This document shows positions 1-64,000 of a DNA stretch of 64,000 bases, in pieces. This DNA comes from Pomacea canaliculata (lineage: Eukaryota > Mollusca > Gastropoda > Architaenioglossa > Ampullariidae): contig NC_037599.1 in the NCBI RefSeq assembly GCF_003073045.1, positions 22,448,555 through 22,512,554 on the forward strand. Reading direction: 5' to 3'. The notes below the pieces were generated by a model that was not told the DNA's origin, ran no database searches, and was given only the letters and a program-made list of their open reading frames with translations. The position numbers and the translations under genes are program-made. How positions within the stretch are numbered: the stretch's first letter is position 1; every line of letters begins with the position of its first letter.

Positions 1-993
1 CCCCGGGGTCCCACAGGGGGGGCAATCAACAATATGTATCAAAATCTGGACTTTTAAGAAAACAAATTGATATTTTTATTCTAGATTTTTGGAAAAGCAT
101 GCAACATCCTCAGATTAAATTTATGTTTGTGTCAGCATTCCAAATAAAAAAAGATTGTCCAACCATTAATTTAAACAGTTCCAGCATTTTTCTCAGAAAG
201 ATATTGATACATTAATTTTCTTTTTTTTTGGGGGGGGGTAGGTTTACTTTGGAGTAAATTATAAATCTGAAGAGTTGCTGTAGCTTGGTAGTTGTGATTG
301 GCAGTGGAGCTGAAGGTTAGTGTGAAATGGCTGCTATCAGAAATCGCATTGGGTGTATCAGGGGAGGTAAGGATGGCAGAAAGAGAGGGAAGGGCTCACT
401 TGCCTCATGCAATACAGAGACATGGTAAACCATTTACACTTACTACCCTCACTTTCTTTCCTTTATCTTTCCTTGGCCAACATAAGGAATCATATACTGC
501 CTTTTCCCTAAGAGGTACCTGTTGACCAACATAAATCACATAAACTTATGCTATGTATCTTGATCAGTTCTACACCTGAAAGGAATTACAAGACTGGGAT
601 GATGTGAATTCAGAACTGTAGGTGTGTGCAGTGATTTCCAGAGTTATTAACTACTAGCATAAGGCATGCTGCTTGTTCTGTTGGAGATCAGTAAAATGAG
701 GATTAATGTCTCGTAATCACATCTTTAAAGTTGAACCATAAGAAAGCCTGCATGAGTGTTGCATTGAAAGAACCAACATTTTCCATTCCGACCAGCATAT
801 TTTATAAACAGCATTGTTGTCACCAGTGGTGTACATCTCCCATTACAAAAGGTTTTTGTAGTTTCTTCACTCGGATAAGAAGGCTCAGAAATAGTACAAT
901 CAATGAATTTGATGCAATCAATATCTTTTCTGCTGTCTGTAGATTTAAAAAGAGATAACAATGACAAAATAATTTGTGCTACGTGATGTGCAG
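1..993. other. Left edge, no gene recognised
   Basis: Intronic or intergenic DNA upstream of the exon at 994. Short open frames here have no convincing splice signals or recognisable protein. I see no upstream exon of the 994-1116 gene, so it must lie off the window or be too short to recognise. Confidence 0.4.
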
Positions 994-1116
994 GTGAAAT
1001 GTGTAGTTGAAACCACAGACATTGAGCACAGCAGGCGGCTGGAGAAGCGCTTACGTGAGATCTACACTCATGTCATATGGGGGCCAGAACACTGTGGTGT
1101 CATTGATGTAGAGTGA
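994..1116 (+). CDS. 3'-terminal exon, possibly the tail of a threonine/serine dehydratase
   Basis: A terminal coding exon of 41 codons. It follows a good acceptor (GATGTGCAG) and ends in TGA at 1114-1116. The peptide starts VKCVVETTDIEHSRRLEKR and continues to a WGPEH motif and VIDVE at the end. The ETxDxEHxxxLEKxLRE pattern resembles the last helix and strand of the ACT-like C-terminal region in animal PLP-dependent threonine/serine dehydratases; I know the family only from memory and this is a tentative match. The rest of the gene lies to the left of the window. It could equally belong to another protein with a similar helix. Confidence 0.4.
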   Translation: MKCVVETTDIEHSRRLEKRLREIYTHVIWGPEHCGVIDVE

Positions 1117-4100
1117 TGTGAAATGGCACCATTAGCAAGCACAGAAATAATGACATTAAGACATTATCAGTATGTATTTGTACAAGCTATACAAGTATAT
1201 GACATGAATTTCTAAATTTAGTGAGATCATGAAGGGCTAAAAAAAAAAAACCCTCACGAAAATGTTTAAATGTCTATGAATGAGCCCCTCTGCGTGTGTG
1301 CATGGATATGTGTGTGTGTGGTTATATACATCAAGTGATGTGCAAGCACACATAGAGTTTTTTTACTTTAATATTTGGTCTTCCCTCTCGTCTCCACCTT
1401 AAGTATTTTTGTTGGTGCATAATTACTATCACATTTTTGTAATGGGCTTATTCAAAAGAAAGTAAAATAATCCTAGGGAGAATAAAATAAAACTTTCAGA
1501 ATTCAAATTTGAATAATATATACATCATGAAAGTTCATTGCGCCTTTTAGTTTAAAACTATAAGGCATTGGCATATAAATGCACGTGGAATCTCTGAGCC
1601 TGTGGGGTTCTTCTTGTAGAACAAATATTACAAATATTTTTACGGACAGTGATTCTATATTATTTCAAAATGGATGTCATTTTTATACCTACATATATTT
1701 AGCGTGTAAGTAAAACGTATGATCACAGAACAAGATACTTCTGAAATTCAAAAGGCTAATTTTTATGTTTATATGGTGATAATCCATGACAATGAATAAA
1801 TGGCTATAAATTGACAAAAAATGCTGAATTGACAAAGAAAATCTACAAACAAAATTGTACTTACAGTTATATCACTTGCAAATTTTTGTGACCCTTTTTT
1901 GAAAAAAAAGAGCTTTGAACAGTCTTTGTGTTTTAAAAATGGTATTTTCTAATTGAGATTTTCCATTTTCCTTTCATGTGTTATTTTCTTGGTTGTTTTT
2001 TTGATAAGACTGACAGCATTGCTGCTGCAGTTACTTTAAATATCATTTAGGCTTTTTATATTCTTAAACCAAATGGAAATGACCACTGATTTTGAAGCAC
2101 ATCCTCATCATGTTCCTTTCAAAAAGCTTCACATAGAGAGGATTAAATCGTGGATGGTTTATGTTTTTAAGGGTTATTTATGCTGATCTGGTTTGCATTG
2201 ATATAACTCAGATTTTCAACAATATTTGGATTCAGGATTGTTTACAATTATTTTATTGTATCATAACATTTAACATGACATGTTAATCCAAATATTGAAT
2301 TGGAAAATGTATGCAGATGTGTGCCCATTGTCCACCAAAATAAGGCAAATTTCTGTTGGCATTTAGTTTTGGGGAAAATACATATAGACAAGATACATAA
2401 AACTATTCTGGGAAATATTTATCTTTTTCTAGTTGTATGATACAAAAACTATGATTATTGTTTAAATACGCAAATTCTGCAAAACCTAACAAGTTTGCTT
2501 TTTATTAAATTGAATTTCACATGTTTGATGCAACAGGTGTGTTTTGAGAACACTTAATCTCAGCTTCATTGTTAGGATTATTTTACATTTTCAGTTACTA
2601 AGCAACAGCATATCAGACTGTAATGATGTTTTCTCAAATTGAATCTCAAGACTATGGCATGCATGTTAGATAAAAGTTTGTATCTTTAACTTCTTTTCTC
2701 ACTTGGCTGTCTGTCTGCACACATTGGGCAAATATTTAAACTAAACTCTTTGAACAGAAGTTCTCACTCATCTCAGCTTTCTGAAGACAGAAATTTTGCA
2801 TTATTGTTAAAGATGCTGCGCAGGCAGTTGTACATGATAAGAAACAATGCACATTTTTGTTTTATGAATTTCATGAAGACTTTGTTGTAAAATTATACAT
2901 TCCACCTATAAGTAGCAATGCCACATTACAGTGTATATGGAAAAAAGTGTTTTGCATACTCTAGAGTTTATTTGTTGAATGTTCATTTCCACAGCACATA
3001 CAGAAAAGATAAAAGAATATTCTTGAGCTGTATGGGTCTGCTGTCATTAATATTTTATTTCCTTCTTTTGGCAAAGTATAAGATGGATGATAATTTTACT
3101 TTCATTCAAGAGGTAAGATACAAAATGGGTGGAAGTTAGCAAGATATGTTAGGAGTGCTGAGGTTTCACGTGTTAAGAAAAATTTGTTTTGAACCACAAA
3201 TGGATAGTTGAACATTGAGATTGACTGTGGAGTATAACTAGCTGACAGTGTTTAATTTTTATTGGAGAGAGGTGATTACAAAGTGTTATGCACTCCATCT
3301 TAAATATCAGTGGAACTGGTTAATTTCATATGTGTGTGTGTATATATATAAATAGGAAAGTCTCATTTTGTGACTATAATTTCCCTGCAAAGCCATTGCC
3401 TAAAATACAGATTTAAGGGGGATTTAAAACCAGAGACCTCCAGGTAGTTGCTATGATTACCATATAAAGCCCTGTCACCTGATGTTCTTTTCATCTGTAA
3501 TTTTAGGACGGGAGAAAATCTGCACTGTGAGCTCTACTACTAGAAGCAAACGTCATCTTAAATATGATGAAACAGTGTACAAAGATAAAACAAATAAAAA
3601 ATGCAGAATACAACCAAGTGCAAAGCACCCATATAAGAAAATTTTAATTAGGCTGAATGAAAGGTTATCGTAGTTTAGGTAATGAGTACTTTGGAGGGGT
3701 CACAAAAACAATGAGTGCATGTATCACTGCTGGCTTTTTTTGAGTGTTCATGGCTAATAAAGGTGGGAATTCAATAGCTGAAGAGAGGTTTATTAAAAGT
3801 TTTGAGTTTTCTGTGTTGGCCATGTTATCTGATAAACTTGAAGAAATTGACGGCTACCAGCTAGATGGTTTTGTAAAGTCCTGCAAGCTCTCTTGTCATA
3901 GGATAGACATTTGAGGAGAAGGGACATTCAGTACAAAATTTTGTTTTGCAAAGTTCAGTCAACTTAAAAACAAATTCACGAATTTGAATACAAGAACATT
4001 TAACGGCCATTTTGTTTGTCGTACATGTATAGGTATGCCACTTTTGAAATGTATTTGCTGAAAATTTTGTTGTGAACACTTGTGAAGGTAGAAGGAATAC

Positions 4101-6409
4101 CAAGCCTTTACACTCAAGGAAAAAGTAGCACTCACTGGAGCTTTTGACATATCTCCACATGCCTTCTTCAGCAATTAAATGATAAGATGCCTACCAGCTG
4201 GATGATTTTGTTCTGTTAAAACACAAATTATCTAGATGAGAGTACACTTGAGTGCTTGTAGCTGAGCATGTCTTGCAAATGATATACAAACTTATCAAAT
4301 CCAGAAAAAACAAGTTCAGCCATAATTTTTCATATTTGGAAAATGCATGAACTTTGGTCGTCTGCAGTCAAACAACACAAAGTTGTAAAAGTAAGTTTTT
4401 TGTAAAGTGACAGTCTCAAAGATTTTTGTATCCATATGCTTTTAATACTTTGGGTTTTTATAAAAATTGATAAGTTGAAATTACACAATCAACCTTTCCT
4501 TGTTGGAACAGATTATTTGATGGTTTAATGACTTTTAAAAAAAAGTATGAATGATGTATGCTTACGGCAGATGATGGGTTAGAGATTAATGTATTCAGAA
4601 AGGACAAAATACAGAGAATATCTTTCAAAGTTTTATTTTTTAATTTACCTATGAAATCCACATGTACAAAATCTTGATCTCAGAGGAATAAAGAATATTA
4701 ATTTGTATGCTTATGAATGCTTTACACTTTTTCCTTTAACCATATTTCTACTTGCTTAAACTCTTAAAAATCAATTAAGCAAAAATATTACACATTCACA
4801 GAACACTCTCCAATAACTGCAATCTTGGCATGTATAGGCCACAGAAAATATGTTTTACCCTACATAAGAATGCCAACCAAAGCTTAGTTGATTGGTGGAT
4901 GTAATTCGTAGAACTCAACAACAGTTGAAAGATTTATAGCAACTGAAAGCACTTATCTTTGTATGACTTACAAGTCTGACATATAACATGCAAGCATCAA
5001 GAACACTATACGTACACAGCTCCCAAAACAAAATATGCATCAAGTTAGTATCACATAAGAATAAGCAAGAGAAGTGGGCTTGTCTGATTCATCTCTGACG
5101 ACAGAGAAGCAATAACATTTGTTGACTGCAGCAGCTGGGCTGACTTAAAACAATTGTATATCAAACATGCTGGCCAAAATTGTGCATTATCTAGGTTTGA
5201 ATAAAGAGGGCTGTGGTACAGCTAGCTGCAAGACAACAGCAGCTGCATAAGTATTGCTCTGCAGCAATGGTGACCTAAGGCCATTACTTCCTTTTCATAA
5301 ATAAAAAAAAAAAAGTGAAGCTTTAAACATGAATCTTTCAAAAAGACATTCAACCTACCACAATACAACCTCTTTAAATTAAAGATCATTTTGAGTAAAC
5401 AAAAAAAAGGTAAAAGTATATCAATACTGGTCTTCTCACAAAGCAATAAAATGATCTAGGGAAAGAAAATTCTGACCAGCAGTACATTATATTTCATTGA
5501 TGCAATGATGATTTAAAAAAAAAAAAAACATCTCAAAGCTATGTATAATGTTTAGCATTAATAAAATACAATGCCAACTTCGGTCTGTGCCACTGGTAGG
5601 TAATAGATACTGCTATTTATATCATAGAATATTGCATGAAGGTCTGCCTCTAACAACAGTGGCTTTTAATAAAATTAATAAAAAGGGATGCAAAATATTT
5701 CTTTCACACATATATATAAAACACTACATATAACAGCAAGAGATAAATTGCATTTCTGCTGTACCTTACTGTCCTGAAATTTACATGGTTAATTCTATGA
5801 AAAGTCTGTATTTTAGACACTCATTTGATTTTTTTTCAACCTACCTGATTTTACTTGGGGAAAAAAACATACTCATATCATTTTTTTAAAGAAATATTCC
5901 CAATTGGTATACAGACAAGGAAGCAAACTACACAATATATTCAACATAAAACTACAGATTAAACTGTGAAAGTAGACATGCCATTTCAAAAAAGTACCAG
6001 TACTGATGGCTGTAACAGACATTTCAGAAGAAGTTAAAGAGGTTTGTCTTCAACTACAGTGTCAGATCCACAATATTTTCATTGATTTTGCTGCCCTGAA
6101 ACTTATCAACTGTGTTGAAGAAAAATAGGAGTGTCATTGTTAAAAAAAAAAAAAAAAACAGCAAAAAGTAAAACTCTAAACATAGGCTGACAGGACATAA
6201 TTTTGCTCTCTTTATGAAATATAGAGCATTATCTCAAAATGTGTGTACTTTCATACTTCATCACTCAGTCTGACAGCCAGCTCAGAAAGATTCATCCTTT
6301 CAGGCATACCAAACCGATCAATTTCACCACCTGCTGCAAGCAAAACAATTCTTTCCTATCCCAGTGAGCAGTTATTGTATGTGCCTATTTTTCATTTACA
6401 CCTAAACTG
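1117..6409. other. AT-rich intergenic stretch with 3' UTRs of the flanking genes
   Basis: No exon is supported in this 5.3-kb interval. It should hold the 3' UTR of the + strand gene ending at 1116 and that of DBT (- strand) ending at 6410; the two genes converge. Open frames here are short and their codons look random. A perfect 13-bp inverted repeat lies at 2220-2297. Confidence 0.5.
2220..2297. repeat. 13-bp inverted repeat (hairpin)
   Basis: CAATATTTGGATT at 2220-2232 is repeated exactly in reverse complement at 2285-2297, with 52 bp between. It could form a stem-loop in a 3' UTR or be the remains of a very small inverted-repeat element. No target duplication is evident. Confidence 0.6.
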
Positions 6410-9400
6410 CTATTTCAAATCCATAATCAAAGTGCTAGGATCTTCCAGGTAAAATTTCCATCGGTTTGAGAAGCGTGCCATGGTAGCTCCATCGATCACT
6501 CGATGGTCAGCTGTCCAGCTAACATTCATTATATGAGCCTTTACAACATTCCCCTTTTCATCAAATCGTGGAAGGATCTGCAACAAGGTCATGAAAATTC
6601 AAAAGGGTAGAGGACAGCACAAAAGGAATACATAAAGAAGAATTGTGAACTTCATGTAAATTCACAGATAAAGTGAATGAAGATAAGTAGGATAAAAAAT
6701 CAATAAGCTGGGGACACTTTCCTGTTCAGCAGTACTTCAGAGTGCAGAGCTGATGAACTAATGTTAATCACATAAAACATTCAGCACAGGCTGGAGATCC
6801 AGTTCTTCAAATCAAAGAAGATGAAGTTAATGCCATGTCCACATGTGGAGAGCTAGTGTGTGTGTGTGGAGTGCACAAATGTGGAAAGATTGGATTCCAT
6901 AAGCTTAGCAAAAGGGTACTGATGATACTGTCACATGATTATCATGGCAAACCTGTTGACATCTAACCCATACTGTCCCCACTCTCAACATTCAAGAAGC
7001 GAAATTACAGGAATACAGTAGTGAGCCCAGGTCAAGGAACTGAAATTGTATTTGATATTGCCTCAAAAAAAAACAGGTCTATCACATTAAAAGAGACTCA
7101 TTGACGATCAAAATCAAAACATAAAATGGTTAATAAACATCACTGATATCACCCATATTTTTTACATGTTTGAATATTTGTACATATACATGCGTATACA
7201 TACACACACACAAACACAAGCAGTTAAAAAAAACGCAACAACCTGTTGTTCATTTACCTGAATTTTTCCCAGTGCTCCAATTGCCACCTCTGGCGGCATG
7301 ATTACTGGTCGAGCATAAGTGCCACCAATCTAAGAGCAAATAAATCATACAGAGGAGATGAGAATAAATCATTTAGATGAGACAGAGTGGTGATGTCTTT
7401 CTTGAACATTATACCAGTGGTACATCACCAGCTAGGAGAAAGATTGCTTATTACGGAACATCACAGTGATAAGATGGATAAGTGATGACAAACTCATCAA
7501 AGCTAAATATTCAGAGATTCACTCCAGATCTTCCAATAATGTACAAAAGTTTATTAGTGAATATATTAGTTTGTGTGTATGCTTATCATCATTTAAATAA
7601 TGAGTGGAAGCACATGACCACCTTAAAAATTTTAAGCAGATGTCACCTTAATTCTTTTTTAAACATCTGTTATTAACCTACTTCACTCAAGGCAGCCAAC
7701 AAGCTTTTATAATAACAGAGCACTTTTATGCCAGCATCAGAACCAAAGCAGACTTCACACTCTGGATTGACCAACAACATAGTAAAGAAATAAAATTAAG
7801 AACACTAGCTAACAACAACATGCCATAATACACAAAACATGGCCACTAAGCCACAGGTTAAAGAATACACAGCTAATGAAAATGAAAGAAATTAAGTATA
7901 AATGAATACATTTAACTAATAAAATTCATGCAAAAGTATGTTGCAAAAAAGTAACAAAATGACCATAAAAGATCAAGAATAATAATGAGAATGTTACAGC
8001 ATCTAACTTATTAATCTTTTTTAATTTTTGTGTGACTCAGATGTGGACAAACTATGATTTAAAGAAAAATACAAATCTGCTTACTGTGCCAATGTTGGAC
8101 AGGCTAAAGGTGCCACCACTCAGATCCTCTGTGCCCAGCTTTCCAGTCTCACCAAGTACCTGTAGTCTATTCAGCTCTGCTGCCACCTCAAAGATACTTA
8201 GCTGCTGCACATTCTTTACATTTGGCACTAAGAGTCCAGCAGGGGTGTCCATAGCAAGTCCTATATTATGGGATGCCTGCAACAGGTTCAGATTAAAAAC
8301 CCTAATAGTATAAGAAAAACTAAAAGAGCCAACAGGAGACAAGAACAAAATTGAATCCTGAATGACAACGACAATGACCAACTTTGTATGCAATTATACT
8401 ATAAAATTATAAATAATATAAAATAAAATTTAAAACTTAAAAAACATCAAACTTGTAAACAAATTCTTACCTTGTAAATGATATTTTCACATTTTTCATC
8501 TAGACTGGAATTCAGAATAGGGTACTCCAACAGTGCAAGTGATGCAGCCTACACAAAAATTGCCTTTAAAGTAATTTGGGTTCCAAGCAATGCATAGCTT
8601 TTACCATGTCAATGAAACTTATCTTAGGAAATATTACACTTGGAAAAATGTGAACAATGAAATATTCTCCATTTCTGCTACAGTCTCTTTTAAAAATGAA
8701 ACTTCCAATATTTACATGGTGACTATCGGAAACCAGAAGAGCTAGTGAAATAACAAAATTAATGGATGTGATTACCAAAGGATGGGCTAAAGAGTATTCA
8801 CAGGGAGAATATAAAAGCTTCAATTCCTTGAACCAATAAATTGTTCTTATTTCATTCATTTACTTATTTTGCTTTAAAAGCATACGGGTGTCCTAGCCCC
8901 TCCAAACTTGTAGAAATACGCCAAAACTATTTGAGTAACTAAATCTGCATGATAAATGGGTGCCTGCATTATATCATGCCACTTAAATACGCTTAAATGT
9001 AACAAACTCTAATCCTGCAAGACAGCCTTTTGAAAAAAAGATTACCTTCAAAAAATAGGCATGTACGAGAGGCGAACACCTCGTTTTTCAGCAACGGATT
9101 TCAGTTTGGTCCGCAGCTGGACAAGTTGTGTCATATCCACCTCGTCATAGTAACCAAATGGAGGAATCTGCAGTGAAGCTGTCATGGTTTTCACCATGGC
9201 TTTTCTGATACCCTTTATAGGTTCACTCCGATCTGCTCCTATGGGTGCTTTTACTTTGGGAGCTAATTCCTGCAACACTGGGCTGGAGGTTGATGATGAT
9301 GGTGGTACTGCAGCCGTTGGTCGTGGCATTCTCTCTAGTTGTGAAGGTGGAGGCGATGTCACCTCTTCATGAAGAAAAACAAATGAAGAAATGAAAAATA

Positions 9401-12400
9401 AAATTGTTCTAAACCTTGGAAACACAAGTTACAGACGAATAAATGCTAACTTGTATGTGAAAAGCAGAGTTACATACAGGCAGTCCTCGGGTTACGTCAG
9501 CCACGAGTTACAATGTTTCGTGGTTATGACACATCTCCCATTTACTGTATAAAGCCTTGTTTCGACTAAAGTGGTTTTGAGTCAGAAACGTTGTAACGCG
9601 AAGTTCATGTTTCACTTCATTATTAAACGCATTTTATATGTGTTTTTAGATAATTACTGTTAAGATAGGGTAAGTGCTTACAGTATGTTATTTACTTACA
9701 GTATGTATGTTCCAACTTACAGCGAAATTCGGTTTATGACATGACGTAGGAACGAACGTCATAAGTGGAGGACTGCCTGTATTTTTTTTCCTCTTGCTCA
9801 TTTTACTTTATATAGAAGAAAATTCAATCAAAAAAAAAACAGGATCAAAGCATGCTTTATGATAGGGAGAGAGAAAACTAAAAGAGTTACTATCAAATTT
9901 CTTTTTCACTGAAAAAAGACTCAAAACTTTATCATACACTCACACCAAAATGTAAATGTTGCTTACTCACAGTTTGGTAAAAAGGACTTCTTCTATAAAT
10001 GGTTTTGAGACAACTATAGAAATTGTATCATTATAAATATTACCTTGTATTCCTAACTTTCTCTCCTCTAAGTACCGAAGAATATCTTCTTTCAGAATTC
10101 GCTCGTCCTTTCCTGTGCCTTGTACTTCACTTAGATTAATCTGGCATATGAGTAAACAGTTTGTTCAAAGCACAGTAATAACGCATGTAGGAAATCATAT
10201 ATTATCGTTTTTGTTTAAGTGCACCTCTCCCCATCAGCATCCTAATATTACCAACACAAAAGATTAGCATCAAACAACATTCAACAGTCAATGTTGGAAA
10301 ACTAAGGCACCTAGTTCTGCAAAGTAAATCATAATGACACTTGTTATGTCTGCTTGTAATCCTGATTGACCTTTAGTTATTTAGTGTATTTCTGGATTAC
10401 CATAATGATGATGTGTACATTTGTGATATTTTGCTTCCATCTGACACAGAGTTGTATACCGTATAATCTATTAGTGATCAGCTATGAGGTCACTGTCATA
10501 GTAAACAGCCTACCTGTGAAGATAAAACTGATCACCTTGTTTTCCATTGCCAGTCTTCTAACTGCAGGTGTAGCCAGAACTTTTCTGCCACGAACCGTCT
10601 GCATCAGCATGGAATCAAACTGCTCTCCAGAGACTGTCTCCTCCAGCACATCTTCTTGCTTCTCTGTGGTGCAAGTGCTCATTGTCACTATGCATGACAG
10701 CAACAACAATTATAATAAGGTACTCAGCTTGTGCATATCCCCACTTGGCAGTGAGCCTAATGCACTTAAACAAAAGAGAAGTATGAAAAAAAGAGTAGTA
10801 CAGCTGCAACCCACACAAATTAAAAGAGAAAGGAGGAAGGAAAGAAGGTGGAAAAAAAAGAGGAGAGCAACCAGCTTCTGAAGGGATCCACAAAAAATGT
10901 AGACCAGCAATTCTTCCACAGTAAGATGTGCATCTTCAACACAAATATAAAAGCTGTCCTACTGTATGGTTCTGAAACCTGGAGAGTGACAAACACCATA
11001 AACATCAAGCTCCAGACCTTTACCAACTGATGCCTACACCATATTCTGGGAATAAGATGGCCTGAAAAGATCTCCAACAGCAACCTGTGGAAAAGAACTA
11101 ATCAGAATGCCACTAATCAAGACATCAAAAAATGCAAATAGGGCTGGATAGGACACACCCTGCGCAAACCAGCTGACACCATTGCCAAGCAGGCACTTGA
11201 CTGGAACCCTCTGGGGAACAGGAGAGATAGGAGACCAAAGCAGACTTGGAAAAGAACAGTAGAGAGTGAGGCAAAAGACGTCGGAACCACATGGGCCCAA
11301 CTGATGGGGGCTGCCCAAAACAGGGTCCACTGGCAAGATGTTGTGGCCCTATGCTCCTCGAGAAGCAACAAGGAATAAACTAAAACTAACTTAAGACCAG
11401 CATTGAAAGCTTTAAAGATGGTCACTAAGCAAAATGATAAGGGCAAGGCATTTCAGACACTGGACCCAGAGAAGAAAAAGTAGTGCCCAAAGTTATCTCA
11501 TCTGATGTAAAGCACAAGCAGCAGATTTGTGTGAGCAGACCATAGCAACCAGATGGGCTAGTAGGGTTTCATCATCTCAGTCAGGTATCCTGTGGTCAGA
11601 CCATGAATGCAACAACAGCACAGCATGGCCACTTGGTATTTGACACAACCAGCACAGTTCATGAAGTACTGGTGTAGAATGACGATAAATACAATAAAAA
11701 TGTCTATTATCAAAATATATGAGATTAAGACTGCAGTCATCATTTAAGAAACAAATGCTGAAAAAGAGGTGATGGAAAGGATGGCTAAACAATTTAATAA
11801 TAAAAAACATATACAGTAATTTTATATACCATTTATAATATTAATTGTATTTTCATTTTCTTCTCTTAACAGAAATAAAAAGTGTGTGTGTGTGGTGTAT
11901 GTATATGCACAAAGTTTGTGTTCATGTATTTACAGGGAACTGGAGAATTAGGATCTGGCTAAGTTTTAGAGTTTTGTGTGGAGGACAGATCTTGGCTAGT
12001 TAGGGTCTGGCTTTCACGTAGTATAGTGAGGGGGTGAGGTTAGGGACTTCAAAAGTTAGGAATAAACAATACCAACTGGTGAACTAAAATAGGTTTTGTG
12101 GGGAGACTGAAAATTGATATAGTATTTTGAGGAATTTCTTTATTGGATTGAGAACCTCTGGGAACTGAGGTGCTTGAAGGCAGTGACTGATACAAATATA
12201 GCCCTCTCCTTTCAATAAAAATGAATGTGCATATATAAATGAGAGAGGTTATGTTTGTCTGTGTGCTCAATATACCTAATTCCATGAAACATACCAGTTG
12301 AAGATTCCTTCTCGATGTCAATGAGAGGTTTACCAACCAAAGCAACAGCTTCAACATCATAGTAGACATGTCTGACAACCCCATCAAAGCGACTTGTGAT

Positions 12401-14720
12401 TTTAACCGTAGCCTTATCACTTTGGACTTCACAGATAGGATCAAACTGACTGATTCTGTCACCAACTTGAACATACCTATTAACAGGAAATTCATGCAAT
12501 ACGCTTTAAAATTTGTATGTTTGAGTTTCTTCTCTCTTCTACAAATAAACAAAGTGGTAGATATAAAATTTTAATGCTAACTTGAAAGCCTGTTCTTAAA
12601 ATAAAAAAATCTAAGAACATATTCTATCAATATAAGAAGAAAACCAGATAGCCAAAGGGTTAGAAGATTGAGGTCCAAATATGGAGGTGGACAGTTCAAT
12701 ACCTAAGTGACATAGCGAACTTATCCCAGTAAACCCAGCTGTTGGGATGGGTACCTGAGTTGTCTGGGGAAGGTAAGGCAGCAAGGGAGAGGAGATGGGG
12801 CATTACCCTGCAAAAAGCTAGCCCCAAGAAAAGTATCTCAAACATGTAACTTTCCCAGTGACCAAAAATAGGTTAGAGGATCATCTTGCTTTTTGTTAAT
12901 TATCAAGATGAGAGAACTCTTACCACTCTTTGATGACCACTTCCTGGATCCCTTCTCCAATGTCAGACAAATTAAATGGAACTACTTCTTTGTTTAAACC
13001 TGCGACATAAAGGAGACATGATGTCTATTTTTCAATAGAATGCTTAAAAATCACATTTACCACCATAAAGATTTATAAAAGTAAGAAAGTTGATCTTTGT
13101 CACATCAACAACATTTACAGCAGATCTTTGTACTTTAGTCCTCTATGAAGAGACTGATAATGATTAAAATGATAATTATAATGAGGGCCTGATAGTAAAA
13201 GTTAAAAAAGTAAGAAAAAACCCTACAATGTAAACAATAATTTCTTTTTTGCATTAAGAGGGGTTTTAAACACCTACAAGGTATAATTTACAATTTTCAG
13301 CTTTCAATTTCTGTCAGGGAAACATACAGGTGTCAAACGTATGTTTGCAAAACTTCGTCTGGAAACCTTCCAGTCCCAAGCCCGGATGAAGGAGGAGGGT
13401 TGGGCATGGGGCTAACAACCCCACCCTATACAACAACCATGCTACAGACTACAGAAACCGCTAATGCAACACAAGAACAAGAGCCTGGACGGGAAGATCC
13501 CTCTTCAGAAAGGCCTATGATGTGTATTGGCAAAGGCCCTCGGGAAATCAGCTTGCCGACCCATCTTCTCACGGCCAAGGCAAAAACCAGGATAGGGACT
13601 TGGAACATCAGAACCCTATACGAGAGAGGGAAATCAGCTCAGGCAGCCCAGGAAATGAAGAACTGACTATCAGCTAGTCTGGGCATGAAGACCCTGACCA
13701 TGATCACACACAAGGAGTGATGACTGATGTACTGATGACTGATGACACCAGAGGGTGCAAGAGCACTAATAGCATGGCAACCAGTTTCCCCACGACTCAT
13801 GTCAGCAAGGTTCAACTCCAAAGGAAGAATGTGTATGTGCAGATTTATGTTGCATTTACCTGAGAAAGTGTAGAAAGTTCTCCTCTGTTGACAGGGGACA
13901 TCTTTCGAAGAATGTTGATTCAGTGATGTTATCAAGCAACGGCAGCACAAAACTGGATATTTTGTTGTGCACCCATAAGTGGGTACCTGCAGAAACAGAA
14001 AATATTTTCATATTATTATGCTTTGTACTCATTTCTTTATTTTAAAAATACTACTGCCTAAGTTTTCTGCAAAAAAAAAAAAAAAAAGACAAAAAAGTGA
14101 ACTATTTGGCACATGGCATACATGATATGGCATACCCCCACCCCCACCCCGTACTTTCATATTTGGAGCCATTCAGCATGTTTATCAGGTTTACAAATGT
14201 AATTCTAATCTAATTCAATTCCACTGGTTTTTAAATGTGTCACCCCACTTTTCCCAAAGACACTTCTTGTTCATTATTATCTCTAGCTCTATATAAAAGG
14301 TGGAGGCGTGTCACGATTCGCGAATCGGATTGGTCACAAATTTGTAGGCCATGGTCTTTTCCTTCTGCCACTTCGTTGTCTTCTAATTCGAAGATTTCTT
14401 ACAAGCTGCTAATTTTCATTTTGAACAAGCAGTGAAGGATTACCCTCACGATGTCGATAAAAATGACACTTCTTTCTTATGTGTCAGGTACGACATGCTC
14501 TAGCGATTTAAACCCTGTCGCCCTCATAGACCTCCGACAGGACGACAAGGATCATGTAAGAAAACAATGCACCTAACTTCTATGAAATCGGTTCGCATCA
14601 AATGTAAAGTGATCTTTCCACGTAATTTTTACCACTAATTATGAAAGAAACCACACGTACCGTGCTCCGAATGCGCTTGACTAAAATTGGCACAGCCCTA
14701 CGTGTAAAGAACGTAGCCAT
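6410..14720 (-). CDS. DBT: DBT: lipoamide acyltransferase (E2) of branched-chain 2-oxoacid dehydrogenase
   Basis: E2 core of the mitochondrial BCKDH complex, which moves branched acyl groups from the E1-generated intermediate to CoA in Leu/Ile/Val breakdown. Eleven exons: 14661-14720, 13860-13986, 12924-12999, 12295-12476, 10536-10687, 10044-10140, 9046-9364, 8471-8548, 8085-8276, 7258-7329, 6410-6577. All junctions are GT-AG with matching phases. The start peptide [20 protein letters not shown] is a basic mitochondrial presequence. Next come the lipoyl domain ([12 protein letters not shown]; lipoyl lysine in [10 protein letters not shown]), the E3-binding domain ([11 protein letters not shown] to [11 protein letters not shown]) and the catalytic domain ending with the active-site His motif DHRVIDG and terminal MDLK. 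Length would be about 507 aa; human DBT is 482. Exon 7 is one T short in a T run at about 9051-9056, which shifts the frame just before the conserved Leu-Lys at its end. Confidence 0.96.
9475..9781. mobile_element. Pogo/Tigger-like (Tc1/mariner) MITE, 303 bp
   Basis: The element at 9477-9779 starts CAGGCAGTCCTC and ends GAGGACTGCCTG, flanked on both sides by TA. The TA duplication and CAGGCAGTCCTC-type ends point to the pogo/Tigger branch of Tc1/mariner. There is no coding capacity, so it is non-autonomous. It sits in the DBT intron between exons 7 and 6. Confidence 0.85.
10880..11396 (+). mobile_element. LINE 3' end, RTE-like, decayed
   Basis: On the + strand this encodes the C-terminal tail typical of RTE-type LINE reverse transcriptases: [18 protein letters not shown], then [33 protein letters not shown] and a final [10 protein letters not shown]. 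In-frame stops at about 11028 and 11138 show it is dead. It lies antisense inside the DBT intron between exons 5 and 4. A 3' end of the same family recurs in reverse at about 17490-17600. Confidence 0.8.
12646..12884 (+). mobile_element. tRNA-derived SINE, copy 1
   Basis: It begins GATAGCCAAAGGGTTAGAA, with an RNA polymerase III box-A-like start, and has a box B match GTTCAATAC at 12694-12702. A shared body (CCCAGCT, GGGTACC, GGTAAGG, GAGATGGGG) leads to a shared tail, GTGACCAAAA followed by GGTTAGAGGAT. A second copy at 26396-26630 lines up over the full length, and this defines the family. It sits in a DBT intron. Confidence 0.75.
13310..13850 (+). mobile_element. LINE 5' part, RTE-like, endonuclease start
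   Basis: The + strand holds an 88-codon frame ending in the classic start of an apurinic-type endonuclease: [20 protein letters not shown] then AQEMKN. This is the N-terminus of RTE-like LINE ORFs. The leading GGGCATGGGGCTAACAACCC block is a 5' region I associate with mollusc copies of such elements. The copy decays after the first 100 or so codons. It lies in the DBT intron between exons 3 and 2, and may be the same family as the fragment at 10880-11396. Confidence 0.7.
14290..14333 (+). promoter_or_regulatory. Possible TATA-type promoter inside DBT intron 1
   Basis: TATATAAAAGG at 14290-14300 is followed by a perfect 14-bp palindrome, CGATTCGCGAATCG (14314-14327), and ATTGG (inverted CCAAT) at 14329-14333. 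Downstream, CAGGTACGA near 14486 is a plausible donor that could splice to the acceptor at about 14959 ahead of NEK8. Function is not shown, and a chance cluster is possible. Confidence 0.3.
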
Positions 14721-15063
14721 TGCTCGCGATGTGATGTTGCTGTTCCTCTCTACACGACCATGTGCATTTTAGAGATTGCATTGCTTAGCTCCACGAAATC
14801 GTGCAAATAGTGCGATATAGCTTTTTAAAAAATTACATTTATAGAATTATTACTGAGGCAGAATTGTTTTGACAAGAACGCCGTTTACCTGTATAAGTAT
14901 AAAATAAAAAATATTTCTGAAATAAAGAATTCCTGAAAATTCTGTTGTCTTGTTTCAGTTTATACAAGTATGGCGCACAGCCATCTGGGAATGGCAGAAG
15001 TTTACTCTGTGGTATGAAGTTATTGGACTGTGTGTTCTCAGATGAAGTGTTTGTCTTTGTGAA
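14721..15063. promoter_or_regulatory. Shared divergent promoter region of DBT and NEK8
   Basis: The two start codons point away from each other and are 343 bp apart. A good acceptor (TTGTTTCAG, ending at about 14959) precedes the NEK8 ATG by about 105 bp, so NEK8 probably has a non-coding first exon further left, possibly overlapping DBT. I see no convincing TATA box in the interval itself. Confidence 0.55.
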
Positions 15064-18000
15064 ATGGAAAAGTACGAAAAAATAAGAGTAGTTGGGCGTG
15101 GTGCTTACGGGTTAGTACTTTAATTCCTGGATTTATTTCTTTGTTCAAAATTTATTGACTTGGTAAAAAGAAAAAAAAAATTGAAGTCGTCTGCTTTTAG
15201 TGGTAGTCATACAAGGCAAAAAGATACGCTCTGTGCCGGTGTCAGTAATATATTTTACTAGTAGTGGTGATGATTGAAGTATAATAAGACTTGCACATCA
15301 AAATCGATGAAAGTGGGAAAAAAATTGTTAAAATCTGTAAATAGTAAGGATTTTATGAAGTCACATCTCCAGTAGTCTAGCTAATAAAACATATACATCA
15401 ATATGTACTGATGCCTTTTTATGTGTATTTATATTCTGCCGCATTTTTATTTACAATATGATCTACATTCTCCACAAGTTGTGTTTCATCGGGTTTGATA
15501 GCCTGGCTCAATCTGTAGTACATATTGTATCCATAAACCTTATGACCATTCATCAACTTTTGTCTGTGTGTATATCTGTCCTTGCAGTACAGTTCACCTG
15601 TGCTGCAGACTTAGTGACAGGAAGCTGGTAATCATCAAACAGATTCCAGTAGAGCAGATGACAAAAGAAGAAAGACAGGCAGCACTGAATGAAGTGAAAG
15701 TGTTATCAATGTTGCACCATCCTAACATCATAGAATACTATGAAAATTTTCTGGAAGACAAGGCCCTCATGATTGTAATGGAATATGCACAAGGTATGTG
15801 ATTAGCTGTAGATTGAGTTGAGAAGCATGGTAACAGTATTTTTAGAAGAGCTGTTTTTTTTCAGATGTATGATAATCATAAAGGTAGTTGTGTCATTTGT
15901 AAATTTGTAAGCACGTTTGTCCTAGTAATGTTGAGGATTAGAAGTTTGTATGATATAATCAACAGTTGGTTTTCACATTTAATCTGAAAGATAATTTTTA
16001 ACTTAAGATCACAATGTTAAGTGCTTGGCTTTCTTGAAGATGTTTTGCACAAAATAAGTGTGTTTTTGTTTGTTTTTTTTATATTTTAGGTGGCACACTC
16101 TTGGAGTATTTGCAAAGTCGAAATGAAAACTTGCTTGAAGAAGAAGTGGGTCTTTTTTGTGGGCTTAATATTATTTACAACTTATTTCATTCATTTTCCA
16201 TTCTTTTTCTGAATCTGTCTGCTCTTATTATGGCATTAATTTAGCAAACCCAAAATTTATTTTAGAACTCTTGAATATTGTTACACAATTATTACTAGAT
16301 GTATTTCTTTTTGTCTTTTTCAAATAAACAAATTAAACAAATTGTTTTATAATGATGTATTTTAAAACCCATTGATACAAATTCTGGTGCATTTGTTTTC
16401 CAGGAGATTCTAAAGTTCTTTGCACAGATGTTGTTATCCTTGCAACATGTACATTCTAAGCAGATTCTGCATCGTGACCTAAAGACTCAGAACATACTGC
16501 TTCGATAAAAAGAAGGAGATTGTTAAGATTGGAGACTTTGGCATTTCAAAGGTCCTCAGCAGCAAGAGCAAGGCATACACGGTTAGTTCCCCTGATGAGT
16601 AAATACTGCAGCTATGTGGTGACTTCTGCTCTTTTGTGGTGTACATGCATGGTTAGTTCCCCTTACTTTGAGTTTATTTGGTGGCTAGAAACTATATTTT
16701 TGCGAATGCTTTGACTTCCAAAGAGATCCAGGCTATTTTTATGGTAATCATGTTAAGGGTTGCATTAATTTATCAGGTAGTTCTGAGCACGCATTTCACC
16801 TCATGTATTAAATTATGTTTTAATTGCTTGAACATTTTGTGTTACAGGTTGTGGGCACACCTTGCTATATTTCTCCTGAACTCTGTGAGGGAAAACCGTA
16901 TCTTTCTGCAATTGCTAGCTTTGTTGTTCTGTGGCATGCAACAACTGTATAGTTACTTTTGGACAAGATAGAAAAGACCAACAAATATCTGAATTTAAGA
17001 AATAAAAATAAATGTCCATAATATTCAACAAACAAATGATTACTATATTTTACAGACATACTTAACACACATTTAAAATCATAATTTTCCTTTAAAAATA
17101 ACTACTATACTGTACTGTATTGTAGTAAGTCCTTTCTAAAGCCTCTGCCATCAGGCTTGAGCTCCAGCATGAAAAGAACACAACAATCTGTTCCCAGTTG
17201 TTGCTCCTTTCAAAGCCCACTGAGATCTGGAGTACCAATACTTGAAAAAGCTTAGTTAAAAGCAACACAAAAACCTTGACAGAAATAAAATATTTCTCAG
17301 TTAGTAATCTGCATTCAGTCAAAAAAAAAAAAACCTAAACAAACCAAAACTTACAGACTCAAAAATATTCAAAAACAAAATGGACAGATTTTCTAGTGAA
17401 TAAATAAATTTTTTTTAACAAGTCAGGATTTAACAATGCTTCACAGAGGAACACCACCAAATTTCCAAACCCAGTCAAGGCATGGGAAGTTTAGTTAGTT
17501 TAGTCCTTGTTACTTCTTCAGGAGCATAGGGCCGCCACAACACCTTGCCAGTCCCGGTTTTGGCCATCCCCCGTCAGTTGGGCCTATGTGGTTAAGGCAT
17601 GGGAAGAGTACCCTAGAATTAAAAACAGCAGCAAAAATCACTCCTTTCCTCAGCTTTTGTCTTCACAGTTTATATTAGTGGAGCCTTTCAATGACACTTT
17701 TAGATCAAAGAGACATTTACACTCATGCACAAGCACCCATGAACTCCCATGCAAATTGCATGCCATCTGCCCACAGCAAATAGGATTATATAAAAAATAT
17801 TTATCTTCACAAATATGCAATTTATTTGTGCCTTAAAATTTGGAATTCAACAAAATACATTTGTGTGTTGCATACTCTGCAGTGATGATGTTAGTAGTTA
17901 GGATTCCTTAACTATCATTAATAAGTAGTCAGAATATTTTCCTTAACTATGATTAGCTACAACCAGAAAAGTGACATATGGGCCCTTGGCTGTGTCTTAT

Positions 18001-21000
18001 ATGAGCTGGCCAGTCTGAAAAGAGCATTTGAGGCAGCAGTGAGTTTTTTAGGATCCTTGTCATTTTCAATTCTGCTCATCATTTGGCTGCTGCCATACCT
18101 CTTTATAATGACATGTGACATCTAGACTTATTTATCTGCTCTCCTGCTTTCTTCCTTCTTTTTGTTCAACAATATTTATTTTGAAAACCCATGAAAAGGT
18201 TTTCTTCAGTTAACATTTTCACGTCCACTTAATTTGTATTTTTTAAATATTAATGTGTACTATGTTTTGAAGTTTTATAAAAATATTTAATAGGATATTT
18301 TGTACTTTCCATTGCTTCCAATATATTTTTTAGATGTACAAAGTTCTCATTTTTAAAATTAATTAATATCAGCCTTATTTTTAAAATTTGTTGAGACTGA
18401 ATTGTTGTTGTGTATTGGTTTCATAAGATATAGTTTCAAGATAATCTCTTAACCGTGCTGTTGCAAATCATATAAGGACATTTTTCAAGTTGCCTTCCTG
18501 TAAACAGTAGTATTAGACTATGCTTTCAGAACTTACCAGCCTTGATTTTAAAGATTATGCGTGGGACATTCTCACCAATCTCAGACCAATACAGTGAGGA
18601 GCTTCGTTCACTGATCTTAAGCATGCTGCACTTAGACCCTGCACGTCGACCTCACATCAACCAGATCATGGCCTGTCCTATAATTATCAATGCTCTCATT
18701 AATCTTCACACAGACACAGGCAAGGTCGCATGTGTGAGGTGAGGATCTACAGTTTGGTATTCCTGATCTGTAGTTACATCATGAGATAAAAATAAAGGCT
18801 TCCATAGGGCATAATATCATAATGTCGTGTGTGCTTTCTGAAATGATAGTCAAGTGTAAATCTGAAAATGCATGTCAGTGTAAATTACTCTCATCTCTGT
18901 CCCTTTAACTGTTCCCTTTATCATTGTCCTACATACTCAAATGAGTTCAGGATATTCCTTCATTTCTTAAAAAAAAACCCAAAAAAACTTAAAACCCCAA
19001 ACAACAAAAAAAAGAGGTGCAGTTTTATGTGTGCAGAATAAATTTGTAGTTTTGTTCATTTTCAGCAATCCACCACAATTGAGATTTGAAATTAAATATC
19101 ATAGCACTTCTTTCTTCCTTCTGTTTCTTTCTTTTAGTAATCTGTCTTTGTGAAAATCTTTGGGGTTGATTACAATGTACACATCTTAATGGCTTTAGAC
19201 AGTGATAAACCTTGCATATAATAAACCACTGTACTAATTTCATGAGACTTTCAAATACAAAATCAGGGAAGGAAAAGAATGTCATGTTTTCAGAGTACAC
19301 CGGCCTCTTTCAAACTTGCCTGGAAGCAGCAGAAGCAGAACCTCAGTGCGTGGTGTAGGCCTGGCTCGTGGTAAGAGTCTTTTTCTGTCATGATCTTTGA
19401 AAAGGTTAAAGTAATAGTATTCTATTTTTAGTGTTGCTTAGTAAAAAAATGTGATTGCATGTAAATGTGGTGATCTGAAAAAAATATAGTTCTTGCCTGC
19501 AAAACTTTCAGCTTTACTTAGTTCACTTAATGTGCTTAAAACTAACATTCTGAAAATATGCAGCATTCGCTTGTGGTTTAGTAAAGAGACCCATCAAATT
19601 TCCCAGTTTCACTACATATTATTTTATGACAGATGGAATGGTTGGTAAGCCTCGAGCTCTCAGTTCTGTGTTGTGCTGGGGTGGAGGTCTGACACAACCT
19701 ACACGTCTGCCTCTACCTTCTCCTGACACGCAAGTGGTCCAGGTTGCAGCAGGTCGCACTCAGAGGGCTGCTGTTACAAAGCATGGTCGTCTTTTTGTTT
19801 GGGAGGTAAGATGCATGTAAAATCCAGCTCAAGATTTTCATCAAATTGTCTTATGAATTAGAAAGGAGGCAAGAGGCTATAATTTTTGAGGCTAGTTACA
19901 AAAAGAAAAATCTTTCACAATGCAGAAAATCACTTAAACTTGACAGATTCCCCCTCCCCCCTCAACTTCTGTGGCAATGTTAAGGTCACTCAGTACTTGA
20001 CTTATCAGAAGACTCATGAAGAAACTGATTTCTGTTTCTGCCATGTATTTTATTGATGTTGCTTTATATTAGAAGCTTTTCCTGTTGAACTACGTTCTTG
20101 TATCATACTAAGATTTTTTAATTTAAACTTTAGAAGCTTTTCTTGCTGAATTATGTTGAATACATTCATCATTTTAAGATTTTAAATTTAAACTTTTATT
20201 GAAATGAGAAACCAGAGAAAATGCTCCACCCAAATTAGAAAAAAATGTGATATATATTAAAAGCCAGTTGGCATGGGAGGAGAGATTGCATTGCCTGGAG
20301 CTCTGGACAGTGGTCACTCAGCCTTAATTCCACGGTATCTGGAGGGCCAGGCAGCAGTCACCATACAGCATGTGGCGTGTGGAGACTTGTTCACTGCTTG
20401 CCTGACAGGTAAAACCTCAAACACCTCATCTCAACAGATATTCTTTGTAACTGCCACACAAGACTTCCCTAAGTTGGTTAATTTTAGTGTTTCATATTAT
20501 TTCCACTTCCACAGGTTTGAGATGGATTTAGTTTGAGTTTTTCAAAAAGGGGAGATGCCATATATGCAACAATCTCTGATTGAAACAATAGTTGATGTTT
20601 CTTTCCAAATGTTACTCTTTTGCATAGTCATCCGTTGGAATATGGCTTCCTACAGCAGTGTTCCTTTGTATACGACATTGTACAATAGGCAATAGGTATT
20701 TAGTACATGTTATATGACAACTGCTCTTCCTGTACATTAGAACCAGCAGACCAAATGCTCCTTACATTTATTTTTTCTTTTTTTTTTTTAATCTGCTCTT
20801 AGACAGGGGCATCTTAATGACTTATGGCAGTGGGGTACATGGATGTCTTGGGCATGGAAATTACAGTGATGTGACACAGGTATTCAGATACAATGGTTCC
20901 TTCCTCTTTGATTAGCTGCTTTGTTATCGTGACATAAGTTATTTTACTTTCATTAAAAAAAATTTTAATTACGTCTTTATTTGTTGATAGATGCTTAAAG

Positions 21001-24000
21001 TTTAAATAAAAGAGATGGGCAAATTAGTAAACAGTTTAGAAATGTAAGCCAAATTTTATGTCATGTGCAGGCTAAGATTGTAGAAGCACTCCTTGGCTAT
21101 GAAGTGGTACAAGTGTCCTGTGGAGCCTCTCATGTGCTGGCTGTCACAAATGAGCATGAAATATTTGCTTGGGGACGTGGAGATAATGGTAAGTAATTTT
21201 GACTGCTGTCAGGGATTTTTTTCCCCCACCAAATATTAAATTTATTAGCCAAATAGTCATATTCTATTCCTGTTCATTCTTCAGAATGTTGCAAACTCTG
21301 AGAATAACGTGACCAGACATTTCGGGAGTGAAAGCAGGATGCATGCTGATCATAGTGTCTTCACAAAGAGCTCAGAAAAAAGGGAAAAATGGTAGTGGGG
21401 GGTAGGAGGGGATTTCTTCAGACAAGGAAGCTGAAAGGAGGTAAACTAGGAGACAAATTTGAAATTATTAATCAAACGGCAATAGGCAAAAGCCATAGGC
21501 ATGGATGTGAATCAATGTATGGTAATCAGATTTCTAAATACAAGTGGGACATTGATCGGCTTTTTAGATGAAAGCGGAACATTGGGCATCCTGCAGGGAC
21601 ATTTTATGAGCAAGCGGGACATGTGGTCAAAGGTGGAACTGTCCCACCTAAATCGGGATATCTAGTCACCTTACTGAGAAGCATGTCAAAACATGGTTAA
21701 GACTGATACATATTTTTAAAACTATGAACAGCTTTAATTATAATACTGAGAAGTTTAAAAAAGAATAAACCTTTGGGAAAAGATGAAATATGATAGCTTT
21801 TACCTGTTTCTTTATACAATATGTTAAACAGAATTCCCTTTATTTGTGAGACTTTCTAGAGGGGTAGAGGGCTGAACTAATGCTTCATATTCATGGATGA
21901 CTGAGCAGGTCGTCTTGGACTTGGTAACGAAGAATCTTCACCAGCCCCACAACCAGTGGCAGTTCCAGATGACGTGCGCCCTTGCTCTGTCCATTGTGGA
22001 GTTGATTGCTCAGTCATCAGAACACTAGATGGAGCACTGCTATGTTGTGGAAGCAATCGGTTTGTCCCGAATCCATGACTTTCTTTCATACCTTGTTAAA
22101 AGAAGTTAAATATGTGTCTCTAGCAAACTTCAAAGGCCTAACAGTCATTAACCTAATTGCACATTTGCAATTCATTGTCTTTAAACTTCTGGTTTTCATT
22201 AAATTATGACTTTGTGCATATCTGTCAGGAATAACAAGCTTGCTCTGGACCAGATTACTGCAGAAGGTGTGCTAGAGCGGCTAGTGGAGGAGGTGCATGT
22301 CTTGACTCCTGTTGCTTCAGCCCCCATCAGCAACATGCAGGTGCAAGTTGTAGCTGTGGGTACATCCCACACTGCTGTTGTTAATGGTGAGATACACAAT
22401 TTTGCGTAAACAGGCATAATTACTTAAAACCTATGCGATTTTTATGGTATTTGAACAGTTGAAGAATCTTTAATAATAATAATGCATTGTGCAAAAAAGC
22501 AAAAGTTAAATGCAAGATGTTAAAGCAAGTTAAAATTCTGAACAATACTCTGACAAGAAGAAGATTAAACAAAACAACTTAAGTATAGAATACTGTAAAC
22601 CATTCAAAAAGTAGCAACAACCAGGCCGAGCAATATAATTGATTACAAGATCACCACACTGTGCTACCATTGTCTTCATGGCCTTTTCCCAACAAACCTG
22701 CCTGAGATACCAATGCCTTACCTTTGATATAGTCTCTTAAGTCTGCTTGTGCTACCCTCCTTTCTGTGTCACTCATCAGATGGAAGAAATTCAGCAGAGC
22801 ACCTTCACCTTCGTAGAACCCACTGTTTAGAATTCTCTGCCCCTTTTTCTTTAAGTTACTATGTTCAAAGCCTTCAAATCCAGCTAAAAATACATGAAAT
22901 ATCTTGAATAAGCAAATATGATATTCTTCTCACTCCTTAGTTTTTCATTTGCACTCATGCACTTAGTTCATGTTTGCCATGATTTGATTTGTTTGCTCTT
23001 GTGTTTTTTTTTTTTATGGTTGATTGCTGGTTGGTTGTAGTTTTTTTGTGTGCAGCACATTGAGCTCACACCCATACTGGGAAACATTTACAAATTTATT
23101 ATTATGATAATAACTTTGAGACTTATCTAAATGCTTCCTGGTGTTAACTTTAAATATTGTCATATCACTCAACACAATAGAATCCGACAGTTTACGCATG
23201 GATTTGAAGGCATCTAAAATTCTTACTATAACTGCATATTCATGGGAGAAGAAAGCAACTTATTCAATAATCATGTGGGACTTGCTGTGCACCTGCTTGT
23301 GATTTAGGCATGCTTCTTGTCTGTTGGTGTTAGTTCAGCATGTGTCATTGTGGTGTTGCAGCAGAAGGCAAGTGCTATACCTTTGGCTCCAACCAGTTCA
23401 GACAGCTGGGTTTTGACAAGGAGCCACAGGACCGCAGGCCTGGGCTGTTGCGAGCCCTTACTTCCTACAGTATCACTACTGTTGCATGTGGGGATACTTT
23501 TACAGTGGCTGTGACAGATGGTATGCATTCAAGGGATTTTGAGTTTTATGATTCACAAAATGGCTTACAAATAGTCATGGTTTATCATGGCGCTAGGCTC
23601 TTTTTGGAACCTTTTAAAAATTGCATTTTTATGAATATTTGTTTACTTTATAAATTCTTAAACAGTTTTTAACATGATGATTTACAATTATTCTCATTTC
23701 TTTTGCTTGTTAGTACTTTCATGCTCACAGTTAAACATTTTTTCCCTTCTTCCATCTATCTACAATTTCATTTATATAAAGAGGAAGGTACGTTTTTAAA
23801 ATCTTTTACTTGATATTTGTACTACTTTCAAATAAATGACTGTCATAGATGTGTAGGTTTAGGAAGTAAGCTATACTTTAAATGGAGATTATTTTCATTC
23901 AAAGGGAGAAAATATCATTTGCAGCTGGGGATATTTTTTCGTGGGGTAAAAGTGCTCGAGGAAGGCTTGGGCGTCTAGATGATGAGCCTGGAGTCCCTAA

Positions 24001-24307
24001 AAAAGTTGCCATCAATGGTGAAGATCCCTTCAGCATTGTGTCCATTTCTTGCAGTCATGGTAACACACTAGTGGCAATCAGACGTAAGTTGATTTGCAGG
24101 TGATCATGATACAGTTGCAACCTTTTATTCTATAGTAAATCTTTCTGCTTCCTGATCAAAGGTATTATTTAGAGGTTTTAATTTAAGGAAAAATGTATTT
24201 TTTTCTGGATGCTTTCAATATTTTTAATACACCACATTTTATATCAGTAAAGTTTACTTTTTCCCTATGTTTCAGCAATACTTCGATCTGGCAGCCCTAT
24301 TGAATAG
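15064..24307 (+). CDS. NEK8: NEK8: NIMA-related Ser/Thr kinase with RCC1 propeller
   Basis: Ciliary kinase of the inversin compartment (nephronophthisis protein NPHP9 in humans). Seventeen exons: 15064-15110, 15588-15793, 16090-16145, 16404-16581, 16848-16897, 17957-18038, 18530-18738, 19294-19370, 19633-19805, 20264-20408, 20803-20879, 21071-21188, 21909-22059, 22229-22386, 23362-23520, 23925-24083, 24276-24307. All are GT-AG with matching phases. The kinase domain shows GRGAYG, the ATP lysine in [18 protein letters not shown] and [10 protein letters not shown] linker leads to RCC1-type blades such as [28 protein letters not shown] and [14 protein letters not shown]. Predicted length is about 691 aa, against 692 in human. 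Exon 4 has one extra C at about 16503, between NILL and [13 protein letters not shown]. Its isolation suggests an assembly error. Confidence 0.97.
17490..17600 (-). mobile_element. LINE 3' terminus, same family as 10880-11396
   Basis: The reverse complement reads CCACATAGGCCCAACTGACG, then GTTGTGGCGGCCCTATGCTC and a tail of CTAA-type repeats. This matches the last 100 bp of the LINE fragment at about 11290-11395. Only the 3' end is present, as expected for 5'-truncated insertion. It is in NEK8 intron 5, antisense to the gene. Confidence 0.7.
21305..21675. mobile_element. Probable inverted-repeat DNA element in NEK8 intron 12
   Basis: The left end GTGACCAGACAT (from 21309) matches, with two changes, the reverse complement of the right end (GTGACTAGATAT, ending near 21668). 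The inside has repeated GCGGGACAT-like blocks and no coding sequence. I cannot define a target duplication, so the family is unknown. Confidence 0.5.
22625..22890 (+). mobile_element. LINE C-terminal fragment, CR1/L2-like, decayed
   Basis: The + strand encodes [20 protein letters not shown] and, after a frame change, FVEPTV, NSLPLF and MFKAFKS. These match the C-terminal tail of CR1/L2-type LINE reverse transcriptases. Frame changes and stops show it is dead. It lies in NEK8 intron 14. Confidence 0.6.
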
Positions 24308-25386
24308 ATTACTAATTTAAAAAAAAGAACTCTTTTCTAACATTAATTGTCACTTCATCTGAATGGCACAGTTGTCCAAGTAATGGACAGGTTTGATGAA
24401 CTTAAAACTTGAAGGGAGTTGAAACCATATATAACAGAAGAGAGCTCAAGTGATAGCATAAAGATGAGCTGTCAAGTGTGAGTTCATGGTATGATTATAC
24501 CATCTGTTTTCAACCAGATACCACTGGATGTGAAAGAGGTCCTTACAGCATTTCTGTGATTCTGCTTTATATGCACGCATAATGCTAAAAACATGATTTT
24601 AAATACACTCACTAATGCTTTAAGCCTTAAACATTTTGGAAATTACTGCTGCTGTTTGTTGACAAATGTACTAGTCCTATAATTTTGTTATTTACTGATG
24701 TTGATGGACTCTTTTTGTCCAAGGCAATTGTAAAACTTTTTAGTGATTTGTATTTTTTATTATGTAGGAGAGCACCTAAACAAAATTAGTTATATTTGAA
24801 TTTCTGATCAGCTCACTTCCGTCCAACATATATGAAGGTTGTTTTATGAAGGGGGATTTTTTTGTATGTGTTTATGCAGAGTTTTACAGCTTTTTATGTA
24901 AATTCATTTGATTAGACACAAGGGAGAAATAATGTCTCCTGTCTCCATAGAAACCACTGCAGTATTGTGTTCTGGAACAGGTTGTAAAAAGGTATTAAAT
25001 GTTCTGAGTTGTTTACTTGTAAATTTGAACATTTTTTTCATCATTATATTATGGGGATTTTTTATTTTTATTTTTTTACTGGAGATGCAAGCAGCCTTTA
25101 GGGAGAGAACTCATGGACTTTGAAATGCTTCCAAGTTAAACTATATAAGTGAAAGTCTATCCACATGTTGACCAATCAAAAATGTATTCATTCATTTTAT
25201 GTCCTAATGTGACTAAAGAGATTATTTGTTCAAATGAAGATTGTGAAAATCGGAAGGCACACAGTCTCAGGGGCCAAGTGTCAGCTCATATGGACAATGA
25301 TCTAAATCCTGAAGAGCAGGTGGTCTGTTTTATTTTCTATGCGTTGATTTCTGCCTACAAGAAATAGAGTTCACACATCCCAGAAT
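24308..25386. other. Convergent intergenic space between NEK8 and the dioxygenase gene
   Basis: About 1.1 kb holding the 3' UTRs of NEK8 (+) and the TauD-like gene (-). I recognise no exon or repeat. A poly(A) signal for the dioxygenase lies at 25329-25334. Confidence 0.5.
25329..25334 (-). terminator. Poly(A) signal of the dioxygenase gene
   Basis: TTTATT on the + strand reads AATAAA on the - strand, about 50 nt after the TGA stop of the TauD-like gene. The spacing is reasonable for a short 3' UTR. Confidence 0.45.
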
Positions 25387-28011
25387 TCACTGTTCTGTCT
25401 TTCTGGACTTGACTGGAGTCCACTTGCCTGCCACTGTCGTCCTGTGCAGCACTCTCAACCCCACCTCCTCCACAGACAGCTGGGTTTCGGGTGTGGCCTC
25501 ATGGCCGACGGCTAAGTTATCTGAGATGATGAAATCTCCAACTTCCCACTATATGGAATGGAAAAGAACCTTTTGCATCAATAAATGTATAGAAATCCTA
25601 CACTTTTGGCATGTATGAATGTTTCCTGTACATATGGACCTACATATTATGCTTGCATTGAAATACATGCAAAGGTACACACACCTCTCATGACCCCATT
25701 TACCTAAACGTCTCTCTCTCATTCTCTTATTTTGTTCTGCTAATAGTAACTTTGAAAACACTTCTGAAAGTATGTGGCAACTCATCCATTTTACCTTGTG
25801 TGAATAAACAAGTCGATTATTGTTTTTAGTGATTTCCTCAAACATTTCCTGCAAGATTTGATGTGTTTCTCTCCTGTTCGTTCGCTTTGCGTTCTTTGTG
25901 TCATAGTCCAATATAAAACACCCGGTCATGCCAAGATGGAAACAAAGGGTCTGAAAAAGAAAAAAAAAGACCCTCTGATTGATATAAAGTTATCTGTTCA
26001 GTACTAAGATTTTGTTTACTACCATCTTAAGATCACCAGGACTTTATAGATGATTAAAGGTAAAAACAGAACTGCAATTTATTCAAACTTAAGCTTTGTT
26101 ACCGGGTCTCCAGTGACAGGATGTTGGTAAATCAAAGGATGGATCACTTGATAGTGATGATCGGTACGCCACAACCTTTCCCATTGAACACGTGTCTCTT
26201 CTGACAAACTTTCCACTAGCTCCTTCAAGGGGACAAATGCTGGAAACAATAATGAAAATGATAGTACTTGCTGCTGTGTTAATATCTTAAATAATTTACA
26301 TAACTCTATGTCCAAAATATATATGATTAAAATTTCCACACCATTTAGAAAAAGTCTAGTAACTGTAATAGCAGACAGAATGTAGTATAAGTGTAGATAG
26401 CCAAGTGGTTAGAACACTGGCAACCGAACTCATGGCTGTACCGATTTGGCATAGCAAACCTCCACCAGTTGACCCAGCTATCAGTAACTGGGTACCGGAA
26501 TCCAGAGAGGGTAGGGGACAGTAAGGGAAGATCAAGAGATGGGCACCACCTTAAGAAATTAAAATTGGCCACATAAAAAGTGTGATCTCTAACACCTTTG
26601 CCACCAAATGACCAAAAGGTTAGAGGATGCCTTCACCTTTAACTGACTTGCATTTAGCACTAGGATCTACAGAATCCATGGATATTACTAGTTACTTTAA
26701 CACTCAGTGTATTCAAATTTCTTTTTTCCACAACCAAAGTTCTTGTCTCATTTTACAGAAATATAAATTGAAAGGTGATGCGATGTCAATTGTTAGTCTA
26801 TTTTTGTTGATAATTAAGCTTCAGGTGCTCTAGCTCGGTGGTTCTCAAAGTATTTCGGACTGCGGACAACTTTACTTAAGTAAAAAATATGGCGGACCAT
26901 CAAGGCCTAAAAATCACTCTGTACTATGAATTTCAAATTTAAATTGCTGCATTTGTTTCATTACAATTCAAAACTAAATGTCCTTTTGTGACAGTAGTAT
27001 AGTAATAAGTTGACATAAAACTATGGTGCAAAACTGGTAGGCGCATAGTGTAGCAAGTGATGGGACAGCCCACAGCCCACCTGTAGGTGGGCAACCTGTA
27101 GTAGGGCCCACTACTACCCCACTAGTTTTGCAGGCTGGGTATGTACCTTGTTCTTTGTAATTAAAATGTTAATGCGAGGAATGCATCACTTTAAACATCA
27201 CTTTGCTAACATATGACGACTGTCAGCTGCTGACCACCTGACTTATGCCCGTGGACCACACTTTGAGAACCACTGCTCTAGCTCACACAATTTAATAACA
27301 CATAATAATTCATGTTCTATATAATCACTAATTTAACATGTAGGTGTTTCTCTCTCTATATATAGATATAAATACATTATCAACCGAGAAGGGTTGGGAG
27401 AGTTGAGTAAGGAAAGAGTAGCACAAAGAAGAATCTGTTAGAGGAGAAGTGAAAATAACCATGATATCCTGCTGTTGATGATCATTGGTGTTCATAATAG
27501 TGTTGAAAATATATATTTTCAAAAACAAAATCTTGCAATCCTGTCTTGTTTTTACTAGTCTGCCACTAATATGAATATACAGTGCCAGTCCAAGATATCT
27601 AAGTGAGTTTCAGAGATAATTTTTTATTTATTTATTTTTACCTGTATTCCCATTCTTTGGAACTGCAACCATATGATAGAGAGCATAGCTAAAAGGTTTC
27701 TCCATGAAGCTTCCATCAATATGCCATCCTGTGCGACCTACGTTCGTACAGCCTTCTTCTTCGCAATTTGACACTCGGAAAACATCTGGGTGTGGCGATT
27801 TGGGGTGCTTGTAGAACGTCGACTCCAGCTCCCCAAACCACCGTGAAATTTCCACATGCCTGTCTGCACTAATGATACCTTGATTTTTGAAGATAAGTAG
27901 TCGGTGTTTGTGAACATCCTTCTTTATCTGCTGAATGATTTGATCAGGAACATGCTGCTTTAAATCTATCCCTCGGACTTCGACTCCAATTGGTGCTGGA
28001 TTGTATTGCAT
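25387..28011 (-). CDS. TauD/TfdA-family Fe(II)/2-oxoglutarate dioxygenase
   Basis: Four exons: 27642-28011, 26103-26239, 25795-25950, 25387-25548. Phases agree throughout and give 274 aa, close to the usual 280 for TauD-like enzymes. The start is taken at MQYNPAPIGVEVRGIDLK: the frame is open for another 38 codons upstream but has no earlier ATG before a stop. Metal ligands are visible as HxD in GWHIDGSF and a distal His in DNLAVGHEA. The 2-oxoglutarate-binding Arg is probably that in RVLHRTT. Such enzymes hydroxylate small substrates (taurine, chlorophenoxyacids, sulfonates), coupling oxidation to 2-oxoglutarate decarboxylation. The substrate here is unknown. No transmembrane segment or signal peptide is seen. 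A hAT MITE and a SINE lie in intron 1. The gene converges with NEK8. Confidence 0.92.
26396..26630 (+). mobile_element. tRNA-derived SINE, copy 2
   Basis: It starts GATAGCCAAGTGGTTAGAA, a good box A match, and ends ATGACCAAAAGGTTAGAGGA. It shares head, body and tail with the copy at 12646-12884. It is in intron 1 of the dioxygenase gene, in antisense orientation to it. Confidence 0.75.
26828..27283. mobile_element. hAT-type MITE, 440 bp, with 8-bp TSD
   Basis: The element at 26836-27275 begins CGGTGGTTCTCAAAG and ends CTTTGAGAACCACTG, inverted repeats with one mismatch. CTCTAGCT directly flanks it on both sides (26828-26835, 27276-27283), an 8-bp duplication typical of hAT elements. It has no coding capacity. 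It is in the dioxygenase intron 1. Confidence 0.9.
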
Positions 28012-28707
28012 ACTGCCTGCAAACTGCCAACTTCTGCTTGAAAGACTAAATTTCCGACAGGGGGGACTATTATGCTGTTTGGACTGGTGTTTTGAAAACT
28101 TTGATATGTAAATATCACAGGCCAAAAATGTTTTGTTTTAAAAGTGAAGTTCAATGCATTAATGGCGCGCAAGCATTTCGTAAACAACATGAAAAGCGTA
28201 TTTAAATTAGATCATAAAACAGTGTGAAGCATAAGCCGCAACTCGAGGTAGACAAGCCGAAATTTTCTTATACGTTGTTTTCTAGATCCGAAGACAAATG
28301 AGTGATGCATTTATACGTTTGTTTAAAATAATTATCTGAAATATTCTTACATTGCACCAGTGTTCATATTTCAAAAGTACTGATGCTTGAAATTTTCAAA
28401 CAACTTTTGCAAACAGGAATTAAACGTTACGACTAGAGCAGACAGCATTTGTTTCAGACAATTCAGGAACGTGATTTTATGAGAATAAATTATTATAAAA
28501 ATCGAATCAGTTGCGAAAATGTGAAGCCTTTAATTGTCACTGCCGAAATAAAATTAGGAAAAACGACAATTAAAAAAATATAATCTAACTTTCCTGTAGC
28601 TGTCCGACAATGTTCAAGTGTACTGAACATATCAGTGTGCTTTGCTGCTTGCGCATTTGAGTTCCGATCGATACGTTATTATTGTTTTGTTTTTTATAGA
28701 CGCGTGA

Positions 28708-28876
28708 CTCTAGGGCCGCGCGCGGTTCTCAGAGGTAGTCATTTTTTAAAAGCTTCTTATACCGGTATTAGTGAAATTAGCTTATATTGCTGGCTAAGAG
28801 GGGTAGCGCGGACGTACGTACCTTTGTTCGTCAGAGGGGCGTCACAACTAAAAGGTTGAGAACCGCTGCTCTAGGG
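28708..28876. mobile_element. Short hAT-type MITE, about 153 bp, with 8-bp TSD
   Basis: CTCTAGGG occurs at 28708-28715 and 28869-28876. Between them the ends are imperfect inverted repeats: GCGGTTCTCAGAGG on the left and GGTTGAGAACCGCTG on the right. The left end carries a few extra GC bases. The end sequence and target (CTCTAG core) resemble the element at 26836-27275. Confidence 0.75.
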
Positions 28877-28908
28877 GATTGGGTAGGGTAGGGGGTAGTA
28901 TCACTAGG

Positions 28909-29046
28909 ACCAGAGACGATAAAGAACAAGGACCACAGACTATAAAGAACAAGGACCAGAGACGATAAATGAACAAGGACCAGAGACTATAAAGAACAAG
29001 GACCAGAGACTACAAATAACAAGGACCAGAGACTATAAAGAACAGG
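28909..29046. repeat. 24-bp minisatellite, about six units
   Basis: The unit is close to AAGGACCAGAGACTATAAAG followed by AACA, repeated about six times with small changes (GACGATAAA, GACTACAAA variants). There are no spacers, so it is an ordinary tandem repeat. Confidence 0.85.
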
Positions 29047-30400
29047 GACAGCCAACTCTAGGAGCGAGCAGTGGGACAGCGTTGACTCAACTCAAAAATT
29101 GGATGTTTCTTCCTCTATCTCTAATATTTCTGGGTCTAATTCCCGTGAAATAAATATGTACATGACGGCAAATCGTTTAGTGACATTTCATACCTGGATA
29201 AAAATATAGCTTAGAGTTAGGAAAATAGTATATTTTCTTCCATTATTTTTTTTCTTTTTTACTTAAACTTATAGACAAAGTTTGTTTAATCATAATTGGT
29301 TTGATCAGGTCTGCCTGGAGGTCTTGGAAGAGTCTTATAGTGCTTTGATGTCAGATGACAATATTTCAGACAACATAAAAGCGCGCTTTGGAAAAAAAAA
29401 TTAAACAAAAATAAAAATGACGGTTTCTTTGTGTCAGTCGCCTTCACAGGTTGTGTTGTGGAGGTGCCTTGAGAGGACCTCCTCGCCACCCTCGCGGTGA
29501 GACTGAAACACGCGAACTTTGTGGAAGCCCAAGGAGGTGAAGTGAATGTACTTACATGTCTGCTGAAGCCGTAGAAAAGTTACTATAGACCTATTGGCAG
29601 CATGTAACAACAGTGAGTTTATGTCTTACAATGAACTCATTTTTATTTGATACAATATTCATTTATGTCTTGTAAAATAAAGGACTTTTAAAACAACCCG
29701 ATTTCGCTTTTGTTTTCCATTGAGCGAAAATTATAATGCTGTGATTCTCATAAAGATATTAGCGAAACAAAATCTGTTCATGTCTATTTAAACCGTGAGT
29801 TTGTTTCCCGTTTCTGTCTTTTTATTTGTTCCGTGTGCGCACGCGTGGGTATGTGTGTGAATTATAACTAGGGAACAGTGTTGTCATTGACGGTTATCCT
29901 TCACACAATCATTGCTAATAACCGACTCGATATCGAAAATATAAATTATTATGATGAATGATATTATTGCATATGTGTAAACATAACTTCATCATTTAAC
30001 ATAAAAGCATCAGAATGGAAACGGAAAGATTAGGAAGAATAAATGAACAGAAAAAGTCAACTCGTGCATGCGTCTTTTTCCAGTGTGATTTATTTGTAAG
30101 CTAAACGTTTCTTCAGGATGCATCTTAATAAAGATAAAAAAATTATAAATTAAAATAAACAATTTACAACAGTTTTTTTATTTATCATGCCATTTTATAG
30201 AACTTTACTGAAACCTTTCGCAAAATAATTACCTTTGAAGACGTACTTTGTATATAAAAAATTTCATGAGCTTTTCTATAATTATGTCTCTTTTCTCTGA
30301 TAACCCCTCACTCGAGTCTCCCGGCGTCCCTCAGCATCATCGTCATCCATCTTGAGACCAGAGCGTGTTATGAGTGAACGCATCGGATTTATCTTCACTG

Positions 30401-31448
30401 TCATACTTGAAGCTGTTCCTCTCCCATCAGTTCGTCTCTCACCTCGGTGAGCGCGAGGCCCAACAGGTTTTTCCCTTGCCATGTCGACCGGTCCCATGCA
30501 AGTGGGTTGTCCTCCGACAAACCTATTCCCCAGATCGTGTCGACTGGACTGGCCTCAACCAAAGTCCGTGGGTGAGTGGCGAACAAAATGGACTTCAGGG
30601 AGTCATTTTGTGAGAACTGCAAAAGACAGCCGTGTAGTGTTCGTCCTGATCTTAGATAACATGCAGTTAATTCAATGATGCTCATAATGGCGATAGAGCA
30701 GACAGAAGGATGACAAGAAAACGGAATTAGAACGAGATGATGAAAGCAGGATTTCTTTTTTGTGCCTTTTTCAGCCTGGGGTAGGGAATTATTTTCTAAA
30801 CTGAAAGCACAGATCGACGAGAGGAAGACAGAAAAGGAGGAATGAAGAAGGTAAAGACAATATCTTTTATTAGACCCCCAGAATTAATTTTGTTTTAACG
30901 CTTATTTTTTCAGTGATCACCTTTGCTCTGTTTCCTCTTTTCACGATGTTGAAACACTCCCCTGTCCAAGCTGCTTCGTCGAAGTTCTTCACTTTTCGCC
31001 CCAAAGATTTTTGAGCTCTTGGATCCTTGCTTGTCAGTATTTTCTCGGCTACAGCGTGGTCCCCGAATAAAACTGAAAAAGAGCAGACGAATTTACATCA
31101 TATGGTTAGTAATTTTTAGTTCATACTACTTTCTCATAATATATTCAATTAACAATTACAACTTGCTGGACATACATGTATGCAAGTCCTGGCGTAATAA
31201 AGTGAAGAACTTCAAGTATCGTTCATTACATTCTCCGGTCATAAATTTATCAGTCACCTACCTGCTTTTTGATGCATCATGAACTGCTCTGCACAGTTAT
31301 ACAACTGCCCGTCCACTGAAAATTTTGCTTTGTGCCACTGACTGAAAGGAGAATCTTTGCGCCAGAAGAACTCGAAGTTTTTCTTCGCTTGCTCTAGACT
31401 CGAACCTTTACTCTCCGCAGGGCAAGACGCGTCGTCTGCTTGGGCCAT
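30401..31448 (-). CDS. NADAR-domain protein, gene A (YbiA-like N-glycosidase family), intact
   Basis: Three exons: 31262-31448, 30921-31072, 30401-30616; introns in phase 1 and phase 0. The product is 184 aa, the usual size for a single-domain NADAR protein. After a short polar leader (MAQADDASCPAESKG) the fold follows: FFWRKDSPFSQW, the conserved YNCAEQFMMHQKA, DPRAQKSLGRKVKNFD and, near the end, WGIGL with WQGKNLLGLALTEVRDEL. Bacterial relatives cleave N-glycosidic bonds in riboflavin-pathway intermediates, and others remove ADP-ribose from guanine in nucleic acid. Which reaction, if either, this animal protein carries out is unknown. No signal peptide is seen, so it is probably soluble. 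It is divergently paired with gene B, whose ATG is 772 bp away. Confidence 0.94.
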
Positions 31449-32220
31449 ACTAAAAATTCGGATCGGAATCCAGACGGTCTCCTTCCGCCGGCGGGAGGTA
31501 TGCAAGATAATGTTTGGAATCTAAAATTAATTAAAGAATTATAGAGTATAATCAAAGACTAGCCTACCCTAGGAACCTTGGATCACTGCTTCAATGTGGT
31601 TCTGACATAAACTAAAATCTGTAAAGCACGAAATGGACTCGACCAACATTTCGCAACAGCAGGCAATGGAGTGACACAAGGCGCAGTAATCGCTGTCACA
31701 GCTCGAACGACCTTCTCTGCCAACTAATCAATCTACTTAAAAAAAAAAAAAAAAGGTATTCAGAAAAAATTTCATTTGAGAAAGCACGTAAATTTATTAT
31801 GTGCTGACCAGCAGGAATGGGTGAGTGATTTAATTAAAATGCAAACTACGAAGAGAGGGAAACCCCAATTCTAAAAATAGTAACTGAGACTATACATATA
31901 TCTATAAATAGCAACTGTCGAACTTGCTCATAATTCTGTTATCTCATTTGTAGTGTTGTGTTAGCTGTGTAGAGCAGGTAGGGTATGTTTGAATTAAGAA
32001 AGCATGTGTATTTATCCGTCTTTCTGAAAGAAGATAATATTAACTGGCCGATATGCTCTTTAGTCTGAGAGTGACCATATATATAATTATATACGTGTAC
32101 GTGTGTGTATTAAAGATACGATGGAGTGTCTGGAGGGTGGTGAAATAACATACATGCAACGATTATAATCTAGTGACTCAACGGTTAAGAAACATTTTTG
32201 GTATACAACAGCATGTGAAG
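31449..32220. promoter_or_regulatory. Divergent intergenic region between the two NADAR genes
   Basis: 772 bp separate the two ATG codons. The interval should hold both promoters and 5' UTRs. I see an A-tract at about 31739-31754 and no clear TATA box or CpG cluster. Confidence 0.5.
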
Positions 32221-32280
32221 ATGGCATCCCGTAATGAGAAATTGCAGTCTTCTAACCAGAAAGTAATTAAAGGCAAACAG
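32221..32280 (+). CDS. NADAR gene B, 5' piece of the split first coding exon
   Basis: ATG at 32221 has a strong context (A at -3, G at +4) and opens exactly 20 codons (MASRNEKLQSSNQK, then VIKGKQ) that run up to the E1 insertion. The last eight bases (GCAAACAG) are repeated at 40610-40617. There the same frame resumes as GETSQDSQAQEEK and enters the NADAR domain, so the two pieces were one exon before the insertion. In the unspliced sequence, reading on into E1 meets a TAG after four more codons (32293-32295). Confidence 0.85.
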
Positions 32281-32380
32281 CAGAAGCGGCGTTAGGACTA
32301 CGCGGGGCCTGGGGCCGACCATCCGCGCGGGGCCGGGGTAATGGAGTACGTGTATCTATATATTGATATGATGCCGGAAG

Positions 32381-32556
32381 CAGGGCCGTGCTTAGGGGCA
32401 GGCGGACGAGGCATCTGCCTAGGGCCCCGCGCTTCAAGGGGCCCCGCGCTTTTGATTGATATGTGACTTTAGATCCCAACTAAAACCGTGTGATCGTGGC
32501 GTGAGGGCCCCGCACATGCCTTTGCCTCGGCCCGCGGGGGCTAAGAAACTGCCCTG
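32381..32556 (+). mobile_element. Left MITE of E2, 176 bp
   Basis: It starts CAGGGCCGTGCTTAG and ends CTAAGAAACTGCCCTG, which are inverted repeats. It is nearly identical to 40125-40395 at both ends. It lacks an AT-rich middle segment of about 100 bp found in that copy and has a short GGGGCCCCGCGCTT duplication instead. Confidence 0.85.
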
Positions 32557-33941
32557 GGACAAGGTGTGCAGCTCACACAAACTATTCCCATGTTGATAGA
32601 CACAGCTTGAGGGGATCTCACCAGCTTCCGAAATACACACTTGATGGTCCTGTCTACGGTTGGAGGATTCCCAAGTTTAAAAACCATTTGAACAGCCCTG
32701 AAAAAACTGTTGTAGAAGCTCATTTTCAGCTTCATCTCCATGTTCGGGTGAGATGGTCGAGGAACTCGGGAAAATGTGCTTCTGGGGAAGAGATGGAGAT
32801 GAGAAATGATGTTACAAAACCAGATGCGTAGGTAGAAATAGTAGGTTGCCATGAGAACGCTGCGGTAGGTAGAAGTGGTATTCGAATATTAACGTCTCTG
32901 TGGTAGACCTGTAAGTCCAGATGTAACTGTGCTTTCAACATGATCATAGACTTACAAAATGGTGGAAGCAGCACACACACACACACAAACCCACTTATCT
33001 TTTTAGTCTTCTTTGTCCTCCTAGTGCCGCAACCATACCACCCCAGCGGATCCGGTTCTGGCCGAGGATCGATCTCCTCCTTGTCTGTCTCCGAACCCTG
33101 CGTTTCATCTTGGGTTTAAGTCCAGAACTTGTCTCGTTAAACTCGGTGTCAAATTGCAATAAAATCAAATTGTCAACCGTACACTGCAGTCTATGCAAAA
33201 ACTTATTAAATACATTTTTTACTAAAAACAAGGATATCGGCCGGCAGCTCTTCCTTGCGATGTAAGTGTTAGAAGCAGGACTGAAGTATCGTTGGAAGTC
33301 AGAGAAACATTGCAGTGTACTGCTGACGTCAAGCAATGTCTGTAAGACTAATAACAAACACGTTAATGCTTTGTACAAAGCCAGGATAGTGTGTTTTCAC
33401 GAGCAAAACCTTCGATGTCGCAGTTGAAGATGTGAAATATTTTCACGGGGTGAGTCCGTGCTGTGTCCTGGTGACCGTTAGCACGGACACCTCGTGTCGC
33501 GGCCTAGTGTCGCGTAGTCACTGGGTCAGTGAAACTTATTCTCTCCCTTGTGTCTTGCCGTCCACACAAAGTCCCTCGACATTATGGGATAGCAATTGTC
33601 ATGAACTGTCGAGGACCGGCCATCTTGTCACTTATTTCTTGTTGGTGTTCTTTGTAGGGTACTGTTGTCCGTTTTCGATGTCCTCCATTGACTGGGCAGG
33701 CAACTCTGACCACGCGTACAATGATGTCCGTCGTGCACTAGTCATCTTCGTTAACAGCAGCCTCGTTGTCGATGACGTCACCGGTTCTGGGGCGTGTGCG
33801 TCTCGGTTCAGCGGATTTGTTCATTGTTGTAAACGGCGAAGTTGACTTCTTCACGAAGTTTAGACACGTTAGTTGGTAACGGCTGTTAGCCTGGTGGCTA
33901 GAGACTGAGGTGGTGGGTGGTTGAATAGGTCTGAGGTGATC
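32557..33941. other. E2 cargo, left unique part
   Basis: 1.4 kb of non-repetitive DNA of unknown origin. A 127-codon frame on the - strand (32995-33378) ends with a very basic stretch (KMKRRVRRQTRRRS), and a 137-codon frame lies on the + strand (33432-33845). I recognise neither, and their lengths are not strong evidence of genes. A (CA)n tract lies at about 32970-32986. Confidence 0.4.
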
Positions 33942-36900
33942 TGAGTGAGTGAGTGAGTGACGTGTGTTGAGTGTGAGTGAGTGAGTGAGTGAGTGAGTGA
34001 GTGAGTTGAGGTGAGTGAGTGAGTGAGTGAGTGAGTGAGTGAGTGAGTGAGTGAGTGAGTGAAGTGAGTGAGTGAGTGAGTGAGTGATTGAGCTGAGTGA
34101 GTGAGTGAGGGTGAGTGAGTGAGTGGTGAGTGAGTGAGTGAGTGAGTGAGTGAGTGAGTGATGAGTGAGTATGAGTGAGTAGTGAGTGAAGTGAGTGAGT
34201 GAGTGAGTGAGTGAGTGAGTGAGTTGAGTGAGTGAGTGAGTGAGTGAGTGAGTGAGTGAGTGAGTGAGTGAGTGAGTGAGTGAGTGAGTGAGTGAGTGAG
34301 TGAGTGAGTGAGTGAGTGAGTGAGTGAGTGAGTGATGAGTGAGTGAGTGAGTGAGTGAGTGAGTGAGTGAGTGAGTGAGTGAGTGAGTGAGTGAGTGTGA
34401 GTGAGTGAGTGAGTGAGTGAGTGAGTGAGTGAGTGAGTGAGTGAGTGAGTGAGTGAGTGAGTGAGTGAGTGAGTGAGTGAGTGAGTGAGTGAGTGAGTGA
34501 GTGAGTGAGTGAGTGAGTGAGTGAGTGAGTGAGTGAGTGGAGTGAGTTGAGTGAGTAGTGAGTGAGTGAGTGAGTGAGTGAAGTGAGTGAGTGAGTGAGT
34601 GAGTGAGTGAGTGAGTGAGTGAGTGAGTGATGAGTGAGTGAGTGAGTGAGTGAGTGAGTGAGTGAGTGAGTGAGTGAGTGAGAGTGAGTGAGTGAGTGAG
34701 TGAGTGAGTGAGTGAGTGAGTGAGTGGAGTGAGTGAGTGAGTGAGTGAGTGAGTGAGTGAGTGAGTGAGTGAGTGAGTGAGTGAGTGAGTGAGTGAGTGA
34801 AGTGAGTGAGTGAGTGAGTGAGTGAGTGAGTGAGTGAGTGAGGGAGTGAGTGAGTGAGTGAGTGAGTGAGTGAGTGAGTGAGTGAGGGAGTGAGTGAGTG
34901 AGAGGAGTGAGTGAGTGAGTGAGTGAGGGAGTGAGTGAACGAGTGAGTGCTGAGTGAGTGAGTGAGTGAGTGAGTGAGTGAGTGAGTGAGTGAGTGAGTG
35001 AGTGAGTGAGTGAGTGAGTGAGTGAGTGAGTGAGTGAGGTGAGTGAGTGAAGTGAGTGAGTGAGTGAGTGAGTGAGGAGTGAGTGAGGGAGTGAGTGAGT
35101 GAGGGAGTGAGTGAGTGAAGTAGAGTGAGTGAGTGAGTGAAGTGGAGTGAGTGAGTGAGTGAGTGAGTTGAGGGAGGGAGGAGTGAGTGAGTGAGGGAAG
35201 TGAGTGAGTGAGGTGAGTGAGTGAGTGAGTGAGTGAGTGAGTGAGTGAGTGAGTGAGTGGTGAGTGAGGGAGTGAGTGAGTGAGTGAGTAGGGAGTGAGT
35301 GAGTGAGGGAGTGAGTGAGGTAGTGAGGGAGGGAGTGAGTGAGGGAGGGAGTGAGTCGAGTGAGTGAGTGAGTGAGTGAGAGGAGTGAGTGAGTGAGTGA
35401 GTGAGTGAGGGAGGGAGGAGTGAGTGAGGAGTGAGTGAGGGAGGGAGTGAGGGAGTGAGTGAGTGAGGAGTGAGTGAGTGAGTGAGTGAGTGAGGGAGTG
35501 AGTGAGGTGAGTGAGTGCTAGTGAGTGGAGTGAGTGAGCGTGAGTGAGTGAGTGAGGGAGTGAGGGAGTGAGTGAGTGAGTGAGGTGAGTTGAGTGGAGT
35601 GAGTGAGTGAGGAGTGAGTGAGCGGTGAGTGAGGTGAGTGAGTGAGGAGTGAGTAGTGAGTGAGTGAGTGAGTGAGTGAGTGAGTGAGTGAGTGAGTGAG
35701 TGAGTGAGGGAGTGGGAGTGAGAGTGAGTGAGTGAAGTGAGTGAGGGGAGTGAGTGAGTGAGAGTGAGTGAGGGAGGGAGTGCGTGAGTGAGTGAGTGAG
35801 TGAGTGAGAGGGAGTGAGTGAGTGAGTGAGGGGAGGTGAGTGAGTGAGTGAGGTGAGTGAGTGAGTGAGTGATGAGAGTGAGTGACGTGAAGTGAGTGAG
35901 TGAGTGAGTGAGTGAGTGAGTGAGTGAAGTGTGAGTGAAGTGAGTGAGGGAGTGATGAGTGAGTGAGTGAGTGAGTGAGTGAGGAAGTGAGTGAGTGAGT
36001 GAGTGAGTGAGTGAGTGAGTGAGTGACTGAGTGAGTGAGTGAGTGATGAGTGAGTGAGGGAGGGAGTGAGTGGTGAGGAGTGAGTGAGTGAGTGAGTGAG
36101 TGAGGGAGTGAAGTGAGTGAGTGAGGAGTGAGTGAGTGAGTGAGTGAGTGAGTGAGTGAGTGAGTGAGTGAGTGAGGGAGTGAGGGAGTGAGTGAGTGAG
36201 TGAGTGAGTGAGGGAGTGAGGGAGTGAGTGAGTGAGTGAGTGAGTGAGTGAGTGAGTGAGTGAGTGAGGAGTGAGTGAGTGAGTGAGTGAGTGAGTGAGT
36301 GAGTGAGTGAGTGAGTGAGGTGAGGGAGTGAGTGAGTGAGTGAGGGAGTGAGGGAGTGAGTGAGTGATGAGTGAGTGGGAGTGAGTGAGGTGAGTGAGTT
36401 GAGGAGTGAGTGAGTGAGTGAGTGAGGGAGTGAGTGAGTGAGTGAGTGAGTGAGTGAGTGAGGGAGTGAGTGAGTGAGTGAGTGAGGGATGAGTGAGTGA
36501 GTGAGTGAGTGAGTGAAGTGAGAGTGGTGAGTGAGTGAGGGAGTGAGTGAGTGAGTGAGTGAGTGAGGGGAGTGAGTGAGTGAGTGAGTGAGTGAGTGAG
36601 TGAGTGAGTGAGTGAGTGGATGTGAGAGGAGGGAGGGAGTGAGTGAGTGAGTGAGTGAGTGTGAGTGAGTGAGTGAGTGAGTGAGGTGAGAGTGAGTGTG
36701 AGTGAGTGAGTGAGTGAGTGAGTGAGTGAGTGAGTGAGTGAGGAAGTGAGTGAGGTGAGGGAGTGAGTGAGTGAGTGTAGTGAGGGAGTGAGGAAGTGAG
36801 TGAGTGAGTAGTGAGTGATGAGTGAGTGAGTGAGTGAGTGGAGTGAGTGAGGGATGAGTGTGAGTGATGGAGAGGAGTGATGGGAGTGAGGGAGTGAGGG

Positions 36901-39742
36901 TGAGTGAGTGAGTGGTGAGTGAGTGAGCGGGAGTGAGTGAGTGAGGAGTGACGAGTGAGTGAGTGAGTGAGTGAGGAGGAGTGAGCGAGTGAGAGTGAGT
37001 GAGTGAGTGAGTGAGTGAGTGAGTTTGAGTGAGTGTGAGGGAGTGAGGAGTGAGTGAGTGAGTGAGTGAGTGAGTGAGTGAGTGAGGTGAGTGAGGTGAG
37101 ATGTGATACGTGAGTGAGTGAGTGAGTGAGTGAGTGAGTGAGGAGAGAGGTGAGTGAGAGTGAGTGAGTGAGAGTGAGCTGAGTGAGTGAGGGAGTGAGC
37201 TGAGAGGAGTCGAGTGATGTGAGTGAGTGGGGAGTGAGTGAGTGAGTGAGTGAGTGAGTGAGTGAGTGTGAGGTGAGTGAGTGAGTGAGGAGTGAGTGAG
37301 TGAGTGAGGAGTGAGGGAGTGAGTGCGGCAGGTGAGTCTGGATGAGCTGGAGTTGAGGTGGGAGTGAGTGAGTGAGGAGGGAGTGAGTGGGAGGTCGAGT
37401 GGGGGAGTGAGTGGAGTGGGGAGTGAGTGAGGTGAGTGGAGGGATGAGTGAGTGTAGTGAGTTGAGTGAGAAGTGAGTGAGTGAGTGAGTGAGTGAGTGA
37501 GTGAGTGAGTGAGTGAGGGAGTTGAGTGAGTGAGTGAGTGAGTGAAGGGAGAGAGGGAGGAGTGAGTGAGAGTGAGTTGGTGGTGGGATGAGTGAGTGAG
37601 TGAGAGTGAGGGAGTGAGTGAGTGTGAGTGAAGTGAGTGAGTGAGTGAGTAGGGAGTGAAGTGAGTGGAGTGAGTGAGTGAGGTGAGTGAGTGAGGGAGT
37701 AGTGAGTGAGTGATGAGTGAGTGAGTGAGGGAGTGAGTGAGGAGTGAGGGAGGGAGGTGGTGAGTGAGGGAAGTGTGTGAGTGAGTGAGGAGTGAGTGAG
37801 TGAGTGAGTGAGTGAGGGAGGGAGGGAGGAGTGAGTGAGTGATGAGTGAGTAGTGAGTGGTGAGTGAGTGAGTGATGAGAGTGAGTGAGGCTGAGTGAGG
37901 TGAGTGAGGAGGGGAGTGAGTGAAGTGAGTGAGTGAGTGAGTAGTGAGTGAGTGATGAGTGAGTGGTGAGTGGAGTGAGGTGAGTGAGGAGTGAGTGAGT
38001 GAGTGAGGGATGAGTGAGTGGGAGTGAGTGAGTGTGAGTGAGTGAGTGAGTGAGTGAGTGAGTGAGAGAGTGAGTGGAGGGATGAGTGAGTAGTCGAGGG
38101 AGTGAGTGAGTGAGTGAGTGAGTGAGTGAGTGAGTGAGTGAGTGAGTGAGTGAGGGAGTGAGTGTGAGGTGAGGAGTGGAGGGACGTGTGAGTGGAGTGA
38201 GTGAGTGAGTGAGGTGGAGTGAGTGAGTGAGTGGTGAGTGAGTGAGTGAGTGAGTGAGTGAGTGAGGGACTGAGTGAGATGTGAGTGAGTTTAGTGAGTG
38301 AGTGAGTGAGCGACGTGAGGTGAGTGAGTGAGTGAGTGGAAGTGAGTGAGTGAGTGAGTGAGGGAGTGAGTGAGGAGTGAGTGAGCGGGTGGAGTGAGTG
38401 AGTGAGTGAGTGAGTGAGTGAGGTGAGCCTGAGGTTGAGTGAAGTGGGGGTGAGTGAGTGAGTGGAGTGAGTGAGTGAGTGTGAGGTGAGCTGAGTGAGG
38501 TTGGGGTGATCGTGAGTGAGTGAGTGAGTGAGTGGAGGGAGTGAGTGAGTGAGTGAGGGGTGAGGTGAGTGAGTGAGAGTGATGAGGTGATTGAGTGAGT
38601 GAGTGGGGTGGAGTGAGTGAGGGGGTGAAGGAGGGACGGAGGGAGCGGAGGAGTGAGTGTGAGTGAGTGAGTGAGTGGGTTGAGTGAGTGAGTGATGAGT
38701 GAGTGAGTGAGTGAGGTGAGTGAGTGAGTGATGTGAGGAGTTGAGTGAGTGGAGTGGACGTGGAAGTGAGATGTGGAGTGAGTGAGTGAGGTGAGTGAGT
38801 GTGAGTGAGTGAGTGAGTGACCGGGAGTGTTGAGTGAGGAGTGAGTGAGTGAGTGAGTGAGTGAGGTGAGTGAGTGAGAGTGAGGAGTGAGTGAGTGAGT
38901 GAGTGAGTGGAGTGAGGAGTGAGTGAGTGAGTGAGTGGTGAGTGAGTGAGTGGTGACAGTGATGTGAGTGAGTGGACGTGAGTGAGTGAGTGAGTGAGTG
39001 AGTTGAGTGAGTGAGTGAGGTGAGTGAGTGAGTGAGTGAGTGAGTGAGTGAGTGAGTTGTGGTGAGTGAGTGGGTCGAGTGAGTGAGGAGTGCAGTGAGT
39101 GAGTGAGGAGGTGCAGTGAGTGAGTGAGTGAGTGAGTGGTGAGTGAGTGGAGGGAGTGAGTGAGTGAGTGAGTGATGTGGAGTGAGTGTGAGTGTGAGTG
39201 GAGTGAGGTGAGTGGAGTGGGAGTGAGTGAGTGAGGGGGAGTGAGTGGGAGTGAGTGAGTGAGTGGAGTGAGTATGAGTGAGTGAGTGAGTGAGTGAGTG
39301 ACGTGAGTGAGTGAGTGAGTGGGACGAGTGAGTGAGTGAGTGAGTGAGTGAGTGAGTGAGTGAGTGAGTGAGTGAGTGAGTGAGTGAGTGAGTGAGTGAG
39401 TGAGTGAGTGAGTGAGTGAGTGAGTGAGTGATGAGTGAGAGGTTGAGTGAGTGAGTGAGTGAGTGAGTGAGTGGTGAGTGAGTGAGTGATGTGACGGTGA
39501 GAGGTGTGGTGTGAAGTGAGTGAGGTGAGTGAGTGAGTGGAGTGAGTGAGTGAGTGAGTGAGTCGAGTGAAGTGAGTGAGTGAGTGAGTGATGAAGTGGA
39601 GTGGGAGTGGAGTGGTTGATAGTGGTGAGCTTGAGTGAGTTGAGTGTGAGTGAGTGAGTGAGTAGTGAGTGAGTGAGTAGTGAGCCTAGTGAGTGAGTGA
39701 GTGAGTGAGTGAGTGAGTGAGTGATCCTTTTTTGAGTGAGTG
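33942..39742. repeat. 5.8-kb TGAG/CTCA tetranucleotide array
   Basis: An almost unbroken run of TGAG on the + strand. The purest stretches are at the left (about 34200-34540 and 34560-35040). Interruptions (GAGG, TGAGGAG, single-base gains and losses) grow more frequent to the right, especially after about 36500. The - strand reads CTCA and has no stop in any frame while the array is pure, which creates open frames of 2039 and 1413 codons made of Leu-Thr-His-Ser. These are artefacts of the repeat. The + strand repeats the perfect 5' splice-site hexamer GTGAGT throughout. Confidence 0.97.
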
Positions 39743-40124
39743 ATCCCAACGCCGAACATCTTCCTACGCCATTGTAGTGGTGAGGTCTTACTAACGCAAA
39801 TTGAGAAATCATGTTTTCATGGAACAAACTGACTACCGAGGGTTTGACAAAGATCACAGTTCACCAGGCGTAAAGTGAATCGTTTACTTGTAGTTTGGGT
39901 TACACACGTGCACGATGTCGTCTGTGGATGTGCTTTACAGAAGACATTGTCGTGCTGTGGTTCACAGAACACGTGACTATGCTCTACTCACCCTCACATA
40001 ACAAACGACCATACTCTACTTACCCTAACAGAATGCATCCTATTTGTCTTTACACGATTACTTTGTTATACATAGTTTTACTATTTACTTATATACACTT
40101 TTATATTTTATATTTAGTGACAAT
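39743..40124. other. E2 cargo, right unique part
   Basis: About 380 bp between the array and the right MITE. No gene is recognised. A sequence rich in ACTCTACTTACCC-type blocks lies near 39990-40030. Confidence 0.4.
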
Positions 40125-40395
40125 CAGGGCCGTGCATAGGGGCAGGCGGACGAGGCATCTGCCTAGGGCCCCGCGCTTTTGATTGATATGGTAACTAGGC
40201 ATATGAAAGTGTTACAAATAAATTAATCGTAGGCTTATGTTGTAATGTGTATGCAGCGTGCTGTCAATGATAAAAGACGAGATATCCCTGAGGAAAAAAG
40301 TGACTTTAGATCCCAACTAAAACCGTGTGATCGTGGCGTGAGGGCCCCGCACATGCCCTTTGCCTCGGGCCCCGCGGGGGCTAAGAACGGGCCTG
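40125..40395 (+). mobile_element. Right MITE of E2, 271 bp
   Basis: It starts CAGGGCCGTGCATAGG and ends CTAAGAACGGGCCTG. This is the same family and orientation as 32381-32556 but with a longer AT-rich middle. The shared stretch beginning GTGACTTTAGATCCCAACTA is identical in both copies. Confidence 0.87.
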
Positions 40396-40609
40396 GCCGG
40401 AAGTACTGATTTATATACAGTTAGATAGGCGAATTTGACTTTAAAGAAATCTAATTTAAAGAGCCCTTCTCAGCATTTTTCCATTTAACACAGAATATAT
40501 TTTAAGTTGACAAACTCATAAAGAAAGCCTCGGGGCTGAAGCGCGGGGCCCCTTCAAGAGCGGGGCCTGGGGCGGCCGCCCCATTTGCCACCCCCTAACG
40601 CCGCCGCTG

Positions 40610-42083
40610 GCAAACAGGGAGAAACTTCACAAGACAGTCAAGCGCAGGAAGAAAAGTTTGTCTTCTTCTATGGTAAGAACTCTCCCTTCAGCCAGCATTT
40701 TGCAGTGGATTTTGAAATTGATGGGATCACTTACAACTGTGCTGAACAGTACATGATGCATCAGAAAGCAGGTATGCTGTACTCGGGACTTCTATATTGT
40801 CGCGTGTCATGCCTAGAAGAAAGCATGACACGCGACATATATCATGGAAAATGGGAAAAGGGACAGTCTGAAACTATCTTAATTTTATTTTGAGTTTGTA
40901 AACATGTTTGAAATGTGCACGAGGATAAACGAATCTGCTGATTGTTTTTATGTTTAAAATAATTTTAAAAAGCATCCTCCTACTGCTCCTACCCCTCACC
41001 ACCCACCACCACCACTATCCCCACTTCAACGAATATTTTATTTTATTTATATAGTTTATCATTATGCTTATTAAATTGAGTATTGTATTGCTAGGATAGT
41101 TAGGCGGTGGCTGAACTAATTATATCTTAACTGAGCTTACTTTTCAAAGGAAACCTTGTTAAACATAGACGAGGATGTTGCAGTAATGTTCAGAGACAGA
41201 GAAATGGCCCAGAAAATCATGGGAACCAAGAATCCAGCGGAACAGAAGAGGTTCGGGCGCAAGGTGCGAAACTTTGACAAAGAGGTCTGGGCTGTAAAGG
41301 CTCCTGGGGTGGTCAAGCGAGCCAACAATGCCAAGGTCTGTGTACTTCTTCAGAAAAGCTTTACATTTCAGGTGTGACTTGGGATATATCCGCTACATCA
41401 TGTGTCATTATCGTCTTCCTCCACATCATCATCATCACATCATCATCAGAAGCAGCATGTCATTTTTTTCCTCAGCAACAGTGTACACGGACTTACATTT
41501 CTAATGTACATCCGTGGCAGCATATGCTTACTTTGTTTTTTTTCTTTTTTAGTTGTGGTCGTTATTTCCTGCTGAGCACAGTTCATGATTTTTGTGCTCC
41601 TGTCCCTAGCATATAATTTTGAAATCTTCTTGGGAAATGCGGGATGTCCCGAACGAAGCCATTCTCTCGTGATTCTCATTTTTTTTTTTTTTTGTTACTT
41701 ACTCTGTATTTCAGGGATTTTCATGTACTACTACTGATAATAATAAAGATGATGAAGTTAATTTTAAATGCAATGCTTGCAATATATAACTTCTGGGCTA
41801 TTGTTGATTTTTTTTCTAAACAGGAATGATTGCTCGTATTCTCTGTTGTCTGTTGCAGTTCTCTCAAAACAAACACCTTCTTCAGCAGCTGCTGAGCACT
41901 TGTCCCAACACTCTGGCTGAGGCGAGTCCACGTGACCGCTTGTGGGGCATCAGGCTGGAAGCATCGAACCCCAAGGCGAAGGACCGCAGGCAGTGGAGAG
42001 GCAAAAACCTGCTGGGCCACATCCTCACAGAAGTGAGGGAGGAACTAATGAAGGAAGAAGAGGAAGACAATGAGAAAACCTAA
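40610..42083 (+). CDS. NADAR gene B, main part (3' of the transposon insertion)
   Basis: The rest of exon 1 (40618-40771, preceded by the duplicated target at 40610-40617), then exons 41184-41335 and 41859-42083. Intron positions and phases (1 and 0) and the length of the middle exon (152 nt) equal those of gene A, so the two are paralogues. Motifs are FFYGKNSPFSQHF, YNCAEQYMMHQKA, FGRKVRNFDKEVW, WGIRL and WRGKNLLGHILTEVREEL, ending in an acidic tail (EEEEDNEKT). With the 20 codons at 32221-32280 it would be 196 aa. The domain itself is undamaged; only the leader is split. Unless the insertion is spliced out or a new start is used, gene B should not make its normal product. The function is as uncertain as for gene A. 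Confidence 0.88.
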
Positions 42084-43570
42084 GGGACGAAGTTAATCCT
42101 TTTCTTCGACACACGAATCGGATTGTGGCTATCGCCCTTTAAATGTAACTGGTGCTATAATATTGTTTATACTTGTTCCTTTGACAAGAGCAACTGCTTG
42201 TTAGTGGACATGCATGTACAAAACCTACTTTTAATTAGCTTCTATTTTTTTTAAATTGTGTACTATTTAAAATATATTTATAAAAATTCAAGGTGCAATA
42301 CACTGGTATGAGGAAAAATAAGTAGATGGGGCTAAAAATATTACTAAGATAAAATGTATCACAATTTTGGTTATGTATTTGAGCTTTACATCAGAACTTT
42401 TCTCATTTTTTAATTTTTAGTTTAATGAGCGCAGTCGCGCATTGTGTGTTTGTGTGTGTGAGAGAGGTGTCACCTGTTGCTCATCCATGCAGATTAAATT
42501 AATGACCTCAGTAAACGACAAGGCTACTTAGGAAGTTAAGATTTTCACTATCAAGAAAAACCGATCGATTCCTCTTACTGCTTTTTTTTTTCTGGTACAA
42601 CAAGCGATCTGACATGAGAGTCTCTTTCTCTCTCTCTCACACACACACATATTTCTAAATAAAATCAGAGAGGAAAAACTATGTCTAAAGATACATCTTG
42701 TTTTTCTTCTATGAGACCTAGTCACCATGCTACACGCTACGTTTACCTTAATCGGTGTACAATATAGAAATAAATGGTCCATGTTTGTATTTATGCTGTG
42801 TTAATTTTGTGTCTATATACACTTTGTGATATTATTATAGATATTGTGTTTCTGTATGTACGTTTGTATATATATACACACACCAGATGATCTGCATAGA
42901 AGTAGAAAACACGAGAAAAGAAAATGGCAATAACAACATCAATCAATCTAGTGATGACTGCGTATCCCCTCACCATCAAGTGCAGGTAGGCACACACACA
43001 CACACTCACGCACACAACCACATTTATTATTCTTCCTGTTGCATTTTCTCTGCCACTATTCTATCACACCTCCTCATAAAGTTCCACTGACTTCTCTTTC
43101 TCTACTAAATGCTATTTGTGCCATTCTTTGTTGAAAACCATTTCTCCTTTCTGGAAGCTCAAGTGCCAAGTCCTTTCTCATTACCCACGCACAATGTGAC
43201 ATTTCTGTGAAAAGCCACATCATGACATGAGGCATACGACAAGAGCATATAGGATCGACATAATTCCTCGGGTGCTATTATATAAAGACACCCTTTCATA
43301 AAGAGGTACCTCCCTTACCACCCTTCGTGCTGTTCTCTTGTGCGGGGTTTACATGCACCCCGGGTACGGCGAGAGGTTATTGTGACAAGCCGTCGAAAAT
43401 GATTATTTCAAAATCTTCAGTACAGGAGCAGACAAAAGGTAACATTTTTTTCCAGCTCGCCCAGCTTGGGATTTGAAAAGGTTCTGGTAATGCATGAAGT
43501 GCAAAAAGAATTATTTTTTTTCTTCTTCTTGAAATCCAGCTTACATTGATCTCAGTCGCTGTTGATCGCT

Positions 43571-43727
43571 TCACGAACTTGCACTACTGGACTACTTGCA
43601 GACAATTTTTTGTTCCTAGTTAAACTACTAAAACTTAGGCTGGTGTATACAAAACTTCCGGTTTAGCCACGTTTTGGCTTAACTACTAGAACGAGGCTAG
43701 TGTATACAAAGCTTCCGGTTTTGTCAC
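43571..43727. repeat. Dispersed repeat of unknown family, two head-to-tail cores
   Basis: ACTACTAAAAC, GTGTATACAAA and CTTCCGGTTT occur in order in two cores (43622-43670 and 43681-43727) and again at 50000-50050. The ACGAACTTG block with TACTGGACT upstream is also shared with 49953. The family is unknown to me. Confidence 0.6.
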
Positions 43728-44682
43728 ATTCGCAGTAGTGACGATGCTTATGCCATCACATTAAGAAACTTTGAAGCTACATTTCTGTAAAATACAAGTG
43801 AGATGCAATTTAGTTCTAATTTGTTTCCCGTCCTCCCATCCCACCTAAGACAGCAGCGCATTCAGAAACAAAGATGCAGTCCGAGACGAACTGGCTTAGG
43901 AGTAAACAGGATGTTTTCTTTCTGTGTGTGCCAACAATCCATTGTGGGAAATCCGTGAAATCAGCCGTGCCTTTCAAGAAATAACAGTTCATTAGGCATG
44001 CAAGTGCAGGTATCAGGGGCCAGTTGCACATTTCTTCAATCATTCAGTTATTTAAACACTTGTGAACCTTGAATCTGTTGAGGTAATCAGTTTTATAGAA
44101 GCACAGTGCATAACAATTTCAGAACTTACAAAAAATTGTTTTAAACAAGATATAAACTGTTTAAGCCAAACTTTTGGTCCCGTCAGCACAATTTTTCGTA
44201 ATCGTCTATTTGGTAATTGAAGAAGTCTCTTAGTTGAACACAATGCCCTTTGTTTTATGAGTTGAACATAGAAACGAACATCTTGTTTTCTGTTATCGCA
44301 GAATAATAATTGTAATTGTCAATTTTTAAGCTTACACACGCGCGCACGCGTATACCAACACACACACAGATTCACAGGTACACAGATACACATCAGTATC
44401 CAGATACACAGATACACATCCCTTTACTGTTTTATTCCTTATTCTGCTTCCCTTCGCATCCTTCTTATCGTTTTAGTCTAACAATAGCATGGATGTTGAC
44501 GAGAGAACAATACAGTCGTTTCTAGAACATTCTCTAATAGCAGCGCACACAAAATCGATCCAAGAAAAAAAAATCATTCTTAAAATGTTATTCATAATCC
44601 TATAAATACTTGCTTTGTATTAAAAAAAAAACATTCTTTTCATCGTCCTTTCCTAACCTCTTAACATTTTAAAAATCTCAGC

Positions 44683-44871
44683 TTAGGTCTCAACGGCCGA
44701 AAGACCGACTGAAGATCGAAGGGGAAAGGTTTTCTTCAAATATTTATAGAATGATCTTTTTTCATCTTTCTTAGCACCAGGCTGACTTGCCGAGCCACCA
44801 CCGCCATCTTGTTCTTCATCATCAGCAGCATCTTCGTGGAACAGCTGACACGTCGAAAAAAATTCCTTCAT
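44683..44871 (-). CDS. Doubtful 62-codon open frame
   Basis: It starts with ATG: MKEFFSTCQLFHEDAADDEE, then a Gly-rich stretch, then KRSFYKYLKKTFPLRSS and a stop. The acidic and basic blocks look somewhat protein-like, but no family is recognised and splice context is unclear. It may be chance. Confidence 0.2.
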   Translation of the reverse strand: MKEFFSTCQLFHEDAADDEEQDGGGGSASQPGAKKDEKRSFYKYLKKTFPLRSSVGLSAVET

Positions 44872-46089
44872 TTAAAGTCTTAACGAGCGCATAAAAAATA
44901 TTGATAACTTCGATGAAGAATAAATTGTTGTAAAATATTCGAATTCTACAATGTCTTCCCCGGGCTCAGCAGTCAGTTTCAACTATTTTTGGGTTTGCAT
45001 CTTTAAATTGTGTGTATTATACAAAATTAAACCCTAAATTATTTCAGTTATTCCAATAAATATTCTGTTTTGCAGTTTTACTATGCTCACCCAATCTCAC
45101 GAAAAACCGACAGCAGACTGAGCCAACAAGGAGGCCTAGTAATCTTAGGTTTTATGACATTTTAGGAATACTTGTGTATACTATACCGAAAGTGAAAAAA
45201 TACCTCTTTACACAGGTGAAATAAATTATCTACTCGTGAAATATTTACACGCACATCATGTACATCTAATCACACACAGTCCAGGGTTCTCACACACATA
45301 CGTATTTGTTCTATCACAGATTTAATGTTTTCTGGAATATCAGTTTCGTATTATGGATTTTTCATTTCTTGGAATGCCGTCTTTAGAGAGACAATTGAGT
45401 CACGCATGCGCATTTTGTAAACAGGAAATGCGTTTTACATTCGCGCAAGTGAATATGCGATAGCTGAATTGGAACCTTTGAACTTTCGAACCGGAGAAAG
45501 TCGTCGTTTGATTTCAGAGTATTTCATTCTCGGATAAAGTCAATAATCTTATTTCTCTAACTCAAACAGGAAATAGAACTGTTCTTCCCCACCTTCACGA
45601 CAAAAACAACCACACAGGTGCTCAAAGTGAAAGAACTACAGTTGCACAGAACCGACACAACAGCAAATCTTCTACTACTACAGACGACAAGTCTGAGATG
45701 AGGACCACAGTTTTCAACAAGACAACCAGACACCTCGATTGACCAGTTTGCGGTGATAAGCTGTAGTTGGAGACCTCTCACTGACTGAAATAACAAATAC
45801 GTGTTTGTGATAAACAGGCAGCATCAAAACGAACTCTTCAAATCAGCCAGAGCTTAGCTCTGATAAAGATTTCTTTGTTGATTGAAGTCCTCCACTTTCA
45901 CTTGTTATCTTGTTACCCGACAGGCAGGAAAATGAATTCTTTCTTCTGACACGAGTTATTGTTGTATGAACAATACATATATATATATATATATGACATA
46001 TATCCACACAGGTCCACTGAATTCAAAGTCCTGAAAAGTCCGCCTCTTTTCTGCAACACCACCACATTCTTGATGCTGGTACCTCCCAT

Positions 46090-49000
46090 TTAGGGGGTTT
46101 CTGTGCGGAATTGGGACCTGGAGGGAACTTCAGAAGCTCTTCTTTGCCGTGAAGTCCTCGACTGCGGTTCTCGTCCACGGTTGCTGGTGGCCGAAGGGTA
46201 GTGTCTCAGTGGGGAACTCTTGGCTCGCTGTCGCTCCGATCGTCCTGCACCGTTGCTGGGAGTCGAAGTGGTTGTCGTGGAAGATGCTGGAGCCTCGAAT
46301 AAAGTCTGAGTGGTGGTGGTGGTGCTGCCGCTGCTGGAGGTGTGGGCCAGCAGTGGGTGTCGGGAGCCGTTGGCTAAGGCTTTTCTCGCTCTCTCGCTGA
46401 GCATTGTGTTCTCCATCACCACCTTGCCGTCCTCGTCAAGGCTCGGCACCACACCATACCGCCGGTACAGGTCCCACCGTGTCCGCTCTCGGTCCGTCAT
46501 ACCTGATTGGATTACAGGAACATCATCCATGAACGCATGTACACAGCTGTACATAATACACAATGCAAACTAGCACACACTATATATATTTATCAGTCAG
46601 TTACATATTACACAACTCAATCAATCACACTATGATGTGTATATATACAGTATCTTCCTTGCCCCATCTTTCTCTTCACTCTCTTTGTGGGTGGGCGCGC
46701 GCGTGTATATGTGTGTGTGAGAGAGATGGGTGGGTGGGGTGCGACCTCTTAACACAATCCGCCCAACCTATCCATTAATGCAGTTTCGCTTGACTCTTTA
46801 CGAAATATTAGAAACCATCAGTTTATAATTTCAACAAGTTTTTAGATATATCTCCAGCATTTCTAAGAACAGGTATTTGCGTGAAGCTGATTTATTGGAT
46901 AAGGAACAAGAAAATCTCTAGCGAAATATTTTATTTTCTGCTCCATGAAGCGTGTCAAGGGCTTAGGGTACCGAGGCGAGGGGAAATAGTTGGTCGAGGA
47001 ACTATAAACACGTGGTAGTCGCATTACGATCAAATTACATCCGGGTGCTGGTTGATTGTTTCGGTTAATGAAGCGTGTGGAAACGCCCGTGCCACTGATA
47101 ATGAGTGTGGTTTATTATGACAACACAAGCTGACACGTTGGAGACTGGCAGGTACAAAAGAACACATGGTGTACTCTTAAAAACATTCAACCACGTGTAA
47201 AAATGTACACACGAACGAAAGCACATAGGAACACTCAGGTATGCACATGCAGCAAACATGCGTGAACGTGTTGGTAAACAAATCACCTGTGGCAACGCCT
47301 ATTGGAGGTTTTCAGTTGGAAGGCTTACCCTTTCTAGTTGTTTTTCTTTTGTCAAAGACTAGCTCTGAAATTGTATCGGTCATAGACTACCTGCTGGATT
47401 ACTTATTGTCAACATAGCTTAGTGCCAGCGATGAAATCGTATAGACTCACAGAGTTACCTAATATACCCGTAATCGAGTGATAACAACACCAGGTATCAG
47501 TCAATGTCATCGAAATTGTTTTCTTCCTGCTTTGCTTTTGTGTCTACTCTGAAGTTTTAAATATTAGTGAATGAAATCTCTGTGGGATCCACACAAAGAG
47601 AACAGCATGCCCTAGACAAGAGAGAGAATGAAAGAGATATAAAGGTGAGGGAAGAGGGAGGGACTGATTAAATAGTGACACTTGTGAGAGGTATACATTT
47701 CGTACTTGAACTTTCTAGTTTGAAGTGATGACAGAGAGAGACTAAGACGAGTAAACAAAAAGTAAACAGGTAGACAAGAAGGAACTCGGTCTACCTTTGA
47801 GCGTCTGTCGCAGCATGCCCCAGCACAGCGCCGCCTGGCTGGTCCTTTTGTTGGCGGATGTTTCCAGGACATGCTGCTTGAGAATGCGCCAACCCCGCTT
47901 GGCATTCCCCACCGTTTGCAGATTGACCTCTTGGTGGCTGTTGCTGCCTCTGGGGGTCTCCTCCAACATGGAAGATTGCTTCCGGAGGCTGAGAAACTTG
48001 GTGGTGGAGGTCGTCAAGGACCGCACCTTGGCAGGACTGGGTGTTGGTGGTGGTGGTGGGGTGCCGTAGTCCGGGGACCCGAACAGCTGCACCATGGTCT
48101 GATGGAAGGTGTCGCTGGCGGAGAAGGAGGCAGACTGGCGTCGGCCAAAGGATTCCGACTTCCCTGCGATGCCCCGCACGTGCTCCTCGAACATGTCCCA
48201 CGCATGCGCGGTGAAGGAGGAGGTGGATGAAGGCGACTGAATCGGGCTTTGGCTGGTTATCTCCGGAGTAGTCTGCGAACCGCCTTCTTCGGAATTTTTC
48301 GTCGATAAGGAGATGCCGAGCTTGTCCACTCCTGGTCTCATTCCATTGTCACTTCCTCCACCATTCGCGTGCTGCGGGATTTCTGTTTTCCCGTCTTCCA
48401 CCATCGAGAGCGCTCGTCTTGGGAGTTGCTGCCCTTTTCGACTCCAGACCCCTTCATCTACGCTGCTGGTGAAAGGTCTGTTTCCATTTCTGTCTGCCCA
48501 TGTCCTTCTAGAACTCTCTAGTTCTCCTTCTGTGGCGTCCTCTGTCATCAGCCATGGCTGCTCCACTGTGCTGAGCTTTCGCGACATGATTCGGCTGAGT
48601 TGGGGATTGGAGATGCTCTTCGGGGACGACATTGGCACGTGGTTCGTCTGCGATGACGAGGGCTCAGGTTGGAGAGAAAGAGGTTTCACATTTTTCTTCG
48701 ACAGTGCCAGACGGCTAGTCTGCAAGGCCGATGCCACAGGTTGGTTACGAACTTCTGTGCTGGCCATAAGGATGCCGGTTCTACAGTCTATGTAAGGTGC
48801 CGCTGTTGCTGACGACTGACGGAAAATAAAAAAAAAAAATGCAAACATGTTAAAATGTAAATCAGCGATAAATTTTCTTATTCCTAATATTAAAATGCCA
48901 CCCAGTGGTGAGAGCCTTAAGTGCCAGCATTTTCTTCCTATCATTCATTTTTGCATTTATTTGTTCTTTCTTCCTTTCATTTCATCTGACAAGAATTTTG

Positions 49001-52000
49001 TAGGACATGGGATTCTTATTGATAAACTGATAACATTTCTTGCCATTGATACACCATTAGAAAACACTCCCTTCTGTCCCTAACACTGTCACAGAGGAAT
49101 ACTGTTTTTTGGAAAAGCAGTAACAACAGAAAACCGTTAATGGCAGCAAGAAACTCGCTGCACTTTTGTATTCTCTGTGAGAAAATCACGATATTTCATG
49201 TCCAAGCTGACGGAAATTGATTTCGGGCATCAACCGTTAATGATCGATTTTCTCTCACAAAGGTGTGAAAAGATTGTATGAAAGACTCCCTCATTGGTGG
49301 TTATTATTATTATAGCTAATTAGCATCAAACCAGGTAAGTGAGTAAACTGTAAGTAGAGAGATAAAAAGTGTGAGGGAAAGAGAAGAAACGAGAGAAGCT
49401 ACCTCGACATTGAAGTATTCGACCTCCTTCTTGCCAGTGGTGTTCTCCGCCGACCAAATTGTCCAAGAGTCGTCTGCTCGTGTGTCTGTGTCGCACTGAA
49501 CGTAGAGCAGAATGTCTGTCGAATTAAAAAAAAAATTTCGTGGCAGACAGGATCAGACTTTGCACACTGTCTCTTTTTACATTTTCCCCCGGCACGACGC
49601 TCAGTTCGCTGCTGTTTAGAACAACTCTGAAAGCAGGCCAGAAGCCAGCGCACGAATAATAATAATCCGATTGTCCGTAACTGCAAGAAGCAGACGACAG
49701 ACGCATGCGCACTGCGGCAGCTGGCCGGTCCACTTTGTTGTCGCCGCATTTCTGGCTGTCGGTGCGGTGGCGGTGGTGGTGATGGGTGGGTGGGAGCTGT
49801 GGAAGTGTGGAGGGTAACACTGGGTGGAAGAGAGAAAGGGAGAAGTTACGTTGACTGGGGTCAGGGAAGGGGTGAGTTCAGTTTGGGGTGGGGGCGGGGA
49901 AAAGTGCGAAAGGATCTGAGGCTTGCCGCACAATTCGCTCAATCATCTGATCACGAACTTGTATTACTGGACTGCTAGCATAGGATTTTTTTTCCAGTTA
50001 ACTACTAAAACGAGGCACGAGACTACAAAACTTCCGGTTTAGTCGCATTCATTGTTTAGGCTCGCCGAGACTAACAGCGGAGAACTTCGCAAGAGCTAAG
50101 CGTTGGTCTTGGCAGACAGACAGCAGTCCACGTATACACATCCATGATCTGATCAAGAACTCACAAACAGGGGAAGATGTATCGAAAGGCAGTTGACACA
50201 GCTTCTCATTCGCACCTGCCATTACCTGGTCAGTCGCATATTCCACATGCTCCTATACTAAAATAAAAATCACCCAAATTCACTCCCACTCCTCCGCACC
50301 ATTCTCCTCCTCGTGCCCCCAACAAAATTCCATTAAACATTTCAGGCGTGAAGGACAGTGAGAACATCAGACGCGCATCCATTAAAAGATTTAAGTGGTC
50401 CATTTGCACAGAAACAGAATACCAATAATTCATCAACACTACCAATCCTAACCAACTTCGTGAAAAACTCTCCAACACGAGCTTCCTGACAAAACACTCA
50501 TTGATCAACTAGATTCTAACAAAAACATGTTTGGATTCAGCATATACAGTGTGCTGAGCATGGTGCAATAAATACATTTAATTAAGTGGAATAAATTTCA
50601 TAAAAGGGGGGCTGCCAATGAAAACAGTAAAGCAAACAGGGCATTCCTTTTCAAAACGGAATCGCCCCAAGTCTTCTTCCCGTGTTTTGGTTTCAATGAC
50701 ATCGTACTCGCTTTCACACAGAGGTCCGAGCACGTAGAGCAAAGAAAGAAGGGAAAGATTTGAGAAGAAAAGAACCGGCGCCTTTGAAGGCACTCATGAT
50801 GCAAATTAAAGGTGGTACACTCCAGGCGACCCGTTTTCTTATTAAAGGCCACTTCCACCCTGACGGTCCTGATTGCTTGAGTGCCAATCCTCCTCGACAG
50901 TCATAGCACGTGCTGTCGACCTGTGCAGTAAATGTTTTTGAAATTCTCAGGACTATTGACAGTGCATGGCAGTTGCTCACATCCTCAAACACATAATGCA
51001 CCCGGGATTATTATTGTGACGAGGACGTGTGTAAGCAACACCTTGAAGCTCAGATTCTGGTTTCCTTCTCAGAAAATGCGGATTCATTTGTTTTGGGTGG
51101 AGTTAGGGGTGGGGAAGTATGTCTTGTTTTGTCTTTCAGCAAGAGACTACACCAATAGATATCAGGTTCCAAATTCTATCTTCTAAAACAGTGGTAGACA
51201 GAAAGAGACCGCTCAGGATTGTCTTGAAAATGTAGTTTTGGTTTCTTGCCAGCAGACTTGATTTTTGTTTGTCCCTTTCCCTCTCAACCCATCTCCACTC
51301 ACCCTGTTGCTATTGCCAGCTCAAATAGTTCTGATTCGTTTCTGATTTCTTTTCTTCTCAGAATCAGGTTAGCCTTCATGACCGGAGTGTGTCATCCAAG
51401 CACTGCACCCGCGGTAAACTAGAAAAGAAAAAGAAAAATGAGCTGTCCCTTTTACCCGTAACCTGACTTAGTAAAGGGTTACGTGTCACGCAAAGTTGAA
51501 AGGTCAGTACAACGTATGTCTTCCTCGGAGACACTGAACCGGCCGCCAAGACACCTGACAACGCTCGTTGAATTAAAGATAGAGATAATCGAGGAAGTTT
51601 TCAAAGCTTATTTATATGAAGAATATAGCATATCTCCATCCAACACCACACAAACATGAAAGAAAACATGCTTATAAGGATTGAGACAAATAAATGAATT
51701 ATTAGGATTCAGCGCAGTCCATGAAGATGGAAAAGGATTTATTGACACATAATGTAATTTGATGAAACAAAGTAAGTGGAAGGCGGGCAACAAATAATGA
51801 ATGAAGAAGGAAGATTAGGAGTGAGGCGGGGAGAGGGAAAATAGAGGGAGAGAGAGATCGAGAACGTGGATAAAAAAATGTTCTGTTGTTCGCATCGGTC
51901 AGGGACTTAGCAGAGTGGAAGCCTGGCAAGCAGCTGAATAGCATCAGAATGGCTGGTTGCACACAAGAACGGAATGAACTAAGATTTGTGTAAATAAACC

Positions 52001-52905
52001 TAGAAAACCCCAAACAAAAACAAACAAAGCCAAACAGACCAAACCATTATATCTCCTTCATCAGATGCAGTGTTTACTGCACGTGCAGCCGCGAGGGGCA
52101 CTTGGTACGGTGGAGCAGGAACTGTGGTTTCCAATAAATAAACTCAGTCCATGTTTCCACTCAGTCTGACATCACAAAGAGTGAGTGCTCAGGCCCTCAG
52201 AAGCGATCAGATCCTCCTTCCACGTTCCTTGCTAGAGGAACCTAACAAGACAGGCAATGTTGTATGTGATTGTCGTGTACAAAGTTGTATGTGACTGTCG
52301 TGTACACATAGTCACATATTCGATAGCATGCCTTCATTAAAGATTGTTCTTAATCAAGCAAAGTGTCGAAGCGCCAAGTCCCATTCTATTAACAAAATGT
52401 TTTGGAAGACACGTTTGGACTTTGCTCAGAAAGTTGTTCAATGTCCCGAACGTTCACCCCAGAACTGTTTGTGTCCTGTGACCTCCACACACACACACCT
52501 TTGTCAAACTTCATCAAACCTTCGATATTTTCCGGTTCAGAAAGTCCTCAATGAATTCTTCAAAGGACGTATTGAACCGGACTGAAAGAACTTGGACTTC
52601 TGCTATGAAGATTCTGCAAAACAAAAGACAGGTTTGATGTTAGGGTTGAACTCATCGGCCTGAACTGATCTTTCCCGCTCATAATCAGATTCATCTGAAG
52701 GTCTGCTTCTAGGAAATTGCATTGTGCCGTCTTGTTTATATTCATTCTCCCGTGGACATTTCTCATTGGGAGTCAGCTGTGTGGCTGTATTCCCCTTGGT
52801 GGTGTTTTTGTGGGGGGTTTTCTGATATTTTATTGACACAAGTACAATTGTACAACCGCAAAGACTGCAGAGGAATTCATACATAATAATATTATATACG
52901 TGCGT

Positions 52906-52938
<33 letters not shown>

Positions 52939-55149
52939 AGATGTTCATCTGAGTAAATGAGGATAAATACAAATATAAAGCAGGAGAGAAACAAATCAGG
53001 TGGGCAGGTGGGCAGGTGGGCAGGTGGGCAGGTGGACACTAGCAGACGTGCAGTACGGGGACACCCACCTCATCCTCGTTAACTGCCGAAACTGATAGCT
53101 GGCCGGATCGATGTTCAGTGTACGGCGACTGAGAGAATGTTTAATGCAACACATCGATCCAGCCTCCTCATCTGGAAACGAACTCCCTTCTCTACAAGCT
53201 CACCTTGTCCTTGATGGCTTGTTACACGGATAAGTCTAATAATCTACAACATCGATCTGTTGCTCTCTCTCTCTCCTTTCATGATGTGAGCACTGCACGC
53301 CTTGTTCATTCTCTGCACTTTGCGTGTCGGCTACACTCTTTTGATGTTAATTTTATGCCTTAATTAAGGCCCCTGATCAGATATAAGCCGCTAACACAGG
53401 TAGGGTGATGTTTGTATCCCGTACTGAGTAACAACAACATGCACGCATGTGCACATACACATACCCGTGTGTAGACATATTCATGTCTTTTAATATGTAA
53501 GTACTTTCAAGTTATGTATGTGTGTTTTCTGAGAGAACGAGAGAAAAGTGAGATATGGAAGAGGATGAAAGTTACGAACCCTGATGTCTACATGCCACTC
53601 ACCTGTGCTCCTGTTCACTAGCGAAACAGTCACATCTGCTGTTTATTTACAATACCAAGATCTTTGGTCATCTGTCCAGAAAATTGTCGTATTTGGAATG
53701 ATTTGGAAGAAATATTACACGTGTCTCGATAATCATACTTGGTAGTATTGAAGGTCACAAACAAGTCCCTGTCTTACTTGATTATCTGGGACTTTAAGAG
53801 ACACAAATACATTCAAGCGGACTTAGCCAAGACCATTATAAACACAATAGAAGGTGAGCAGCTGTCACTCCTCGACCACACTTGATGTAAGCCACTGTGG
53901 GGAGAGTCGAATCACAGGTCCTCAAAGCGACAGAAATACCGAAGTAGCTTAGGGGACCTGCGACTGTTCCTCCGCAAGTTTCGTGTGGAACTCGACGAAC
54001 ATTCTAGTGTTGCTAAACACAGTCACACTACACAGTCATCACTCCTTCTCTGATCATCATTGTCTACGGAAGGTAGAAGCCGATGTAGGCGCTGGTCCTT
54101 CAGCTGTTTGCAAACCATTATGGATATCTTGAGCAAAGAGAGTGGCCTCCTCTTGACGACATAAATAGGACATGGAGTTTTATTTGTGTTTATTTTTGTA
54201 ATTTATCATTCATGACTGGTATTCATGTAGAAGAGACTATTGGCTTGGTAAAGCAGACCTACTGTGACCATCTGGCAAGCGAGCTTTGTTTTTATGTTCA
54301 TTATACCATTATAGCTACAGGTCCGCAAGAGAACAAAACGACTGAGGGGATGGTGGGCTACCTGTCGGTGGTGTGGTGGTGGTGGTGGTGGTGGTGGTGG
54401 TGGTGGTGGTGGTGGTGGTAAATACTTTCGAAATCTGCGAACATTTTAATAAATTTTACAAAATTTTACAAAATTTTCTCAAAGGCCAGCCAGATGCTTG
54501 AAAACCGCGCTGACAGTCAACCATCTTGTGACTTTGTGGAAGCGGGAGTGTTCCAACTCAGCCTTCTGATCGCAATGGCGACACACGCAACTGACGGCGC
54601 TAAAACCGTTCAGATCAACTGTTACATTAATGTCGAAACGATAGCCTACGCGTGAATGGAGGCGGAATGAATCATAATCGGCCTTGCGGCAAACAGGTCT
54701 GTACTCGTCATCTTACAGGTGTGCGGCCGCCCTCCCAACAAAATAACCCTTCAGTTTGCTGTCGTTGCCTCTCACCGTACCCAACACCTATGTACCGGGT
54801 AAGAAAAAAGTTCTTGAGTATAATTCACCTGCATTGGCGGCGAAAGTAATGACCTCCACCTCACTCGACTCAGAATGGGCGCCGTCGACATTCAAGCTGT
54901 CTTCCCCACCCAACCCCTGCACCTCTCCACCCTGTGCATTGACTTCTGTCAGCTTAGTTCGTCAACAGCTTGAACAATAACCGTTAAACATGGCGTGGCT
55001 GCAGGTAGAAGTGCACTAGGGAAGATGGCCGAGCAGCCAGGAGATTGGGTTACACTCACTTGACCTGGTCCACCCGTGATGATCCTGAGACGATGAGGTG
55101 ATGAAGCTGATGCCAGCTGAATGTAACAGAATTCTCTGTCCATCACATA
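46090..55149 (-). CDS. Unrecognised Ser/Thr-rich protein, five 3' exons
   Basis: Exons, in order: 55060-55149, 53069-53128, 49403-49495, 47795-48815, 46090-46502. All have AG and GT borders with matching phases, for 558 codons plus stop; the 5' end is not seen and may lie beyond 55.2 kb. The first three exons encode YVMDREFCYIQLASASSPHR, SPYTEHRSGQLSVSAVNEDE and CDTDTRADDSWTIWSAENT. The 1-kb exon is low-complexity and Ser-rich (many SPxS, RRxS sites and a PPPPPTPSPAK run), as in disordered scaffold proteins. A folded-looking segment spans the last junction: GWRILKQHVLETSANKRTSQ, LCWGMLRQTLKG and then MTDRERTRWDLYRRYGVVPS. The tail is Ser/Arg-rich. No signal peptide or membrane segment is seen in these exons. 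I do not recognise the family. Confidence 0.75.
49951..50050. repeat. Third copy of the unknown dispersed repeat
   Basis: TCACGAACTTGTATTACTGG followed by ACTACTAAAACGAGGC and CTTCCGGTTTAG, matching 43571-43727 in the same order and orientation. It lies in an intron of the 46-55 kb gene. Confidence 0.6.
52258..52312. repeat. 25-bp direct duplication
   Basis: GTTGTATGTGATTGTCGTGT and GTTGTATGTGACTGTCGTGT occur back to back with one difference, each followed by ACA. A simple tandem duplication in an intron. Confidence 0.65.
52903..52932. repeat. (GA)n microsatellite
   Basis: An uninterrupted GA tract of about 15 units, followed by GGGAGGGAGA. It lies in an intron. Confidence 0.9.
52997..53035 (+). 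repeat. CAGGTGGG octamer repeat with G-quadruplex motif
   Basis: CAGGTGGG is repeated about five times. GGG runs at 53002, 53010, 53018 and 53026, each 5 bp apart, fit the canonical G4 pattern on the + strand. It lies about 34 bp beyond the donor of the exon at 53069-53128 of the - strand gene, so the transcript carries the C-rich strand. Confidence 0.8.
54371..54419 (+). repeat. (TGG)n microsatellite
   Basis: About 16 uninterrupted TGG units, in an intron of the 46-55 kb gene. The Trp run in one frame is an artefact. Confidence 0.92.
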
Positions 55150-56800
55150 CTGTCGATTATATATCAAAGACAACAAATTTAGAGTGACACCATGCATCAC
55201 GTCGTCTTATCTCCAAGTCATCATCACATTCTCCTCGGCCGGTTTTTCAGAGGAAATATAAGAGAGAGAGAGCAGAACACGAGAAACTCTTAGCGGCAGG
55301 GTCTCCCGACAGCTCGAGTTACTCAACGGTGGGTCGAGTTGTCAACCGTTGAATGCTGCCGCACACCCTTGTTGTTCTTGATCACAACGCTTTTGTCAGC
55401 CGAGAAAGCTGTAAATCAGTTTTGTCTGACAGACTTTGCCCACAAAAGAGTTTCTGGCAAAGTAAAAAAAGGAAGGAAGGCTCGGGAGTTGTTGACACCA
55501 ACAACAAAACATGTGTTGACGCCTTTCTCACCTTCATGGTTCACAGACAATCATTGCATTCGATCTTTGTCGAGTTGCGTGTCATCCTCCGGTCGAAAAT
55601 CGAAAACAAATCGACAGAGAGTCCTGCCTACAGAAAGCAACCTGATCCGTGATATGGTAGCGGGTGGTGTTTGGGACAGGTGGGAGACAAAGTGAATGTG
55701 GTATACTCAAAGATAGAGACTCCAGACAGAGTAAAAAAAACCTCGAACATATTGATGAACGTATTTATAAGAGTATTATGTAAATCATAAGTCAAATCTC
55801 TTTGAGTTAGCTCTACATGTTTAATTTGTAGACTACATTTAACAGATTCCTATTGTTGCAAATGATTTCTTTAAGGAACGTAAGCAACAAACAAACAAGC
55901 CAATAAAATAATAAAGTAAACAAAGAGATAAACGCAAAGTCATTCTCGATGAAGCAAGGAAGATTATCAAGGAAACAGCTTTTAGCTATCAATATTTGAT
56001 GATGCGATAACCTTATAAGTAAAATAATACCAAACCATTATCGGATCATTGGTGCATGTAACAAAAGTTTCTGATCCATTACTTAATTATTTCTAAGGTG
56101 ATCATACATTCTATAGAGGAATCAATTACCCCGACATGAATATGCAACAATAAAAAGTTGTTTGTCCATTCAATAAGTGATGAGATTTTGTTGAGTTTGA
56201 AAGGAAAAAAGTCCTTCCACCGGATTTCCCACTGTGTGTATGTGGAAGTTAGGGGGAGGGAATCTATTATTGTTCAAGCAAAGTTTATTTCCTACCAGCC
56301 AGTAAGCGACGCCATCAATGTTATTTTTTCTTTCATGGAACTTAGCTTCCGTACTAAGAGTCAATCGGTGTAGTCTCTTACAGCTGCAAAGTATAAAGAA
56401 TTGAAGCTCTTAGTACGGATGAGGGAGGTAATCATGCAAATCGGACAAGGCAAGGGATGCAACTCATACCAAGCACAATCTGTCAAACGTAGTTACCTCC
56501 CTTACTCCACACAGTCGGGTAGACGCTAGCAATGCAAGAGGTGTGAGAGGGCATACAGATAAATACGTTTCCAATCAATAATAATAATAAACAATAACAA
56601 ACATGTGATTTCAATATTTGCATATTGTTTTTAGGAGTTCTGTTCTTTTTGGAGTTAACGAAGAAGGAATGCAGGACAGGGTTACAGCAATCAAACCGAG
56701 ATAGAACAAACTCACAGACAAGAGTGCATGTAGAATGTGACTGATGGCGCTGATCATGCATAGCTCAAAACAGACAGACTGATACATCTGTAATTTGTCT
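55150..56800. other. Unassigned stretch upstream of the last exon seen
   Basis: Could be intron or 5' flank of the 46-55 kb gene. It contains the inverted repeat at 56349-56418 and a possible tiny AGGGAGGTAA-ended element at about 56424-56503. I see no supported exon. Confidence 0.4.
56349..56503. repeat. Inverted repeat and possible small AGGGAGGTAA-ended element
   Basis: CCGTACTAAGAG (56349-56360) recurs in reverse complement at 56407-56418, with 46 bp between. Just after it, GAGGGAGGTAA and TTACCTCCCTTA enclose about 60 bp. Similar TACCTCCCTT motifs occur near 43308, 58820 and 63786. Confidence 0.45.
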
Positions 56801-56849
56801 AAGGTTATGTCTACAGTTACGATGAATCCGAGATTTCGACTGACAACAT

Positions 56850-57620
56850 GAAGGTGATGTTGGTGTCATCCACCTTGACATACTTCCGAGGACTGATGAA
56901 CGATGATGGATTTCTTCGCCTCAAGCGGAAGAGGGCGTCCGTTTTATCATCGTTCAGTTTAAGTTTGTTTTTCAATCTTTAGCTTCACTAAACAGGCTTC
57001 CGTGGTATTGATAGCAGTGTGGAGCATTGCAACTGTGTGTCATCAGCATATGATTGATGAGAAACCTAATGATATGCATGATGAAAGTGGTTTTGCCAAG
57101 TACTGAGCCTTGAGGGACCTCACAAGAAAGGGAAGCAGGGCGGGATGTTTGACAGTCTGGGTCCTATCAGTTAGGTAGGAGTTGAACCATGCTAGTGCGG
57201 GTCCAGAAATTCCGTAGAGGATGCGAAGTCTTTGAAGGAGCAGAGAGTGGTCGAACGTGGCAGACAGGTCAAGCAGACTTAAGACACAAGCATCACCACC
57301 GTCAGGCGCAGATAACTTGTCCGAGGTTACTCTGAAGAGAGTAGTTTCAGTACTGTGAAGTGGTTTGTATGCCGACTGAGCCTGATGGATGGGATGGTGG
57401 TCTTGTAAGTAATCCCAGAGCTGTGTCAAAACGACTTTCTCCAGTATATTACAGAGAGGAGGCAAGATTGAAAGTGGGAGAGTTGTTTACCACACTGATG
57501 TCCAATGGAGGCTTCTAACGAAAGGACCTCACCAGAGCGTTTTTAAAGAAAGATGGAGAAACATCTGTTGAAAAACAGACATGGAAAATATTTATGATAA
57601 CAAATAAAACATCAAAGCAT
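56850..57620 (-). mobile_element. LINE reverse transcriptase fragment, CR1/L2-like, decayed
   Basis: The - strand encodes LPPLCNILEKVVLTQLWDYL, then QSAYKPLHSTETTL, LLDLSATFDHSLLLQRL, YGISGPALAWFNSYLTDRTQ and, in a shifted frame, VPQGSVLG. These are the fingers and palm of a non-LTR reverse transcriptase of the CR1/L2 kind. The aspartate of the DLSATFD motif is still present; the YADD box region is scrambled by frame changes and stops. It is 5' and 3' truncated. Confidence 0.85.
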
Positions 57621-60600
57621 TATATGAAAAGGTTTGTGAGCATTGGCAAGTTGCTGGCTTGGCTCAGAGAATGATCGCCATTACATCAGCCTCGAGACTG
57701 GTCGAAGCTCGGTAAGAGAGCATCTCGGGAGAACATCATAAGAGATGTCTGGCGCCGAGGTCGAGTATAGGTATGATCGAATGTTCGAGATCTTGGGAGG
57801 AAACATTGGTGGTGTCCAGTCTTCCACCAAACATACTCAGCTTGCCCAGGTTTGCTCCATGTCACGGAGTTTGACAGGGTTCTGTGAATACCAAGGTGTA
57901 CACTTCAGACATCGAGACACTAGGACTGATATTCTGCACAATATCGATGAATCACGTAAAGAAAATTTGCCGAGTGTGTCTGAAAGTGTAAAAAAATGGT
58001 GTCGAGAAAGTACAAGAATTTAGATATTTCATGTAAAATATTGTATGACAAAGTCATTACCGTTTTTCCATTTTTTCCCGATAGTGAACGGTTGAATTAC
58101 AACTCGGTTGGTTCAGTTTGATATTGATAATGTGGGGGAGGAGGGGTATCAGAAAGCAGCAGCATAAGGCGCATTCGGCCTACACCGTGGTAACAGTATT
58201 GAAGGTGGGGTATGTTGAAATGAGTGAAGTTTGTATTGCGCAGGTACGTGATCTTTCCTGTCCAGTGGTGGGTTTTATTATTTTGTTTACTTGTTTTGCT
58301 GTTGTTGTTTTGTTGTTGTTGTTTTCGAATAATAGAAAGTCGTCTGCTCTTGGCGAAGATAAAGCTGCTACAGTAAAAGGGAGTTCGTAGTATGGTCTGT
58401 AATGTGTTATGTTCACCTGAAGGGACGAGACCGTTGGTTGTTGCTGTTGTCTGATGTCTTTTGCGCGTGCTCATTGCGCGTGTGATTTGTGTGATATGTA
58501 AATGACACTACAGAAATGTTGAGTTATGGAAATGACATGATCAGACAGAGGTATTGGGTATCATCCAATTGAGCAGAGTGAACAGATGGGAGTGAAACCA
58601 TGTATTGTGTCATTAATTTACCCAGTGATAGAGATATTTTCAGAGGAGGGGGTGTTTGTGTCTGACTGGTTGAACTGGGTGACTGGTTGACTAACAAAAT
58701 TGCTCTACAGGTCTTTGGACTGCATATACAGCAGTATGCAGAACGAAGTTTTACAGAGCACCTACCACACTCGTTGAACTGTTTCTCAATGAGTTGTTAC
58801 TGTGTTGTCTACTGTGTTTACCTCCCTTGAGTCATTGGCACGAACCTACATCGAAATCTTCCTTCTCTGCCTCATCATCGATCTGTGCACATCAGCAACG
58901 AATTTTCCTCTCTGATAGCCATCGTGATGGAGTGCTCTCCCTTTCTCCGTGTTCATTTTGTTCAATACGTGTATTACTGGATCTCAGGAAGCCTACAAGA
59001 AATCCATTCCCTCCCCTTTTTTCATCTCAAACACACAACCAGCATACATACACCTCCCGAACATCACAGACTCACATTACCCACTTCTTATTTTCCAACA
59101 CAGCGGACAGTCCTTGAGGCCTGTTAGCAGTCATCTGCTGCTAGCCTAAAATAAAGGCCTCGTCTTGATGACTTTCGTCCGGTCCATCGTCCAGCCAGAC
59201 TTGGCCACGTCCGAGAATCGAATCAGTCCGGTCAACGCTGCAAGCCCAGTGGCTATTACCGGTCATCCAAGTAGCCCCCCTCTCTCTCCTCCCCCCGCCA
59301 TCTTGGGAGCGGGAAAGAGAAAGGGAAGGGGAGGGTATGGTCGGAGATGGTCAGAGTTGCCCGGATTGTGGGCAATAGAGTGGCCTCCCCAGCTTATTGC
59401 AGCAACATTGCGAGGGCGTGACCTTTGCGGCCTCGTCTCTTACTGCAAGCCATTGCACAGTGCCAGCCGTGTCTTGAGGATGCCCGGCAGTCGTGAAGCG
59501 TTTTCGTTACCCTGTCCTGTCTGTCTCGGTTAACTCCAAAGTCATGCACGTACATATTTGTTCATGTCATTTATCCATAATCATACATGCCAACCCGTCC
59601 TCATTCTTCGTTCAACGCATTAATTGTGAGACGGAAGACAGTTCACCAAGAACTAACATATCTAAGGGCTTGCAACGTTAATGTAAAGTTGGTCCAAAAA
59701 GTTAATCTTCAACATATAATGAAAATTATGTAATACAAACTTCTTTAAGAGTAAATCTGACAAATAAAACGGCTCTCAAGCAAAATACTACACTGTAGTA
59801 AGAATGTAAAGGGTGGGTCCATCGCTTCAACCAGTGTTAGTGATACGCTGTCCTTCTAGATCGACAATGAAAACGCTCCAGTTATGGACTCCAACACTAA
59901 AGTACACGAAACACGTTGACGGTCCTGTTGGTACCTCGCTCTTATTAACTGGCTTTGTGTCCTGCAGTCCTCACTGGTCCCTCTAGCCTTCACACACACA
60001 CACCACGACACATGCATACGTATTCCTTGTTTCTCATTTTTTTCTCATCTAGCTATAAAGATTCGCTGAGCAACATGACAACATGAAAGCAAAATCACCT
60101 TGTTCACAGTGTTTTTCCTGCTACAGACCAAAATCACTTTGTTCACAGTGTGTCTACTGCTACCGACTCTGTCTAACATTCATTGGAATCGAGTCCCAGA
60201 AAAATTTCAGAGCTCTTTCTAACATAGGAAGCACTGAAGGCTGCTAAGTTCACAAGATTATTTTATGTCTAATCCTCGGCAATTAAACTTCAGCTCGGGT
60301 GCCGGCCTCCATATCTGGGGGCACTGGATGCCAGCTCGTGGCGCCTGGGAGGAAGACTGGACTTGAAAGTGCGGCTATTTTTAGCCAGACGCTCTCGTGA
60401 TCGTCCGCTTGTCCTTTACGACAGGCCCTCATCGCTTCTGGAAGAATAACTAGGGTTATGACAGGGTGGATATTTCTGGCCTCAAACGATTATCTGACCT
60501 TTGTGATGGGCTATAATCTGTTTCTCTTCTGGCGCCGTCAAGCCCATTCTCGCCCCTCACCTCCTCGCCCCCATGTCCCTCCCTCCTTATTTGTAGCCCC

Positions 60601-63600
60601 ATGTCAAACAACCACCCATCATCTGACATCTATCGGCAAGGATCCTGCCCCTAACATGCTTTGAATATGAAATCACTCAGTTTGGGGTTGAAACTGCCAT
60701 CACTTAATTCCAAAGCCAATATTAAATCAAATCAAACCTAATCCAATTTGTCCACCACCCGTCAGTCTAGCATCAGTTTGTCCTCAATAGATGATGATGA
60801 CGATTATTATTATTGTTATTATTATTATTTCAAGATGTTTTATGTCATATGGAAATGCTTCCAAATATGTTCTGTGCGGGTTTAAGCTAAAATAAGTGAC
60901 ATTAGACTGCATGTACACATTAAATATGCAGAGAGAGAGAACAACAGCGGCAAATCTTTCGGAGGTGGACAGGACAAACAAAACAGTGCAGGTTCTTCCC
61001 CACCCACCCATCTAACCCTAGCCTAAAGAAGGAAATGTAGGCCAACATGCAACAATTAAAAAAAAACATAATTATATATATATAAATTGGAAAAATGGAA
61101 AGGTGTTAAGTATTTACTCAAATATTTATAGAAAGTCATGAAATAGTTAAGTAACAGCTTATGTCAGGAGTATCGTATGAAAGTTTTGGACATAAGGGGG
61201 TAAGAAAAACAGAAAAGAGAGAGAGAGAGAAATGTCAGTTGGAGGCGGGGGTGGGGATGAATTTCTGTCTCTGGCAACATAGAGAGAAAATGCAGGCCTG
61301 TATGGGAGGTCCCGACTGGTGCTCGTGTTTCATCAATCTTCATTCCACGCTCCGCAGCGTCTGTGTGGACAGCTGAGAATACACATCCGGGCCACAAAGG
61401 GACGCCACCAGCGAGCAGCATCTAAATCAGGTTAACATTCAGAATTCAGGAATACGGAGTCTCCAGGCACACCACGTGACCACCTGCTGTCCTAACGGCA
61501 ACCAACACTTTGTTCACAGCTGTGACATGCCGCAGCCCATGTGTATCATTCTTGCGCGACTCTCACATTCGAGACCAAGTGTCTGAGGAACTTTCTAGTT
61601 CCATACAGTTGTTCCCCCCTGACGATCAGACTAGCGCGACCGTTCCTGAGCTATCAAGGGATAAATAAATGAATAAATGCCTGAGGAAACTTCTTAGAAC
61701 AATGCACCAGTGAATATGATCTTGAAAAGGCTGTCGACCCGGTCGACCCCCTTTCGACAGAACTGGCCGACCAGCATAACCCTTAGTTAACTGATGCCAA
61801 TGAAGGTGATGAATTTCTCAGCTCAGAATTTCCTACTGGAATAATGGACAAACAAATATATTCGGAGCATGGTGATGTTTGCCAAGAACCCCTTTTGGCA
61901 GTAGTAAGACGGAGGTATTGTACCAGGTTCAACCTCTATGAGAGTCCACCCGTATGAGAGGTAGAAGTCGAGGGGGACAGAGAAATAACTGGCTGGCCAC
62001 CATAAAGGAGGGGACTGACCTCAACAAGCTGGACCTGAAAGAAAGGTCTCTGAACGAAAACAATTATGTGGAGCTCTTGTTTATGTTCTATTTTTCTAAC
62101 TATAAATAAGTTGCTAAAATAGCCCATTGCTGGAAATCACCAGATGTTCCCCAAAGCCATCCCCAACCTTTTAACATTTATGTCTAACATCACACTTTAA
62201 AATATCAGTTTCTCTCCTTTGTACAGAAGCCAGATGCAGAAACTGTTTATAGTATATAGTCTTGCCGACATAGTGATGAACTGCTGGCGTGCAAAGTCCT
62301 GTTACCTGCTCGAGTAAACACAAAACACGGTCTGGTCCCACACCACAGGAAGAACCAAGTCCAATATTGAGCTAGACCGGAAATATATACAACTAACGGT
62401 CTTTACAGGAGAGATTCCGAATCCTAAAACCATTCCCTTGCCAAAGCGTCTTTGGGAAAAAGAAGTTGGTATCTTACTCGTGCTTGAACACAAGGCAATG
62501 TTTTAACCGGAAGAAGACCATGGCCATGTGTCTGAACTTTGGGCTTTCCTCCCGAGGGCAGACCTCCATGCATATATATTGTCCACATTTGTCTTGTGTA
62601 GGAGGTCAAGAACCTGCTACTGAACGATGACAGAGTAACAGTCGCACCGCCCAGCTCTGAGTGGTGAGATTATGTGAGAAATCGACAAAGGCTTCAGCAG
62701 GAGATGTGACTGCTTTTCTGGAGAATAGTTACAGGAACCTGTTTGTGAGACAGTCATCAAGGAAGTGACCTTCATGACCTCAGAATGGTACTGGTGAGCC
62801 TTAGAAGTGGTCGGTAGGCAGCAGTAAATGTGTGTGGTTAACGTGGATGAGATGTAGAAGCAGATACATACAAAGTAAAATTAGACACGATAAAAATAGA
62901 GAAATTTTCACAGATGTAGCTCTGAACACATGTACATACAGATCTATGAGCACACATATATTTATATACTGAAAGATTTATAAATACATAATATTTATAC
63001 CCCTCCCCAGCACACACGCAGAGATGGAGAGAGAGAGATGTTGCTAAAGAGATGCATACATTCAAATATCTGTTAATAGGAATGTAAGCTGACACTCACA
63101 TAAATAAATAAAGATATTTATATCTATTTGCAAACAGATAAAGATTTAAACACACGAATATATGTGTATGCATTTATCTAATTATAAGTAGATAGATATA
63201 TGCTATATATATCCACAAACACGTCTATACCCAAACAGATGTAGACATGCAAAGGTAGGTCTAAACCCGAAAAAGGTTAACTCGATATTATACATGTAGA
63301 TCTATGTACCCTCAAGCATTGCCTGAACGGGTGTAGGTACCAGATATATATCTTCAACAGTCCATATAATTTAATTGATCAACACGACGAAAAAAGACTC
63401 AAACCGCCGCTCGCCAAAGCCTGACCATCCAGTCGTCCACACCCTCGCTCCCCTAAAAAAAGTGTCTGCTGTACGAGACTAATTGCTTGGCCTGCAGGGG
63501 TCGCCGGACCGAAGCCTGCAATTTTCATTTCGAGGTGCACACAGGGAAGAACGATTTGTTTTCTCCTGGCTGGTCAAAGGCAGCCGTTGGCCTGCGGCTG

Positions 63601-64000
63601 CGCAGACAGACTCCACGAGTCACGTGACCCTCCATCGCGCGGGAACCGTTGCCTGCAGAGTGCAGCGCCGACTAGGAGAGGCTCTCGGAAATAAGAGGAG
63701 ATAAAAGGTCGTTAAAAGAAGAAGAATTAATCAGGAGCTGCATAACGACAACCGACTGAACGAGCTTCAGACTTTGACAGGAAGGGAGGTAAACTAGGTT
63801 TGCTGGTTCGATACCCGACAGAAACACTTTTATTTGCCGCGCATCGCTTGCTTCGTAATGGCTGCCGAGGTTAAGCCGCAAATAAAGAGAAGTACAAAAC
63901 TTGCTTGTGATGTAAACTGGTTTGTTGTGTTTTTTAAAAATGTTTAATTCATATTTCGAGAAAATGCGTGTGTGCACGCGGCGCAAAATCTAGAACAAGT
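57621..64000. other. Right part, no gene recognised
   Basis: 6.4 kb without a supported exon. It contains simple repeats (TTG-rich near 58290-58325, ATT-rich near 60800, CA tracts near 59990) and many random open frames. It may be 5' intron of the 46-55 kb gene or true intergenic DNA. Two motif hits (60375 and 63619) are noted separately. Confidence 0.4.
63619..63628. promoter_or_regulatory. GTCACGTGAC palindromic E-box (USF/TFE-type)
   Basis: A perfect 10-bp palindrome that equals the consensus bound by TFEB/TFE3 and USF factors. It sits in a locally CpG-rich stretch (about 63480-63700) that could be a promoter of a gene beyond the window. A chance match is possible. Confidence 0.3.

Follow-up and report, generated by a model that had tools for sequence, protein, structure and literature searches.

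Insertion of a transposon into a gene is an ordinary event of a common kind, and ends that start with CAG are typical of hAT elements. In the hAT macrotransposons formed by maize Ac, distant ends move together with the intervening DNA and generate an 8-bp duplication (PMC9910405), and a recent explosion of hAT-Charlie elements is described in the genome of the snail Pomacea canaliculata (PMC6129957). The window analyzed here, a 64-kb stretch of that genome, contains a hAT-like insertion of 8,329 bp (32281..40609) that splits the first exon of a NADAR gene. We propose, with good confidence, that a hAT-like element entered this gene, that a composite unit followed inside that element, and that the gene was disrupted.

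The interrupted gene, gene B (plus strand), stands head-to-head with a paralogue, gene A (minus strand), and shares its three-exon plan. Gene A (30401..31448, C0Q70_17073, 184 aa) is intact, with exons at 31448-31262, 31072-30921, and 30616-30401. The two start codons are separated by a 772-bp spacer (31449..32220), which may contain a promoter region common to both genes. Gene B begins with a leader of 20 codons (32221..32280, plus strand) whose ATG has an A at −3 and a G at +4; the remainder of its exon 1, which includes Glu63 and Lys70, lies at 40618..40771 on the same strand and in the same frame. Rejoined to exon 2 (41184..41335) and exon 3 (41859..42083, including the stop codon), also on the plus strand, these pieces give three exons and 196 aa, with both intron positions and phases equal to those of gene A and an exon 2 of 152 nt in each gene. 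The initial annotation had described this frame, this ancestral structure with gene A-like introns, and a strong Kozak ATG stranded beyond about 8.3 kb of foreign DNA, and our reconstruction bears it out on all three. The deposited model of gene B (C0Q70_17074) omits exon 1 and begins at an ATG in exon 2 (MFRDREM...).

Both genes encode clear members of the NADAR family (PF08719), scoring 184.7 bits for gene A and 164.9 for rejoined gene B against a curated cut-off of 35.1, with sequence matches to 8bau and 2b3w. Comparison with the listed best matches of two protein searches (208 aligned proteins, P0002 left out) revealed that the active-site residues Glu63 and Lys70 are present in gene B and in all 208, and that residue 154, in exon 3, is Arg in gene B and Gly in 207 of the 208. 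Because the B clade (seven members) has a support of 99/94 in a tree of 37 chosen proteins, and because the gene tags of A and B adjoin in Nucella as they do in Pomacea, A and B are, by these comparisons, old paralogues.

The insertion is bounded by exact copies of an 8-bp target duplication, GCAAACAG, at 32273..32280 and 40610..40617 (plus strand), the last bases of the right copy forming a candidate CAG acceptor. Directly inside lie inverted ends, CAGAAGCGGCGTTAGG and CAGCGGCGGCGTTAGG, which start with CAG and match at 14 of 16 positions, as the initial annotation had noted of the ends and the duplication. The 8-bp target duplication and the short terminal inverted repeats place the outer element (32281-32380 plus 40404-40609, about 300 bp without the unit nested in it) among hAT-like elements. 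The whole window was scanned for exact 8-bp duplications flanking 16-bp inverted ends 80-15,000 bp apart, ignoring pairs in which either end fell within the TGAG array described below. This yielded 19 pairs with at least 11 matches, among which the outer pair ranks second, compared with a mean of 8 per shuffle; none of the 160 pairs obtained from 20 mononucleotide shuffles (in 1-kb blocks) reached 14 or more. Another pair from the scan, 31279-40754 (13/16), was rejected as an element, since it only reflects the similarity between the coding sequences of genes A and B, which run in opposite directions. A second copy of the outer element was not found within the 64-kb window. We suggest that a short, non-autonomous hAT-like element would have landed in gene B at codons 18-20 and thereby duplicated GCAAACAG.

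Two public proteins designated 'lgn', P0210 and P0211, lack the insert and read from the leader directly into the NADAR domain (...KGKQ-GETSQ...), which rules out the leader as part of a different gene. Both continue past exon 1 into intron 1 and are therefore not retrocopies. The empty site GGCAAACAGGGAGAAAC that the initial annotation had proposed as a check is thus present at the protein level, and its claim of a natural disruption is supported, with exon 1 split in the window and uninterrupted in these proteins. These protein sequences show that exon 1 without the insert exists in public data, in close relatives or other individuals, and that leader and NADAR domain belonged to one exon. 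The agreement of inverted ends, duplication, and empty site likewise rules out a chance open frame as the origin of the leader. P0210 agrees with the rejoined exon at 70 of its 71 residues and P0211 at 69, the leader being the same in P0210 and changed at one position in P0211. P0210 comes from a close relative, since its intron read-through and another intron-1 frame of the window both contain WKMGKGT. The two proteins could stem from a different species or a different haplotype, or from an unannotated second copy.

The consequences for gene B were considered next to those for its partner, which is untouched. Reading unspliced from the leader, the first in-frame stop lies at 32293, in the left end of the insert, after four codons, and the only in-frame ATGs in the part of exon 1 beyond the insert (40753 and 40756) come after Glu63; because of these two features, the occupied haplotype is most likely unable to make an intact gene B protein. 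A protein restarted at the first of these ATGs would lack Glu63 and the beginning of the domain. Neither what remains of exon 1 nor exons 2 and 3 contain a stop or a frameshift, so gene B gives no sign of long decay, which weighs against the disruption. At 53 well-kept columns (kept by at least 85%) gene B departs twice (V142A and G154R), a count equaled or exceeded by 53 of the 119 proteins compared with it; in the tree of 37 chosen proteins its root-to-tip sum of 0.52 falls within the range of the seven-member B clade, whose extremes are Batillaria (about 0.25) and Littorina (P0006, 0.73). A clear acceleration of gene B is therefore not supported.

Disruption of this haplotype is compatible with an insertion that is heterozygous or unfixed, the assembly having retained the haplotype with the insert and discarded the one without, in which case the species as a whole would keep a working gene B. 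We consider this to have a little less than an even chance. The existence of empty-site proteins, the close kinship of P0210 through the WKMGKGT match in intron 1, and the heterozygosity of 1-2% and filtering of alternative contigs described for the P. canaliculata genome (PMC6129957) argue for it. However, residue 26 is Ala in P0210 and P0211 and Asp in the window, both proteins lack a palindrome present in intron 1 of the window, and the P0210 intron has length differences, all of which may equally indicate another species of Pomacea. In the main text of a paper that resequenced 173 P. canaliculata genomes (PMC11417965) the terms 'structural variant', 'insertion', and 'hAT-Charlie' were not found, and no related literature naming both Pomacea and NADAR was found, judged by titles.

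The nested transposon of the initial annotation can be refined to two insertions. The inner unit, of 8,015 bp, lies inside the outer element of about 300 bp and has an exact 8-bp duplication of its own, GCCGGAAG, at 32373..32380 and 40396..40403. Two copies of a short element in the same (plus) orientation occupy its ends, a left copy of 176 bp (32381..32556), followed on its right by GGACAAGG, and a right copy of 271 bp (40125..40395), preceded on its left by GTGACAAT; their sequences agree over two long blocks, at 96.6% and 98.1% identity. Between them is a 7.6-kb passenger (32557..40124) consisting mostly of (TGAG)n, with a 5.8-kb array at 33942..39724 (plus strand) that contains 868 GTGAGT words and is uneven in its regularity. 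Four passenger ORFs (32541-33842) gave no Pfam match above the curated cut-off and one, TIG_plexin, below it.

This arrangement is that of a composite: two like-oriented element copies flank other DNA, and GCCGGAAG is duplicated at the outermost ends. We infer that the two copies would have used their outermost ends jointly, carrying the 7.6 kb between them, and that the composite unit would have moved into the outer element, duplicating GCCGGAAG; the outer element would have come first, unless both arrived together. The inner ends match at 13 of 16 positions, a value that by itself is not beyond chance (six such pairs in 20 shuffles). A rather unlikely origin is that the unit began as a single short element that gained the 7.6 kb when a gap was misrepaired or when copies recombined. 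One original element would also leave one duplication around the whole, and the two copies are not identical, with a 95-bp difference in length, an internal segment that distinguishes them, and a few substitutions. Against this, each copy has two ends of its own, and GGACAAGG and GTGACAAT, which flank the copies on the inward side, are unlike one another and unlike GCCGGAAG, as movement of a composite would predict.

A different fate for gene B would follow if the insert were spliced out as an introner-like intron, from a candidate cryptic donor in the leader (AAA/GTAATT, 32263..32268, plus strand, 1.05 bits) to the AG that ends the right copy of GCAAACAG. Donor and acceptor are both in phase 0, so placed that the predicted protein of 190 aa would lose only VIKGKQ and gene B would still work; the acceptor reads CAG, a branch-like CTAAC stands at 40595 in the end of the element, and the remaining exons are intact. 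Introners are described as taking splice sites from the duplication or the neighboring exon, in one family with 8-bp duplications (PMC9860276), and exonic maize Ds1, a hAT element, as supplying donors and acceptors (cited in PMC5432752). We nevertheless judge the insert improbable as a working intron. The donor has no G at −1 or +5; its score is lower than that of any of the four introns in genes A and B (1.61-6.03 bits) and is reached by 6.8% of the 3,394 GT sites on the plus strand outside the array; in the acceptor, 7 of 15 positions are pyrimidines, a value attained by 61.5% of 1,676 YAG sites; the deposited model C0Q70_17074 omits exon 1; and no such spliced protein appears among the best 120 of 711 matches or the 8 of another search.

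There is a very slim chance that this is the birth of an animal intron from a hAT element, in which the element's end would give the branch-point-like CTAAC, at a fixed distance, the duplication AG, and the exon the donor; if the in-frame 8.3-kb intron were so completed, gene B would survive with six residues lost. Both duplications at this locus read GCnnnnAG (n = 2); a family preference for targets with a terminal AG, if real, would time and again make its insertions in this orientation competent as introns. Another route to removal is 'SOS splicing', which acts on inverted-repeat transposons; the term was not found among the papers listed. When the two ends of the element were joined by 60 A, their RNA formed 61 cross pairs; 9 of 100 mononucleotide shuffles formed at least as many, and a pairing energy as low as theirs was found in none of the 100.

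That P0210 and P0211 are instead a second intact copy of gene B in the same genome, which would show no empty site here, is extremely doubtful: an annotated, nearly identical copy should top the ranking, but among the best 120 of 711 matches only P0002 and P0047 are named P. canaliculata and none save P0002 exceeds 74% identity, and retention of intron 1 excludes retrocopies.

With its well-defined limits, this locus shows a conserved NADAR gene of a snail standing interrupted in a deposited genome beside an intact head-to-head partner. An interrupted gene, an intact partner, and a public empty-site sequence together offer a ready natural comparison of two NADAR paralogues. The truncated gene B model C0Q70_17074 is corrected, and the inner unit may be an animal instance of a hAT composite that transports other DNA.

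Like non-autonomous hAT elements (hAT-type MITEs), the outer element has an 8-bp duplication and short inverted ends starting with CAG, and the four passenger ORFs scanned gave no transposase match above the Pfam cut-off; it is likened to them without a match to a named family and, unlike them, has been swollen to 8.3 kb by a nested unit. The inner unit resembles the maize Ac macrotransposons in its outermost ends, the DNA between them, and its 8-bp duplication, although the maize macrotransposons were seen excising and movement in the snail is read from one static copy. As in introners and maize Ds1 (PMC9860276; PMC5432752), a splice site could come from the duplication or the nearby exon; the snail insert differs in being one copy of 8.3 kb with a weak donor outside the element, and its splicing is hypothetical. 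Finally, in contrast with the known NADAR ADP-ribosyl glycohydrolases (YbiA, DarT1-associated NADAR, and P. nicotianae NADAR), gene B encodes an animal protein, a putative enzyme, with Gly154 replaced by Arg; the snail pair shares PF08719 with these enzymes, and Glu63 and Lys70, mapped by position, correspond to E88 and K95 of E. coli C7 NADAR (PMC11543638).

Two NADAR paralogues, genes A and B, lie head to head with 772 bp between their start codons. Gene A, on the minus strand, is intact and encodes 184 aa (exons 31448-31262, 31072-30921, and 30616-30401). For plus-strand gene B, the initial annotation proposed three exons matching those of gene A, the first split by a nested transposon, and it was right about both the sequence and the event. 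Exon 1 lies in two pieces, a 20-codon leader (32221-32280) and a remainder (40618-40771), which rejoin in frame and, with exon 2 (41184-41335) and exon 3 (41859-42083), give 196 aa free of internal stops. Both introns fall at the same positions and in the same phases in the two genes, exon 2 is 152 nt in each, and both proteins score far over the PF08719 cut-off of 35.1 (184.7 bits for gene A and 164.9 bits for rejoined gene B).

The Pomacea canaliculata record C0Q70_17073 is identical to gene A, and C0Q70_17074 to exons 2-3 of gene B. The deposited gene B protein (124 aa) starts MFRDREM, within exon 2, and its model therefore lacks exon 1. We take the C0Q70 tags to denote the assembly of PMC6129957, a link that is unproven. 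The gene pair is old: a tree of 37 selected proteins groups Pomacea B with the B proteins of Batillaria, Babylonia, Nucella, and Littorina and two others (99/94), and places Pomacea A in an open fork holding the other A proteins. The A and B genes of Nucella carry neighbouring tags (ACOMHN_036432 and 036433), and the A and B contigs are equal in size within each of Babylonia, Littorina, and Nucella, which suggests that the A/B neighbourhood is conserved across these genera.

The insert that divides exon 1 spans 8,329 bp (32281-40609), with ends CAGAAGCGGCGTTAGG and CAGCGGCGGCGTTAGG that match at 14 of 16 positions and an exact GCAAACAG on either side. The window was scanned for exact 8-bp duplications around matching 16-bp inverted ends, excluding ends in the TGAG array. 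This yielded 19 pairs with at least 11 matches, among which the insert's ends rank second; across 20 shuffles 160 such pairs arose, of which six had 13 matches and none had 14 or more, bearing out the inverted ends and exact 8-bp duplication originally claimed. Removing the inner unit and one copy of its duplication leaves an outer element of ~300 bp, for which hAT would be the fitting superfamily, given the 8-bp duplication and short ends; no transposase was found. The genome of P. canaliculata is described as having undergone a recent hAT-Charlie explosion, with its DNA transposons peaking at ~4% divergence (PMC6129957). Along the window as a whole, the CpG observed/expected ratio per 4-kb block ranges from 0.18 to 0.44 across 1-28000 and from 0.62 to 0.93 across 28001-64000, a sharp shift at 28 kb that may mark methylated versus unmethylated blocks, and a minus-strand ORF (57046-57486) scoring 25.5 bits for RVT_1, under the cut-off of 29.6, is a possible retroelement remnant. 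A 440-bp short element (26836-27275), which we take to be hAT-Charlie-like, has ends CGGTGGTTCTCAAAGT and CAGTGGTTCTCAAAGT (15/16) and an exact 8-bp duplication, CTCTAGCT; a TauD-domain ORF (27631-28137) lies a few hundred bases away.

When the first 74 residues of rejoined gene B were used as a protein query, eight public proteins matched. In two of these, P0210 (87 aa) and P0211 (93 aa), the leader continues without an insert into the remainder of exon 1, at 70/71 and 69/71 identity to the rejoined exon of the window, providing at the protein level the empty site that had been sought; the remaining six differ in their leaders and are 47-73% identical. Since both proteins continue into intron 1, they are translations of unspliced DNA, and their source is most likely genomic. 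At residue 26 both have Ala instead of the window's Asp, and neither carries the 40-bp palindrome seen in gene B intron 1 (40798-40837, TATAT on each side), which would be a second small insertion confined to the window. They may derive from different individuals or from other species of Pomacea. A second gene B copy within the same genome is a less likely source, because only two P. canaliculata proteins are named among the 120 matches listed of 711 and, apart from P0002, itself one of the two, none of these 120 exceeds 74% identity.

Straight read-through from the leader adds QKRR and then meets a stop within the element's left end, while the only in-frame ATGs in the remainder of exon 1 (40753 and 40756) lie past Glu63. 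Glu63 and Lys70 are kept in 208 of 208 aligned proteins among the best matches listed and, mapped through the alignment, occupy the positions of E88 and K95 in C7 NADAR of E. coli, two residues described as required for rescue from DarT1 (PMC11543638). Given the early stop and restart codons only past the conserved Glu63, gene B should yield no working enzyme unless its RNA loses the insert. Residue 154, encoded in exon 3 and three residues past a conserved Trp, is Arg in gene B, Gly in 207 of the 208 aligned proteins, and Lys in the other. Arg154 could reflect relaxed constraint, a reading countered by the few departures of gene B (2 of 53 well-kept columns, with 53 of 119 other proteins departing at least as often), by exons free of stops and frameshifts, and by a branch that is exceeded in length within its own clade.

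Removal of the insert from RNA as an intron, with the frame of gene B kept, appears improbable from the splice sites on offer. A candidate donor, AAA/GTAATT, lies 18 bases upstream of the insert, and a candidate acceptor is offered by the CAG that closes the right duplication, immediately before GGAGAAAC; both are phase 0, so that the join would keep the frame with six residues lost, and CTAAC at 40595, a candidate branch point, stands at a usual distance from the acceptor. However, the donor scores 1.05 bits, less than the donor of any of the four introns in the two genes (1.61-6.03), and the acceptor has a poor pyrimidine tract (7/15), although that of gene B's own exon 2 is poorer still (5/15). 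Some introners are known to take their splice sites from duplications, including a family whose duplication is 8 bp long (PMC9860276). No spliced gene B protein is present among the public proteins listed, which says little because gene A likewise shows only its deposited record.

The insert that disrupts gene B contains a (TGAG)n array (33942 to 39724), part of the 7.6-kb passenger between the inner unit's two short-element copies. The array has 868 GTGAGT words, versus 12 in the rest of the plus strand; they read in the same direction as gene B, and this hexamer forms the core of the consensus for splice donors. Counted every 400 bases, perfect 8-base words reach their highest share at 34,342 (0.86) and their lowest at 37,542 (0.34), with 0.39-0.54 beyond. 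The published assembly was built from PacBio reads, with base errors fixed by Pilon using Illumina reads (PMC6129957); we infer that such correction would work poorly on the array, leaving its true length and purity uncertain.

The inner unit (8,015 bp, 32381-40395) lies within the outer element and has an exact duplication, GCCGGAAG. Its left (176 bp, 32381-32556) and right (271 bp, 40125-40395) short-element copies share one orientation, and their two longest blocks are 96.6% and 98.1% identical; their inward flanks, GGACAAGG and GTGACAAT, differ from each other and from GCCGGAAG. On the simplest reading, both copies would have moved together, carrying the 7.6 kb between them. What supports a composite unit is its duplication, together with the CAG...CTG termini and the element sequence common to both copies, and not the inner ends, whose 13/16 match is alone not distinguishable from chance. 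A 60-base stretch common, in inverted orientation and at 76.7%, to the outer element's right end and the inner left copy suggests that the two elements may belong to related families. The insertion in gene B is a well-documented case of a known kind, to which the composite inner unit and the empty-site evidence already at hand add a little, and the proposed joint movement resembles the composite movement described for maize Ac macrotransposons (PMC9910405).
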